Source: a virus. Taken from it: a stretch of 47,078 bases of DNA. Of this stretch, positions 1-47,078 are shown one piece after another. Each line of letters opens with the position of its first letter. The stretch's first letter is position 1. The stretch lies in IMG/VR virus record IMGVR_UViG_3300009176_000018, positions 1 to 47,078 of that record; one strand, written 5' to 3'. The position numbers and the translations under genes were made by a program. Under the pieces are notes generated by a model. It searched no databases and had not been told where the DNA came from. It was given only the letters and a program-made list of their open reading frames with translations.

Positions 1-34
1 CCTCTCCGGTAGACTCGTTTTTGAGAGGATATCG
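1..34 (+). promoter_or_regulatory. Leader of the left early operon with SD and imperfect operator-like repeat
   Basis: The stretch holds the inverted hexamers CCTCTC (1-6) and GAGAGG around a 16-nt spacer, a GACTC (GANTC) site at 12-16, and an AGAGG Shine-Dalgarno sequence about 8 nt before the ATG at 35. The symmetry could be an operator for the HTH-like protein encoded just downstream. No convincing -35/-10 pair is visible. The GANTC site matters only if host CcrM methylation and the phage GcrA act here, which is inference. Confidence 0.35.
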
Positions 35-123
35 ATGAAACACGCCTTTCTCACCGTGCGTAAGAAGCAGGAGACTGTCCCGCTGTGGAACTACCACCTC
101 CTGCTGAAAATGCTCGGCACCGA
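1..123. repeat. 123-bp terminal direct repeat, left copy
   Basis: Bases 1-123 are identical to 46956-47078. The repeat includes the ribosome binding site and first codons of the gene at 35. It shows that the contig closes on itself. It may be an assembly overlap of a circular or circularly permuted molecule rather than a physical terminal repeat, because its boundaries fall inside a gene and have no special feature. Confidence 0.95.
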
Positions 124-310
124 CGAGGAGATCATCACCCGCATCGGCCTGGCGGGGTACGACCCGCCGACGGCGAAGGCGATCAACGGTTGGCGGTTCC
201 GGGGGCGGGTCCCCTCGCAGTGGACGCCGCTTCTGTTGAAGTGGGCTTTCGCGGATGGCGCCATCAAAAACCTCGACGAGCTGTTGATCCGCGACGAGGT
301 GGTGCTGTGA
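35..310 (+). CDS. Small HTH-like protein, possible transcription regulator
   Basis: This 91-residue protein opens the left early operon. Residues about 37-70 (YDPPTAKAINGWRFRGRVP...) resemble the helix-turn-helix of small Cro/YdaS-type phage regulators, in which an SxxAVxxWxxRGxIP pattern is usual. The family call is by pattern only. It has a good AGAGG ribosome binding site. Its position at the head of an operon and next to a divergent one suits a regulator of early transcription. It could also be a structural-type small protein of unknown role. The first part of the gene is duplicated at the right end of the window because the genome is circular. Confidence 0.6.
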   Translation: MKHAFLTVRKKQETVPLWNYHLLLKMLGTDEEIITRIGLAGYDPPTAKAINGWRFRGRVPSQWTPLLLKWAFADGAIKNLDELLIRDEVVL

Positions 311-346
311 GACTGCCCGTCGCGTCAGCCGAGCGAGGCCCGCGCC

Positions 347-448
347 ATGAGCTGGTTCTGGATCGGAGTCGCCACGCCATTTCTTGTAGCCGCACTGTTC
401 TGGTTGATTTGGATACTCAGAGGCGCGCCGGGAGGATGGGGGCCATGA
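347..448 (+). CDS. Small membrane protein, 33 aa
   Basis: A 33-codon gene beginning MSWFWIGVATPFLVAALFW has one hydrophobic segment at about residues 3-24, followed by a short RGAPGGWGP tail. A GAGG ribosome binding site lies about 9 nt before the ATG, and the stop overlaps the next start as ATGA, the coupling used throughout this genome. It is probably an inner-membrane single-span protein. No family recognised and no function assigned. Confidence 0.6.
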   Translation: MSWFWIGVATPFLVAALFWLIWILRGAPGGWGP

Positions 449-846
449 GCGACAACGCAACACTGGTGGAGCGGCTGAACGAGCGAAAAGCCTATTTCAG
501 AGATGGCGGGCCGGATCATTGGCCTATGGCAGAGTTGTTGCGGAGTGCCGCCGCCCGCATCGCCGAGCTTGAGGCCGAGCTTGAAGTTTCCAAGGGCTTG
601 GACAGGTCGCGAAACATCGAGGCACAGGAGATAACAGGCGAGTTTGTGCGTCTCCAAGCCGCCCGCATCGCCGAGCTTGAGGCCGAGCTGGCGACAATAG
701 ATGAAGCGGCGGTGCGTAACGGAGTGGCCCTGCAATATGAATCTCGTGAGGCGGAGCGGGAGCGCATGATCAAGTTGGGGCTGTCGTTCATCCTCGATCA
801 GCAGGCCCGCGAGGATTTCATCCAGTTGGCTAGGAGTACCCCATGA
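445..846 (+). CDS. Coiled-coil protein, Ea22-like
   Basis: The start at 445 is chosen over upstream in-frame codons because GGAGG sits 9 nt before it and it overlaps the preceding stop (ATGA). The 133-residue product carries two copies of AARIAELEAELE, at about residues 35-46 and 72-83, predicting coiled coils. Such RIAELEAE segments occur in the ead/Ea22-like group of phage early proteins, whose function is poorly known. The next gene carries the same motif twice, so the pair probably arose by duplication. It overlaps that gene by ATGA. Confidence 0.75.
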   Translation: MSDNATLVERLNERKAYFRDGGPDHWPMAELLRSAAARIAELEAELEVSKGLDRSRNIEAQEITGEFVRLQAARIAELEAELATIDEAAVRNGVALQYESREAERERMIKLGLSFILDQQAREDFIQLARSTP

Positions 847-1126
847 GCGACCTTGAGCGCAGAAATGACTTCCGCGCCCGCATCGCCGAGCTCGAAGCCG
901 AGCGGGAGGTATATATGGCAAGTAGTTTTGGGGCCAAGGACAAACGCATATCCGATCTTGAAGCCGCGCTATGCAGAATTGCGGACGAAACGGACAACGC
1001 ACCGTATATCCAGCATATTGCCCGTGCTGCCCTCTCTCCAAAACAACGGCTCCCGAGAGACGAGCGGCTAGTGCTTGATCTGGATATTGCCGCCGCCCGC
1101 ATCGCCGAGCTTGAGGCCGAGCGGGA
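547..1126 (+). repeat. Four dispersed copies of a ~30-bp RIAELEAE-coding repeat
   Basis: The core GCATCGCCGAGCTTGAGGCC occurs at about 557, 666 and 1097, with a diverged copy (CTCGAAGCC) near 880. Each copy is in the reading frame of its gene and encodes ARIAELEAE. Identity at DNA level between two adjacent genes suggests recent duplication or recombination. The copies are 110-220 bp apart. Confidence 0.85.
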
Positions 1127-1343
1127 TAGTCTCAAGGCTGCGCTGAAAAACATCGCTCGACAGATGACAGTGGCCGAGCATGACGAGCGTCACCCCGAAG
1201 GTGGCGGCGATGTGGATCTCGCCTACGACACGATTATCGGTGTCGCCCGTGCCGCCCTCTCCTCCACCGCATCGGGGGACATCAGCCGTGGCGAGGCCCT
1301 TGCCTATCGCAGCGAGGACCACGGGCCGGGGAAAAAACCATGA
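843..1343 (+). CDS. Coiled-coil protein, Ea22-like paralogue
   Basis: A 166-residue protein with ARIAELEAER segments at about residues 12-21 and 85-94, plus a heptad-rich region between them. It is a paralogue of the upstream gene by shared DNA repeats. The C-terminal part (HPEGGGDVDLAYDTIIGVARAA) resembles the tail of Ea22-type proteins. Start and stop both overlap neighbours as ATGA. Function unknown; in lambda-like phages such genes are non-essential early genes. Confidence 0.75.
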   Translation: MSDLERRNDFRARIAELEAEREVYMASSFGAKDKRISDLEAALCRIADETDNAPYIQHIARAALSPKQRLPRDERLVLDLDIAAARIAELEAERDSLKAALKNIARQMTVAEHDERHPEGGGDVDLAYDTIIGVARAALSSTASGDISRGEALAYRSEDHGPGKKP

Positions 1344-1786
1344 TCGTCCTTGGTATCGACCCTGGAAGCGTCTCGGCGGCTTGGGGGCTTCTCGGCCCCG
1401 GCGTTTGCCTCTGCGACGATGTCCCGGTCGCCGCCAACATGGTCAGCGCGGTGGGGCTTGCCGACATGGTTGCCGGCTCGGGCGCAGATATCGTCGTCAT
1501 CGAGCGGGTCAACGCTTTCCCCAAGCAAGGCGTGTCATCCTCGTTTCGCTTTGGCATGGGCTTGGGGATCATTCATGGCGTTGTCGCGGCGTTGGGGTTC
1601 CGGATGGTCGAGGTGGCCCCCACCGTGTGGAAGCGACACTTTAAGCTCGGCCCCGACAAGGAGGATGCTCGCGCCCTCGCTCTCAAGCGACTTCCGGCAG
1701 CCGCCGGAAACCTGTCGAGGAAGAAAGACGCCGGCCGTGCTGAAGCGCTCCTCATGGCGTTGTGGTGGCAGGAGCAAAAGCTGTGA
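1340..1786 (+). CDS. RuvC-like Holliday junction resolvase
   Basis: This 148-residue protein has the RNase H-like fold signature of RuvC: GIDPG at residues 5-9 with catalytic Asp7, VVIERV with Glu55, and a C-terminal KKDAGRAEA with acidic residues Asp130 and Glu135. The PKQGVSSSFRFGMG segment (61-74) is typical of phage RuvC-like nucleases. Such enzymes cleave four-way junctions and branched DNA, resolving recombination intermediates before packaging. It sits in the early operon two genes upstream of the SNF2 helicase. Start and stop overlap neighbours. Confidence 0.9.
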   Translation: MIVLGIDPGSVSAAWGLLGPGVCLCDDVPVAANMVSAVGLADMVAGSGADIVVIERVNAFPKQGVSSSFRFGMGLGIIHGVVAALGFRMVEVAPTVWKRHFKLGPDKEDARALALKRLPAAAGNLSRKKDAGRAEALLMALWWQEQKL

Positions 1787-1938
1787 CCGACGAAGAATTC
1801 ATAACTTGCCCGAAGTGCCGGGCAATATCGGGCGATGATTGGTCGGGATGCGAAGGCAAGTGCCCGCTGCCGATGTCGCCGCATTACGACGTCGCCGTCG
1901 CTGACGAATATGCCGAGAATGAAGAGACACCCGGATGA
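1783..1938 (+). CDS. Small zinc-ribbon-like protein, 51 aa
   Basis: The GTG start at 1783 overlaps the resolvase stop (GTGA), and the stop overlaps the next ATG. The product has CPKC at residues 9-12 and C-x3-C at 23-27, a plausible four-cysteine zinc site, then an acidic tail. Coupling on both sides supports the call. No function is known. Many phage early operons carry such small zinc proteins. Confidence 0.65.
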   Translation: MTDEEFITCPKCRAISGDDWSGCEGKCPLPMSPHYDVAVADEYAENEETPG

Positions 1939-2201
1939 TCCGCGACGAAGCGACCGAAGTTGCCCGCGCATGGACGAGCGTCAAGGACGATTGGATCGTC
2001 CGCCGGAATAAAGCGCATGCCGTCCAGCAGTGGGAGGTTGTCCACGATTGGGGCGTCGACGCAGTCTCCGACGAAACACAGAAAGTCCTCCGGCGGTTCA
2101 CGTTGCAGGACAGCGCGATAGCCTACGCCAACAAGTGCGAGGCCAAGGCGCGCGGCAACGCCGTGCTGCGGATGCTCCGGATAAGAGGCTACAAGCTGTG
2201 A
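1935..2201 (+). CDS. Hypothetical early protein, 88 aa
   Basis: An 88-residue, charged, apparently soluble protein with a C-terminal stretch rich in Lys/Arg (KARGNAVLRMLRIRGYKL). It overlaps the upstream gene (ATGA) and the downstream helicase (GTGA). I recognise no family. The position between the resolvase and the helicase suggests a DNA-metabolism accessory, but that is inference only. Confidence 0.7.
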   Translation: MIRDEATEVARAWTSVKDDWIVRRNKAHAVQQWEVVHDWGVDAVSDETQKVLRRFTLQDSAIAYANKCEAKARGNAVLRMLRIRGYKL

Positions 2202-3529
2202 CCCCGCTCTATCCGTATCAGGCCAGCGCCATCGGCAAGATCGCGGCAGCCGACAAGCCGATGCTCAACGCTTTCGATCCGGGGCTAGGTAAGAGCCGCG
2301 TCGCGCTGTCGGTGCTCTACGCCAAGGGGTTTCGCCGGGTTCTGATCTTCTGCCCGAGTTCGGTTCTCCTCGTCTGGGAAGCCGAGGTCAGGAAGTGGTG
2401 GGGCGGTATGGACGTGACCATTGTCCGGCCAAGCAGCGCGATCCCGGCGAAGGAAGGCCTCTTCCTCGTTTCCTACGGCTTGGTCTCCGAGGCCAGCGGC
2501 GCCACCACGAAATTGCTCGAGAAGACTACGCCGTTCGACGCCTGCGTCATCGACGAAGTCCACTACCTGAAGAACCCGCGGGCTAATCGCTCGAAGCGCA
2601 TCTTCGACCTGTTGAAGGCGGGCAAGCTCGGCTGGGTTCATCCGATGAGCGGAACGCCGGCACCGAATAACGCCAGCGAGCTATGGGGGATGCTCTACCA
2701 CCTCCGTCCCGACACCATCGTTTCGCCCGTCAACGGCAAGCCGATGCGCGAGGGCGAGTTCGTTGCTCGCTACTGCACGGTCGACCAGTTCAAAGTTAAC
2801 GGGGGAAGGCACTGGGTCACCCGTATCACCGGGAGCAAGAACAAGGACGAGCTGCGCGAACGCATCGCCCCGATGGTCCTGCGCGCCAGGAAGAAGGATG
2901 TCCTGCCGGATCTGCCGCCGCTCGACTTCGTGGTGCTGCCGGTCAAAGCGGAGATGCCTGAATCTTTTGACCGTCTCGGTCGGCTCGATCGGCTCGATGA
3001 CGACGATGAACTGTTGGCCGAGCTTGCGTCGGGCGCTGCCAAGAGTGAGATCCAAGGACTTGGCCTCGCCAAGATCCCCGCGGTGGTCGAATGGATCGCC
3101 GACCTCTTAGACTCCGATCCCAAGCGCCGGCTCGTCGTCTGGGCGATGCACCACCGGGTCATCGACAGCTATGTCGGATTGCTGGCGCAGTACTCGCCGG
3201 TCAAGCTCGACGGCCGCGACAGTCTCGAGGCTCGCCGGGTTGCTATCGATCGTTTCATGACGAAGCAGGCCCGCGTCTTCATCGGGCAGATCCAGGCGGG
3301 CGGCACCGGGCTGACTCTTGTCTCGCTGACCGCCCCCTGCTCCGACGTGATCTTCGCCGAGTCGTCCTTTAGCTGGACCGACAACGTCCAGGCCGCCTGC
3401 CGCATCCATCGCATCGGGCAGATGGATGGCGTCCTCGCCCGCTACGCCTCGGCCGCGGGGACGCTCGACGATCGCATTCAGGAAATCCTTGCCAGGAAGT
3501 CGCGCGACTGGGTGGAGGTTTTCGGGTGA
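2198..3529 (+). CDS. SNF2-family DEAD/DEAH-type helicase
   Basis: The GTG start at 2198 overlaps the previous stop and places the conserved start LYPYQ at residues 4-8. The 443-residue protein has Walker A DPGLGKS (27-33), a DEVH Walker B box near residue 115, SGTPAPN motif III, and a C-terminal lobe ending in QAACRIHRIGQ, the classic SNF2 motif VI. These are double-stranded DNA translocases. Phage versions are compact and lack extra domains. It likely acts with the RuvC-like resolvase and the DUF2800/DUF2815 pair in replication or recombination. Confidence 0.93.
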   Translation: MTPLYPYQASAIGKIAAADKPMLNAFDPGLGKSRVALSVLYAKGFRRVLIFCPSSVLLVWEAEVRKWWGGMDVTIVRPSSAIPAKEGLFLVSYGLVSEASGATTKLLEKTTPFDACVIDEVHYLKNPRANRSKRIFDLLKAGKLGWVHPMSGTPAPNNASELWGMLYHLRPDTIVSPVNGKPMREGEFVARYCTVDQFKVNGGRHWVTRITGSKNKDELRERIAPMVLRARKKDVLPDLPPLDFVVLPVKAEMPESFDRLGRLDRLDDDDELLAELASGAAKSEIQGLGLAKIPAVVEWIADLLDSDPKRRLVVWAMHHRVIDSYVGLLAQYSPVKLDGRDSLEARRVAIDRFMTKQARVFIGQIQAGGTGLTLVSLTAPCSDVIFAESSFSWTDNVQAACRIHRIGQMDGVLARYASAAGTLDDRIQEILARKSRDWVEVFG

Positions 3530-3795
3530 CGTACAACGTCTCGGATGTCCCGCAGGAAGTCCTTCATCTGTTCGAAATCCTGACCTTCAAGGTCATCGCC
3601 ACAGGGCGTCTCCGTTATTCGGCGGACGCCATTCTGCACAGAATTCGCTGGCACTTCGAGATCGACAAAGGCCGCCGCGAGTTCAAGTGCAACGACCATT
3701 GGACGGCGAATTTGTCTCGCTGGTTCCTGGATCATCATCCCGAGCACGAGGGTTTTTTCGAGCTTCGCGCCCGTCCCGGCTGGGGGTGGCTTTGA
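3526..3795 (+). CDS. Hypothetical protein, 89 aa
   Basis: Starts with GTG overlapping the helicase stop (GTGA). The sequence (SADAILHRIRWHFEIDKG...CNDHWTANLSRWFLDHHPEHEGFFELR) matches the general pattern of small phage proteins found next to early nucleases and helicases: conserved His and Trp residues and one Cys. I cannot name the family. Translational coupling to the helicase suggests an early role. Confidence 0.75.
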   Translation: MTYNVSDVPQEVLHLFEILTFKVIATGRLRYSADAILHRIRWHFEIDKGRREFKCNDHWTANLSRWFLDHHPEHEGFFELRARPGWGWL

Positions 3796-3859
3796 ATACC
3801 GGCAGGCATTCCGCCTGACGGGAAGAGCGCAGCCATTGTTGGCTGCAAGGAGAAGTGAA

Positions 3860-4267
3860 GTGAGCAACGACAAGAAGATCACCGCCCCACCGCCCCTGCC
3901 GGCAACGCTTGCCGAGTGGGACGCCGTCCGCGACGTCAAGTCGTCGTTGACGCTCAACGACCGCGTCGAGACGCAGCATCGCTATTTGTCATCGACGGAC
4001 TCGGAATATCCGAAATATCTCTGGGCGGTCTTCGACGAACAGGCAGTCGAGGGGTCGCTGACCGACGACGATCACGAGGCGGCACGCCGTATCCGCGACC
4101 TGTCGCTGACCAAGGAGCACGCCGACCCGGTGATCGCTGGCGAGAAGATCGCCTCGATCAAGAAGTCCCTGCGCATCGTCCTGCGTCGTTACCACCAGGG
4201 CCGCAAGGAACGCAAGAACATGGTCGGCGGGCAGATCGTCCCCGACGACGACAACAGCAACGACTAG
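3860..4267 (+). CDS. Hypothetical protein with N-terminal LAEWD motif
   Basis: The GTG start at 3860 is preceded by GGAG at 8 nt and removes an unlikely upstream extension. The 135-residue protein begins with APPPLPATLAEWDAVRD (residues 8-24). A very similar stretch ends the next gene's product (APPLPSSLAEWDRMRA), suggesting a shared interaction or recombination element. The rest is helical and charged. No family recognised. Confidence 0.75.
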   Translation: MSNDKKITAPPPLPATLAEWDAVRDVKSSLTLNDRVETQHRYLSSTDSEYPKYLWAVFDEQAVEGSLTDDDHEAARRIRDLSLTKEHADPVIAGEKIASIKKSLRIVLRRYHQGRKERKNMVGGQIVPDDDNSND

Positions 4268-4279
4268 GCGAAACCCGGT

Positions 4280-4299
4280 CCGGAGGATGGTTCCTCCGG
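4280..4299 (+). other. Intergenic hairpin
   Basis: A perfect 8-bp inverted repeat CCGGAGGA / TCCTCCGG with a 4-nt loop lies in the 54-nt gap between two early genes. The left arm contains a GGAGG, so the hairpin could sequester or mimic a ribosome binding site. It has no T tract and is not an obvious terminator. Confidence 0.5.
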
Positions 4300-4321
4300 G
4301 CCACTTCCCTGGAGAAAAAGT

Positions 4322-5299
4322 ATGACCGCAGTGACCAAAAATTCGATGCTGGGTATCCTCGCCGACCAGATCAAGGACGACCTAAGCCGGCGCGAGAGCG
4401 TTCGCGAGCAGTGGGTTGCCGCCACCCTCGATCTCTGCAAGCACCTTGTCGAGGCCAAGGAGCAGTTCAAGGCGACCAAGCAATTTAGCGAGTGGCTGGC
4501 CGCCAACAATCTCGGCGACGACGTTCTCGGCCATCAGGATCGCGCGGCGGCGATCGCGATGGGTGAGGATCTCAAGCTCGCCGGGAAAGTTCTCGCTGCC
4601 ACGGAGCGGCGTTCGCTGCAACTCATCTACACCAAGGAATTTCGAGTTACTAACGCTAGTAAGTCAGCCAAGCCGCCCAAACAGAAAACCCCGCCGCGTG
4701 TCCCGCCCGAGACTGAGGCGGTCATCGTCGATGTCGTCTTCAACAAAGGAGGAACTCGCGACGAGGCCGAGGCGGCGGCGGGGGTGTCCTCGACGGTTGT
4801 TCGTCGTGTCGTCGCGGCCGAAGAAGCCCGCCGGAAGGTCATCGATACCGATCCGACGCTCGATCCGGCAGCCTTCCTGTCGCTGTCCGGTCAGCAGAAG
4901 CTGGCGGCCTTCGAACGCCGGCTGATGCGGCAGAACGACGCCAAGGTCGATGCTCTGGTGCGGGTCCAGGTGCGTAAGTACTTGGACGAGATATTCCTGC
5001 CCGTGCACCAAAAGAAACTAGCCCAGGCCGAGCGTGTCATCCAGTCGCGCAAACACTTGATGAGCAAGGCCGACTTCAATCTTGTCCGCGCCTGCCTGCA
5101 CCCGGACAATTCCGCCGGCAAGGAACGGCGCGACCGCGCTTTCGACATCTTCAACAAGCTGGAGGACCTGCTGATCGGGGAGAAGGAATTGCCGCTGGTC
5201 GGCGGTGCGCCGCCCTTGCCTAGCTCGTTGGCCGAGTGGGACAGGATGCGGGCTGAAACCACGGCGGCGAGAGCGGCCAAGCGTGCGAGGCCGCGGTGA
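4322..5299 (+). CDS. DUF3102-like protein with a C-terminal HPD segment
   Basis: A 325-residue protein. The N-terminal 100 residues (WVAATLDLCKHLVEAKEQF...FSEWLAANN) resemble DUF3102-type phage/plasmid proteins. A central predicted helix-turn-helix lies near residues 145-170 (GTRDEAEAAAGVSSTVVRRVV). Near residues 258-290, FNLVRACLHPDNSAGKERRD followed by an amphipathic helix looks like helix II-HPD-helix III of a J domain. It ends with a LAEWD motif shared with the upstream gene. It is probably a DNA-binding early protein; chaperone recruitment is speculative. Confidence 0.8.
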   Translation: MTAVTKNSMLGILADQIKDDLSRRESVREQWVAATLDLCKHLVEAKEQFKATKQFSEWLAANNLGDDVLGHQDRAAAIAMGEDLKLAGKVLAATERRSLQLIYTKEFRVTNASKSAKPPKQKTPPRVPPETEAVIVDVVFNKGGTRDEAEAAAGVSSTVVRRVVAAEEARRKVIDTDPTLDPAAFLSLSGQQKLAAFERRLMRQNDAKVDALVRVQVRKYLDEIFLPVHQKKLAQAERVIQSRKHLMSKADFNLVRACLHPDNSAGKERRDRAFDIFNKLEDLLIGEKELPLVGGAPPLPSSLAEWDRMRAETTAARAAKRARPR

Positions 5300-5763
5300 G
5301 CACGCGGGGGCTGACGTTTCTGATCTTCGGCGCCTGGCTGGCGGCGGTGATGCTCCTGATCGTCGGGATCATGGGCATCGCCACCCGGCCGGCCCATTCC
5401 GCCGACATGAACGACTGCAAAGTTTTTGCGACTCGTGGCTCGGCGGCGGCGCTCAAAGCTTTGCTTGGTTTTCCTTTCATCGATGTGGCGGCGGGGAAGT
5501 TCCTCTTCAGGAAGGCTTACAGTTTTTGCCTGAACGCCGACGAGACGCCAGAGATGACGTTCACGGCGGAGGAGCAGCCGATCGTCGACGGCAAGATCAC
5601 GCTGCCGCCGATGAAGCCCGAAGGGGTGGTTCCGGCCACCGATCCGGCCGACCCGGTGCCGGTCGTCGAGCCAACCAGGCCGAAGCCGAAGGGCCAGGCG
5701 CTGTGCATCAAGCATGGCAAGCGCACCGTCTACAAAGGCCGCCACTGGAGATGCGTGAAGTGA
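5296..5763 (+). CDS. Membrane-anchored or exported protein
   Basis: The GTG start overlaps the previous stop. A hydrophobic segment at about residues 6-28 is followed by ATRPAHSAD, which could be a signal-peptidase site near residue 35. The mature part (about 120 residues) has cysteines and a proline-rich linker before a basic C-terminus (CIKHGKRTVYKGRHWRCVK). It could act in the inner membrane or periplasm. No family recognised. Confidence 0.7.
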   Translation: MSTRGLTFLIFGAWLAAVMLLIVGIMGIATRPAHSADMNDCKVFATRGSAAALKALLGFPFIDVAAGKFLFRKAYSFCLNADETPEMTFTAEEQPIVDGKITLPPMKPEGVVPATDPADPVPVVEPTRPKPKGQALCIKHGKRTVYKGRHWRCVK

Positions 5764-6329
5764 CCCTTGGTGTCAGCGGCGACAAAGCCCACGCCCATGC
5801 GCAGCGCGGCGACGACCTCTACGAGACCCCGGCGGTGGCGGTCGAGGCGCTGCTTAAGGTCGAGAAGCTGCCCTGGATAATCTGGGAGCCGGCGTGCGGT
5901 CCCGGCGCGATCGTCAGGGTGCTGCGGTCGCACGGGCACGACGTTCTCGCCACCGATCTCGTCGACTATGGAACGCCGGACCAGGACGACCATGGTTGGG
6001 ATTTCCTGGCACAGACAGGTCGTTCGGAACACGAGGAAGCAATCGTCACCAATCCGCCCTACCGGATGGCCGGAAAGTTCGTCGCGCACGCCATCGAGCT
6101 GTGCCCGCTGGTCATCGTCCTCGCCCGCCTCGCCTTCTATGAGTCGACGGGCCGCGAGGCGATCCTCGCCCGTTGCTCGCGCATCCACGTCTTCGCCAAC
6201 CGGCTGCCGATGATGCATCGGGCTGGCTGGACGGGACCGAAGAGCACCTCCGGCGTCGCCTTCGCCTGGTTTGTCTGGGACGACAGACACCAAGGACCAA
6301 CCACCATTGACCGCATCACATGGGAGTAG
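5760..6329 (+). CDS. DNA N6-adenine methyltransferase-like protein
   Basis: The GTG at 5760 overlaps the previous stop (an ATG at 5751 is the alternative). The 189-residue protein has a SAM-binding motif EPACGPG (43-49), an acidic ATDLVDYG motif II (64-71) and the catalytic NPPY (98-101) of adenine-N6 methyltransferases. No separate target-recognition domain is visible, so the recognised sequence cannot be predicted. Likely roles are protection from restriction or altering host methylation-dependent promoters. The GcrA homologue lies in the same operon. Confidence 0.85.
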   Translation: MTLGVSGDKAHAHAQRGDDLYETPAVAVEALLKVEKLPWIIWEPACGPGAIVRVLRSHGHDVLATDLVDYGTPDQDDHGWDFLAQTGRSEHEEAIVTNPPYRMAGKFVAHAIELCPLVIVLARLAFYESTGREAILARCSRIHVFANRLPMMHRAGWTGPKSTSGVAFAWFVWDDRHQGPTTIDRITWE

Positions 6330-6333
6330 AGAG

Positions 6334-6672
6334 ATGAGTCTGACTAACGACGAGACCGAGCGTGCCCGCGATTTCTGGGCCAAGACCAATAACTCGAAAG
6401 CGGCCGCCGATGGTGTTGGCGAGTCCTATGCCAAGTCGATGCAAGCGGTTGTCGACGCTCCCGTGCCCGACGATTCTGTCGATCATCCGCCGCACTACAC
6501 CCGGCATCCTTCCGGCGTCGAATGCATCCAGATCACCGAGAGCATGAACTTCTGCCTTGGCAACGCGATCAAATATATCTGGCGGGCCGACCTCAAAGGC
6601 GGCGTCGAAGACCTCAAGAAGGCAAAATGGTATCTCCAGAGGGAGATCGATCGGCTGGAGGGGCTGATATGA
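6334..6672 (+). CDS. DUF3310 family protein
   Basis: A 112-residue protein. Residues about 50-110 (DHPPHYTRHPSGVECIQI..., then CLGNAIKYIWRADLKGG and DLKKAKWYLQREIDR) are the hallmark of the DUF3310 family, found widely in phages near nucleotide-metabolism and DNA-replication genes. Biochemical function is not established. A purine-rich leader (GGAGTAGAGAG) precedes the ATG. The stop overlaps the next ATG. Confidence 0.92.
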   Translation: MSLTNDETERARDFWAKTNNSKAAADGVGESYAKSMQAVVDAPVPDDSVDHPPHYTRHPSGVECIQITESMNFCLGNAIKYIWRADLKGGVEDLKKAKWYLQREIDRLEGLI

Positions 6673-6959
6673 GCATGAGGTGTTTCACTGTCTATCGCCA
6701 CACCGTGCCGGATGCGACCCACAACGCCGACCAGAAAAACCCGCCTGACGAAGTGCAATTCGAGGGCGTCGTCTTCTCCGACGGCAGGGTCGCCGTCCGT
6801 TGGCTGACGGCCAAGCGTTCAACCTCTGTGTGGGACAAACTCGATGATCTTCTCGCTATTCATGGCCACCCCGAATACGGCTCCGTCTGGGAGTGGTTCG
6901 CGCTGGTGCCTCGGGACGAAGCAGGTGGTTTTGAAGGGGATCAGGAACAAGATGCCTAA
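6669..6959 (+). CDS. Hypothetical protein, 96 aa
   Basis: Overlaps the DUF3310 stop (ATGA). The sequence has a compact alpha/beta look (FTVYRHTVPDA...GVVFSDGRVAVRWLTAKRSTSVWDKLDDLLAIHGHPEYGS). Small phage proteins of this pattern (VxFxDGxVxLRWL...S...y..ld.ll.vHgH) are common but of unknown function. Ends overlapping the next gene. Confidence 0.8.
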   Translation: MSMRCFTVYRHTVPDATHNADQKNPPDEVQFEGVVFSDGRVAVRWLTAKRSTSVWDKLDDLLAIHGHPEYGSVWEWFALVPRDEAGGFEGDQEQDA

Positions 6960-7158
6960 CCCGATGGAAGTCCTCAACCGGATCAAGGTCACCGCCAAGG
7001 ACTTGACGCCCGAAGAGGAGATCGTGGTGAAAGCCGCGATCGAGGAAGCCATGTTGAAGGTTGACGACGCCTTGCGCGTCGTCCTCGCCATGATCGACGA
7101 AATCGAAGTTCGCAAAGCAGCAGCACAGGAAGCAAAGGACAAAGCCAATGCCCATTAA
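6952..7158 (+). CDS. Small acidic helical protein, 68 aa
   Basis: ATG at 6952 is chosen because AGGA lies 7 nt upstream and the product MPNPMEVLNRIKVTAKDLTP is sensible. The protein is almost wholly helical and acidic with a Lys/Ala-rich end. It overlaps both neighbours by a few bases. Function unknown. Confidence 0.7.
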   Translation: MPNPMEVLNRIKVTAKDLTPEEEIVVKAAIEEAMLKVDDALRVVLAMIDEIEVRKAAAQEAKDKANAH

Positions 7159-7690
7159 GATCGAGATCGCCGGCGAGCACATGGGCGACATCGACCTCGC
7201 CTTGAACGCTCTCAATCGCCCCGATCCCCGCACCATGTTGATCGACGACTTGCTGGCGATCGTCAAGGCCCGTTTCGCGATGACGGGCTTCGCTGTGACG
7301 ATATCGGAATTGCCGATGTCACCCGAGAACAAGCCGACGCCGGCAGAGGCCGAGGCGATCGTCGAGGAGATCGAGGAAGCGCTCGCCGAGCCGACGCCCA
7401 AGCGCAAGCGGGGTCGGCCAGCGAAAGTCGAGCCGGAGGAAGAGTCTTCCAACGTCGTCGAGATGACGCAGCCGTCGAAGCCCGACGAGGACCAGAGCTA
7501 TGTCCTTGACGAACTCAGCAAGCGTTTCGCCGACCCCAAGCAGAAGAACAAGACGAAGGCGTTCATCGACAGGGTCGCCGGTCGTCATGGCGGCGTCCGC
7601 CTGAGCCGTCTCGAAGCGAAGCTGTTCCCGGCAATCAAGCAGGAGATGGAGGCTTACTTCGCCGGCGGCGGCAACGGCCATGCCGCGTAG
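7148..7690 (+). CDS. Hypothetical protein with AT-hook-like motif
   Basis: A 180-residue protein. Residues 1-60 may be a small domain; a linker around 85-97 contains KRKRGRPAK, an AT-hook type minor-groove-binding motif (RGRP core). The C-terminal half (ELSKRFADPKQKNKTKAFIDRVAGRHGG) is helical and ends in a Gly-rich tail. This suggests a DNA-associated early protein. No family name assigned. Confidence 0.75.
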   Translation: MPIKIEIAGEHMGDIDLALNALNRPDPRTMLIDDLLAIVKARFAMTGFAVTISELPMSPENKPTPAEAEAIVEEIEEALAEPTPKRKRGRPAKVEPEEESSNVVEMTQPSKPDEDQSYVLDELSKRFADPKQKNKTKAFIDRVAGRHGGVRLSRLEAKLFPAIKQEMEAYFAGGGNGHAA

Positions 7691-7874
7691 CCACCTCGAC
7701 CATTGCCACTACTGCGGGCGGGACGTCGAAGCGCCGCAGCGCCTCGACGCCCGCGGCATCTTCCTGACTTATGCCTGCGACGCCTGCTGGCGAAACGAGC
7801 GGCGGAGCTATCGCCCGGAGGTCCTCACCGATCCGCAATACGCCGCCGATGATCTGGGGGAAGATTATGACTGA
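7680..7874 (+). CDS. Small zinc-finger-like protein, 64 aa
   Basis: Contains CHYCG (residues 9-13) and CDACW (33-37), a CxxC...CxxC arrangement typical of a zinc ribbon. The tail is acidic. It overlaps the upstream gene by 11 nt and the gcrA-like gene by 8 nt. Function unknown; coupling suggests co-translation with GcrA. Confidence 0.75.
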   Translation: MPRSHLDHCHYCGRDVEAPQRLDARGIFLTYACDACWRNERRSYRPEVLTDPQYAADDLGEDYD

Positions 7875-8310
7875 CGATCGCCATTGGTCGCAGGACAAGC
7901 TCGGCCTGGCCGAGGAGATGTGGAAGCAGGGGTATAAAGCTGCGTTCATCGGCTTGTACTGCGACACCACCCGCAACGCCGTCATCGGCATGGCCCACCG
8001 CCGGCGTTGGGTGCGCGACGTCGAGCCGGTGCAGAAACGGGTCCTGCCAAAGAAGGTCTACAAGCCGCTGGTGGCGAAGCCGAGGGGCGAGCGGGCCGTG
8101 CCGCCGCGTCGGGTGGGCAAAATCTCCGTCATGGAATTGGAAGTGTGGCATTGCCGGTGGCCGGTGTCCGGCACCGGGGCTGGGACGTTGTTTTGTGGGC
8201 TGAAACCCGAGGACAGCCACGTTTACTGTGAAGAGCACACCAAGCTCGGCACCGGGCAGAAATATGCTCCGCGCATCAGCGAGAAGGTCGTCGAGGGGCG
8301 GCTGCCGTGA
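7867..8310 (+). CDS. gcrA: GcrA-family cell-cycle regulator
   Basis: A 147-residue protein. Residues 6-49 (WSQDKLGLAEEMWKQGYKAA..., TTRNAVIGMAHRRRW) match the GcrA N-terminal DNA-binding domain with its TRNAVIG signature (35-41). The C-terminal part has CRWP (96-99), FCG (109-111) and YCEEH (120-124), matching GcrA's conserved C-terminal cysteine/histidine pattern. In Caulobacter, GcrA binds sigma70-RNA polymerase and activates promoters carrying CcrM-methylated GANTC. GcrA is essentially alphaproteobacterial, so this is strong host evidence. A phage copy could redirect host polymerase. Start chosen for overlap with the previous gene. Confidence 0.9.
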   Translation: MTDDRHWSQDKLGLAEEMWKQGYKAAFIGLYCDTTRNAVIGMAHRRRWVRDVEPVQKRVLPKKVYKPLVAKPRGERAVPPRRVGKISVMELEVWHCRWPVSGTGAGTLFCGLKPEDSHVYCEEHTKLGTGQKYAPRISEKVVEGRLP

Positions 8311-8537
8311 GCTACGCCGCCGACTATGGCGCGCGCTGGCGGGCCACGCACCGGGAAGAAGCCCGTGAATATGCCCGACGGTACGCCGAGGAGAACCGGG
8401 GCGTGGTGAACGACAAGGCCCGCCGCTATCGGCAGAGGAACCGCGTGGCCATCAAGGTCGCCCGCGATCTCAGCGTACCGATCGCCGAAGCCCGCCGGCT
8501 GCTGGGTGGCACAGGCGTTGCACATGAGGCGGTATGA
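8307..8537 (+). CDS. Basic helical protein, 76 aa
   Basis: GTG start overlapping the gcrA stop (GTGA). The product is rich in Arg and Ala (WRATHREEAREYARRYAEEN...ARRYRQRN), strongly basic, and predicted helical. The first half resembles the charged helices seen in phage HNH-adjacent proteins but no nuclease motif is present. Possibly nucleic-acid binding. Function unknown. Confidence 0.7.
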   Translation: MSYAADYGARWRATHREEAREYARRYAEENRGVVNDKARRYRQRNRVAIKVARDLSVPIAEARRLLGGTGVAHEAV

Positions 8538-8589
8538 TCCGCTATTCAGCGTATCTACGGCCCCGCGAAAATTATTTTGGAGACTTGAG

Positions 8590-9771
8590 ATGGCTGCCCA
8601 CGCCGACGCCTCGCCCTCTTCTTCGTCGATCTGGATCAACTGCCCGGCGTCGGTGACCAAGGCGCGGGGCCGCAGGCGTCTCCCCACCATCTACACGGCT
8701 GAAGGCTCCGCCGCCCACGAGGTCGCCGATCTTCTCATTCATGGGCTGATCCCGCCCGACGAGATCGTGGTGGACGGCATGACTTTCGAGGTCGACGACG
8801 ACATGGTCGACGCCGTCGAGCGTTACGTCGAGTACGTCGAGAAGCTCAAGGCCAACTCCGACGTCTTCAGGACCGAGACGCAAGTCGCCGTGACGCTGCC
8901 GGGCAGCGAGAAGCTCTACGGCACCGCCGATGTCATCGCCTATAATCGCGGGACCGAGAACCTCGAAGTCGTCGATCTCAAGTACGGCAAGGGTGTCGCG
9001 GTCTCGGTGGTGGGCAACCCGCAGCTTCGCATCTACGCCTTGGGGGCGTTGGATAGCTTGGGGGCTGCCTATCCGGTCGAGACGGTGCAGATGACCGTCA
9101 TCCAGCCGCGCACGGAGAGCACGCCCGGCAGCAACACCGAGACGCTCGCCGTCCACGAGCTTCGCGACTGGAAGAACAAGATATTGCTGCCGGCGGTCTC
9201 TCTGATCGACGATGACGACCAGACCGAGGTCACCGGCAGCCATTGCCGCTGGTGTGTCCGTGCCGGCGAGTGCCGGAGCTTGGCGGCAACACGCTTGTCG
9301 GATGCTCGCGCCGTGTTCGCGCCGGTGGCGGACCCACCGTTGCCGACGGCGCTCACCGACGACGAACTGGCGGTCATCCTCGACCACGCCGGGCAGATCG
9401 AGGCCTGGCTCGAGAGGGTCCGCGCCGAGGCCAGCCAGCGCATCGACCATGGACGAGCCGTCCCCGGCTGGAAGCTGGTGGCGAAGCGGGCGATGGAGAA
9501 GTGGATCGATGCCGACGAGGCGTTGGTCGAGGTGAACAACTTGTTCCCGCATGTCGACGGCTTGCTCAAGCTCCGCACGCCGGCGCAAGTCAAGAAAACC
9601 CTGAAGGCAGCGAAGGAAGACCCCGACGTCATCGTGGCTTACACGACGAAAAAGAGTTCCGGCACGACGCTGGCTCGCGACGACGACAGCCGGGAAGCGG
9701 TCGGCACCGATGCGAAATCAGTATTCCAGCAGCTCACCGATAGTCTTGCCATCACGGAGAAACGTCCATAA
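8590..9771 (+). CDS. DUF2800 PD-(D/E)XK nuclease-like protein
   Basis: The ATG at 8590 has GGAG upstream and starts with SSSSIWINCPASV, typical of DUF2800 proteins (PD-(D/E)XK superfamily, related to Cas4/RecB-type nucleases). Of 393 residues, the nuclease core includes GTAEGSAAHEVAD-like and LYGTADVIAYN (Asp), then LEVVDLKYGKG (the D-x-K site). Cysteines CRWC...C near residue 220 may hold a metal cluster, as in Cas4-like enzymes. It pairs with the DUF2815 gene as commonly seen in phages. Likely recombination or replication exonuclease. Confidence 0.9.
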   Translation: MAAHADASPSSSSIWINCPASVTKARGRRRLPTIYTAEGSAAHEVADLLIHGLIPPDEIVVDGMTFEVDDDMVDAVERYVEYVEKLKANSDVFRTETQVAVTLPGSEKLYGTADVIAYNRGTENLEVVDLKYGKGVAVSVVGNPQLRIYALGALDSLGAAYPVETVQMTVIQPRTESTPGSNTETLAVHELRDWKNKILLPAVSLIDDDDQTEVTGSHCRWCVRAGECRSLAATRLSDARAVFAPVADPPLPTALTDDELAVILDHAGQIEAWLERVRAEASQRIDHGRAVPGWKLVAKRAMEKWIDADEALVEVNNLFPHVDGLLKLRTPAQVKKTLKAAKEDPDVIVAYTTKKSSGTTLARDDDSREAVGTDAKSVFQQLTDSLAITEKRP

Positions 9772-9827
9772 GGTCATCCCGGTAAGAACTCTAAACCTAG
9801 CTAAACCCAGCAAAAGGAACTTAAGTC

Positions 9828-10373
9828 ATGGCTGCACAAGCCCTCGTTACCCCCTACGCCATCCTCAGTTTTCCCCAGCTCTTCACCCCGAAGCCGCGTG
9901 CCGAGCAAGGCCCGCCGGTGTTCTCGTGCGCGCTTTTGTTCAGCGAAGAGGTGCAGAAGGGGAAGGAGTACCGGCTGATGGAGAAGGCGGTGAAGAGTCT
10001 CGCCGCGTCGAAATTCCCCGGCGTGCCGATGGAGAAGATCCTGCTGCCGTTCCGCGACGCCGGTGAGAAGCAATACGCTGGCTACGAGGAGGGGATGACG
10101 TTTATCAATCCATGGTCGACGTTCAAGCCACAGGTGGTCGACGGCCGCTTGCAGGAGGTTCTCGATCCCGCCGAGGTCTGGGCGGGGCAGACGGTGTGCG
10201 CCTACGTCACGCCGTTCACCTGGACGAACTCCGGCAAGCACGGCATCAGCTTCGGGCTGAACCATGTCCAGATCGTCAAGAAAGATTCCCCAAGGATCGA
10301 CGGGCGGGTGCCGGCCAAGAACGTCTTCAAGGCGATCGACGCCGACGAAGACGACGTCGACGACTTGCTCTGA
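9828..10373 (+). CDS. DUF2815-type single-stranded DNA-binding protein
   Basis: A 181-residue protein beginning TPYAILSFPQLFTPK, with FSCALLFSEE and FINPWSTFKPQVVD, the layout of DUF2815 proteins, which are OB-fold ssDNA-binding proteins of phages. The C-terminus DADEDDVDDLL is acidic as in SSB tails that recruit replication partners. It follows the DUF2800 nuclease after a 56-nt gap with an AAAGGAA ribosome binding site. Likely coats ssDNA in replication and recombination. Confidence 0.88.
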   Translation: MAAQALVTPYAILSFPQLFTPKPRAEQGPPVFSCALLFSEEVQKGKEYRLMEKAVKSLAASKFPGVPMEKILLPFRDAGEKQYAGYEEGMTFINPWSTFKPQVVDGRLQEVLDPAEVWAGQTVCAYVTPFTWTNSGKHGISFGLNHVQIVKKDSPRIDGRVPAKNVFKAIDADEDDVDDLL

Positions 10374-10456
10374 TGTTGACGATCTTCGCCATCTTCCTTG
10401 GCGCCTATGTCGGGTGGCTCGCCGTCGTGTTCTACGACGGGATGACGCAGCCTTAG
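10373..10456 (+). CDS. Tiny membrane protein, 27 aa
   Basis: The ATG overlaps the SSB-like stop (TGATG). The peptide MLTIFAIFLGAYVGWLAVVF continues to YDGMTQP and is a single transmembrane helix. Its stop overlaps, tail to tail, the stop of the minus-strand gene at 10453. Function unknown; coupling and hydrophobicity support it as real. Confidence 0.5.
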   Translation: MLTIFAIFLGAYVGWLAVVFYDGMTQP

Positions 10457-10665
10457 TAGGCCTTCTTGCCGCCGAAGGGCGGGGCCTGCTTTCCTTTGAA
10501 GTTGGCCAGGTTACCCCTGCCGCTGCCGCCGATCTTGGGGATCGTCGGCGGCGGTGTCCTCGCGGGAGCCGGGGCCTTGGGCCCTGTCTGTGGCGAGGCG
10601 AGATCCGGGATGCCGGTGACGGCTTGTCGCATCATGTTGGCGATCGGGCTGGATTTCTTTGCCAC
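10453..10665 (-). CDS. Small proline-rich protein, possible virion component
   Basis: A GTG start at 10665 is chosen because AAGGAAGGAAACC precedes it directly; longer in-frame starts lack a site. The 70-residue product is basic and rich in Pro, Gly and Lys (KAPAPARTPPPTIPKIGG... FKGKQAPPFGGKKAY). Residues 6-18 (SPIANMMRQAVTG) resemble SPLSRLFQSAMG in the virion protein at 19623-20138, hinting at a structural role. It is isolated from the late operon by a plus-strand gene and a terminator, so it needs its own promoter in the 86-bp gap upstream. Confidence 0.65.
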   Translation of the reverse strand: MAKKSSPIANMMRQAVTGIPDLASPQTGPKAPAPARTPPPTIPKIGGSGRGNLANFKGKQAPPFGGKKAY

Positions 10666-10751
10666 GGTTTCCTTCCTTTCTGACGATACAGGCGTTCTCC
10701 ATCCTGTTAGCATGGCTTTGTTCTCGGGCAACACAAGATGGAGGATGAAGC
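10666..10751. promoter_or_regulatory. Divergent intergenic region
   Basis: These 86 bp separate two genes that point away from each other, so promoters for both should lie here. I see ribosome binding sites at both ends (AAGGAAGG for the minus gene, GGAGG for the plus gene) but only weak sigma70-like boxes. No inverted repeat stands out. Confidence 0.4.
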
Positions 10752-11510
10752 ATGCTTATAAGAGAAACTCTGAAGTTCGCTGCCGCCTTGGCGGCAGTCG
10801 TGGCGGTCACGGCATGGGCCCCGCCGGCCAATGCGGTTCTCATGGTGACGATGCAGGACGAGTTGGGGGCGACGTTTCACTGCGTCGACAACGGCGGGGC
10901 TTGTGACTTTTCCGGCGCGGCCGACAGCCTCCTGACCCTCAACAATGCGGTCGGGAGCTTTCAGGTTACCGGCACCATCTCGACCTCGCAGACCGGCCTG
11001 CTTAACCTACTCTCCTTGGTTAACTTCGGCGCGATCAATAACGACACGGCGGCGCATACGCTCAATATGTATGTCAGCGACACCGACTTCTTGGGGCCGG
11101 TGAGCGGCATCGCCAGCAGCGCCGGAATTCTGTTCTCGAACGCCGTGGGGTCCGGGCCGTCCAGCCTGGAGTTCTACGCCGACACCGGCAACACCCAGGG
11201 GGCCAATCTGATCAACTTCCCTGGCGTGCTTCTGGCTTCGGCGGTGCAGACACCGACGACCAACCCGCAGCAATTTCTCGGCAACGACTTTGCCGCGTTC
11301 AGCGATCCCAACCTGTTTTCGATGACCCAGGTTGCCCACATCAATTTGCGTGGTGGCGGCTCGTTCACCGATTTCGGCATGAACATGCAGAACGTCAACG
11401 CCGTGCCGGTGCCGGCGGCCCTGCCGTTGCTCGGCAGCGTCGTGGCCGGCTTCGGGGCGTTCGGCGCGTGGCGTCGGCGCAAGCTCTCGGGCGGCTCAAC
11501 CGCACACTGA
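10752..11510 (+). CDS. Exported protein with VPxPA-type C-terminal sorting tail
   Basis: The 252-residue protein has a Sec signal peptide (residues 1-28, ending PPANA), a Ser/Thr/Asn/Gly-rich beta-type body, and a C-terminal tail at about 218-244: VPVPAALPLL, a short hydrophobic span, then WRRRK. This tripartite tail matches VPLPA-CTERM/PEP-CTERM sorting signals, processed by exosortase/archaeosortase-like enzymes and common in Alphaproteobacteria surface or matrix proteins. GGAGG precedes the ATG by about 7 nt. It is flanked by its own likely promoter and terminator, so it behaves as a moron gene. Function may be host-surface alteration; inference. Confidence 0.88.
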   Translation: MLIRETLKFAAALAAVVAVTAWAPPANAVLMVTMQDELGATFHCVDNGGACDFSGAADSLLTLNNAVGSFQVTGTISTSQTGLLNLLSLVNFGAINNDTAAHTLNMYVSDTDFLGPVSGIASSAGILFSNAVGSGPSSLEFYADTGNTQGANLINFPGVLLASAVQTPTTNPQQFLGNDFAAFSDPNLFSMTQVAHINLRGGGSFTDFGMNMQNVNAVPVPAALPLLGSVVAGFGAFGAWRRRKLSGGSTAH

Positions 11511-11519
11511 CCGCCCGAC

Positions 11520-11559
11520 GTGGCGCAGGGGGGTTTTAACCCATTCCCTCCTGCGCTAC
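11520..11559 (+). other. Hairpin downstream of the sorting-tail gene
   Basis: A 14-bp stem (GTGGCGCAGGGGGG against CCCTCCTGCGCTAC, two G-U pairs in RNA) with a 12-nt loop starts 10 bp after the stop codon. There is no U tract after it, so it may protect the 3' end or assist the terminator at 11633. Confidence 0.5.
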
Positions 11560-11632
11560 CTGAAGAGCAATCGGCCTGATGGCCCGAGGGGCGTGGTTCG
11601 CCCCCTGTCTCTCGCGTCCGCGGGTCCGGTAG

Positions 11633-11671
11633 GCGAGGGGGGTTGCCCAAGTTTCATCCCCCCTCGCTTTT
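11633..11671 (+). terminator. Rho-independent terminator
   Basis: A perfect 10-bp stem GCGAGGGGGG / CCCCCCTCGC with a 15-nt loop is followed by TTTTCTC on the plus strand. It closes transcription from the sorting-tail gene just before the convergent late operon ends at 11675. The hairpin also forms in late-operon RNA but lacks a good U tract there. Confidence 0.75.
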
Positions 11672-11674
11672 CTC

Positions 11675-12418
11675 TCAGATCCAGCTCTGCATGGCGATGT
11701 CGCGTTCCTGTTTCGCCTTGCCGCCGGGATAGCCGATGGTCGGTAGTGTGAACAGCCCGGCAAGCCGGCTGAGATCCGGGTCCGCGTTGGGGGCGACGCC
11801 CTCTGTGACCGGCGTCACTGCCAGGTTCATCGGGCCAAGGCCGCCACCGCCGGACATTCCGCCACTCGAGCCGCCGCCCCCGCCGGACGACAGGTCGCCG
11901 AGGGCGCTGCCGTCGAAGACCCCGGCGAGACTCTCTCCCGTGTGGTCGGAGCCGGGGCCGACGTTCGGCTGGGTCGCGCCGGGGACGGGGGTTTCGGGCG
12001 AGGCGTAGGATAGTTGCGGCTGGCCGGCGCCGGTGACCACGGCGGCGGCAGCCGGGAGCGGTGCGCCCTTGCTGCCGGCAGCGCCGGTTTCCCCGGTCTC
12101 GCCGTTGGCTGCCATGTTCTCGCCCAACGTCTTGTTGACGTCGAACTTGTGGCCTTTGGCCGACATGCGCCGAAGCGTGATCGGGTCCCAACGTTTCAGG
12201 GGGATGTTCTTGGCGACCGCGAGCTGAAGATGATAGGGCGCGTCGAGCGCCGTCGGATACTGGGCGAGGTTGACGCCGGCTTTCGAGGCCCAGTCCTTCC
12301 ACGTCCCGTCGGTGATCTGGAAGAAGCCGCGGGCACGGCCGGAAGAGGTGCTCTGGCGCTCGTTGGTGACGTTTTTGTTGCCGCTCTCGAAGCCGAGAAA
12401 GTCGCTGAACCAGCCCAT
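11675..12418 (-). CDS. Virion lysozyme/transglycosylase-like protein
   Basis: The 247-residue protein has GRARGFFQITDGTWKDWASK (residues 27-47) and later PYHLQLAVAKNIPLKRWDP, recalling lytic transglycosylase/lysozyme folds with the G-x-F-Q-I motif. The candidate catalytic Glu20 lies closer to this motif than in standard SLT enzymes. The C-terminal half is Gly/Ser/Pro-rich and ends with LAGLFTLPTIG (219-229), shared with the next upstream protein. Last gene of the late operon. Likely cuts peptidoglycan during DNA entry. Confidence 0.7.
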   Translation of the reverse strand: MGWFSDFLGFESGNKNVTNERQSTSSGRARGFFQITDGTWKDWASKAGVNLAQYPTALDAPYHLQLAVAKNIPLKRWDPITLRRMSAKGHKFDVNKTLGENMAANGETGETGAAGSKGAPLPAAAAVVTGAGQPQLSYASPETPVPGATQPNVGPGSDHTGESLAGVFDGSALGDLSSGGGGGSSGGMSGGGGLGPMNLAVTPVTEGVAPNADPDLSRLAGLFTLPTIGYPGGKAKQERDIAMQSWI

Positions 12419-12428
12419 TTCCGCATCC

Positions 12429-12644
12429 TCAATAAAGCCGGTCGTCTACGCCGCGAATTATGTCGGCGGACTGTTCCAGCCGATACAACGGTTGTTGTTC
12501 CTGCGTCACCCAACGACCGTTATCGCCACCGGGTCCTGGACCGTTTTGCCATGGCATCCAGTATGTCGGCGGCTTTGTCCGAAGAGGAAGCCCGTGCGGG
12601 TCAAGAGGAACCGCTGCCTGAGCCAATAGTTCAGCCAAAGTCAT
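12429..12644 (-). CDS. Hypothetical protein, 71 aa
   Basis: The ATG at 12644 overlaps the stop of the upstream peptidase gene (ATGA). The product begins MTLAELLAQAAVPLDPHG and is rich in Pro, Gly and Trp (PPTYWMPWQNGPGPGGDNGRW). It sits between two virion peptidoglycan enzymes, so it is probably virion-associated. The frame continues open upstream for 590 nt, but that is antisense-free shadow of the peptidase gene. Confidence 0.65.
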   Translation of the reverse strand: MTLAELLAQAAVPLDPHGLPLRTKPPTYWMPWQNGPGPGGDNGRWVTQEQQPLYRLEQSADIIRGVDDRLY

Positions 12645-13432
12645 AGCCACACCTTGCGTGCGAGCGGTTTCGCCTGCCCCGGCAGCGCCCCCGGCAGGGC
12701 GTCGGCGCCGGGCGGCGCGTCGCCGGGCAGGCCGATGGTCGGCAGGGAGAAGAGCCCTGCCAACGGGCCGACGGCGCCCATGTCGGCCGCTGCCGGCTGC
12801 TGGCTCATCTCTTGCGGCGTTGCCGGCATGACCTGAAGGTCGGTATTCGGCGGAGGCGAGTCGCCGCCGATCAGGCCGGTGCCGCGAGGGCCGCCGCCGG
12901 AGCTTATGCTGGGCGGGCCACCGGTACCGCTGTCGCCGCCGATCGTGGCGCTCGAGAGGATGTCGGCGACGGTGCCCGCCGGGGTCGGCGCGGGCGTCGC
13001 CCCGTTCGTGGCCGGCATCGCTCCCGTCAGGTTTACGGTCGCACCGCCGCTCGCGCCACCCTTGCCACCGCGCGCCCCGGCTGGCTCGATGTGCCAGTTC
13101 TCGTAGCTCATCGGGAAGACCAGACCGACCTGCGGGGCATACTTGTGCGCCGCCTCCATCGCCGCCTGCGAGCCGTAGGAGAGGTCGACGGCGTTGCCCT
13201 TGCCATGCTGGCTCCGGCCGGGCGGCGCCACCCATTTCCGGGCAGCTTGAGGCGAGCCGTATTTCCTGACGGCGCGAGCGAACAGGTCGGCTTGGTGCTG
13301 CGGGCTTCTATAGCCTGAACGAATTCCGATCTGCGAACCGAGATTATTGGGCAGGATCTGCCGGAGCTGCTCGAGCTGTGACAGGAAGCCGGGATTGATG
13401 CCGGCAGTGCCGGTGAGCAAGCTGAAGGCCAT
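12641..13432 (-). CDS. M15-family peptidase (D-Ala-D-Ala carboxypeptidase/endolysin type)
   Basis: The 263-residue protein has the M15/VanY zinc site: SGYRSPQHQADLF (39-51), SQHGKGNAVDL with His76 and Asp83, and NWHIEP with His114 and Glu116. These enzymes cut peptide cross-links of peptidoglycan. The C-terminal half is a Gly/Pro-rich linker carrying LAGLFSLPTIG (224-234), very like the tail of the transglycosylase-like protein downstream. Located among ejection-protein genes rather than in the lysis cassette, it is probably a virion enzyme for local wall opening. Confidence 0.85.
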   Translation of the reverse strand: MAFSLLTGTAGINPGFLSQLEQLRQILPNNLGSQIGIRSGYRSPQHQADLFARAVRKYGSPQAARKWVAPPGRSQHGKGNAVDLSYGSQAAMEAAHKYAPQVGLVFPMSYENWHIEPAGARGGKGGASGGATVNLTGAMPATNGATPAPTPAGTVADILSSATIGGDSGTGGPPSISSGGGPRGTGLIGGDSPPPNTDLQVMPATPQEMSQQPAAADMGAVGPLAGLFSLPTIGLPGDAPPGADALPGALPGQAKPLARKVWL

Positions 13433-15765
13433 TACGGACCCCTACCGGGCGGCAGCCGGCCACGCACGACGTCGGACAAGGCGTTGCTCAACGTGTTCGC
13501 CAGGCTCGGGGTGTTCTTCCAGGCTTCCTTCAGCGACGACGAGTTGATCACCCGCTTCGAGAAGGCCGGGTCGGTGAGTCGACCGGCGACGAAGCGCGGT
13601 ATGACCGATCCAGCGGCGATGAGGCCGGCGGCCTTTAGCGCGGCGGCGAGACCGGCGGCAACGGCGGTGCCGGCAACGGCGCCGCCGCCCCCCAAGGCCC
13701 CGGCTGCCTGCGTCAAGACGGGGAGCTGATAGTAGTTGGCCGCCGCGTTGAGCGAGTTGGCGCCCTTGCCGGGGGCGGCACGCTGCGGCCGCCCGACATA
13801 GAGTTGGTCGAGCGTTGCCGCGGCATCCATCTTGCGCAGGAGAGCGGGATCGGCGAGGGCTTCGCGGACAGCCGGGTGGCCTCGCTTCGCCCAGAAAGCG
13901 GCGGCGGCGACGGGATCGAAGGTGCGGGCATTGCCGACGGTCTCGCCAGTCTTCGGGTCGATCTCGAGCGGCGCCCCGGCCGAGGTCTGGCCGCGCGTTT
14001 CCAGTTCATATTGTTTGGCCATCGCCTGGCGCAGTTCGACCGGCGTCAGGTCCTTGAAGGCGCGCAGGAGAGTCAGGTTCTTCGAGCCGGCAGTGCCGAA
14101 CAGTTTGGTGAATGCCGAGCCTTGCGACGGCGGCAGGGCCTTGCTGCCCGGCTTGCCGCCGACAGACTCGACCAGGTTCCGGCGGACGATGAAATCGCGT
14201 GCGGCTTTCTCGATGCGCTCGAAATCGGCGCGCGGCACGCCATGTGCCTCGGCTTCCTGCTGCATGTTCTCGGTGCGCGCGACACGCAGGTCCTTTTGCA
14301 GCCGCTTGTCGAGGGCGACGCCGGTGTCGGTGCGGCTGCCGGCGTCACGCTGCTTGCGCATGTTGTCGAAGCTGACGCCGGTGTTGGCTTCGATGTCGGC
14401 GTTGATCGCGTCGATGTCGGTCGGTGGCGTCGTCGGGTCGTTCTCCAAAGCCGCTTTTCGGGCGAGGAGCTGCTGGTGCAGGCCCTTGTCGATCGGGAAA
14501 CGCTTGTCCGCCGCGAGCATCTCCTCGGAATTGGCCAGCGTCCGTCCCTGCGTCGCCATGCTGACCGACGGGCTGCCGCGCAGCTTGGCGTGCTCGGCCT
14601 CGACGCGCGCCGGATCGATGATGGTCTCGCGGCCCTCGGGGAGACGCGGGTACAGGCCGGTGAGCGGGTCTTCATAAGTCTGCTCGACTATGCCGGTCGC
14701 CCGGCGGCTGCCAAGCTCGGACATGTCGATGAGGTCCTGGCCAATACCCTCCGGGGTGATCGAGCCGCGCGGGATCGGACTGCCATAAGCTTCCTCGGCG
14801 AGACCGGCATGGACCTTGTCGAGGGCAGCCCCTTGCCGCACGCGCGCCGCCCGTACCGGCTTGCCGGCGAAGGGGATGTAGGTGGCGATGTCGGCGAGGA
14901 CCTGGGAAAGCTTGTTGCCGATCAGGTCGAGGCTCATGTCCTTGCTGATGCCAAGCTCCTCGGCGGCTTGCAGCCAGTTCTTCGAGCCGCCGGCGCCGGG
15001 GCGGAAGCCGCCGCCGGGGACGGTCTTCTCAGGGACGGTCAGGATCTTGTTGGCGGCACGGGTCGCGGCGGCGCCAGCCAGCGGGGGGACGATGCCGCCG
15101 CCGCCGATCGCGCCGATGATGTCGCCGTAGGTCCGGCCAGGCTCACCGAAGAGCTTCTCGCCGATGCCGCCGACGAGTTCCTGGCCTCCTTTGGCTCCGG
15201 CGGTCATCACCGCGGCGCGGGTACCGGTGCCGATGATGCTGGCGGCAGGATTGGCGAGGCCGAGGGTGACGGCGGTCGGCCCGAACATCTCGCCGAAGTG
15301 CTCGACCTCCGGATACTTCGGGTTCACGCCGCCGACGTACTTGTCGTAGAGGGCGGTGACCGGCGCTGGCGGGGCCGAAGAGTCGAAGAGGTTGCGCGGG
15401 TTATCGAGCGGATCGCCCTCGATCCGGTTGACGATATTCCCTATGCCGGTGCCGACGACCGGCGGTAGATCCGCGATAGCCGCGATGCCGCGGCCGGAAC
15501 CGCGAGCGAGGGCGATGCCCTGGTCCTGCAATTGCTGGCCGATGCCGCCGGCCTCGAGCCGTACCCGCTGGGCCTCCTTCTGCGCCCGCGCCGCCTTCAG
15601 GTCGGCGAGGATCTGCTCCTGCTCGGGGGTCAACGGCTTCGCGGGCACCGGCACGGCGGTCGAGGTGGCGGTCGCCGGGGTCTCGGTCTCGGCGGGAACA
15701 GCAAGCTGCATCCGCTTGCTGGCGGCGATCAGGTCGAGCTGTTCCTGGGTGAGCGGCTCGGCCAT
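13432..15765 (-). CDS. Large internal virion (ejection) protein, 777 aa
   Basis: The start codon overlaps nothing upstream (3 nt gap) and the stop shares one base with the peptidase start (TAATG). The N-terminus MAEPLTQEQLDLIAASKRMQ is followed by an Ala/Pro-rich linker, a Gly/Ala-rich region with hydrophobic stretches (about 100-240) and a long helical, charged middle and C-terminal part. Length, order and composition fit the podovirus ejection proteins (T7 gp15/gp16 position). A Gly/Ala-rich hydrophobic segment near residues 690-730 could insert in membranes. No enzymatic domain recognised. Confidence 0.8.
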   Translation of the reverse strand: MAEPLTQEQLDLIAASKRMQLAVPAETETPATATSTAVPVPAKPLTPEQEQILADLKAARAQKEAQRVRLEAGGIGQQLQDQGIALARGSGRGIAAIADLPPVVGTGIGNIVNRIEGDPLDNPRNLFDSSAPPAPVTALYDKYVGGVNPKYPEVEHFGEMFGPTAVTLGLANPAASIIGTGTRAAVMTAGAKGGQELVGGIGEKLFGEPGRTYGDIIGAIGGGGIVPPLAGAAATRAANKILTVPEKTVPGGGFRPGAGGSKNWLQAAEELGISKDMSLDLIGNKLSQVLADIATYIPFAGKPVRAARVRQGAALDKVHAGLAEEAYGSPIPRGSITPEGIGQDLIDMSELGSRRATGIVEQTYEDPLTGLYPRLPEGRETIIDPARVEAEHAKLRGSPSVSMATQGRTLANSEEMLAADKRFPIDKGLHQQLLARKAALENDPTTPPTDIDAINADIEANTGVSFDNMRKQRDAGSRTDTGVALDKRLQKDLRVARTENMQQEAEAHGVPRADFERIEKAARDFIVRRNLVESVGGKPGSKALPPSQGSAFTKLFGTAGSKNLTLLRAFKDLTPVELRQAMAKQYELETRGQTSAGAPLEIDPKTGETVGNARTFDPVAAAAFWAKRGHPAVREALADPALLRKMDAAATLDQLYVGRPQRAAPGKGANSLNAAANYYQLPVLTQAAGALGGGGAVAGTAVAAGLAAALKAAGLIAAGSVIPRFVAGRLTDPAFSKRVINSSSLKEAWKNTPSLANTLSNALSDVVRGRLPPGRGP

Positions 15766-15768
15766 TGG

Positions 15769-17967
15769 TTATGGCCCCTTCCGGCCGGCGGCGTTGAATT
15801 TGGCGCGGCCTTCCCGACCGAGGTCGATCCAGTCCTGCTGGTCGACACCGGCGGGCGCCTTGCCGGCATCGGCAGCCTCCCTGGCAGCGTTCAGGGCCTC
15901 CATCTCGGGGGTTGCCGGGATCGAGCCGAAGTCTGCTGCCAGTTTGACCCCGAACTGCTGGGCCTCGTCCTCGGCCATCTGTCGGCCACGGGCGTCGGTG
16001 GTGTAGCCGTCGCGCAGGGCGTCGCGGATGAACCCATGCCGGGCTTCGGTGCGCGCCCGCAGCATCTGGGGGCTATCACCGGGCCGCGGCAGGAATTCCC
16101 GATAGAGGAGGTACTCGTCGCGAGTGATCGCGGCGCCCGAGTCCTTGCGCAACGCCGCGGTGATGAACCAGGTGGCGAAGGCCATGTAGTTCTTGGTGGC
16201 GGGATCGGCTTGCGACTGGATGTATTCGGACGTCAGGTCGCCGTTGGCGGGGTTGTTGAAGTACTGCGTCAGGAAGTCCGGAATGTCCCGGCCACCGACG
16301 ATCTGGTCAAGGTAGGCGGTACCGAACACGGCGCGGCCGGCGTAGCCGCGCAACTTCCCCTCTGCCTCAGTGGCGGGAGCACCGCTGCCGTTGGCGAGCT
16401 TCTGCACGTAGACGCCGCCGTTGCGGAAGGCGCTTGCCGCCGGGCCAACGTCGACCAGCATGTTGTTGGTGGTGCGGCCCTGACCGGCAGCCGCGGCGGC
16501 GTTGACCGCGGGGGCAACGGCCGGGGCGACTCCTGCTTCGGGTGCCACGAGGCTGCCGGGGGCGACGCTGTAGCCGCCGGGACCGGACACGATCGGGCCG
16601 CTGCTCGGCTCGAGGCCGGCAGGCGGGGCAGGCCCGACGGTCGCGGCGGGAGGAGAAACCACGGCATCAGGCCCGCCAGCCGCCGGGACTGCTCCCGGAT
16701 AGGGTCTGCCGGCGCGGGCGTAGAGTTCTTGCGGACTGATAAGGCTGGGAACGAGTTCGGGCTTGACCTGGGTCAAGACGGGATCGCCGATCTGGATGTC
16801 CCGCTCCGGTATCGCCACCTTGGACGGCGCCAGGACCTCCGAGCCTTGCCGGAACACTTGCGTGTAGCCGGTGTCGAATTCCTGCAACGTCTGTTCGTCG
16901 GGCTTGTAGTTCGGGTCGCTGCGCACCTTCACCGAGACGTCGAGCATCTTGCGCAGGAAGGCGGCGTCGTTGTTGTTGAGACCGGCGAGCATGCCGGTAT
17001 CTTCCAGCCGCGCGGTTTGGCCAGGGAGCGGCGCCACCCCGGCGGCGTCGGCTCCGTAAAGCGTCGTCTCCTTGGCGACAGGAGTCGCGGCCAGCAGTCG
17101 CGCCTGGTCGCGTATCGCGGCCTGCTCGTTGGTGAGCGGCCTTATCTTTTCCTGAGCGGTGAGCACGGCGAGGACCTGCGCGGCGTTCTCCTTGGTCAGG
17201 CCGGGCTGCGTGTTCCCGATAAGCTCGGCGTCGCCGCTGCCGGCAGCGGTGATACGGGCTTTGCCTCTGCCACCGAGGTCGACGATCTGCGGCGTGTTGG
17301 CGGCAGCCGAAGCCTTGGCGGCGGCATCGGCCGCAGCGAACCGCATGGGCGCCGTGTCCTCCGACGACAACATCGTGTCTTTCGTCGGCAGGCTCCCCGT
17401 GGCGAGGATAGCGTTGCGACGCATGGTGTCTGGGTCGCTCTTCTCGAGAAGGCCGGCAACGCCGGCACCGCGTCCGATGCCCGCGGCCACCTGGGCGGCG
17501 TTGCCGCCGCCATAGAGGATGTTCCTGACGATCGCCGGCTGGGCGGCGACCTCGGCGTCGTAGCGGGTCATCTGCTCGGGAGTGACCGGGATCGGGGCTG
17601 CCGTCACTGGCACGCCGTTCACCGGGCCGGCGATGCGGGCCACGTCCACAGGCACGGGCTGGTCGGTCGGCCTCGGCCGGGTGATCTGCTCCTGGTACAT
17701 CGCTGCGATCGGGTCGACCCCGCCCGCGATGGCGTCGGCCTTGGCCTTGAGATCGGCAGCCTCTTGCGCGGCCTTGATACCTGCCTGACGCTGCGCTTCC
17801 GCCTGCTGGTCGCGAAGCGCGTTTTCGTGCTCCATCCCCCAGATCTGCGCGTTGGCCAGCGCCCCCTTGATCGCCAGATCCGGGTCGGCCACGGCGGACT
17901 TGAAGAGGCCGGAGAGATTGAGGGTGCCGGGACCCGAGTTGATGCGCAGGCCGATCGACCGTCCCAT
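15769..17967 (-). CDS. Internal virion (ejection) protein, 732 aa
   Basis: The N-terminal part is helical and Gln/Ala-rich; the middle is Pro/Ala-rich; near residues 600-660, FATWFITAALRKDSGAAITR and YREFLPRPGDSPQMLRARTE match a pattern repeated in virion proteins of many podophages and prophages (LRxxSGAxI...PxPGDSPxxxxxK/R). It lies between the gp14-like and the 777-aa protein. Likely ejected with the DNA and part of a trans-envelope channel. Confidence 0.8.
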   Translation of the reverse strand: MGRSIGLRINSGPGTLNLSGLFKSAVADPDLAIKGALANAQIWGMEHENALRDQQAEAQRQAGIKAAQEAADLKAKADAIAGGVDPIAAMYQEQITRPRPTDQPVPVDVARIAGPVNGVPVTAAPIPVTPEQMTRYDAEVAAQPAIVRNILYGGGNAAQVAAGIGRGAGVAGLLEKSDPDTMRRNAILATGSLPTKDTMLSSEDTAPMRFAAADAAAKASAAANTPQIVDLGGRGKARITAAGSGDAELIGNTQPGLTKENAAQVLAVLTAQEKIRPLTNEQAAIRDQARLLAATPVAKETTLYGADAAGVAPLPGQTARLEDTGMLAGLNNNDAAFLRKMLDVSVKVRSDPNYKPDEQTLQEFDTGYTQVFRQGSEVLAPSKVAIPERDIQIGDPVLTQVKPELVPSLISPQELYARAGRPYPGAVPAAGGPDAVVSPPAATVGPAPPAGLEPSSGPIVSGPGGYSVAPGSLVAPEAGVAPAVAPAVNAAAAAGQGRTTNNMLVDVGPAASAFRNGGVYVQKLANGSGAPATEAEGKLRGYAGRAVFGTAYLDQIVGGRDIPDFLTQYFNNPANGDLTSEYIQSQADPATKNYMAFATWFITAALRKDSGAAITRDEYLLYREFLPRPGDSPQMLRARTEARHGFIRDALRDGYTTDARGRQMAEDEAQQFGVKLAADFGSIPATPEMEALNAAREAADAGKAPAGVDQQDWIDLGREGRAKFNAAGRKGP

Positions 17968-17968
17968 C

Positions 17969-18595
17969 TCAGCCGATCCTCAAGCCCGGGGTGTAGCTCC
18001 ACTGCACCGGCTCGACCGCCTGCTGGATGCCGTAGACGGCGAGGTCGCCGCGGCGCCCCTCGTTCCGCCGGTCGATCTCCTGGCCGGATCGCTGGAAGAT
18101 GTCGGCGAGGTAGCGGTCGAAGCCTTGCGACGAACCGCCGTAGCTCTGCGCCGTGGCGAGGTGGCCGATGCGCTCCTTGGCCTCCCGCGACGCCTGGTTG
18201 AGCTTGGCAGCGAGGTCGGTCGAGAAGGTCTCGTTGCCGTCGCTGCTCGTCGGCTGGCCGGAGAGCAGGTACTTGTCGGCGATCGAGGTGTCGATCCCGG
18301 CGGTTCCGCCGCCGCCGCTGTCCGCAGTCAACGACGAAGCGTTGCGCAGTTCGCCGGCTAGGCGAGCGGCTTCGTCGCCTTGGACCTTGGCGACGTTCTC
18401 GCCGGAAGCATCCTCGACGGTCTGCGCCCGCGCCTGCTCGGCGAGCTGGCGGGCCTGCTCCTGCTTCTTGGACTGCTCGGCGCGGTTCTTCTCCTGCCGG
18501 GCGAACCATTCGTCGTAGGACTGCTTTTGCTTCTCCTGCGCCGCCTGCTGGCCCATCATGTCCATGACGCCGGAGGCCATCGAGGCGATCGCCAT
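17969..18595 (-). CDS. Internal virion protein, T7 gp14-like
   Basis: A 208-residue protein with a short hydrophobic start (MAIASMASGVMDMMGQQAAQ), a long charged coiled-coil section (about 20-60) and a C-terminus GDLAVYGIQQAVEPVQWSYTPG. Short helical proteins with this layout occupy the gp14 position in podoviruses and form part of the ejected core. Its order relative to the two larger ejection proteins supports this. Family name not certain. Confidence 0.7.
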   Translation of the reverse strand: MAIASMASGVMDMMGQQAAQEKQKQSYDEWFARQEKNRAEQSKKQEQARQLAEQARAQTVEDASGENVAKVQGDEAARLAGELRNASSLTADSGGGGTAGIDTSIADKYLLSGQPTSSDGNETFSTDLAAKLNQASREAKERIGHLATAQSYGGSSQGFDRYLADIFQRSGQEIDRRNEGRRGDLAVYGIQQAVEPVQWSYTPGLRIG

Positions 18596-18628
18596 TATTG
18601 AAGGATCACAGATTGTAGCCTCCTATGG

Positions 18629-19621
18629 CTAGGCGTTGTCTTCGATGTGGCCGGAGCCGGTATGCTTCGGCAGCCCGCCCTGGAAGTTGCCGATAAATCC
18701 GGCGTTGTTGGCGTTCGACATGATGTTGCTGCCGCCGATCGCCGCCATCTTGAACAATTCCGCCAGCGGCGAGAGATCCGGTCCCGCCAGGGAGAGGTTG
18801 TCGACCGCGGCGAGGGCCTGGTTGACGGCGACCTCCGGGTTCTCGGTGGCGTAGAGCTGGTTGGTCGCCTTGGTCTTGGCGTCGGCGACGTCCGCCCGCT
18901 TGCCGGCCTCGGCGAGGTCGGCCTTGACTCCGATGGCGGCGAGATTGTCGGCGTTCTGCTTGGCGAGGTCGGCAGTCACGGTGTTGGCGGCGCCGGATCG
19001 CCCGAGACCGGCCCGGTAGAGGGAGTAGGTCGATTGGTCGGTGGCGTTGCTGTACTGGTCGGCGATGTCGGCACCGTAATAGTCGGTGATCGACTTGTTG
19101 TAGTCGTCGAACCATTCGTCGGTGAAGCCGCCTCGCGTCTTGCCGGTATCTTTCTTGGTCGTGTACTGGAAGGCCTTGCCCGCCTTATAGATTTTACCGT
19201 CCGGCCCCATGATCGCCGTCGTTCCTTGGCTGGACGGGTGGGCGGCGGTGGCGGCGCGGGCGGGAACGAGGGTAGCCGTGCCGGGTCTGCCGCCGACACC
19301 GGGCTGGCCGGCGTTGATGTCGTGGCGGAAGCCGCCCGGCGTCGCCGCCTGTCCGGGTATGTCGGGAAGGACTTTGCCGTCGGCCCCGATCTGCACCCGC
19401 TTGTAGCCTTTGGGCAAGACGCTCTTGTCGTTGAAGGTCTTCCAATCGAAATCGTGGGCGACATCCTTGTAGACCGGCTTGCCCTCGAAGGCGTAGCCGA
19501 TCTTCTTGAGGCCAGTGTCGATGCGGGCCTGGCGCTCGGCCTCTTTGCGCGCGGCTTCCTCGGCCTGGCGCTTCTCTTCCTCGACGATCTTGTCGTTGTC
19601 GGCGTGCGATTTCCCGCCCAT
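18629..19621 (-). CDS. Virion-associated protein, 330 aa
   Basis: Begins MGGKSHADNDKIVEEEKRQA with a strongly charged coiled coil (10-40). The middle is Gly/Pro/Ala-rich, then DYNKSITDYYGADIADQYSNATDQSTYSLYRAGLGRS, a segment whose look is common in podophage virion proteins. Near the C-terminus (286-296) LAELFKMAAIG resembles the motif in the two peptidoglycan enzymes. It shares the MGGKS start with the next upstream gene product. Possibly an ejection protein or tail component. Confidence 0.7.
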   Translation of the reverse strand: MGGKSHADNDKIVEEEKRQAEEAARKEAERQARIDTGLKKIGYAFEGKPVYKDVAHDFDWKTFNDKSVLPKGYKRVQIGADGKVLPDIPGQAATPGGFRHDINAGQPGVGGRPGTATLVPARAATAAHPSSQGTTAIMGPDGKIYKAGKAFQYTTKKDTGKTRGGFTDEWFDDYNKSITDYYGADIADQYSNATDQSTYSLYRAGLGRSGAANTVTADLAKQNADNLAAIGVKADLAEAGKRADVADAKTKATNQLYATENPEVAVNQALAAVDNLSLAGPDLSPLAELFKMAAIGGSNIMSNANNAGFIGNFQGGLPKHTGSGHIEDNA

Positions 19622-19622
19622 G

Positions 19623-20138
19623 TCACTGAACCCTCGTCAGGTATCCGGGCGGTATAGGCAGCAGCCCGGCTGCCCGCTTCCGCGCCTCCTCCGCCGCCTT
19701 CTGGGCGGGGGTCACGGTCGACTCGAGGCCACCACTGCCACCGAAGGCTTGACCCTGAAGCGCCGGCCCCATCGCGCTCTGGAACAGCCGCGACAACGGC
19801 GAGGCCGCCATGCCTTCGGCGATGTCGGCCGTCGGCCTGCCGGTCAAGGGATCGCGGCCGAGCAGCGGATCGGTTGCCGGAGCACCCGGTCGCATCGGCG
19901 GCCGCTTACTCCCCGGTGCCGCCAGCGGGCCGGTCATCATACGAGTCGGCGGACCCGACGGCCCCGATGGCCGCGCTCCATCCGGGCGCGAAAGCCCCCC
20001 GACCGTGGTGTAGATGTTCTGCCGGCGGGTCTGGTTGGCGCGATCGGCATCCTCGGCGGACATCGGACCCCGCCCACCCCTGCCGCCCTTGCCGGCACCG
20101 CCGCTGCGCGGCATGGCTGCGCCACTTTTTCCGCCCAT
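19623..20138 (-). CDS. Gly/Pro-rich virion-region protein, 171 aa
   Basis: Starts MGGKSGAAMPRSGGAGKGGR, basic and disordered, then a Pro-rich middle. Residues 113-124 (SPLSRLFQSAMG) belong to the motif shared with other virion proteins in this genome. A helical end (TPAQKAAEEARKRAAGLLPIPPG) follows. One nucleotide separates it from each neighbour's stop or start. No family recognised; likely structural. Confidence 0.65.
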   Translation of the reverse strand: MGGKSGAAMPRSGGAGKGGRGGRGPMSAEDADRANQTRRQNIYTTVGGLSRPDGARPSGPSGPPTRMMTGPLAAPGSKRPPMRPGAPATDPLLGRDPLTGRPTADIAEGMAASPLSRLFQSAMGPALQGQAFGGSGGLESTVTPAQKAAEEARKRAAGLLPIPPGYLTRVQ

Positions 20139-20651
20139 CTAAAGGCTCCTTCCGAGGATCGTGCCGATCTCGTCGAAACCGGCTTTCGTGAACAGGTTGA
20201 TTAGACTCTTCGTCTCGATCATTCCGGATGCGAGGGGCGCGTGGAAAGCGATGGCGCCGTCGCCCTTCGCCGCTTCCGTGGCGACGGCGACAAGGATGCG
20301 CCCGACCGCCGAACGCCGGTGCTCGGGGACGACGTAGAGGGTGCCGAGGACGGCGACGGGATCGACGCAGAAGGAATCGTCGAGCGAGTAGGAGGTGACC
20401 CCGACGATACGTCCGTCGTAACCGTGCGTGCGGGCGATGATGTGCGGATAGGCACCGAAGCGGATTACACGCTCCAGCCAAGCGACGGCACGCTCGTACG
20501 AGAAGACGATGCCGCGGTCCTTGTATCCGGCCTCGGAGAAGAATTTCTCGAACAGATAGCCGAGCTCGGCCACGTCGGCCAGCGACGCCAAGGCGAAGTC
20601 GATGCCTTCGAGGGTTTCGGCGACGAGCTTATGCCGCAGCGCGATATTCAT
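20139..20651 (-). CDS. GNAT-like acetyltransferase
   Basis: The ATG at 20651 (MNIALRHKLVAETLEGI) is preferred to upstream in-frame codons. The 170-residue protein has LGTLYVVPEHRRSAVGRIL, a match to GNAT motif A (V-x-P-x-x-R-x-x-G/A), which binds acetyl-CoA, and ends with FTKAGFDEIGTILGRSL, typical of GNAT motif B. It overlaps the upstream acetyltransferase-like gene by 23 nt. In T7-like order it lies where gp13 (GNAT-like, needed for virion assembly) is found. Substrate unknown. Confidence 0.75.
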   Translation of the reverse strand: MNIALRHKLVAETLEGIDFALASLADVAELGYLFEKFFSEAGYKDRGIVFSYERAVAWLERVIRFGAYPHIIARTHGYDGRIVGVTSYSLDDSFCVDPVAVLGTLYVVPEHRRSAVGRILVAVATEAAKGDGAIAFHAPLASGMIETKSLINLFTKAGFDEIGTILGRSL

Positions 20652-21108
20652 CAGCGGTCGTGACCCACAGGATGAGGGACTCACCGCCGGCACCAATCCC
20701 GGCCAAGTTGGCGATGGGCTTGAAGCCCAAGTACTCAAGCCAGCGCCACGATGTCTCGTTCTCCGGGTGGCCGAGGGCTTGCACGGCGGTCAGTCCCGCC
20801 GCGAGTTGTTCGGGGACCATAGTCCTCTTGATGTACTTCGTCACGGCGCGAGTTACGCGGCCCGATTTCGACGTGCCGAACCCCCAAGCCTGGCCGTGAT
20901 CGTGGGTGACGTTGGAGACGCCGAAAGCGAAGACCGGCTCGCCGTCGAGGTAGGCCATGCGCCGGTAATGCGCGCACCAGGCAGCGGTGGCGAGGGAGGA
21001 CGGAGCGGCGAGGTCGCGGGTGATGGAAAGCTCCTTGACGTCGTCGATGCGCAGGTTCTTGGCGACGTGCAGGATGTCCTCGAAAGTCGGCTGGCGGATG
21101 TCGATCAC
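20629..21108 (-). CDS. GNAT-like protein, T7 gp13-type position
   Basis: The 159-residue protein (VKELSITRD...; VFAFGVSNV; AWGFGTSKSGRVTRAVTKYIKR; TAVQALGHPENETSWRWLEYLGFKPI) matches the general pattern of phage internal virion proteins with a GNAT fold (DUF2833-like). The acetyl-CoA P-loop is not clear, so it may be non-catalytic. Two such genes in tandem may reflect duplication and divergence. Confidence 0.65.
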   Translation of the reverse strand: MIDIRQPTFEDILHVAKNLRIDDVKELSITRDLAAPSSLATAAWCAHYRRMAYLDGEPVFAFGVSNVTHDHGQAWGFGTSKSGRVTRAVTKYIKRTMVPEQLAAGLTAVQALGHPENETSWRWLEYLGFKPIANLAGIGAGGESLILWVTTADEYRAAA

Positions 21109-21767
21109 CGTATGGCCTTCGACAGGACGGCGCCGAGGGGAGTCGGCCGCTCGATGATGTTCTGGTCGGCCAGCCAGGAGCGGAGATTGTCGAGCGCCTC
21201 GGCGAAGCCGGTGCCGCCCTGGCCGGGCACGACCGGGCCTTGACCGCCGCCGCCTCGCCGATCGAGAGCGTCCATCTCGTCCTTGGCCCGCAGCGCCATG
21301 CCGAGGGGGTTCGCACCGGGAGGCACCGCCGGCATGCCGAGAGTAGCACGCATGCCGGCGTTGAACGACGCGGGCGGCGGTGAAGGCCCGCCCAGCCCGG
21401 CTAGTTCGGGGCCGAAGCGGTTGGGGTTCGGGTTCACCCGGGCGCTAGCCAGTTCCGCCTTGAGCGCATCGAAGTCGGGCGCCGCCGGCACGCCGCTATC
21501 CGGCATCGGCAGCAGCGCCGCCATCTTCGGGACGACTTGTCCGCGCGCCGACAGCTCGGGGGCGGGACCGCCGGAGGCACCAGCACCCCCCTTCAAGGAC
21601 ACCCCGCTCGGGCGCTGACGCGGCAACGGCTGGTATTGCTGCTTGTTGTGCAGCTCGAGGGCGCGACGGGTGAGCGGGCCGATGACACCGTCGAGCTTGC
21701 CTTTGTAGAGGCCTTCAGCCTTCAGCATCTTCTGGGTTTCGATGTTGCGTTCTTTGCTCATCGTCAC
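21105..21767 (-). CDS. Peptidoglycan-binding domain protein
   Basis: Residues 10-40 (ETQKMLKAEGLYKGKLDGVIGPLTRRALEL) match one repeat of the PG_binding_1 domain. The rest is Pro/Gly-rich with a helical C-terminus (GFAEALDNLRSWLADQN). It lies between the tail tubular B gene and the acetyltransferases, overlapping both by 4 nt. It is probably a tail or ejection component that contacts the cell wall. No catalytic residues are visible. Confidence 0.75.
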   Translation of the reverse strand: MTMSKERNIETQKMLKAEGLYKGKLDGVIGPLTRRALELHNKQQYQPLPRQRPSGVSLKGGAGASGGPAPELSARGQVVPKMAALLPMPDSGVPAAPDFDALKAELASARVNPNPNRFGPELAGLGGPSPPPASFNAGMRATLGMPAVPPGANPLGMALRAKDEMDALDRRGGGGQGPVVPGQGGTGFAEALDNLRSWLADQNIIERPTPLGAVLSKAIR

Positions 21768-23725
21768 GCCTCCTCTTCGGCGAGGGCATAATGGATGGCG
21801 GCATTGGAGAGCAGCGCCGGACCCGAGTCGTCGTTGTAGAAGCGCAGGGAGAAGTGCGTGCTCTGCCCCTCGAAGCTGGCTTTCCCGGCACGCCAGGTCG
21901 GGGCCGAGAAGACGCCGAGGGTCTCCTGGTCGTCGGGGTTATCGTAGTCGAAACTGTTCTTGATCGTCCACGTCCCGGTCACGGTGGCATCGACGCTCTG
22001 GAAGATCTTGTTCGTCGCCGGCTTGCCCATATCGAGGTAGGGCAGCCGAACCTCAACGCCGCAGTCGTCGTAGACCGTGCCGTCGGCGCCGCCGTAGACG
22101 TAGAGGTCGTCCCCGGAGCGCAGGAAGATGCGCCCGCCGCAGGTCACGGCGTAGTCGACGGTGAACGGAACACGATTGGTGGCTGTCGTGTACTTCGACC
22201 ACGCCGTAATCTTCGGGCCGGGGAAGGCGGAGAGGACATAGATCTCCTGCGGGAAAATCATCCAGAACCTGCCGACGATCGGCTCGAGCAGGGCTTTCGC
22301 CTTGCCGAAATAGGTCGGGTCCGTCGCGAGCTTGTCGGCGTAGAGCTGCTGGATCAAGCCGTCGATCGGCGAGCCGATGTCGGAGACGGCGGCGGCGTTC
22401 GACGAGTCGCGCGCCCGCACGGAACGGATGCCGGACGTGGCGAGGAAGAGGACGTCGCCGGAGCCGTATTGTTGGGTGGAGAGCGGCGCCAGCGTGCCCG
22501 ACTGCCGCAGGATCTGGGACAGCGCGTATTGCAAGGGGTCGGGGTCGACGCCCCATAGCTGGGTGGCGATGGTCGAGAAAACCGCGAGCTTGTCGTAGTA
22601 GACCTCCAAGCTCGTGAGCAATTCGCTGTCGGCGTCCTGCGACGACAGGCTGATGAAGCCGACGCCGGTGCGGTTGACATCCTCGACTATGGTGAAGGCG
22701 ACGCCGGTGGTCTGCGGGGCGCCTCCTCCCGAGGTGTTGACACCAGCCATGGTGAAGGTGTTGGCCGGGCTGTTGACGCTCGAGACGACATGCTGGCCGT
22801 TGGCCTGCTCCAAGCCGTTGACGCCGGTGCCGACAGCACCGACGACCTCGACCGTCATGCCGTCGAGCATTTTCAGGATGTCGGCGGGGGCCACCGTGCA
22901 GACGGCCGGGTTAGTGTTCGAGAGGCTAGTCACCGTGATCGCCGGCGTCGCCTTGACCAGGCCGTCGGTCTGTGCTGCCGTCGCCGTCGAGGTGTTGATG
23001 CCGTCGAGTTTGAAGGTGTTGGGCGGCACGTTGACGCTGGAGATCGTGCGCAGGCCATTGGCGAGCTTCAGGCCGGTGCCCTTGGCGCCGGTGATGCGCA
23101 CCAGCATGCCGTTCGTGAACTGGGCGATGTCGCTGGCAGCGACGGTACAGACGGCGGGGTTGGTCTTCGACAGATTGGTGACCGTGACGGTGCTGGCGAT
23201 GGCGCTCTCGTTCCACAGGACGGGGTTGCCGATCGACGAGAAGAAGAGATCGCCGACGTCCACCGCGTAGACCTTGGACTTGTACGTGCGGATGTTCCGG
23301 CCCTTGCCGGAGCCTTCGGTGATGAAGCCGTCGTAGTAGTGCGGGTTCTTGGCCTGGTCGTCGGCGCCGGACGACTGGTCGCAGGCGAGGTAGATCTTGC
23401 CGTCGAAGGTGTCGAAATCGGTCTGCGTCAGGTCCCCCGCGGCGTTGGGGATCCTCTGGTAGTTGAGCGTGACCCCTGGGACCGCGAAGGCCGGCGGGGT
23501 CGAGACGACGTTACGGGTGAAGGCGTAGAGAGCGTTCTCGGTCGCGGCGAGACCGAAGGTGCCGGTGAGGGTAGCGACCTTGACAAAAGCGCGGCGCTTG
23601 GCGACCTCGCCGCCGGGGGTGATGGTGGCGTTGACCAGGCGCTGGAGAGTTCCGGGGGCCGAGGTCAGGGCACTCTTGCGGGTGTCGAGGCCGGCGGCGA
23701 AATTATCAATCGCGAGGTAAGGAAT
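21764..23725 (-). CDS. Tail tubular protein B-like, with non-canonical start
   Basis: The frame is open from the TAG at 23741-23743 to 21764 but its first ATG/GTG/TTG is a GTG at 23263, deep in conserved-looking sequence. The N-terminal part (PYLAIDNFAAGLDTRKSALT, then PGTLQRLVNATITPGGEVAKRRAF) is what tail tubular B-like proteins begin with. I set the start at an ATT (23725), 5 nt after GGGGAGG. That gives 653 residues. Two tandem ~80-residue domains (TVTNLS...NPAVCTV) lie in the middle. Last third is beta-rich. It forms the tail nozzle by analogy with T7 gp12. Confidence 0.75.
   Translation of the reverse strand: MPYLAIDNFAAGLDTRKSALTSAPGTLQRLVNATITPGGEVAKRRAFVKVATLTGTFGLAATENALYAFTRNVVSTPPAFAVPGVTLNYQRIPNAAGDLTQTDFDTFDGKIYLACDQSSGADDQAKNPHYYDGFITEGSGKGRNIRTYKSKVYAVDVGDLFFSSIGNPVLWNESAIASTVTVTNLSKTNPAVCTVAASDIAQFTNGMLVRITGAKGTGLKLANGLRTISSVNVPPNTFKLDGINTSTATAAQTDGLVKATPAITVTSLSNTNPAVCTVAPADILKMLDGMTVEVVGAVGTGVNGLEQANGQHVVSSVNSPANTFTMAGVNTSGGGAPQTTGVAFTIVEDVNRTGVGFISLSSQDADSELLTSLEVYYDKLAVFSTIATQLWGVDPDPLQYALSQILRQSGTLAPLSTQQYGSGDVLFLATSGIRSVRARDSSNAAAVSDIGSPIDGLIQQLYADKLATDPTYFGKAKALLEPIVGRFWMIFPQEIYVLSAFPGPKITAWSKYTTATNRVPFTVDYAVTCGGRIFLRSGDDLYVYGGADGTVYDDCGVEVRLPYLDMGKPATNKIFQSVDATVTGTWTIKNSFDYDNPDDQETLGVFSAPTWRAGKASFEGQSTHFSLRFYNDDSGPALLSNAAIHYALAEEEA
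22705..23190 (-). repeat. Tandem ~80-aa domain duplication in tail tubular B
   Basis: Two adjacent blocks share TNPAVCTVA, a glycine-rich VxxTGxxG segment, ANGxxxISSVN, NTFxLxGxNTS and QT. They look like small beta domains inserted in the tail protein. The DNA of the two blocks has diverged, so this is an old duplication. A host-contact role is plausible but unproven. Confidence 0.7.
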
Positions 23726-23740
23726 ATATTCCTCCCCTAC

Positions 23741-24217
23741 CTATAGATGTTTCCAGATACGACGTCCGCGAATGGCTTCGATCGTAGGGCCGGAAACGCC
23801 ATACCGCACCGCTAACTTCGTGCTGCTCTCCTTCGCGGCTCGAATTTCCAGAACCTGAACTTCGGTGAGCTTCGCCATCGGATGCCGCTCGCCCACCGGG
23901 TCTTTCCCGTGCCGGGTCCGATCGGCTTGGTTCTCGGCCCGCGTCCCATAAGCGAGATTGGCCAGCCAGTTGTCGGTGCGGACCCCGTTGAGGTGCCGGC
24001 ACTGCTGCCCCGCCGGGCAGGGGCCGACGAAGGTCAGCAGGATAAGCTGATGGACGAGGAAGGGCTGCTTGATGTCGTTCTTGGAGAGGACGACCCGGTG
24101 GTAGCCGTAGACCAGCACCGGCTTCAGGGGTCGGTTGCGGGGAGCGCCGACGCGCCAGACGCTGCCGTCTTGATCGGCTTCGTAAATGCCCTCGTAGCCG
24201 GGGATAGGTTTGCGCAT
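23741..24217 (-). CDS. HNH homing endonuclease (NUMOD4-HNH type)
   Basis: A 158-residue protein: NUMOD4-like start (MRKPIPGYEGIYEADQDGSV), HNH core (VHQLILLTFVGPCPAGQQ... CRHLNGVRTDNWLANLAYGT with N-rich HNH motif) and a C-terminal helix-turn-helix (LTEVQVLEIRAA...LAVRYGVSGPTIEAIRGRR). It sits exactly between tail tubular A (1-nt gap) and tail tubular B, whose frame continues in phase after the TAG. This is typical for a free-standing homing endonuclease that invaded the gene junction. The ribosome binding site is poor. Confidence 0.9.
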   Translation of the reverse strand: MRKPIPGYEGIYEADQDGSVWRVGAPRNRPLKPVLVYGYHRVVLSKNDIKQPFLVHQLILLTFVGPCPAGQQCRHLNGVRTDNWLANLAYGTRAENQADRTRHGKDPVGERHPMAKLTEVQVLEIRAAKESSTKLAVRYGVSGPTIEAIRGRRIWKHL

Positions 24218-24218
24218 C

Positions 24219-24914
24219 TCAGCCCGTCATCGGAACATAGTCGATGCCTTGGATCGACGACAGCCGCAAGCTGACCGACGATCCAAGCGTCGAAACCCGG
24301 CGCTTGGCGGAGACGGTATTGCCGAGCACCGCCATAAGATGGGTCTGGGCCTTCTTGAGCTTGGTCGCGGCATCCTCGGCCTTGGCACGGGCGAGCAACT
24401 CGGAGGCGACGAAGAGGACGATGCTCATCGCGTCGAGCGTCGAGACGTCGGCATCGACGAGGAAGGGAGAGAGCGGCTTCATGCCGCGGAAGCGGACCCA
24501 GTTATTGACGGAGACGGGCGTCGGCCAGACGCGGAACTGGTTAAGCTCAGGTCGCCAGAACTGGGGGCCGTCGCCGGATTGAGAATTGGCGCCGCCGGGC
24601 TTGATGAGAGTTTCGTCGATCCCGTAGACGAGATCGCGCCAACTGGTCGAATTGGCCGGCGCCGTGTAAGACTTGCGGATCGCCTCGAAATCGAAGCCGA
24701 CGGGGTAGCCGTAGAGGAATTGCCCGGCGACCATCTGCGTGTCGCCCGACTGCATCAGCGTCGGCCACTGGTAGGCGGTCCATAGCTCGAGCTGCGCCCG
24801 CTTGAGTAGGTACTTGAGGACGTCGATGGCGTTCTGCCCTTGCGCCGTCGACAGGGAGTGGCCCGCCTCGGCTCTGAGCGCGTAGACGCAGTTGGCGAGG
24901 GTGTCGGTCTGCAT
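24219..24914 (-). CDS. Tail tubular protein A-like
   Basis: ATG at 24914 overlaps the upstream stop (TGATG). The 231-residue protein (DTLANCVYALRAEAGHSLST; AQLELWTAYQWPTLMQSGDT; FWRPELNQFRVWPTP; KPLSPFLVDADVSTLD) follows the pattern of podovirus head-tail adaptor/tail tubular A proteins. It lies after the capsid genes and before tail tubular B, as in T7 (gp11, gp12). Confidence 0.75.
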   Translation of the reverse strand: MQTDTLANCVYALRAEAGHSLSTAQGQNAIDVLKYLLKRAQLELWTAYQWPTLMQSGDTQMVAGQFLYGYPVGFDFEAIRKSYTAPANSTSWRDLVYGIDETLIKPGGANSQSGDGPQFWRPELNQFRVWPTPVSVNNWVRFRGMKPLSPFLVDADVSTLDAMSIVLFVASELLARAKAEDAATKLKKAQTHLMAVLGNTVSAKRRVSTLGSSVSLRLSSIQGIDYVPMTG

Positions 24915-25336
24915 CAGAGGTTCGGTGTCGGTTCGTCGGGGGCGGCAGCCGGCAGGAGCCGGCCCTTCTCGTCGCGCGGGCGCTTCTTGGCGGGCTTGAC
25001 TGCCTCGACCGGCGAAACCTCGCGCGTGATCGGGTTCAGCCACAGCGTGCCTTCCGGCATCTCGTCGGTCTCGGCGGCATCGAGTTCCATGAGGGAATTT
25101 CGGCCGACCCAGACCTTCTCGCCAACGACCTTGCCGTAGATCAGCTCGAGACGTTCCTTCTCGGCCTTGGCGGTCTGCTCGACCTGGACGAAGGGATGCA
25201 CGTCGCGCACCGCCTGGTCGCCGTGAATTGTCCGGAGGACCTCGATCTCCGGCCATGAGATCGGATCGAAAGGGCCGCGATGGACGACCTGCTGGTCGTC
25301 GTTGGCGAGGGCGACATAGGCGGTGCAGAAGTGCAT
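24914..25336 (-). CDS. Hypothetical head-region protein, 140 aa
   Basis: The start at 25336 is favoured by GGGGAAGAG just upstream. The protein starts MHFCTAYVALANDDQQVVHRG and has PFDPISWPEIEVLRTIHG and a Lys/Pro-rich C-terminus. Located between capsid and tail tubular A genes, it might be a small connector or decoration protein. No family recognised. Confidence 0.7.
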   Translation of the reverse strand: MHFCTAYVALANDDQQVVHRGPFDPISWPEIEVLRTIHGDQAVRDVHPFVQVEQTAKAEKERLELIYGKVVGEKVWVGRNSLMELDAAETDEMPEGTLWLNPITREVSPVEAVKPAKKRPRDEKGRLLPAAAPDEPTPNL

Positions 25337-25409
25337 GAACTCTTCCCCTTTGATCTGTCTGCCCGGAGGTCGGCGTGAGCTGACTAGGTTCCCGCCGCCA
25401 GCCGGGCAG

Positions 25410-25432
25410 ATCGCCGGCAACCCGCCGGCGAT
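25410..25432 (-). other. Intergenic hairpin
   Basis: A perfect 8-bp inverted repeat ATCGCCGG / CCGGCGAT with a 7-nt loop lies in the 105-bp gap after the 60-aa gene. A second pair TCTGCCCGG / CCGGGCAGA spans nearby. No U tract follows on the minus strand, so these may attenuate transcription or stabilise capsid mRNA. Confidence 0.45.
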
Positions 25433-25441
25433 GCAAGCTTA

Positions 25442-25624
25442 CTACGATCCGCCGGCCGGCGGCGACTGCTCGGCCCCGGTCACTTCAGTGGCAGGAACCA
25501 CCTTCTCGGACCCGTCAGCGAGGCGGATGAGCGACTGCATGCCCTTGGCCTTGTCGAAACCAGGGTCGCCGTCCTTGGCGGTGCGGACGACCGTCACTTC
25601 CTTGTTCTGATACTTGGCACCCAT
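25442..25624 (-). CDS. Small head-region protein, 60 aa
   Basis: Begins MGAKYQNKEVTVVRTAKDGD and has a beta-like composition (QSLIRLADGSEKVVPATEVT), reminiscent of an SH3-like small beta-barrel. It follows the capsid gene by 69 nt. Could be a decoration or head-completion protein. Function not established. Confidence 0.65.
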   Translation of the reverse strand: MGAKYQNKEVTVVRTAKDGDPGFDKAKGMQSLIRLADGSEKVVPATEVTGAEQSPPAGGS

Positions 25625-25693
25625 CGTCGTTCTCCGTGCTTGAGGGGCAGACGGCCGCCCGCCCCTTATACAACGCGCGACTAGGCTACTTCG

Positions 25694-26761
25694 TCAGGCC
25701 ACGTCAATGACGAGAGACGAGTTCAACTGCTTGGCGACCAGCTGGCAGGTCGTCGTGATACTCCGATACATGAGGAACTGGTTGGCAGGACGGGCAGGAG
25801 TGTGCTGATGTAACCATTCTCCTGTCATCGCCTCGATGAAGATATTCGAGGTGTCGATCCAGTAGCACCGCTTCGGGAGACTCAAATCGTCGAGCGTCGG
25901 ATCGTACTGGAACTCGGTGCCGGCGAACGCCATGCCCCCCATCGAACCGTCCTGCGTGCCCTTGAAGCCCGAGTTGGAATAGAGACCGTTGGCCCGCATC
26001 TCGACTTCCATCGCGGCGAGGAAGTCGCTGCCGCAGAAGGCCGCGTCGGGAGTGCCGCCGTAGCGGACCAATTGCCGGCGCTGCTTCTGGAGTTCCTGAA
26101 GCAGAGCGCCGCCGTTGGTCGGCGAGGACGTGACCGCGCCACCTGACGCAGCGGTCTTCGCCAGGTTCCGCCACCACTCGTTGCCTGCTGTGGCCCGGTT
26201 GATGCCGCCGACGATGCCGGTGGCGGGGGCCGCCGCGACGAGGAGGGCGAGACCCGCCATCGCCTTGGGGTCGGCGACGCCATCCCCATACGACAACAGG
26301 TTCATGCCGCGGGCATAGGACTCGCCGAGGTCGAAAAGCTTGTCCTCGAGCAGGCCGACGAGAACCGTCATTTCGCGACCCGAATGCGACGAGGTGCTCT
26401 CGCCGTTGGTGTCGACAACGGATATGCCGTCGATCTTCAGTTCGGTGTGGGTGAGCTGAAGGCCGAGGTGATGCTCGCGCCAGGGGAAGTTCGCCCGGAG
26501 GATGTTGGCCGGCGTATAGAATGTGACCGTGTCGTTGTGCGTGTACCCTTTGACGACGTCGTTGCCGCTGCCGTCGCCGAACTTGCCGGACACGCCGATC
26601 GAAATGCTGCCCTTGCCGCCGGGGAAGGATTTCTTCTTGCGGGTGAGCGTGTCGTAGAGGGGCCGCTTCTGAAGGGTCTGGCGGAAAACTTCCCCCTTGG
26701 AAAAATAGAAGTCCAAGGCGGCATTGGCGATATTGGTGATTTCTCCGGCTGTGAAAGCCAT
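25694..26761 (-). CDS. Major capsid protein
   Basis: The 355-residue protein follows the scaffold gene and precedes tail tubular A, the canonical capsid slot. The sequence begins MAFTAGEITNIANAALDFYF and has a long helical region with FPWREHHLGLQLTHTELKIDG and a mid-domain (LLQELQKQRRQLVRYGGTPDA...FLAAMEVEMRANG) consistent with an HK97-fold protein with spine helix and A-domain. No N-terminal delta domain separate from the scaffold is obvious. Identification rests on position, length and look. Confidence 0.8.
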   Translation of the reverse strand: MAFTAGEITNIANAALDFYFSKGEVFRQTLQKRPLYDTLTRKKKSFPGGKGSISIGVSGKFGDGSGNDVVKGYTHNDTVTFYTPANILRANFPWREHHLGLQLTHTELKIDGISVVDTNGESTSSHSGREMTVLVGLLEDKLFDLGESYARGMNLLSYGDGVADPKAMAGLALLVAAAPATGIVGGINRATAGNEWWRNLAKTAASGGAVTSSPTNGGALLQELQKQRRQLVRYGGTPDAAFCGSDFLAAMEVEMRANGLYSNSGFKGTQDGSMGGMAFAGTEFQYDPTLDDLSLPKRCYWIDTSNIFIEAMTGEWLHQHTPARPANQFLMYRSITTTCQLVAKQLNSSLVIDVA

Positions 26762-26775
26762 TTGAGGTGCCCTAT

Positions 26776-27852
26776 TCAGGCACGCTCATGCCGCGATTTC
26801 TCTAGGCCCTGAAGGGCCGCTTCCATGAGGGTTTTCGGGGCCGCGCGTGCCGATGGTTGTTGCGAATTGCCATTCGGCACGGGGTTCGTCGCCCGCGGTG
26901 CGGGCATGAAGCGGCGGTAGTTGGCGGTCACCTCGGCGTGGGCATCCCTGACGATCTCCAGGGCCTCCTGCGCCGAATTGATCTTGCCTCCGCGCTCATG
27001 CAGCATCGCCTGCGTCGTCCGGCGAATGGCGTCGGCTTTTGCCCGATAGTCCGGATCTGCGGCAGCCAGGCGGGTCTCGTAATTGGTGACGGCTCGCTGC
27101 ACATCGGCTTGGACGTGCTGGACCCGCGACGATTGGACCTCGGTCTCGCGCTGACTGGCCAGGGCTTGCGCCCGGGCCGCGTCGAACCGTGTCCGTGCAT
27201 ACTCGCGCGCAGCCGCCTCGGTCATGTGGCCCTGATTGACTCGAGCCCCGAGGTCGTCTGGGAGAACTAGCCCCAGATACTCCTGCGCCCTGCGCACGAA
27301 AGGACCGACAGCGGTATAGAAACCCTGCCAGTCTCCGGCACGCACGGCCGCCGCGATGGAGAGGACCTTGACGATGTCGTCGGAGGAGAGGTCGTTCTCC
27401 GTCGCGAAGTTCGCGAGCTGGCCACCGATTTCGGCTACCGGACGATACTGTTCGAGATCAGCGACCTGGCGCTGAAGCTCGCTCCTCTGGTTGAGGAGAG
27501 TCCGGAACTTCTTGGCCTGCCGCTTGCCCATCTGCAAGTCGGTGATGTCGGCCTCGGTGGCGTCTTCGTCTGACCCTTGGTCTGCTTGATCTCCGGTTTC
27601 GGACGGTGACGTGGGTGCGTCGGAAGCCTGATCCGCCAGGACGTCGCCCTCGGTGTCTGCTGGGACAACTTTGAGAACGGCGTCGAGTAGTGTCGGCTTT
27701 TTCCCGGTATCTGCCCCCGGCTGCGCCGGCGATCGACTTGTCCCGTCGGAGGACGTGGCGTCTGCGCTAGGGGGTGGGGGCGCAGACGCCGGTGTGGCCG
27801 TCGAGGAGGGGGACGGGTCGGGTTGTCCCTGGTTTACAAAATCTTCGGCCAC
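26776..27852 (-). CDS. Scaffolding protein
   Basis: The 358-residue protein has a Pro/Ser/Asp-rich disordered N-terminal 100 residues, a coiled coil (KKFRTLLNQRSELQRQVADLEQ, near 115-135) and a helical, charged C-terminal half ending LMEAALQGLEKSRHERA. Acidic, helical proteins lying between portal and capsid are scaffolds in podoviruses. It assists procapsid assembly and leaves before packaging. Confidence 0.8.
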   Translation of the reverse strand: MAEDFVNQGQPDPSPSSTATPASAPPPPSADATSSDGTSRSPAQPGADTGKKPTLLDAVLKVVPADTEGDVLADQASDAPTSPSETGDQADQGSDEDATEADITDLQMGKRQAKKFRTLLNQRSELQRQVADLEQYRPVAEIGGQLANFATENDLSSDDIVKVLSIAAAVRAGDWQGFYTAVGPFVRRAQEYLGLVLPDDLGARVNQGHMTEAAAREYARTRFDAARAQALASQRETEVQSSRVQHVQADVQRAVTNYETRLAAADPDYRAKADAIRRTTQAMLHERGGKINSAQEALEIVRDAHAEVTANYRRFMPAPRATNPVPNGNSQQPSARAAPKTLMEAALQGLEKSRHERA

Positions 27853-27871
27853 GGAAGACGTTTACTCCAAA

Positions 27872-30382
27872 TCAATTCAACGGGGAAGGCGGCCCCGGCG
27901 GGCCAGCGTTCATCGGCGTCGGTGCCGACGACTGCGGCGAGGGCGGGCCAGGCTTGTTGGACGCGCCTTGCGGACCCTGCGCGTTGGGGTCGGGGCCACC
28001 GTCGGGCGCCGCAGAGGCACCGGGCTGCATGCCGTTCTGGGCGAGGATACTGGGCATACCGAGAGCGACGGCGTCCTCGAGATTGATCGAGTCGTCCATG
28101 CGCCTGATCGACTCACGCGCCATGAAGGCCGGCGTGATGCCGGGGATCTGCATGAGAATGGGGGCGAGCCGCTCGAAGTTCTGAAGCTCGCGAGCCTGGT
28201 CGGGTCTTCCAGAGGAACCAGCCTCGATGTCGAGCACGAGATTTCGGGCGACGTCGCCTTTGGTGAGGCTCGGCCAGATCGCGCCAGGGCCGACTATTTC
28301 CTTAACGGTTTCTTCCGAAACGTTGAGAAGGAGAATCTGTCCAGCAGCTTGAGCAATGGCCGAGAGGGTGTCGTCGATATCGTCGATCTCTGAACCCGTT
28401 GAAGTAGCTCGCGCCTGCGCCGCGATATTGGACTCGGTGGCAGTGGTGCCGGAAGTAGGTCCGAGATCAGCTTGTTGATCCCCGACAACCCGAAGGAGGT
28501 CTTGGAAGGTCTCTTGCGTGGTATAGATATTCGGGTCAACGGGAACACCTTTGATGCCCTGCAAGACTTGATTGATATCCTGCCCCGGCTGGAGGCCGGT
28601 GACGGCGACGAGAGCATTGAACGGAGGATTGCGAAGGGTCTCGAGATCTTCCTCGGAAAGGACGCCCTCGGCATAAGCCGTCTTCGGGCGGTTGGCGAAA
28701 CGATGCTCGCGGAGACCTTGCCGGGCACGGTTCAATTCGAGCTGCATCGAGCGGATCAGCGTCACGTCGGACGGCGGGAAGATCCGGCCTTCGGTCTCGT
28801 TGAATGCGATGACATACCAGGGCCAGAAGGCGTCGGTGTAGAACTCGGGAGCGGCAGGCTCGCGAAGGAAGTCGGCATAGCCGTCGCATACGACGTAAAC
28901 CAAGCCGTCCTGCTTGTTGTACGCCTCCCAGACCAGCATTTTCGAGGGATTGTCCTTGTCCTGGAACGGGTTCCCGGTGAGTTCCTGCACCTGGCCGAAA
29001 TCGGTGGCGCCGTCGATCGCCCGGTAAGCGATGGCGGAACTGCCGACGTCGACGCCATAGGTCTCCTGGATCTCGTCGGCGGTCAGGCAATACTCCTCGG
29101 CGGCCCAATTGCAGCCGAGAAAACCTCTGAGAGCGGTGCAGTTCTTGTCGGGGATGATCGCAGTCGACTTCGGCCAGGAGAACATCAGGCCCTCTTTGAC
29201 CACGATGTCGGTCTGTGCCGAGAGATCCGCGACGACCAGACGCATCTGCTCCGCCTCAGGCGAGTCGGGCTGGGTGTCGTTGTCGGCGATGTCGGCGGAG
29301 ACCCGCTCGATCAGGGTGAGCTGCGCCTCGGCATCGGCGAGCTGCGAGTCGAGGTCGGGAGAGCGGCCCATGACCCGTTGGAACCCGACCTTGACCCAAC
29401 CGACGCCGGACGTGGTGGCCCGGCGCACGGTCATCTTCATGCGTGACTTGAAAGACTGCTGCTGCTGGCTGACTTCGTACTGGTAGAGGATCTCGAGCGT
29501 GCGGGCGATCTTGTTGGCCTGGTCGACCTGCGCTTTCACTTGCTTGGCGTCGTCCATGATCGCCTGCGCTTGCTCGATCTCGTCGGGGGCGGGCGGCTGC
29601 GGCAGGGTGATCCCGGCACGGCCGGCAGCGCCTTCCAGCATCGACATGAGGCCGTTGCCTCCCGGCCCGCCCGGCCCCGAGGGGCCTCCTGGAGCCGGAG
29701 GGCCTGCGCCGTTACTTGGAACTCCTGCGTCGGGTGGGGGAGACGGCCCGGCTGCATCCGGGGAAGGGACTTCCGGGCCGCCATTCGTCCCCGGCGGTCC
29801 TCCCGGCAGGCTGGAGCCGGGTCCACCGTTCCCAGGCAGGGCCTGCGAAAGCCCCATCTGGGAGGCTGCCATTCCCAAGCCGGCGCCCATCACCAGCTTC
29901 TGCATCATCTGCTGCGCTTGCGCCGCTTTTGCCAGGATCTGCTGCGCTTCGGTGAACGACTTCGCCGTGCCGTCCCAGACGGTCGAGTAGAGCTTCGGCC
30001 GCGGCCTAGCGACGGCTTTCGGGTTCTTCGCGTACAAGGCCGCGACACGCTGCTTGACGTGCCTGAGAGTGACGTTGGCGACGTAGCGATCGTCGAACTC
30101 GTCGTTGAACGCCGCGGCCTTGGTCTCCTCGTCCCATTGATGACCGGCGCAGAATTTCTGGTCGCGGATCATCCGCCGGAAAGCCGGCTCCCAGTGCTTG
30201 CGCGCCGACTTGATGTCGTCGACCCACCGGGTGACGAGCTGCTTGCGCGCCTCATCGGTCTCCGGTGCTTCACGTGAAACAATCTTCTCGGGCTTCGCAG
30301 GAGGCGCTTCCGGCATCGCCATCGCCGGGTCGGCAGCGGGGTCGCCGGCTGCGAAGGGATCCACGGGGCCGCCCATCGACAT
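27872..30382 (-). CDS. Portal protein
   Basis: An 836-residue protein following terL by 3 nt. Early residues include HWEPAFRRMIRDQKFCAGHQW, typical of P22/T7-type portal starts, and later FWPWYVIAFNETEGRIFPPSDV and RARQGLREHRFANRPKTAYAEG, the conserved crown/wing region, then QAGQILLLN and a helical barrel-like C-terminal part. About residues 185-270 form a Pro/Gly-rich, collagen-like insertion not usual in portals. It forms the dodecameric DNA gate of the head. Confidence 0.88.
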   Translation of the reverse strand: MSMGGPVDPFAAGDPAADPAMAMPEAPPAKPEKIVSREAPETDEARKQLVTRWVDDIKSARKHWEPAFRRMIRDQKFCAGHQWDEETKAAAFNDEFDDRYVANVTLRHVKQRVAALYAKNPKAVARPRPKLYSTVWDGTAKSFTEAQQILAKAAQAQQMMQKLVMGAGLGMAASQMGLSQALPGNGGPGSSLPGGPPGTNGGPEVPSPDAAGPSPPPDAGVPSNGAGPPAPGGPSGPGGPGGNGLMSMLEGAAGRAGITLPQPPAPDEIEQAQAIMDDAKQVKAQVDQANKIARTLEILYQYEVSQQQQSFKSRMKMTVRRATTSGVGWVKVGFQRVMGRSPDLDSQLADAEAQLTLIERVSADIADNDTQPDSPEAEQMRLVVADLSAQTDIVVKEGLMFSWPKSTAIIPDKNCTALRGFLGCNWAAEEYCLTADEIQETYGVDVGSSAIAYRAIDGATDFGQVQELTGNPFQDKDNPSKMLVWEAYNKQDGLVYVVCDGYADFLREPAAPEFYTDAFWPWYVIAFNETEGRIFPPSDVTLIRSMQLELNRARQGLREHRFANRPKTAYAEGVLSEEDLETLRNPPFNALVAVTGLQPGQDINQVLQGIKGVPVDPNIYTTQETFQDLLRVVGDQQADLGPTSGTTATESNIAAQARATSTGSEIDDIDDTLSAIAQAAGQILLLNVSEETVKEIVGPGAIWPSLTKGDVARNLVLDIEAGSSGRPDQARELQNFERLAPILMQIPGITPAFMARESIRRMDDSINLEDAVALGMPSILAQNGMQPGASAAPDGGPDPNAQGPQGASNKPGPPSPQSSAPTPMNAGPPGPPSPLN

Positions 30383-30385
30383 CGT

Positions 30386-31948
30386 TTACCATCCTCCGGG
30401 CAGGCCGGGACGCCGGCGGGAACGCTCCGACTCTTTCTTGACCCAACCGAGCGTGCCCTGTTGCGGGCCGACAGCCTCGGGCTTGGGGCGCTTGTTGGGG
30501 ACGTGAATACCGAGGCCCATGCCGACCCAGGCAAGCGTATCACAGAAATCGTCGTGGGTGCCGTAGGGGAACTTGAGCAGCTCGTCGCGGGCTTCAGCCC
30601 ACCAGGGTGCAAACGAAGGAAAATGCACCATCCTCATAGCCATCCGGCTCGATATAGACTGTGCGCGGGTCTTTTTGTCGTGCGTAGGCGTAACTTCGAT
30701 CACGCTGCAAAAAGTCGATCTTTCGAGCATGCGCTTGCGCAAAAACGGACCGATAGATTTTGATATATGTCCTTTTTCCGCCCACCAGTACTGCGGCTTG
30801 TACTTTGCCATGAGGTCGATCATACGTTCGACAGTGTAGTCCGTCGTGAACCTTCCCCAGATGAGATCGGGCATCACCCATATGTTCGAGTCCTTATCGT
30901 AGCCGATGACCATCAGGCACGTCTTGTCGCGGTCCTGGGCGATGCTCACGGCGTGATCGGAAGCAGCATAAAAGCGCAGTTCCTCCTTCGGCGGCAGCTC
31001 GGCCTTGGTGTAGGTCATGACGCAGTCGCCGGGGAAGAAATTCCCGGCGTCGGGCGTCGGGCTGCCCTGGTAGAGGGCCTGAAAGCCGCGCGGATCGCCT
31101 TCCCGCATGTCTTCGAGATACTCGACCGGGAAGCGTTCCGGCCACAGGGCCTCGCCGGGCTTACGGCCGAGGACGTCGTTGTCGCGGGCGAGCGCCGGGA
31201 GGTCGATGATCGACCATTTCTTGGCTTCGGTGAGAATGTAGGACGGATTTGTCTTGTCGGTGAGCCGGCCGACGAGGTCGTCCTCGTGCCAGCGGGTGGA
31301 AATAAGCAGTATCCAGCCCTTCGAGGTCACAAGACGCGACCGCATGACCTGCGTGTACCATTTCCAGACTTTTTCGCGGACAGTTGGGCTATCAGCCTCA
31401 GTACGGTCCTTGATTGGGTCGTCGAGGATAAGCCCAATAGCTCCACGTCCGGTGATAGAACCGCCACGGCCAGTAAAGAACACCTTTCCGCCCGTTTCGA
31501 CCTCGATGCGGTCGACCGAGGCAGTGGCGATGCTGAGATCCGGGAAGATCTGTCGGAAAACCGGATCTTCGAGGGTGCTTTTGACTTCACGTCCAAAATC
31601 CCAACTGAATTTCTCGTTGTACGAGGCCGAAATAATCGAGTCACGGGGGTGCTTTCCCAGAAACCACGGCGGGAAGAGCCGGGAAGCGAGTTCGCTCTTT
31701 CCATGACGCGGCGGTACGTTGATGATCAGCCGTCGCAACCGACCAGCCTCGACTTCCTCGAGGGCGGCAGCGATCACTTCGTGATGCAGAGCCGGCTGAT
31801 AGAGCGAAAAATCGACGTCATCGGGGTGATCCGGGTCGGGATGCATCGCCTTGGCGAAGGCGAGCAGCGAATTTTGCGCGGTGATGCTCGCCTTGCGCCT
31901 TTTCAGGGCCTGGAAGTAGCGGATTTCGTCGGCAGAGAGCTGCGCCAT
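30386..31948 (-). CDS. terL: Terminase large subunit (TerL)
   Basis: ATG at 31948 overlaps the upstream stop. The 520-residue protein has the ATPase P-loop PPRHGKSE (79-86), Walker B LILDDP (about 165), the coupling motif STRWHEDDL, and a C-terminal nuclease region starting AASDHAVS...DKTCLMVIGYDK with conserved Asp residues. It is the packaging motor and headful/cohesive-end nuclease. It is separated from terS by tail and lysis genes, as in T7-like order. Confidence 0.95.
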   Translation of the reverse strand: MAQLSADEIRYFQALKRRKASITAQNSLLAFAKAMHPDPDHPDDVDFSLYQPALHHEVIAAALEEVEAGRLRRLIINVPPRHGKSELASRLFPPWFLGKHPRDSIISASYNEKFSWDFGREVKSTLEDPVFRQIFPDLSIATASVDRIEVETGGKVFFTGRGGSITGRGAIGLILDDPIKDRTEADSPTVREKVWKWYTQVMRSRLVTSKGWILLISTRWHEDDLVGRLTDKTNPSYILTEAKKWSIIDLPALARDNDVLGRKPGEALWPERFPVEYLEDMREGDPRGFQALYQGSPTPDAGNFFPGDCVMTYTKAELPPKEELRFYAASDHAVSIAQDRDKTCLMVIGYDKDSNIWVMPDLIWGRFTTDYTVERMIDLMAKYKPQYWWAEKGHISKSIGPFLRKRMLERSTFCSVIEVTPTHDKKTRAQSISSRMAMRMVHFPSFAPWWAEARDELLKFPYGTHDDFCDTLAWVGMGLGIHVPNKRPKPEAVGPQQGTLGWVKKESERSRRRPGLPGGW

Positions 31949-32316
31949 CAGGCAACGGCGATCCCGTTCGACGAAACCGTGGTCGCCTTCCCCGCGACGG
32001 TCGCGGTGACCATGCACGAGACGGTCTTGCCGCTGTCGCCAGCCACGAGGAGATACGTCTGCGACGTCGCGCCGGCGATGTTCACCCCGTCGCGCTGCCA
32101 CTGAAAAGTATACGTCGGAGACTGTATCCAGGTGCCAACGGTCACCGCCAGCGTCGAGCCGACGGTGCCGGTGCCGCTGGCGACCGGCGGCGTGACGTTG
32201 GCCGGGTAGCCGGCCTCATAGCTCTCGTCGGCGACCGCCAGATAGGGCTTCATCGCCCGCGTGACGATCTTCTGATGGGTCTGCATGAACGTCACTTCGG
32301 ATGATGTCAGGGCCAT
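31948..32316 (-). CDS. Ig-like domain protein
   Basis: ATG at 32316 has AGGGTGG upstream. After a helical start (MALTSSEVTFMQTHQKIVTR), residues 40-122 form an Ig-like domain: PANVTPPVASGTGTVGSTL, TYTFQWQRDGVNIAGATSQT, and SCMVTATVAGKATTV, with the W-x-R and Y-x-L pattern of Ig-fold adhesion domains. Phage Ig-like domains decorate capsids or tails and bind carbohydrates weakly. Here it lies between the lysis cassette and terL. Confidence 0.8.
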   Translation of the reverse strand: MALTSSEVTFMQTHQKIVTRAMKPYLAVADESYEAGYPANVTPPVASGTGTVGSTLAVTVGTWIQSPTYTFQWQRDGVNIAGATSQTYLLVAGDSGKTVSCMVTATVAGKATTVSSNGIAVA

Positions 32317-32318
32317 AG

Positions 32319-32603
32319 CTACCACCCTTTCTTCTTCTTCGACGGCGACTTCTCATCGTCATCGTCATCGTCATCGTCGTCCTCCTTGGCCTTCGGGGCC
32401 GGGGCCGGAGCCTTCGAGGCCGAAGCTGTCTCAGCGGCCGGCTCGAAAGGCGACTGGGAAGGCGGCGGCCCCACGGACCCGCCAGCAGGCGGCTGCTCGT
32501 AGCCGGGGATCGTCGTCTCCAACCCTTCGGGTGTTTTCATCTCAGCGGTTTTCGGCTCGGGGGCCGGAGCAGGCTCGGGGGTTTTCGGTTCAGGCGCTTT
32601 CAT
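32319..32603 (-). CDS. Low-complexity Pro/Glu and poly-Asp protein
   Basis: A 94-residue protein: Pro/Glu/Lys-rich N-terminal half, an Ala/Pro linker, a run of nine Asp, then EKSPSKKKKGW. The coding DNA has a tandem hexanucleotide-like repeat at about 32355-32385. Probably disordered. It overlaps its upstream neighbour by ATGA. Function unknown. Confidence 0.6.
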   Translation of the reverse strand: MKAPEPKTPEPAPAPEPKTAEMKTPEGLETTIPGYEQPPAGGSVGPPPSQSPFEPAAETASASKAPAPAPKAKEDDDDDDDDDEKSPSKKKKGW

Positions 32604-32821
32604 TTCCGTCTTCCTTCTCTCTTGGTCACGTCGATGGTTGCGATCTTGTCGGCACCGTCGCCGTCGATGCTGAAACGCCGTCGGAACTCCCTATCCTCCG
32701 GGTCGACCTCGACCACGAAGCTGTGGCCGATCGCAGCCGTCTCCTTGATGTAGGTCAACAGGCGTTCAAGATTGTCTTCCTCGTCGCGGCAGTCGAGGAC
32801 GATGGTTTTCCACTTCTCCAT
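32600..32821 (-). CDS. Hypothetical protein, 73 aa
   Basis: The ATG at 32821 overlaps the previous stop (TGATG). MEKWKTIVLDCRDEEDNLER and HSFVVEVDPEDREFRRRFSIDGDG suggest a small alpha/beta protein. Its position in the lysis region does not reveal a role. Confidence 0.65.
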   Translation of the reverse strand: MEKWKTIVLDCRDEEDNLERLLTYIKETAAIGHSFVVEVDPEDREFRRRFSIDGDGADKIATIDVTKREGRRK

Positions 32822-32976
32822 CAGCGCCCCCACGGGAAGCCCGCGAGGACGACAATAAGTGCGATGGCCCAGACGGCGAAGAGGGTCGCTGAGATTTCAC
32901 GAGTGATCAAAGACCAAACGAAGCTGAGGATCAGGAAGACGAGAGCGAAAACGTGGACGATGAAGTCGGCGGACAT
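32821..32976 (-). CDS. Small two-span membrane protein (lysis region)
   Basis: A 51-residue protein (MSADFIVHVFALVFLILSFV then ISATLFAVWAIALIVVLAG) with two hydrophobic helices separated by a short charged turn. The start overlaps the upstream stop. A holin or antiholin is plausible, as it lies next to the endolysin. Confidence 0.6.
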   Translation of the reverse strand: MSADFIVHVFALVFLILSFVWSLITREISATLFAVWAIALIVVLAGFPWGR

Positions 32977-33137
32977 CAGCCCAGCCTCCCGGTCAAGACA
33001 AGGATCAGCAGGACGACGAAGATCACGCCGATGATCCCAGCCGGGTACGGCCCCCAGCTTTGGCTGTAAGGCCAGTTCGGCAGCGCCCCGACGAGGAGCA
33101 GGACGAGCAGGATGAGCAGGATGAGGGAGATGCTCAT
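32976..33137 (-). CDS. DUF3309-like small membrane protein
   Basis: A 53-residue protein MSISLILLILLVLLLVGALP, then NWPYSQSWGPYPAG and IIGVIFVVLLILVLTGRLG. Two spans with a central WPYS..WGY/PG turn match the DUF3309 family of tiny bacterial membrane proteins. ATGA overlap with the amidase stop and TGATG with the next gene. May be a holin-type or host-derived small protein. Confidence 0.7.
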   Translation of the reverse strand: MSISLILLILLVLLLVGALPNWPYSQSWGPYPAGIIGVIFVVLLILVLTGRLG

Positions 33138-33847
33138 TGCCCAAGTCTCAACGAGACGAGCTTCCTAAACTCGTTGCCGACAGCTTCGGCCCCCATCTCC
33201 GGCTTCCACGGGAGCTTGCAGATGTCCCACTTGCCGTCTTGCGCGATGCCGAGATTGTCCTCGACCTCGCCATGCTGCAAGACAGTCTGCGGCCCGACGT
33301 CGATGCCGTACACCCGGCAGCAGTCGGCGGCGACGATCGACAGCATCACCCACTGGATCGGCTTGAGAGGGTAGCCTCCCCCTTGGAACGGGCTTTCCTG
33401 CGCGCCGGCCATGCAGCAGGCGGAAATCCCGATCGAGCCTGAATTACAATTCTTGGTGTGGGCGGCATAGCCGTCGTTGTCCGACGTCGAGACGTTCGCC
33501 TTGATCGACTTGTCGCCGCGATGGAGGACGCCGTCGCCGTCGACGACGATGTGATAGTGCTCGCGATCGGTAGCCGAGATTGCGTAGGAGCCTGCCGTCC
33601 AGTGGACGATCAGCTTGCTCATCTGGCATTCCGGCAGCCACTCGTCCGGCACGGCCTGCGCGCCGCCGCCCGGCAACGTGTCCGGCGGCGGCTCGCCATT
33701 CAGATCCCAGCCGGTCTTGAACCACGAGCTTGTCGCTGCCTCGCTCTCGGCCCCCCAATAACCATCGGCCCCATACTGAGGAAGAGGGAAGCCGTTCGCG
33801 ATAAGACGTTTCTGGAACTCCGTCGGCGTCCAGATTTCCGAGGCCAT
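33134..33847 (-). CDS. Endolysin, N-acetylmuramoyl-L-alanine amidase
   Basis: The 237-residue protein has an Amidase_2 domain: SKLIVHWTAGS with His (zinc), HYHIVVDGDGVLHRG, and HGEVEDNLG...CKLPW with the distal His. The N-terminal 60 residues (WTPTEFQKRLIANGFPLPQYGADGYWG) resemble a PG-binding domain. It is flanked by hydrophobic small genes that could be holins. It cuts the amide bond of peptidoglycan at lysis. Confidence 0.92.
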   Translation of the reverse strand: MASEIWTPTEFQKRLIANGFPLPQYGADGYWGAESEAATSSWFKTGWDLNGEPPPDTLPGGGAQAVPDEWLPECQMSKLIVHWTAGSYAISATDREHYHIVVDGDGVLHRGDKSIKANVSTSDNDGYAAHTKNCNSGSIGISACCMAGAQESPFQGGGYPLKPIQWVMLSIVAADCCRVYGIDVGPQTVLQHGEVEDNLGIAQDGKWDICKLPWKPEMGAEAVGNEFRKLVSLRLGQ

Positions 33848-33860
33848 GACTTCGGCTCCT

Positions 33861-34040
33861 TCAGCTTCTCGCGAGATAGGTCACAAGCGCGCCGGCCAAT
33901 CCGGCGACGGCAGCGATGGCCGCGTCCCTTGTCATGTCGCGGACTTCTACACCCAAAGCGATCGCAACGGTAATCGTGATCAGGACGACGCCGAGGACGA
34001 CGGCGAGGATGATCGCCACCGATCCCCGATACTGGCTCAA
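33861..34040 (-). CDS. Putative holin, 59 aa
   Basis: A TTG start at 34040 overlaps the tail fibre stop (TTGA); the alternative is a GTG 7 codons in. Residues 8-29 (VAIILAVVLGVVLITITVAIAL) and 40-56 (AAIAAVAGLAGALVTYLA) are hydrophobic with a charged loop between. It lies just before the endolysin, the usual holin position. Confidence 0.6.
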   Translation of the reverse strand: MSQYRGSVAIILAVVLGVVLITITVAIALGVEVRDMTRDAAIAAVAGLAGALVTYLARS

Positions 34041-35539
34041 TGGATGTACTCGGTGATGACGATGACCCCCTGCGCGCCGGCCCCGCCACCGGCATTGCTG
34101 GTGGCATTCGATGAAATGCCGCCCCCGCCGCCGCCACCCCAAGCTGTTCCCGCTCCACCTACTCCTGTGCCGCCCATGAAACCTTGATAACCCATACCAA
34201 AGCCTCCACCAGCATTGCCGCCGGCACCGCCGGTAAAACTATACGTTATAGTTGGTGCATACAGGCCGTAGCCTCCTGCTCCACCAGCTATGATAACATC
34301 GCCCGTGCCTGTCCCCCCGGATGCACCGGGTTGTCCGGCAACACCGATCGCGGCGCTGCCGCCACCACCGCCGCCCGGTGCCGTGCATATCGTTCCGACG
34401 GAAGTCGTGCCGCCAGCACCGCCGGCGTTGGGGCCGGGATTGGCGGCGGCCCCAGCGGCGCCGACCGTCATGGTCAAGCCGGTGGCCGTGGCCACGGCCA
34501 CGGTGGTCTTCGAGTACGATCCGCCGGCACCACCGCCGGCAGCTTGTTTAGTACTGGCATTGGCAGTGCCCGTGCCGCCGCCGCCACCGCCGCCGCCGAC
34601 ACACTCGAACGTCACATAGGCGGTGCCCGCCGTCGGCGTATACGCCGACGGCGTCAGCGAGCTGAACGTCCGGGTCTTGACTACGACGGCCGCCGCCAGG
34701 GCGGTCGTAACGAAAGCCGTGGTGGCGATCGAGGTGTCGTTGTCGCCCGCCGTCGGCGTCGGAGCCGTCGGGTTGCCGGTGAAAACCGGCGACGCCAGCG
34801 TCGCATAGCCTTGCGCCTTAACATAGGCCGTCGTCGCGATCGAGGTGTCGTTGTCGGCGGTCGCGGGCGTCGGGGCCGTCGGGTCGCCAGTGAAGACAGG
34901 GGAAGCGAGGTTGGCCTTGAGGGCGTCGGCGGTGTCGACATACTGCTTGGTGGCGGCCCCCAACGCCGCCGACGGATTGGCGGGAAGGAGAATTTGCCGA
35001 GAAAAGTTTACCGTCGTGCCGTTGGACGCGATGGTGATGACACCCGACGGCGCGACGGTATCGTAGATCAGGAAGCTGTCGTCGGTCTGCTTGCCTACCT
35101 GCCACTTCGCCGCGCCCGACCCATAGAAGTTGACCAACGCCTGCTGGGAGGCAGCGGTTGGATTGACGTTGACGGCCGCGCCGCCTGCCGCCGGGGCGAT
35201 CGAAAGATTGCCGGTCAAGCTGCCGCCGGTCAGCGGCAGATACGCCGCCGTAAGATCAGCCTGCGCCATCACTTTCGACCAGTTGGCCGGCGTGAACGCC
35301 CCCGGCACCGAGGACGCCGTGGCGCGATAAAGGACGCCGCCGCTGACGACATAGTCGCCGATGGCGTAGCTGGCCAAGGTCGAATGGAAACGAACGGCAA
35401 GGAGATCGAACGACGTGCCGGCGGCGTTGGCGACGCCGAGGGCGTTGTCGGGGAAATTGACATAAAGCTCGCCGGGGCTGCGCCCGGTGGGGCGGGAGCC
35501 GGCGGTCGACGAACGAAGTGTCTGAACGCGATTTACCAC
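34037..35539 (-). CDS. Tail fibre/appendage protein with Gly-rich C-terminus
   Basis: The 500-residue protein starts MVNRVQTLRSSTAGSRPTG, has a middle with two copies of a FTGxPTAPTPxxxDNDTSIATTA module (also found in the next upstream tail protein) and a C-terminal glycine-rich domain after TAYVTFECVGGGGGGGG. Such Gly-rich domains are found at the tips of phage adhesins. It is the last structural gene before the lysis cassette. Confidence 0.8.
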   Translation of the reverse strand: MVNRVQTLRSSTAGSRPTGRSPGELYVNFPDNALGVANAAGTSFDLLAVRFHSTLASYAIGDYVVSGGVLYRATASSVPGAFTPANWSKVMAQADLTAAYLPLTGGSLTGNLSIAPAAGGAAVNVNPTAASQQALVNFYGSGAAKWQVGKQTDDSFLIYDTVAPSGVITIASNGTTVNFSRQILLPANPSAALGAATKQYVDTADALKANLASPVFTGDPTAPTPATADNDTSIATTAYVKAQGYATLASPVFTGNPTAPTPTAGDNDTSIATTAFVTTALAAAVVVKTRTFSSLTPSAYTPTAGTAYVTFECVGGGGGGGGTGTANASTKQAAGGGAGGSYSKTTVAVATATGLTMTVGAAGAAANPGPNAGGAGGTTSVGTICTAPGGGGGGSAAIGVAGQPGASGGTGTGDVIIAGGAGGYGLYAPTITYSFTGGAGGNAGGGFGMGYQGFMGGTGVGGAGTAWGGGGGGGISSNATSNAGGGAGAQGVIVITEYIH

Positions 35540-36340
35540 TTTAGGTATCTACCCTCCCTTTAGGCGGTATCTACCGCCGGGCTGTGGTTAGCCGGCTAAT
35601 AAGTGCCGACATCGATTGTGTACGCCTGCAAATATTGCAGCGTCACCGGGTTCATCGCCGCCGCCGGATCGGCAGCCAAAATCACCGCCCCCGAGAACGT
35701 CGCGGTCTTGCCCGTCGTCAAGAATTTCACGCAGTCGGCACCGCCCATCGCGAGACGCACGTCTCCGGCCCCGGCGCGGTAGAAACCCGAGGTCGACTCG
35801 CCGGAGAAACTGAACGCCGGCCCGCCAACTGCGCCGTCCGCTGCCGCGACCGGAACCGCCGGCGCAAACTGGGTGGCGCTGACAAAGAATTTGTTGACGC
35901 CGGCGACATCGATGGCAACCGCCGTCGCGCTGCCGTGCAATCCCGTGCCGGCGGTCCCGAAATGCACCGACGGCGTTGCCGCCGAACCGCCGATCAAGCC
36001 CAGCACCCCGGTCATGCTGTCGCCGGCAGCCATCACCGCGCCGGCGGCGTCGACGTCGGCCCCGGTCAGCACCACCGCGCCCGTGCGGGTGTTCCAGCTC
36101 GACACGCCGGCCACCGACCCGGAGATCGCCGTCACGACGAAAGCCGTCGTCGCGATCGAGGTGTCGTTATCGCCGGGGGCCGGAGTCGGAGCTTTTGGAT
36201 CGCCGGTGAAGGTGGGGGAAGCGACGAGAGCATAAGGCGCGATCGCGGTCTTGACGAAAGCCGTTGTCGCGATCGACGTATCGTTGTCGGCCGCCGCCGG
36301 GGTCGGGGCTTGCGGGTCGCCGGTGAAGATCGGCGAGACA
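34700..36340 (-). repeat. DNDTSIATTAFV-coding modules shared by two tail genes
   Basis: At least four copies of a ~75-100 bp unit (near 34700-34790, 34810-34895, 36130-36215, 36250-36340) carry a GCGATCGAGGTGTCGTTGTC-like core on the plus strand. They lie in two adjacent tail genes and could recombine to vary fibre length. Confidence 0.7.
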
Positions 36341-36456
36341 GACCCGACGAACGGTGCCCACAGCGTCCTGAACGCCGCGTTCCAACTCACCGCCTCGCCG
36401 GCAGCGGGCGTGTCCGTCGGCAGCAGGAGGGCGGTGTCGAGAGATCGTGTTGTCAT
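35596..36456 (-). CDS. Tail protein with repeated DNDTSIATTAFV modules
   Basis: A 286-residue protein with two ~30-residue modules (FTGDPQAPTPAAADNDTSIA and FTGDPKAPTPAPGDNDTSIA) followed by a beta-rich region (SSWNTRTGAVVLTGADV; SFSGESTSGFYRAGAGDVRL) of the type in tail fibres. The C-terminus (AMNPVTLQYLQAYTIDVGTY) is typical. Together with its neighbours it likely builds tail fibres or baseplate appendages. Confidence 0.8.
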   Translation of the reverse strand: MTTRSLDTALLLPTDTPAAGEAVSWNAAFRTLWAPFVGSVSPIFTGDPQAPTPAAADNDTSIATTAFVKTAIAPYALVASPTFTGDPKAPTPAPGDNDTSIATTAFVVTAISGSVAGVSSWNTRTGAVVLTGADVDAAGAVMAAGDSMTGVLGLIGGSAATPSVHFGTAGTGLHGSATAVAIDVAGVNKFFVSATQFAPAVPVAAADGAVGGPAFSFSGESTSGFYRAGAGDVRLAMGGADCVKFLTTGKTATFSGAVILAADPAAAMNPVTLQYLQAYTIDVGTY

Positions 36457-36471
36457 CCTGAGACGCCCGTC

Positions 36472-37815
36472 TCATCCATGGAAATAAATCGCGAAGTTCT
36501 TCGCGTCCGCCGCCGGTGCCGTGATGAATTGCACCGAAGCACCCGCCGCCGCCAAGACGAAATCGCTGCCCGGCTCCTGATCGACGCCATCCAAATTCAC
36601 CTTGAGCTGCGAGGCGTCGCCGGCAGGGACGACGGGGCTGAAGGTAAGCGCGTCGAGCATCGGGAAGACGGTGGTGACGCCGTCGAAGACGAACTTCTTC
36701 AGCTTCTGCACGGTGATCAGGCCAGCCGGGGCAAGGTCGCTCGGGTCCTTGAGGACGTCGATCGCCACCATCGCCCCGGCCGGAAGAGGCGTGGCGATCG
36801 TCACCGTCGAGGTCGCTCTATCCACCGTGTAATCCCCGGTGACGAACACCCCGGCAGAGGGCGTCAGCCGGACGCCGTTGACATGCGCGATCACGCCTTG
36901 CTGCTTCGCCGCATTGAGCGTGACGTTGACACCGAAGAGGTCGTTCACCGTGAGCGGGAACGAAGTCTGATTGGCGCTGGCCGAATAGAAAAGGCTGTTG
37001 GTCGCCGCCGGCATCGGAGTCGAGAACGGCTGCCACGAGCTGCCGTTCCAAACATACATGATGTTGTCCTCGACGTCGAAATAGATGCTGCCCGGCTGGA
37101 GCGGCTCGCCATTCGGCTGGCTCTCGGGCGGCTGCGAGGACGGGCCGTAGTAATAGCGATAAAGCATCCCGCCTACCGCAGTCGCGGCTTGATTTGCCCA
37201 CCAGCGGGAAGACCAATGATCTCCAGTAACGGCATTGGTGGCGAGAATATTTCCGGGGATGGTATCCGGCATGTGCTCGGCCCAATGCATCGAAACATCC
37301 GCCCAGTTCTCGGAGGCCTCGGCAGTGAGGGTCACGACGTTCGAGGCCAGCCCCGCGGTGGCGAGGGTGCGCTCGGCGGCAGCCGCGAGCGGCTCGACGC
37401 GGGAGTGGAGATCCGAGTGGAGGCTGACCACCTGGCCGACCAAGGACAGGGAGTGCGAGAACTCTCTCGCGGACTGGGCAGCGAAGGTCCGGGCCTCTAC
37501 CAACCTCTCCTCGATCTCCCGCTTGCGCTGCTCGACCTCCGCCAGGACCTGCTCGGCAGCCGCACGCTCCTTGCGGGCCTCCTCGAGAATGCCCCTGATC
37601 AAATCTTCGTGAAGATCCCGCGGGAAGGAGTCGAGAGTGAGCAGATCATGGTTGAGCTTGCCGTCCGAGCGAAGGAGCTTTTCGATACGGGTTTCAAGGA
37701 CCTGGATGGCGTTGGCGTGGTTGGCGAATTGAGAGTCGAGGCGATCGGCGGGAAGACGATCGCTGGGATGATCGTTGGCCCAGTTCGCAAAAGAAATGAT
37801 CTGCTCGACGCCCAT
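36472..37815 (-). CDS. Tail fibre/appendage protein with coiled-coil N-terminal half
   Basis: The 447-residue protein has a heptad-rich section (about 85-160: GILEEARKERAAAEQVLAEV..., EERLVEARTF) and a C-terminal beta-type part (SIYFDVEDNIMYVWNGSSWQ; QTSFPLTVND). The layout is that of a trimeric fibre with a coiled-coil stem. It is the first of three tail genes. Confidence 0.75.
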   Translation of the reverse strand: MGVEQIISFANWANDHPSDRLPADRLDSQFANHANAIQVLETRIEKLLRSDGKLNHDLLTLDSFPRDLHEDLIRGILEEARKERAAAEQVLAEVEQRKREIEERLVEARTFAAQSAREFSHSLSLVGQVVSLHSDLHSRVEPLAAAAERTLATAGLASNVVTLTAEASENWADVSMHWAEHMPDTIPGNILATNAVTGDHWSSRWWANQAATAVGGMLYRYYYGPSSQPPESQPNGEPLQPGSIYFDVEDNIMYVWNGSSWQPFSTPMPAATNSLFYSASANQTSFPLTVNDLFGVNVTLNAAKQQGVIAHVNGVRLTPSAGVFVTGDYTVDRATSTVTIATPLPAGAMVAIDVLKDPSDLAPAGLITVQKLKKFVFDGVTTVFPMLDALTFSPVVPAGDASQLKVNLDGVDQEPGSDFVLAAAGASVQFITAPAADAKNFAIYFHG

Positions 37816-37855
37816 CCAGTGGTGCCCCCGCTCGAGGAGTGGATGGGAGACCTTC

Positions 37856-38353
37856 TTACGCCTCTTGCGCCGACTCCGATAGCGGACTTCCGCGCATCAC
37901 GACGTCCCAGGCGTCGCCGCGCCAGGACCGCTCGCCGTCCTGCTTCTCGAAGTCCTGCGCCATCAGCCGAGCCTCGACCGCTTGCCGGGCGCGGGCCAGG
38001 GACGTGGGACCGAAGCTGAAATCCTTGCCGATCCGGCCGTACCAGTCGCGCCCGACCCGCATCGCCCAGCCGGCAGCATCACGCGACAGGCCGGGACGGG
38101 TCAGCTTCTGCGTGATCTCGTTGCACGCCACCCACTCGAAGCTCTCTCCCCCCTCAAGCAACCAACTAAGTCGTTGATTTCGTTGAGAATGACTTCCCAA
38201 ATTTTGCCCGTTAGGCAGGGAAGTGCCGGAAGCAGGATCAACCCCCCTCAAGCGCATGTTCTCCGCACGCTTGCGGCAACGTTCCGAACAATAGGTCTTC
38301 CCACGCCAGGGCGTGAACTGCCTACCGCAGCTCGAGCAAGCGATCGTTTTCAT
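37856..38353 (-). CDS. Zinc-ribbon protein of unknown function
   Basis: From MKTIACSSCGRQFTPWRGK the 165-residue protein has CSSC (residues 6-9) and a second CSERC cluster (21-25), a zinc-ribbon-like motif. The rest (WVACNEITQKLTRPGLSRDA; WYGRIGKDFSFGPTSLARAR) has a conserved look, seen in phage proteins near tails or terminase, but I cannot name it. It is preceded by the 364-bp non-coding region. Confidence 0.7.
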   Translation of the reverse strand: MKTIACSSCGRQFTPWRGKTYCSERCRKRAENMRLRGVDPASGTSLPNGQNLGSHSQRNQRLSWLLEGGESFEWVACNEITQKLTRPGLSRDAAGWAMRVGRDWYGRIGKDFSFGPTSLARARQAVEARLMAQDFEKQDGERSWRGDAWDVVMRGSPLSESAQEA

Positions 38354-38526
38354 CGGGGCCATCCGCGAAAGCTAGCATTCCCAGGCGAAAGCGCAAAACC
38401 CGAAGTTAATAAAAATCGAATTTTTGGCTGTCGTGGTACCAACGCCTCCGCGCGCGCCGGCCGAGGGGGCCAGGGGGCCGACCCCAGGTGGCGGGCCGCG
38501 GCCTTGCCCGCCCCGCGCGAGTACTG

Positions 38527-38554
38527 CCATACAAGATACTACCATACAAGATAC
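38527..38554. repeat. Two 13-bp direct repeats CCATACAAGATAC
   Basis: Copies at 38527-38539 and 38542-38554 have a 15-bp period. The sequence is AT-richer than its surroundings. Possible protein-binding iterons. Confidence 0.75.
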
Positions 38555-38679
38555 AAGGGCTGAATTCCGCCATTCCTCTATGGGTCGCAGCACACCCTAG
38601 AGTCGACTACTGCCTTAGTAAGGTAGTGGTCGCTAGCCTAAGTCGCTGATAACGTTAGAGGATTAGGATGCGCTCGAGT

Positions 38680-38712
38680 CCTGGTCACCACCTGGTCACC
38701 ACCTGGTCACCA
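38680..38712. repeat. Three tandem 11-bp repeats CCTGGTCACCA next to terS
   Basis: Units at 38680-38690, 38691-38701 and 38702-38712 are identical, with an 11-bp period near one helical turn, followed by CCAGG. Each contains the near-palindrome GGTCACC. They end 5 bp from the terS stop codon. Phage small terminases often bind repeated sites in or beside their own gene, making this a candidate packaging-recognition site. Confidence 0.8.
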
Positions 38713-38717
38713 CCAGG

Positions 38718-38981
38718 CTACAGGAGTCGGTAAACGGCCTTGCCGCGGGGTGACGCCAGGCGAGCGAGTCGCGCTATCTCGTGCTCGAGCTCGGCAGCAC
38801 TCATTTCCCCTAGTGGACTCTCACTTCCTGCACGCTTTTCAACTTGTAAGCGTCCGATTTCACCTAGCAACTCGAGAAGCGTTCTAGCCGCCGCTGCCCG
38901 TGCTGCGGCGGGCGCCGAAATATCGCTTGCAACACTTCGTAATGTAGCAATTGCAACGCTTTTCAGATCAATTTCTGACAC
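38718..38981 (-). CDS. Terminase small subunit-like protein (TerS)
   Basis: A GTG at 38981 gives an 87-residue protein, MSEIDLKSVAIATLRSVASD, then SAPAAARAAAARTLLELLGE and GEMSAAELEHEIARLARLA. This matches the pattern of small terminase subunits of high-GC phages (ATLxxIAxDxxAPAAARxxAAxTLLEL...MSxxELExEIARL). The frame is open further upstream (to 39227) but that sequence has no protein-like character, and a zinc-protein gene overlaps there. Packaging repeats follow its stop. Confidence 0.7.
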   Translation of the reverse strand: MSEIDLKSVAIATLRSVASDISAPAAARAAAARTLLELLGEIGRLQVEKRAGSESPLGEMSAAELEHEIARLARLASPRGKAVYRLL

Positions 38982-39358
38982 GCTAATCGGCGTCCAAATG
39001 CCAAGAGTCCTTCCCCCGGAACCGACTCCACCGTCCCACGAGCTGCAAAGGCGATAGTGGCAAGTGCCTGCCTTGCCGCCGTGGCATTGACGAGTCGAAT
39101 ATTCGGATTTCGCTGGCGTGCTTTCCGCACCGCTACAGCAAGGCCGCGGTGCGAAGGACAACACGAAACGCTTTGCACCGCGTCGCGCTTGCACCGTTCG
39201 CCCGTGCATTTCGCGATGGCGCGACATTGCCGCCGTCCGCTGCCGGGCGAGAAATCACCAAAGCCGGTTCGCTTTGCCCATGTCGCAGCGTGCATCCCTG
39301 GACCAGCGCCTTTCGGATATGGTCGGAACGGTGCTCGCCATTTCGGCCGTGCTCGCAT
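38963..39358 (-). CDS. Cys/His zinc-finger-type protein upstream of terS
   Basis: A 131-residue frame (the start may also be at 39295). The region GRRQCRAIAKCTGERCKRDA and then VSCCPSHRG resembles the C-x-A-x(n)-C-x-x-x-A...C-x-x-H-x-G pattern of HGG-type zinc motifs that precede or are fused to small terminases in some phages. The end overlaps terS by 19 nt in another frame, so either two proteins or a frameshifted fusion is possible. Weak ribosome binding site. Confidence 0.5.
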   Translation of the reverse strand: MRARPKWRAPFRPYPKGAGPGMHAATWAKRTGFGDFSPGSGRRQCRAIAKCTGERCKRDAVQSVSCCPSHRGLAVAVRKARQRNPNIRLVNATAARQALATIAFAARGTVESVPGEGLLAFGRRLACQKLI

Positions 39359-39414
39359 TCCCCACGAATAACCGACTCGAGCCTACCGATGCAAACGGCA
39401 TTTGCCGAAGCATA

Positions 39415-39492
39415 GGGCGCCCGTAGACACGAAAAAGCCGGTAGGGGGTATCACCCTACCGGCTTTTTGGTTTCTCGCGCCTACGGGCGCCC
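39415..39492. repeat. Nested inverted repeats around a strong hairpin
   Basis: Outer arms GGGCGCCCGTAG (39415-39426) and CTACGGGCGCCC (39481-39492) are a perfect 12-bp inverted repeat enclosing the terminator stem. The whole 78 bp could extrude as one long cruciform. It separates the small-gene early operon from the late operon. Confidence 0.85.
39432..39468. terminator. Bidirectional rho-independent terminator
   Basis: A perfect 15-bp stem AAAAAGCCGGTAGGG / CCCTACCGGCTTTTT with a 7-nt loop gives a U run on either strand. On the minus strand it ends the polymerase/small-gene operon; the late operon begins about 70 bp beyond. Confidence 0.92.
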
Positions 39493-39536
39493 TGTTAGCT
39501 TTCCGTCGCCCATATGATCAGGAATAGCAAAGCAAG

Positions 39537-39560
39537 AATGATACCGCCCATGGTATCATT
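39537..39560. promoter_or_regulatory. 9-bp inverted repeat, possible operator or RNA hairpin
   Basis: AATGATACC (39537-39545) and GGTATCATT (39552-39560) are perfect inverted copies around GCCCAT. It lies right at the stop of the 72-aa gene and could be an operator or a 3' hairpin. A tiny 18-codon hydrophobic reading frame also starts here (39551, minus) but its ribosome site is weak. Confidence 0.45.
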
Positions 39561-39774
39561 CTACCTTTTCAGGGATGCGCACCGCCTTTCCGTCGATCCA
39601 AGCGTAGTTGACTGGATCGGTCGACTCCACCGCGCGGTGCGCGGTAGTAAGAGTCCAATAACGATACTTATCCGCCGCACATGCCGCGGCTTCATCCTCA
39701 GTAGCAAAGCGCAAAGCGTTATCGTACCAGCGCTCACCTTCGCCTTTTACCTGAACTTCCGGTTTCCAGCTCAT
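39556..39774 (-). CDS. Hypothetical protein, 72 aa
   Basis: The start at 39774 (MSWKPEVQVKGEGERWYDNA) lies 2 nt after the previous stop. The sequence (LRFATEDEAAACAADKYRYW, then VNYAWIDGKAVRIPE) matches a common pattern of small phage proteins (WxxxxLRFxTxxEAxxYAxxLxxRWxxvxxxRVxxxxxPVNYxWxxG). Function unknown, but this pattern is frequent in phage early operons. Confidence 0.8.
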   Translation of the reverse strand: MSWKPEVQVKGEGERWYDNALRFATEDEAAACAADKYRYWTLTTAHRAVESTDPVNYAWIDGKAVRIPEKVE

Positions 39775-39776
39775 AG

Positions 39777-39929
39777 CTATTCGTCCTTCTCCGTAGTGTC
39801 GGGCAAAGCATCCGCCAAATCGCGGACAGCCTCCGCCAAATCGCCTTGTTCCCAACAAGCGACAACTTGCCGCGCCAGTAAGACAAGTTCCCAGTAGCCG
39901 GCTTCCCAATCGATACCTTCATCAGACAT
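39777..39929 (-). CDS. Hypothetical acidic protein, 50 aa
   Basis: The start at 39929 is set by AAAGGGGAAACACT before the ATG. The protein MSDEGIDWEAGYWELVLLAR continues to VACWEQGDLAEAVRDLADAL and an acidic end. Small helical protein, function unknown. A longer in-frame start lacks a ribosome binding site. Confidence 0.7.
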   Translation of the reverse strand: MSDEGIDWEAGYWELVLLARQVVACWEQGDLAEAVRDLADALPDTTEKDE

Positions 39930-39942
39930 AGTGTTTCCCCTT

Positions 39943-40032
39943 TCAATGGGAGAGAGTGTAAAGGATATCGCCACACGCTAGCGCGCCAAAGCATATGACG
40001 TACCAGGATGCGAGCACATAGAAAGCTTTCAT
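39943..40032 (-). CDS. Tiny membrane protein, 29 aa
   Basis: The ATG overlaps the GP88-like stop (ATGA). MKAFYVLASWYVICFGALAC is a single hydrophobic span, ending GDILYTLSH. Its stop lies 14 nt before the next start. Plausible but short. Confidence 0.5.
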   Translation of the reverse strand: MKAFYVLASWYVICFGALACGDILYTLSH

Positions 40033-40778
40033 GCTATTTTCCCCTTGTTGCGCACTACGAAACCGCTGGTGTCGCGCTTTGCCTTAAGGCCTTTCGGCAG
40101 TAGACCGATAACCGTTCCCTGGCGTCCGCGCGGATCCAGCTGGCGTAGATCGTGCTTATCGCCATCTATCACCCTGAAACCATGCCAGCGCTTAGGAACG
40201 GACTCGAAAACGACCGCAACGTTGACGCCGCGGTTCAAGAGCGCGACGCATTCCAACTCGTTCGTCTCGGAGCGTGAAAACGTCAGGTGAAGATTTGCTG
40301 GCAACGCTTTGTCGAACCGCCGCGGATTTTTCGTGTAGTCGACAAAATCCACATCAGGAAAAGTGTCGTAAACGCTAAGGCCGTTATAGCGCACCGACTC
40401 CCACGCTATATCGGTAGAACCGTTCATACGGACGCAAAGCTTTAGATCCATTTGGTTCGCTCTATGCACGAGCAACTCAATAGAACGAACAACGTCTCTC
40501 AAATAGGCCTGGCGTTCCCGCATGAACCGACGCGCTTTATCAGCGCGCGACTTACGGACGCTATTCCCCTCCAAGTCCGAGTCGTCTTTCACCATAGCAG
40601 CCTGTCCCGAATAGAGTCCGAGACAAAGCGCAATGCAGCCGGCCGAAGCATGAGGACACAAATTACCGGCACCAGCCGTGCGGTGCGGCGCCATGTAGTG
40701 AATCCCGTTAAGGTATCCAAAGCTTTGCGCTTTGACAGCCTTAGCTGAGTCAACGGAAAAGATTCGATTTTGCATCAC
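40029..40778 (-). CDS. GP88-like phage protein
   Basis: The 249-residue protein (FSVDSAKAVKAQSFGYLNGI; NLCPHASAGCIALCLGLYSG) fits the GP88 group of phage proteins with a Cys-x6-Cys-x3-Cys cluster, here at Cys41, Cys48 and Cys52, and downstream RMNGSTDIAWE and VDYTKNPRRF. Function is unknown. The codon use is lower in GC than in the virion genes. Its start overlaps the upstream stop. Confidence 0.75.
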   Translation of the reverse strand: MMQNRIFSVDSAKAVKAQSFGYLNGIHYMAPHRTAGAGNLCPHASAGCIALCLGLYSGQAAMVKDDSDLEGNSVRKSRADKARRFMRERQAYLRDVVRSIELLVHRANQMDLKLCVRMNGSTDIAWESVRYNGLSVYDTFPDVDFVDYTKNPRRFDKALPANLHLTFSRSETNELECVALLNRGVNVAVVFESVPKRWHGFRVIDGDKHDLRQLDPRGRQGTVIGLLPKGLKAKRDTSGFVVRNKGKIA

Positions 40779-41071
40779 AACACCTTTTTTACAACGCGAC
40801 TATCCCGATAACCCGCCGCGCGAATAGCGCCACGCGCTGACGAAATAGCCATGTCAATTCGCTTTAACGTTTGCCGACTACCCGCCGCTACCAACAAAGC
40901 CCGCGCATCAAGCAAATGCGCAAGCGCGACCATGGCGAGACGTTCCTTCGAACCCATGTCGGGAACCTTGTTCACCCACGATCCACAACAAGCGCATTGC
41001 CATTGCTGATAATCCTCGGACTCGGGAACCAACAATTCAGCGCAAAAGGGACACAAGCGTAAACGCGCCAT
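40775..41071 (-). CDS. Zinc-ribbon protein, 98 aa
   Basis: The ATG at 41071 overlaps the upstream stop (TGATG), so a 15-codon upstream extension is rejected. MARLRLCPFCAELLVPESED and CACCG make a CPFC...CACC zinc ribbon at residues 7-10 and 25-28. The C-terminal part is helical (ALAHLLDARALLVAAG). Function unknown. Confidence 0.75.
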   Translation of the reverse strand: MARLRLCPFCAELLVPESEDYQQWQCACCGSWVNKVPDMGSKERLAMVALAHLLDARALLVAAGSRQTLKRIDMAISSARGAIRAAGYRDSRVVKKVL

Positions 41072-41295
41072 CACAACACCTTCACAATGCAGCCGTCTTT
41101 CACGACCGCGCGACAATACCAGCGATGCGGTGCAGGATAGTGTGGCCCTTCAAGCGTAATCGTGCCGTTTTGCGGTTCATTCCCACCAAATGGTCCAGGC
41201 TGATGATAGGTAACCGGCGGGCCCGCTAGAACGTTAGCTGACGCTACCGCATGTTTTAGCGCGGCTTTGGTTTTAAAGTTACGATCAGTATACAC
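41071..41295 (-). CDS. Hypothetical protein, 74 aa
   Basis: GTG start at 41295, with GGAGTG upstream inside the end of the preceding small gene. MYTDRNFKTKAALKHAVASA then GPFGGNEPQNGTITLEGPHY and WYCRAVVKDGCIVKVL. Small phage proteins with this VxxxxPGPFG...GxxxlEGPHYPxPHxWYA pattern recur in early operons. Function unknown. Confidence 0.8.
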   Translation of the reverse strand: MYTDRNFKTKAALKHAVASANVLAGPPVTYHQPGPFGGNEPQNGTITLEGPHYPAPHRWYCRAVVKDGCIVKVL

Positions 41296-41299
41296 AGCG

Positions 41300-41449
41300 T
41301 TACACTCCGATCGGACGGTAAGACCGTGAAATGCAGAACGAAAACGTCAATCTGCCGATTTTAACGAAGCGAATACCGCCGACTCGGCGATAATCGGCAT
41401 TGATGACGCTTCGGGCGAAAGCGTGATAACGATCTAGATAGTGTCTCAT
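41300..41449 (-). CDS. Small basic protein, 49 aa
   Basis: GAGGA lies 8 nt before the ATG. MRHYLDRYHAFARSVINADY then RRVGGIRFVKIGRLTFSF is basic and has no Lys/Glu bias of an anti-frame. It ends 4 nt before the next gene start. It is too short for automated lists but the ribosome site and spacing support it. Confidence 0.65.
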   Translation of the reverse strand: MRHYLDRYHAFARSVINADYRRVGGIRFVKIGRLTFSFCISRSYRPIGV

Positions 41450-41800
41450 TTTCAAGTCCTCGATTAGGGTTCGCTAGATGCGACCCGCCCTAAATGGACT
41501 CAAATTCAAGTCACGTCAAGCCCCCCTCGCTAAATTATTTCGGGCAAGGCCTGCCGGCCGGCCGGACAGCTCGAACCAAGCGCAACGGCGGAAACGCTAA
41601 GGAAAAGCGCGCGGCTGCGCGGCTGCGCGGCTGCGCCCCCGTGGGGTCAAAAATCCCCTAATATATCAATCGAAGTTGGCATGGTTTTGGACCCAAACGA
41701 TTTTGGATTTCGCCTTGGGCAAACCCGGCAGGGACAGATCAAAACCCGCTAATACGGGAGCCGGAGTTGGAATGGTTTCGAAGCCAAACGGTTTTGAAAC
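41450..41800. other. Non-coding gap with low-complexity and degenerate repeats
   Basis: No gene accepted in 351 bp. It contains three tandem 8-bp units GCGGCTGC at 41611-41634, GGCC-rich palindromic sequence near 41550-41565, and the first copy of a 42-bp imperfect direct repeat (41675-41716, second copy 41766-41807, 33 of 42 identical). A promoter for the small genes downstream is likely here but no clear boxes are visible. Confidence 0.5.
41611..41634. repeat. Three tandem 8-bp units GCGGCTGC
   Basis: GCGGCTGC repeats three times without a gap in a non-coding stretch. It may be slippage-prone. Confidence 0.8.
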
Positions 41801-41807
41801 TCACCTT
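41675..41807. repeat. 42-bp imperfect direct repeat, two copies
   Basis: Copy 1 is 41675-41716, copy 2 is 41766-41807; 33 of 42 positions match. Copy 2 overlaps the last codons of the 95-aa gene. It suggests that the 3' end of this gene was duplicated, or that the sequence serves as a binding site. Confidence 0.75.
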
Positions 41808-42088
41808 CCGAGGCCGAACCAGACCTCCTGGTCCTCCGGCGAGCCAAGACGATGGTGACGCACCTCGATCCCCGGTTTTTTATGAGCGCGGCAGCGACGA
41901 TTGATCCAGTGATGCTCGAGCGTCTCCTCCACAGCCCAGAAGTCGAACAGCTCTCCGCACCAGGCGCAGTGCGACACCACGCGCCGCAGGATCGTTGTCC
42001 GGCCATCCCTGGTCTCGTGCTCCAGCGTCTCGTCCGTAACCTCGTAGACCTGCTTCCCGTTCGTGATCAATTTTGTCTGGCCAGGCAT
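41801..42088 (-). CDS. Cys/His-rich small protein, 95 aa
   Basis: The protein MPGQTKLITNGKQVYEVTDE has CAWC (41-44) and a later HHWINRRCRAH, a CxxC...H...C zinc-type arrangement. Its start lies downstream of the iteron-rich region, so it may have its own promoter there. It might bind nucleic acid. No family recognised. Confidence 0.75.
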   Translation of the reverse strand: MPGQTKLITNGKQVYEVTDETLEHETRDGRTTILRRVVSHCAWCGELFDFWAVEETLEHHWINRRCRAHKKPGIEVRHHRLGSPEDQEVWFGLGR

Positions 42089-42133
42089 GGGTGTAATCTC
42101 CAGTTGTTTTTGTCAAAACTTGTGACGCGACTA

Positions 42134-42170
42134 CAGGGGGGGACCCCGTACCCGTTCTACGGGGTCCCTG
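42134..42170. other. Strong hairpin
   Basis: GGACCCCGTA (42141-42150) and TACGGGGTCC (42158-42167) form a perfect 10-bp stem with a 7-nt loop, flanked by CAGGG / CCCTG. No U tract follows in either direction. It may fold in the leader of the 95-aa gene mRNA or in an origin. Confidence 0.7.
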
Positions 42171-42191
42171 TGGTGCGTCGATTTTCGTCTA

Positions 42192-42292
42192 TGTGGTGCA
42201 CTGTGGTGCGTCTTGTAAGTTATTGATTTTGTTACTCATTTTTTTACCTACCGTTACACCCACAACCGCTTTCTGCACCACAGTGCACCACA
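42192..42292. repeat. 18-bp perfect inverted repeat around an AT-rich core
   Basis: TGTGGTGCACTGTGGTGC at 42192-42209 is repeated as its reverse complement at 42275-42292. The 65-bp spacer has runs such as CATTTTTTTACC and is much poorer in GC than the genome. Each arm holds two 8-bp TGTGGTGC units one helical turn apart. Confidence 0.9.
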
Positions 42293-42307
42293 TCACTGTG
42301 GTGCACC

Positions 42308-44590
42308 TCAATTTAAATCCTCATCTTCGTCATTTTCCGCGGTTTCTGGTAGCTCTGACCTCAGAACCACTACGGTGCAATACGGTCTTCCTCGCTTAGG
42401 TTTTTGCACTGTGGTGTCAACGCAGCCGTGTTGCGCTAATTCTTTGATAAATCTATCCGTGTTTTTTATGCTCGTTTCCAAGATCTCGTGGGCGTAGCGC
42501 CAGCCACGTCCCGGTGTGCTCTGCACGGCCCTTTCCGTCTGCCGGATTTCCACGGCGCATGCTGCCAACCTCGCCAACGCCTCTCGTAATGCTGCCCTCT
42601 GCATCGCCTGGCCGCTGACCAGGATCGGCACCAGCGCCGGTGCCGCTTCCATCCCCTTCTCCCCCGTCCTCCGATCGACCACCGCGATCAATGCAGTCTC
42701 GAGCCTGAACCACCTGACCTCGCCCAACGCACCGTAGCTGCTCTTCACCTGGGTCAGCTTCATGTGCCGCTTGGCTTCGTCGCCCAGCCCGTACTTCTCG
42801 CTCTCCACCTTGCTCGGCTTCTCCACGAACAAGACGTTCCTTGCCGATGCCGTCAGCGTCGAGCCGCCTCTCAGCGACTCGAGCGTCGCCTCTGCTTCGA
42901 CCCCTTTCGCGCCCGGCGCCCCTTTCCTGAAATGATGCACCACAGCCACTGCTGCCCCCGTCTTCGCCGCCAGCGCCTTCAGCAGGTTCATGGTCTGCTG
43001 GAATTCTAAATTCGTCTCCTCCGACACCAAGGCCGCGGCCAGCGTGTCGACCACGATCAGGGCCAGCCCCCCTCCCCTGGCCAGATCCTCCAATGCCGCG
43101 ACCTCTTGTCTGTTGGCGACGATCGCTCCGCTCTTGTTGCGCACCAGAAGCCGCCCTGTCCTGATCCACAGTTTGTGAGGGTATGGTCCTTTCAGGCCGT
43201 GCCGCTTCTCGATCGCATCGAACCTTTTCAGCACTTGCTTCGGCGCGTCTTCGTTGGCGAAGTAGACCACCGGCCCGCAGTAATCGATCGTAGCTAGCCC
43301 CGTCGGGCCAGCTACTCCCGCCGACAACGCCATTGCGAACTGCTCCATGAACAAGGACTTCATCGCCCCCGATGGCCCGCCCACCAGGGTCACCTCTCCG
43401 CGCTCGAAGCCCTCGATGATGATCTCCTGCCTGTCGTGTTCGAAGCTCGGGTCCCCGAGCACGGCATGTACGTCGATCCCGTCCTCCCGCTCATCGTCCA
43501 TAGCCCCCTCGTCTCCCCCCTCCTCCCCATCCCCCAAAGGGCCTCGCCATCCCAGATCCAGCGCCTCCACGCCCATCTGCTCGCAGAGCCACAGCGCTGC
43601 CTCGGCTGGCCCGATCTCCGAGCCTTCCTCCCGCGGCCGCCATTCCTCCGGCAGCCACTCCATGACGAGGTCGATCGCGGTTCGCTTACCCTCCCGGTCG
43701 ACCCCCTCGGTATCGAGGTCGCCCATGTCCCCGACTCCGAAATCCCTGATCCCGCCCGGGTGGATCGAGATGTCCTCCTCCAGCGGCCTCGACAGGTCCG
43801 CCGACTTCACCCGCCACGCCCCGGTGCCTGGCTCGAGGCTGGCTGGCGGGAACAGCTCCGACACCCATTTCGCCAACTTCTCCGGCTTCAGCGCCAGGTC
43901 GTTGACCCGCCCGAAGAAGCTCTGCTTGTAGGACCACTGCTTGAAGGCCTCCGGCGAGCCTTCCGGCGGGGCTGGGTGGCTTGAGACCGGCTTTGCCGCA
44001 GATGCTGCCGGCATCGCAGCCAAGCGCGCCCGCAACGCCTCCAGCGTCCTTGGTGCCTCCCGCACCTCGAAAGGCGTCCCCGGCACATGCGTCCCGGTGA
44101 TCGTGAAGTAGCGCCCCGAGGCGTACATCTCGACCTTGGCCGGACCGTTCTTGATCGCCGACGTTCCCGCGAGGTCGCCCCTCGCGAAGAGATGCACCCC
44201 GGTGCCCGACGGGGAGACCTCGGCGTAGGTCTCGGCCAGCTCGAGCACTTCGCGTGCCCACGCCTCGATCTCCCCGGTGACCGGGTTGCGGCAGCGGTCG
44301 AGGTCGATGCCGACGAGACGGTTATGCTGATGGAAGACGAAGCCGACGCCGGCGAGGTTGAGCCGGGTCGTCGCCGCGACGGCTTCCTCGTAGGAGGCGC
44401 CCATCTCGAGCCTGGTGAAGCCGCGGCCGTCGCCGGTGGCGACGCAGATCGGTTTCTTGTCCCACTTCAGCTTCACCCGGTCCCAACTGGCCCGCCAGCA
44501 GATCCACTGGGGGAGATCGAGGATGAACTTCGGAACGAAGAAGGGTTCTTCGAACGGGGGAAGGGGGGTTGGCGATTTGTCGAGCGGCAT
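42308..44590 (-). CDS. Primase-helicase (prim-pol type N-terminus, RepA-like ATPase)
   Basis: The 760-residue protein. N-terminal 190 residues: LPQWICWRASWD start, GVGFVFHQHNRLVGIDLDRC (Asp-x-Asp) and YAEVSPSGTGVHLFARG (Ser-G-x-G-x-His), the primase-polymerase pattern of plasmid/phage replication proteins. Then an AAA+/RecA-like part: GGPSGAMKSLFMEQF Walker A (about 405-415), LALIVVDTLAAAL Walker B and VVHHFRKGAPG. The C-terminus is HTH-like. It unwinds DNA and primes replication for the family A polymerase encoded upstream. Confidence 0.88.
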   Translation of the reverse strand: MPLDKSPTPLPPFEEPFFVPKFILDLPQWICWRASWDRVKLKWDKKPICVATGDGRGFTRLEMGASYEEAVAATTRLNLAGVGFVFHQHNRLVGIDLDRCRNPVTGEIEAWAREVLELAETYAEVSPSGTGVHLFARGDLAGTSAIKNGPAKVEMYASGRYFTITGTHVPGTPFEVREAPRTLEALRARLAAMPAASAAKPVSSHPAPPEGSPEAFKQWSYKQSFFGRVNDLALKPEKLAKWVSELFPPASLEPGTGAWRVKSADLSRPLEEDISIHPGGIRDFGVGDMGDLDTEGVDREGKRTAIDLVMEWLPEEWRPREEGSEIGPAEAALWLCEQMGVEALDLGWRGPLGDGEEGGDEGAMDDEREDGIDVHAVLGDPSFEHDRQEIIIEGFERGEVTLVGGPSGAMKSLFMEQFAMALSAGVAGPTGLATIDYCGPVVYFANEDAPKQVLKRFDAIEKRHGLKGPYPHKLWIRTGRLLVRNKSGAIVANRQEVAALEDLARGGGLALIVVDTLAAALVSEETNLEFQQTMNLLKALAAKTGAAVAVVHHFRKGAPGAKGVEAEATLESLRGGSTLTASARNVLFVEKPSKVESEKYGLGDEAKRHMKLTQVKSSYGALGEVRWFRLETALIAVVDRRTGEKGMEAAPALVPILVSGQAMQRAALREALARLAACAVEIRQTERAVQSTPGRGWRYAHEILETSIKNTDRFIKELAQHGCVDTTVQKPKRGRPYCTVVVLRSELPETAENDEDEDLN

Positions 44591-44730
44591 GGTACGAAAC
44601 GTCTCCTCCTTTGTGGGCCTTGCTTTGGTCTGCGTGGGGGTCCTTGATAGGGAAAGCTCTGACTGCGCCGGGGGTCCCCATGGTCCCCGGCGCTTTCATG
44701 TCAAGTCTAGGCGCGAATCAGGCTTTACGC
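44591..44730 (-). other. Intergenic gap with two hairpins between polymerase and primase-helicase
   Basis: Hairpin 1: GTCTAGGCG (44705-44713) with CGCCTAGAC (44728-44736) overlaps the polymerase stop codon. Hairpin 2: GCGCCGGGG (44665-44673) with CCCCGGCGC (44685-44693). A TTGACA lies on the minus strand (44704-44699) but no -10 follows at proper spacing. The hairpins may lower read-through into the helicase gene. Confidence 0.55.
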
Positions 44731-46680
44731 CTAGACGCCATAGCTAGTCTTGATGCCGCCCTCGGACGCTATGGGTAGGTCCGGACCCCAGGTGGGGGAC
44801 TTCTCGACCTCGTGGCGGATCGACTCGGATCGGGTGCCCGCCGTCTCGAGCGGGACTTCCCAGATCAGCTCGTCGTGGATGGAGAGGACGAGGTCGCCGA
44901 GCTTCGCCGTGTCGATGCGGAGCGCTGCGTCGACCAGGCAATCCCTGGCGATGGCCTGGACGGCGTTCTCGACGAGCTTGCCGCCCCATGTCGGGATGGC
45001 CGCCCACTGATGGGTCTTCTGGTCGACGCCGTCATAGGTGAGCCTGCCGCCCTTGTGGTCGGACGGCTCGACGCGGCTGTGCCTGTAGAACAGTTCTCTG
45101 GCTGACGGCAGCTTCATGGCGAGCCTGACCTTGCCTTGCGCATCGAGACTGCTGGTGAACGACACCTTGCCGTTCGTGCAATCGACAGCCACCGGGTTGC
45201 CTGGCCAGAACAGGGACTGCCGCGCGGCCCTCTCGCAGGCGTACCAGAACGAGACGATCTCGGGGTTGGCCTCGCGCCATCCGTCGATCATCTGCTTGGC
45301 TTGCAGTTCGGTTAATTCAAGGTTGTTAGCGGCAGCCGTCTCGCGGAATTTGGTAGGGCCCATGCCGAAGCCCGCCGCCAGCACCACGACCTTGGCCGCC
45401 TGGCGCGTCGGCAGCCCGATGGCCTTCTGCATCAGGACGTAGATGTCGTCGCCACGTTCGAAGGCGCCGAGGACCTCTCGCTGCCCGGCGAGCCAGGCCA
45501 GCACCCGTGCCTCGATCTGCCGGAAGTCGTAGGTGACGAAGGTTCGTCCCGGGCCGGGGACGAGGCAGCTCCGTAAGGAGGCGGCGACCACGTCGAGCGG
45601 CGAGCCGTAGACCGCGTCGATGTACTCGCTCGCCAGGCCTTTGCGGATGGCCTGGATAGCCGACTTCAGCACCGTCGGGGGCAAGGTCGGTCGAGGCATG
45701 TTCTGCGGCTGGATGAGGCGCCCGGAGAAGCGTCCGGTGCGCGCCGCGCCATAGTACAGGATCTGCCCGCGGACGCGATCGTCGGGGCCTGCCGTGCGTT
45801 TCATGGCAACAAGCTTCCTGGTCGAGCTTTTCGCCGCTTCCTGGCGGATCTCGAGGACCTGCCTGACGTCGCCGAGGGCGGGGAGTTGCGGGCTGGCCAG
45901 AAGCTTCGCCACCTCGCCCTTGTCGAGTCCGTCTGTCGCGACGCCGCGGCTGGCCAGCCAGGCACCGAGCTTGGCGGTCTGCGACGACGGCGAGGTGACG
46001 GCACCGTTGGTCAGCCGCGCGCAGGCGGCATTGAGATCGGTAGTTGCTTCGCTGGCGACGCGGGTTAGCTCGTGGATCAGCGACGTGTCGAGGCTTATCC
46101 CACGGAGATTGGTTTCGTGATCGAGGGCGGATACCCGCCGCTCGCTTTCCGGCAGCGGCTTGATCATCCGGGCAATGCTTCGTTCGGCGACCACGTCCTG
46201 CACGCAATACGCCTCGAGCTTGGCGAGCTTGGCCGGGTCGTCGATATGCCACTTGCCGCCCTTGAGGCGCGGTCGCGCCATCTGCATCATCAGCCGCTGG
46301 CCGGCAGCATCCTTCTGTAGGGAGGCGGGCAGACCGAGGGCCTTGCCGGCTGCCGCAAGCGATGCCGGGAGGCCGGCGTAGAGCGCCTTCTGCATGGTGC
46401 AGGAGACTTGGTTCCAAGGGATGGTCAGGCCGTAGTGGTGAAAGAGAATCGACCACTCGAAGCTGGCGTTCCATGCCCTGAATCGGTGACCGGCGGCGAG
46501 GTGCGAAATTATTTCTTGCGGCAGCCCGGAGGGGCAAGCCACGCTCTGCACGGGCTCGTCGTCGATCGCCCAAGCCATGACAGTCACTACGAAATCGGGG
46601 CTGGAGGTGTATAGGTCTGCCCCAACTTGTTTCAGGTCGATCGTGTTGAATGTCTCAAAATCAAGTGATAAGATCGGCAT
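44731..46680 (-). CDS. polA: DNA polymerase, family A
   Basis: The ATG at 46680 has GGAGG 9 nt upstream; an in-frame TTG further up is rejected. The 649-residue protein starts MPILSLDFETFNTIDLKQVG, with DFE of a 3'-5' exonuclease motif I. The polymerase part has motif A VTYDFRQIEARVLAWLAGQ, motif B RQAAKVVVLAAGFGMG and motif C LSIHDELIWEVP. It lacks a 5'-nuclease domain. It is the phage replicative polymerase, first gene of the right early operon. Confidence 0.95.
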   Translation of the reverse strand: MPILSLDFETFNTIDLKQVGADLYTSSPDFVVTVMAWAIDDEPVQSVACPSGLPQEIISHLAAGHRFRAWNASFEWSILFHHYGLTIPWNQVSCTMQKALYAGLPASLAAAGKALGLPASLQKDAAGQRLMMQMARPRLKGGKWHIDDPAKLAKLEAYCVQDVVAERSIARMIKPLPESERRVSALDHETNLRGISLDTSLIHELTRVASEATTDLNAACARLTNGAVTSPSSQTAKLGAWLASRGVATDGLDKGEVAKLLASPQLPALGDVRQVLEIRQEAAKSSTRKLVAMKRTAGPDDRVRGQILYYGAARTGRFSGRLIQPQNMPRPTLPPTVLKSAIQAIRKGLASEYIDAVYGSPLDVVAASLRSCLVPGPGRTFVTYDFRQIEARVLAWLAGQREVLGAFERGDDIYVLMQKAIGLPTRQAAKVVVLAAGFGMGPTKFRETAAANNLELTELQAKQMIDGWREANPEIVSFWYACERAARQSLFWPGNPVAVDCTNGKVSFTSSLDAQGKVRLAMKLPSARELFYRHSRVEPSDHKGGRLTYDGVDQKTHQWAAIPTWGGKLVENAVQAIARDCLVDAALRIDTAKLGDLVLSIHDELIWEVPLETAGTRSESIRHEVEKSPTWGPDLPIASEGGIKTSYGV

Positions 46681-46955
46681 AAGGGCTTGACCTCCGGCCA
46701 ACGTCTGTTTATGTGACTGTAGCCGATGGCTTTAAATTGTGCTAGAGGAAATAGGGAGCGAGCCTACCGGAGAAGAGTTCCACAGGGGATCATCGACAGC
46801 GGCTGGATGGATGGAAAGACGGCGAGCGCCGGTTCCATCTGGCAAAAGCGGCAAGCGACCGAAGGCCAAGGAAGCTCCGCCAGATGGTAAGACAAGATTG
46901 GAAGTCGGCTTAGTGGCCTTGCGCCTATGCCGGCATCGAGTGGGTCCCGTCCACT
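46681..46955. promoter_or_regulatory. Divergent early promoter region
   Basis: This 275-bp region (plus 1-34) separates the polymerase operon (leftward) from the left early operon (rightward around the circle). GGAGG for polA is at its left edge. TTGACC at 46687-46692 is followed 17 nt later by TATGTG, a weak plus-strand promoter candidate. It also holds a dubious 84-codon frame. Confidence 0.45.
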
Positions 46956-46993
46956 CCTCTCCGGTAGACTCGTTTTTGAGAGGATATCGATGA
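46739..46993 (+). CDS. Uncertain small basic protein upstream of the HTH gene
   Basis: A GTG-initiated 84-codon frame ends with ATGA overlap on the next gene (46990), which is the style of this genome, but no ribosome binding site is seen and the protein (RRRAPVPSGKSGKRPKAKEA) looks like low-complexity basic sequence. The opposite strand is open too. It could be a leader region only. Confidence 0.25.
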   Translation: MLEEIGSEPTGEEFHRGSSTAAGWMERRRAPVPSGKSGKRPKAKEAPPDGKTRLEVGLVALRLCRHRVGPVHSSPVDSFLRGYR

Positions 46994-47078
46994 AACACGC
47001 CTTTCTCACCGTGCGTAAGAAGCAGGAGACTGTCCCGCTGTGGAACTACCACCTCCTGCTGAAAATGCTCGGCACCGA
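46956..47078. repeat. 123-bp terminal direct repeat, right copy
   Basis: Identical to bases 1-123. It joins the two ends of the window; the gene started at 35 is started again at 46990. Confidence 0.95.
46990..47078 (+). CDS. Partial second copy of the HTH-like gene start
   Basis: The first 89 bases of the gene at 35-310 recur here because the contig is circular. It is not a separate gene. Confidence 0.9.
   Translation, partial: MKHAFLTVRKKQETVPLWNYHLLLKMLGT

Follow-up and report, generated by a model that had tools for sequence, protein, structure and literature searches.

A phage gene encoding a protein with a CTERM-type tail

The gene at positions 10752 to 11510 (+ strand, ATG start) encodes a protein of 252 amino acids and lies within a 47,078-base IMG/VR virus record from an uncultivated phage, the whole of which is referred to here as the window. 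Based on its open reading frame, profile matches, homologues and alignment, we describe the product as a phage-borne CTERM (exosortase-substrate-type) protein belonging to a group of relatives that we call family A. The original prediction placed a signal peptide at the start of this reading frame and a tail comprising VPVPA, a hydrophobic span and RRRK at its end, and both are present. Residues 1 to 28 (10752 to 10835, + strand), MLIRETLKFAAALAAVVAVTAWAPPANA, are followed across an A-N-A cleavage site by VLMV and read as a Sec signal peptide. This peptide has no Cys and lacks a lipobox; membership of the window protein in the unimolecular spanins was rejected because the N-terminal lipobox is absent. 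Alignment and structure prediction delimit a putative exported beta-sandwich body at residues 29 to 217 (10836 to 11402, + strand). The remaining residues, 218 to 252 (11403 to 11510, + strand), make up the CTERM sorting tail recognized by profiles and in the model, in which VPVPA precedes a hydrophobic helix, RRRK and a short extension; the C-terminus reads VPVPAALPLLGSVVAGFGAFGAWRRRKLSGGSTAH.

A structure predicted with AlphaFold2 from 16 family members (mean pLDDT 78) comprises an N-terminal helix at residues 3 to 20 within the signal peptide, a beta-sandwich of about 12 strands and a C-terminal helix at residues 223 to 246. The stretch between the signal peptide and the tail carries no transmembrane span, as judged from a middle hydropathy peak of 1.25 and the all-beta model. 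Cys44 and Cys51 are invariant throughout the family A alignment, and this pair is likely to form a disulfide. Foldseek searches with the model return generic beta-sandwiches, including carbohydrate-binding modules and viral jelly rolls, at TM of about 0.3, and we therefore do not claim an enzymatic or binding role. A sequence search of solved structures gave no credible match.

The window phage encodes TerL (phrog_38, E 2e-109), DNA polymerase, primase-helicase, a major tail protein and tail fibres. Its nearest cultured relatives are distant by TerL identity (Microcystis phage Mae-Yong1326-1, 55%; Rhizobium phage RHph_N65, 43%). The same phage was recovered again in a second contig, L002, where 15.2 kb of the window recurs at 99.99% identity, and the identical copy of the gene found there argues against an assembly error. 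Within its first 1.2 kb, the window contains three copies of a sequence of 31 to 35 bp (546 to 580, 658 to 688 and about 1088 to 1122), which appear as off-diagonal matches against L002.

Profile scores and relatives identify the tail

The best NCBIfam match of the window protein is TIGR03370 (VPLPA-CTERM), spanning residues 218 to 244 with an E value of 0.0057; scanning the protein gave 16.6 bits and scanning the genome 18.4 bits, both below the curated cut-off of 25.35. TIGR02595 (PEP_CTERM), for which the curated cut-off is 16, yields 11.8 bits in the whole-protein scan and 16.3 bits in the genome scan. The profile search proposed along with the original prediction thus returned CTERM matches to both TIGR03370 and TIGR02595. 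Judged by the curated profiles alone, however, the window tail is only suggestive of a CTERM signal, and its relatives were therefore examined.

In the genome scan, TIGR02595 exceeds its curated cut-off in 15 of the 27 phage records and in 0 of 14 control genomes. Family A relatives score 18.5 to 28 bits with this profile, and the Pfam PEP-CTERM model matches 14/16 family A members at E <= 1. At the level of sequence, these relatives settle the identity of the window tail as a sorting tail: the body, the signal peptide and the tail are all kept in distant viral relatives, which argues that the likeness to CTERM signals exceeds chance. The predicted exosortase-type signal is therefore retained, since phage homologues pass the PEP-CTERM cut-off, whereas the strict VPLPA-CTERM label is not, since the window protein scores below the threshold for it.

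Two or three protein bodies share the tail

Family A was gathered by three rounds of viral-contig searches and a scan of related phage records. Its body was found at 21 viral loci, one of which (L002) is the window phage itself, and proteins built in the same way as the window protein occur in at least 26 other viral records. Tails within the family are of the VPVPA/PIPA or the PEP/PEA/TEP kind, and most members other than the window protein end in PEP-CTERM tails of the VPEPSTWAM type. The relatives are labelled as phages according to the IMG/VR classification, with virion, terminase, lysis or integrase genes confirmed for several.

A phage whose TerL is 81% identical to that of the window phage (L015) carries a different body bearing TPIPAAGLLFPAGLAGLGMFGHWRRRK. 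A search with this protein, which defines family B, identified 24 viral loci with the body covered in 23, and its tails are of the VPIPA, VPGP, TEPG and PEPAS kinds. Family B also retains a Cys pair in its alignment. All 44 of the extracted family A and family B loci (44/44) keep the signal peptide, a PxP-like motif, the hydrophobic span and the basic end. When the two families were compared profile to profile with hhalign, only the tail aligned (columns 209 to 242, E 4e-7), which indicates that body and tail are separate modules. A possible third body, exported and with a VPEPSTWAM tail, was observed in L074 (9063 to 9842, - strand), divergent to a family A gene; it is possibly unrelated, or very distantly related, to family A. 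By sequence comparison, the finding thus spans two or three families over dozens of viral loci rather than one gene.

One contig, L107, holds a family A and a family B gene in tandem with a 4-bp overlap, directly after a GH25 endolysin gene. The two tails are 64% identical, compared with 27% on average and at most 55% among 240 A-B pairs taken from different phages. Matching tails would be expected if one host exosortase reads both proteins, a comparison that draws on this single pair.

The homologue search that had been proposed as a check yielded these viral loci. Bacterial genomes scanned with narrow, window-specific peptide patterns gave no relative, and given how narrow the patterns are, the missing cellular homologue should not be read as evidence that none exists. 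A search of one Bradyrhizobium plasmid produced no match, as did tblastn searches of GenBank phages and plasmids with family A (window, L056, L086) and family B (L092) proteins; both families show up in viral contigs from metagenomes only.

The gene is an insertion between late genes

The late operon of the window occupies 11675 to 32101 on the - strand, so that the CTERM gene is opposite to it, as had been predicted. The last operon gene on the CTERM side (11675 to 12418, - strand) is transglycosylase-like from sequence with no family match, and beyond it lies a gene for a VanY/M15-type peptidase (12641 to 13432, - strand), an endolysin-type neighbour assigned by sequence match. On the other flank is a small conserved late-side gene (10453 to 10665, - strand). 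It is divergent with the CTERM gene across an intergenic gap of 86 bp in the open reading frame map (10666 to 10751), which agrees with the original proposal that the CTERM gene has its own upstream gap. The accompanying claim of a terminator holds in part: a terminator-like hairpin with a 14-bp stem and a 12-nt loop lies right after the stop codon (11520 to 11559, + strand, z = -3.75), and it lacks the T-tract of a canonical terminator.

Promoter and terminator scans around the CTERM gene gave nothing canonical, and the gap at 10666 to 10751 contains no sigma-70-like promoter and no sigma-54-like site. Sigma-54 sites have been reported upstream of some proteobacterial PEP-CTERM genes. Elsewhere in the window, an exact match to the sigma-54 consensus TGGCAC-N5-TTGCW is present at 8507 to 8522, and a DUF2800/PD-(D/E)XK nuclease gene probably starts approximately 70 bp downstream of it; this match may be due to chance.

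Both genes that flank the CTERM gene have homologues in G018, a collinear relative with 85% TerL identity, where they are 21 bp apart (13602 to 13624 of L071). In the window, these two late genes are parted by 1,009 bp that include the opposite-strand CTERM gene. In another relative, G003, the same slot holds a different gene of 395 amino acids (L069, 764 to 1951), whose product has a zincin-like HELMH motif. A third relative, G008, has a PEP-tailed family A gene nearby, on the far side of the small gene.

Base composition was compared between CTERM genes and the contigs that carry them. In the AT-rich contig L062, the CTERM gene has a GC content of 0.578 against a mean of 0.393, more than any other stretch of that length, and in L073, also AT-rich, it has 0.521 against 0.368, the highest among stretches of equal length. 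The window gene is unremarkable in this respect (0.628 versus 0.637). A further contig of 117.7 kb, L003, encodes a protein that is 71% identical to the window protein, and the CTERM gene is the only stretch in 20 kb common to L003 and the window. The empty site in G018, the GC islands in L062 and L073 and the sharing of only this gene with L003 together identify the CTERM gene, from comparative sequence evidence, as a moron, in agreement with the original prediction.

Proximity to lysis genes and other explanations

An endolysin gene lies within 2 kb of the CTERM gene in 11/30 non-redundant loci, a count that is biased because the endolysin queries were picked from the neighbours of CTERM genes. 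A permutation of endolysin proximity looks strong, but owing to the same bias in the queries we use it descriptively only. In L079, L084, L015, L105 and L107 the endolysin gene is on the same strand and the CTERM gene is in or beside a lysis cassette. A row of genes at 6080 to 8699 of L107 comprises a gene for a holin-like small membrane protein, the GH25 endolysin gene, the family A gene and the family B gene, and its gene content marks it as a lysis cassette with two CTERM proteins. Many CTERM copies are found in early, terminase-portal or integrase regions. Morons often sit near lysis genes, and the closeness to endolysin genes would fit either late expression or this habit of morons.

These neighbours raise the question of whether the protein might be a spanin-like lysis accessory, exported, rich in beta structure and ending in an inner-membrane helix, which would work with the neighbouring endolysin genes late in infection, its CTERM likeness being incidental or secondary. 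The endolysin genes within 2 kb, several of them in same-strand lysis cassettes, and a topology akin to that of unimolecular spanins speak for such a role. We nonetheless consider it improbable. The window protein has no lipobox, and a scan of the full set gave only two loose hits, of which one lies too early to be plausible. Every member retains the PxP-like motif and the basic end, many copies occupy the early, terminase-portal or integrase regions named above, and the proximity count carries the bias of its queries.

Another explanation is that phages have repeatedly picked up a host surface gene that travels with them as a selfish or neutral passenger, its product being sorted by the host while the phage gains little. 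Its sporadic distribution among close relatives and the GC islands, which mark recent acquisition, are in keeping with this. However, comparison of the window gene with that of L003 gives dN of about 0.26 and dS of about 1.65, and the resulting dN/dS of about 0.16, calculated by the simple NG86 method and with dS close to saturation, indicates purifying selection on the CTERM gene. Considering also that the gene is kept in many distinct phage backgrounds and that L107 has a tandem pair, we judge a passenger without phage function to be unlikely.

The modular tails suggest a different possibility, namely that the proteins are decoys that flood the host exosortase and leave native surface or matrix proteins unsorted, which would loosen the biofilm or remove receptors. 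Unrelated bodies with the tail alone in common, and tails that match within one phage, would be expected of a decoy. The bodies, however, are strongly constrained and have conserved Cys pairs that a decoy would not need, which makes this explanation very unlikely. It is hardly credible that the product is a structural component of the virion and that its C-terminal helix is like a CTERM only by coincidence. The jelly-roll-like fold does weakly match viral structural proteins too, but the protein has a cleavable signal peptide, is encoded on the strand opposite to the late operon, has an empty site in a collinear relative and has relatives that exceed the PEP-CTERM cut-off.

A host-sorted surface protein is the favoured reading

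We consider it likely that the gene is a moron encoding a host-sorted surface or matrix protein, that is, a phage-borne exosortase substrate. Many Gram-negative bacteria direct proteins to their surface or slime layer by means of such a tail. This reading builds on the observed architecture of the protein, its conservation, its horizontal spread, its insertion site and the lack of a phage exosortase. A search for exosortase (PF09721) in the 27 phage records found none (0/27), and any exosortase acting on these proteins would have to come from the host, as the original prediction had proposed.

In this scheme, the Sec signal peptide would export the protein, and the C-terminal helix and basic cluster would hold it in the inner membrane with VPVPA at the periplasmic face, where the host's own exosortase would cleave. 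The jelly-roll-like, probably disulfide-bonded body would then be passed to the outer surface or to the exopolysaccharide matrix. We infer recognition and cleavage by a host exosortase, delivery to the surface and a benefit to the phage. The displayed body would most likely alter the surface of the infected cell or, for temperate relatives, of the lysogenised cell. Our first guess at the benefit is that receptors or matrix are masked against re-adsorption and superinfection, and our next is that aggregation or the release of progeny is changed.

A search of the window contig for tyrosine integrase, serine recombinase and resolvase genes found none, and expression from a prophage is therefore not supported for the window phage. 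An integrase or serine recombinase is present in 7/27 CTERM-bearing records, where gene content makes lysogenic expression possible. Tyrosine integrase genes near family B CTERM genes were observed in L104 (9276 to 10442) and L105 (9661 to 10998), and their presence suggests that some carriers are probably temperate.

A broader proposal is that environmental phages have a general strategy of drawing on host exosortases: several unrelated exported bodies, each with a CTERM tail fitted to the exosortase of the host, would spread as cassettes, often next to lysis genes, and would remodel the surface or the biofilm matrix of the host in the course of infection or lysogeny. We advance this tentatively, at slightly less than an even chance. 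To our knowledge, the role of most PEP-CTERM proteins in Gram-negative environmental bacteria is unknown. If the proposal is true, phages would be tied to the exopolysaccharide and biofilm biology of these bacteria, host-fitted phage tails may report the exosortase class of the host, and a deletable phage protein would allow the function of sorted matrix proteins to be tested directly.

Comparison with known systems

Phages are known to give their hosts new surface proteins by lipoprotein and sortase routes. Prophage-borne examples include SasX, which has LPXTG, and the lambda proteins Bor and Lom, all of which are encoded by phage morons and reach the host surface through the host's own machinery. 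Unlike the window protein, these use LPXTG/sortase or lipoprotein routes, not exosortase. Our literature search found no earlier report that treats phage-borne PEP-CTERM proteins or morons, or an exosortase route to the host surface for a phage protein. Proteins of the TIGR03118 family with a putative exosortase-interaction C-terminus have been reported as horizontally transferred in hot-spring viral sequences (n = 13; PMC11003980); these differ from the window protein in family and habitat and are mentioned there in passing, as a family count.

Flocculation-associated PepA (NF033554), a matrix protein that undergoes sorting, shares its general design with the window protein, and in Aquincola a PEP-CTERM protein influences floc formation and how polymer is balanced between bound and soluble forms (PMC9850573). 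Phage proteins match NF033554 with E values down to 1.6e-8, and these matches look tail-driven, one scoring 24.1 bits against a cut-off of 80. The pepA gene is chromosomal, whereas genes of the window type are in phages. With VPLPA-CTERM proteins (TIGR03370), the best single NCBIfam match, the window protein shares the VPVPA motif and the RRRK end, although it is not filed as a member because its scores fall under the curated value.

According to Haft et al. 2006 (PMC1569441), a signal peptide takes PEP-CTERM proteins across the inner membrane and a C-terminal helix holds them there; cleavage by an EpsH-type exosortase and export together with exopolysaccharide are proposed to follow. The window protein departs from the substrates described in that paper, whose text does not mention phage, in being carried by a phage and in having the motif VPVPA with a score that only reaches the cut-off. 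It resembles PEP-CTERM/exosortase (EpsH) substrates (TIGR02595, PF07589) in its signal peptide, Pro-x-Pro motif, hydrophobic helix and basic cluster, and, as in those of PMC1569441, no helix lies in between, the body has no Pfam match and the gene stands alone after an intergenic gap.

Follow-up and report, generated by a model that had tools for sequence, protein, structure and literature searches.

What is a protein with the layout of an exosortase substrate doing in a phage genome? Such substrates are usually regarded as proteins of the bacterial surface and matrix. Here we analysed a gene of a soil phage from IMG/VR (virus record IMGVR_UViG_3300009176_000018, positions 1 to 47,078; this whole 47,078-nt stretch is called the window below). 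The plus strand of the window carries replication genes (helicase, exonuclease, and a gp2.5-like SSB), and the minus strand carries a late operon with a major tail protein, a tail fibre, a VanY-type peptidase, and an amidase endolysin. The gene product (MLIRETLKFAAALAAVVAVTAWAPPANAVLMV...NAVPVPAALPLLGSVVAGFGAFGAWRRRKLSGGSTAH) runs from a predicted signal peptide through a beta-sandwich core to VPVPA, a hydrophobic helix, and a terminal RRRK cluster. The coding statistics of the gene match those of the neighbouring genes and the codon usage of the phage (GC3 0.82, score 59). The features of the locus are collected in Table 1.

Table 1. The CTERM gene and its surroundings (positions in the window; residues of the gene product).
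Feature	Position	Strand	Basis
Gene 22, small late-operon protein	10453..10665	-	gene calls; homologue directly after the gene-24 homologue in G004
Upstream gap, 86 bp, divergent from gene 22	10666..10751		gene calls
Ribosome-binding-like GGAGGA before the start of the CTERM gene	inside 10666..10751		sequence
Family-A CTERM protein gene, 252 aa	10752..11510	+	coding scores; G002 homologue; 64 family-A loci in IMG/VR
Predicted Sec signal peptide, residues 1-28, AxA-type site PANA/V	10752..10835	+	sequence
Predicted all-beta core, residues 29-214	10836..11393	+	AF2 pLDDT 86, pTM 0.75
Predicted C-terminal sorting signal VPVPAALPLLGSVVAGFGAFGAWRRRK, residues 218-244	11403..11483	+	TIGR03370 16.6-18.4 bits; PEP-CTERM in homologues
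26-codon tail module (78 bp)	11403..11480	+	protein-identical to the tail of the family-B gene in G051
Inverted repeat just past the stop codon	11520..11559		RNA fold -29.9 kcal/mol, z -2.3
Terminator-like hairpin, then TTTT	11631..11673	+	RNA fold -27.6 kcal/mol, z -2.2; missed by the strict scan
Gene 24, the second late-operon neighbour of the insertion	11675..12418	-	gene calls; comparison with relatives

The window protein has both ends expected of a PEP-CTERM-type substrate. At the N-terminus, the predicted signal peptide (KFAAALAAVVAVTAWAPPANA, with cleavage before the following V) forms a helix at residues 3-21 in the AF2 model, and A26, A28, and L30 are at least 90% conserved across its homologues, which we call family A. 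At the C-terminus, a motif, a hydrophobic helix, and a basic cluster follow one another. We scanned the window with a tail rule made of these three elements, which shuffled tails pass at 0.4%. Three of 435 six-frame open frames of at least 60 aa passed the rule, and only the CTERM gene frame also had a signal peptide. The combination of a signal peptide with a VPVPA-hydrophobic-RRRK tail, first proposed in a sequence-only reading of this DNA, is thus confirmed and occurs once in the window. Neither Pfam (at E up to 1) nor PHROG gave a match to the protein, and no convincing sequence relative was found in the PDB. A homologue with 71% identity (dN 0.26, dS 1.65) is present in G002, a 117.7-kb tailed-phage contig whose make-up is unlike that of the window phage.

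The tail itself (VPVPA-hydrophobic-WRRRK) was compared with curated sorting-signal models. VPLPA-CTERM (TIGR03370) was the best-scoring model and matched at the correct C-terminal position, with 16.6 bits at residues 218-244, and a six-frame scan of the whole record returned this one match only (18.4 bits, E 1.6e-4). Both scores are under the cut-off of 25.35, and the protein does not belong to VPLPA-CTERM in the strict curated sense. TIGR02595, with a cut-off of 16, gave 11.8 bits on the whole protein and 16.3 in the six-frame scan, and Pfam PEP-CTERM did not match the window protein. Taken alone, the window protein's own profile evidence is marginal. The homologues that were tested exceed the TIGR02595 cut-off, for example at 20.0, 18.4, 17.3, and 20.2 bits, and six-frame scans exceeded it in 22 of 36 phage records and in none of 14 control genomes. 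Homology settles the class of the window protein: Pfam PEP-CTERM matches 48 of the 50 aligned family-A members, with VPxPA-type tails instead in the window and G002 proteins, and PEPxxWA-CTERM matches 45. The profile search that the sequence-only reading had proposed therefore came out in two parts: the window protein falls below the VPLPA-CTERM cut-off, but the exosortase-type sorting signal is supported through the homologues.

Similar proteins are known from bacteria. PEP-CTERM/EpsH substrates (Haft et al. 2006, PMC1569441; PF07589, TIGR02595, NF035944) share the signal peptide and the motif-helix-basic tail, and they too have cores unlike known proteins and are often lone genes with an upstream gap. 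Unlike them, the window protein is phage-encoded with no exosortase found, and its tail has VPVPA rather than PEP. Exosortase profiles had no match in 28 phage records, which supports the proposed reliance on a host exosortase. The model for floc-associated PepA (NF033554) is matched by some family members. A relationship of the core to PepA was rejected, since the tested cores no longer match NF033554 after tail removal; only the tail is shared. More generally, tail-less cores matched no NCBIfam family at a meaningful score. TIGR03118 exosortase-interaction proteins place such a tail among cell-derived genes in hot-spring viral contigs (PMC11003980); the passage found names it in passing and connects it neither with a phage family nor with exchange of tails or their fit to a host. 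Our literature search found no paper on phage families of this kind.

Comparison with relatives indicates that the CTERM gene is an insertion between two late-operon genes. Genes 24 and 22 have homologues in G004 (terminase 87%) with 27 bp between them, versus about 1 kb in the window, and neither G003 (terminase 88%) nor G004 has a CTERM gene at this place. G005 (terminase 69%) does have one in the corresponding region, in the orientation of the SSB gene and with a different tail class. Gene calls bear out the orientation opposite to the late operon. The resemblance to a moron, also part of the sequence-only reading, holds for the extra gene between genes adjacent in relatives but not for base composition, which is that of the phage. 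Like phage morons and superinfection-exclusion genes, the gene is antiparallel to the flanking operon and present in some relatives only; unlike in them, a promoter of its own was not found by scan, and any role in exclusion is putative.

The same reading had the gene bracketed by its own upstream gap and a terminator. The gap is present, and wide upstream gaps recur in the gene's homologues and in a second family, B, described below (medians of 89 and 142 bp in A and B versus 12 bp elsewhere). Bacterial PEP-CTERM genes are likewise described with large upstream gaps (Haft et al. 2006, PMC1569441). A strict scan around the window gene found neither promoter nor terminator. Nevertheless, the 164-bp downstream gap contains two hairpins, the second followed by TTTT, and a terminator 3' of the gene is therefore plausible. 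An own promoter as a general feature of the CTERM families is not supported, as sigma-70-like sites are not enriched upstream of family A and B genes (5/63 versus 31/495 other genes). The G002 homologue, unlike most members, has a good sigma-70-like TTGACG-17-TATGAT (upstream of 48714; in L110, within the 71 bp before 5947). Elsewhere in the window, a small DUF3309 membrane protein (32976-33137, minus strand) adjoins the endolysin, and the region 38000-42300, with the late operon on one side and the polymerase-side genes on the other, has lower GC (0.54-0.59) and weak gene calls.

The observation made on this single gene is larger than thought. Family members were gathered by scans with core peptides or patterns, without use of the tails, which placed family A at 64 loci on at least as many viral contigs and a second family, B, on about 53 viral contigs (55 loci, some of them fragments and two of them the ends of a single contig). 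In hhalign, the two families align at their signal peptides only, and their cores are by this comparison unrelated. These loci are of phage nature, since they contain genes for portal, terminase, major head protein, scaffold, RecT, and endolysin. Of 43 records scanned, 10 have a tyrosine integrase, and the window yielded none. For most members a function confined to lysogeny is therefore unlikely, with the proviso that records may be incomplete. The search for host homologues, suggested by the sequence-only reading, yielded no close cellular homologue in two narrow genome scans with the window protein and its G002 relative as queries. A tblastn search of plasmids and phage isolates also gave no close homologue, and tail-only tblastn of plasmids gave no match, though the low-complexity filter may hide some.

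The signal peptide and sorting tail occur together in each of the 98 members that are distinct and complete (55 A, 43 B), a figure with a mild bias because start codons were picked partly for signal-peptide likeness. Among other proteins of the same loci, 11 of 1369 have the tail, and 10 of these 11 also have a signal peptide. They resemble extra CTERM genes, in most cases near the family-A or family-B gene, whose tail class they share; this agreement says most in L095 and L171, because family-A tails are nearly always PExxxW. Second CTERM genes of this kind, whose cores differ but whose tails are of the neighbour's class, lie beside A or B genes at L115:6736-7533, L117:6835-7650, L134:6554-7264, L121:6778-7470, L095:5258-5977, and L171:6862-7536.

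Each family has tails of more than one class. Family-A tails comprise 50 PExxxW, 3 other PEP, and 2 VPxPA, the last in the window and G002 only, and family-B tails comprise 18 PxPxxGAGLPG, 16 VPxPA-like, 5 other PEP, and 4 PExxxW. A terminase search for relatives of the window phage led to G005, G017, and G021. The G005 homologue of the window protein ends in VPEPSTWAMLGFGFIGLALAGWKRNK, a PEPSTWAM tail, and the tail class thus changes on a homologous core. G017 and G021 carry the unrelated core B with the tail TPIPAAGLLFPAGLAGLGMFGHWRRRK, and phages near the window phage by terminase (84%) have core B with a tail similar to that of the window protein, TPIPAA...G.WRRRK. An exact match to the window tail, 100% identical over 26 residues, ends the family-B protein of G051. 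Over the tail module, the two DNAs have 9 differences, all synonymous (dN 0, dS 0.55), which indicates that selection acts on the tail peptide. BLASTN of the window against the 9-kb G051 locus matched the tail and no other DNA, and the whole 48-kb contig has no DNA block over 200 bp in common with the window. The proteins that G051 and the window share are mainly the endolysin (61%) and the DUF3309 protein (65%), along with the products of a few small genes, as if the two phages infected the same or similar hosts. The tail DNA would either have moved between phages, or both copies would have come from one host gene.

One tail class of family B, VPGPIVGAGLPGL...RRRR, is found in 18 of its 43 members, including L082, L092, L093, L175, L181, and L189. 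No NCBIfam model matched L082, the one member tested, and its tail class may therefore be an undescribed sorting signal. A DUF3309 gene adjoins the CTERM gene in G017 and in G051 (L209:3349-3504).

Could the tail be a mere membrane anchor? The protein would then face the periplasm on a single C-terminal helix, for instance alongside lysis proteins, with no exosortase involved. This would suit the family-B genes that adjoin an endolysin/DUF3309 cassette in G017 and DUF3309 in G051, and exosortase cleavage of the window protein is itself a prediction from its sequence. However, a PEP, PEPxxWA, or VPxPA motif is needless for anchoring, yet all 98 members keep one. Homologues also exceed the cut-offs of curated sorting-signal models, and the exact tail residues are kept under silent DNA change. 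We consider a mere anchor unlikely.

The core was modelled with AF2 from 50 sequences, which raised the pLDDT to 86 from the 32 obtained with two sequences. The model has a 12-strand core and a C-terminal helix at residues 223-246, and Cys44 and Cys51 are invariant in the 50 sequences. Its nearest PDB folds are largely carbohydrate-binding beta-sandwiches at Z 7-10 (SGBP-B 9.9, CBM61 8.8, CBM4, CBM16), with tailspike and viral jelly-roll domains close behind. These matches are modest: Foldseek gives a TM of about 0.3, and the highest VIA Z, 9.9, lies only slightly over the 7-8 that models lacking a clear match usually reach; the absence of any one family from the list was not counted as evidence. 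The predicted fold weakly supports binding of a surface sugar.

The conservation of the core also bears on a decoy model, in which the protein would keep the host exosortase busy and so stop the sorting of host EPS proteins during infection, with the tail as the active part. It is the tail that unrelated cores have in common, and some phages have two CTERM genes side by side, both as a decoy would predict. A pure decoy would not need a conserved core, though, and the family-A core is well conserved (dN 0.19, dS 1.37) with invariant residues, which makes this explanation quite improbable. A chance tail on a structural or fibre-like protein, suggested by the tailspike and capsid jelly-roll likeness of the fold, can be set aside as very improbable, given a signal peptide in all members, the rarity with which shuffled tails pass the rule, and a gene that is antiparallel to the late operon and absent from the close relatives G003 and G004.

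We therefore favour, as the likely explanation, a moron-like phage accessory gene encoding a secreted beta-sandwich substrate of the host exosortase. The window protein would be exported by Sec via its signal peptide and then held in the inner membrane by its C-terminal helix, so that VPVPA lies on the periplasmic side and RRRK on the cytoplasmic side. Host exosortase would recognise VPVPA, cut, and send the cleaved product to the cell surface or the exopolysaccharide matrix; processing by a host sorting enzyme is quite probable. The lectin-like core could then act on surface polysaccharide, most likely masking or altering it during infection, either to prevent phages from re-adsorbing to the infected cell or to debris, or to fend off rival phages. 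From the modelled fold, such a surface function is a tentative proposal. We infer that the window protein might bind EPS or take part in superinfection exclusion; the sequence-only reading had suggested the latter too, together with a possible change to the host envelope or biofilm. The nearest experimental hint to the role of such proteins in bacteria, by analogy, comes from Zoogloea resiniphila, where PEP-CTERM proteins are reported as required for floc formation (PMC9012009).

The tail would act as a host-matched cassette, exchangeable between unrelated cores. Judged from the sequences, we lean slightly towards a tail matched to the host. It is slightly more likely than not that phages of many lineages keep a repertoire of secreted cargo and fit it with interchangeable tails matched to the exosortase of the current host, where cores and tails recombine separately and tail class reads out the host. 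Use of this tag by two families, found on over a hundred viral contigs, would mean that phages place proteins in the surface or EPS of the host through its own machinery, a route absent from the papers we found. The tail common to unrelated cores offers natural experiments on how specific exosortases are, and tails that do match hosts would help to tell which hosts uncultured soil phages infect.
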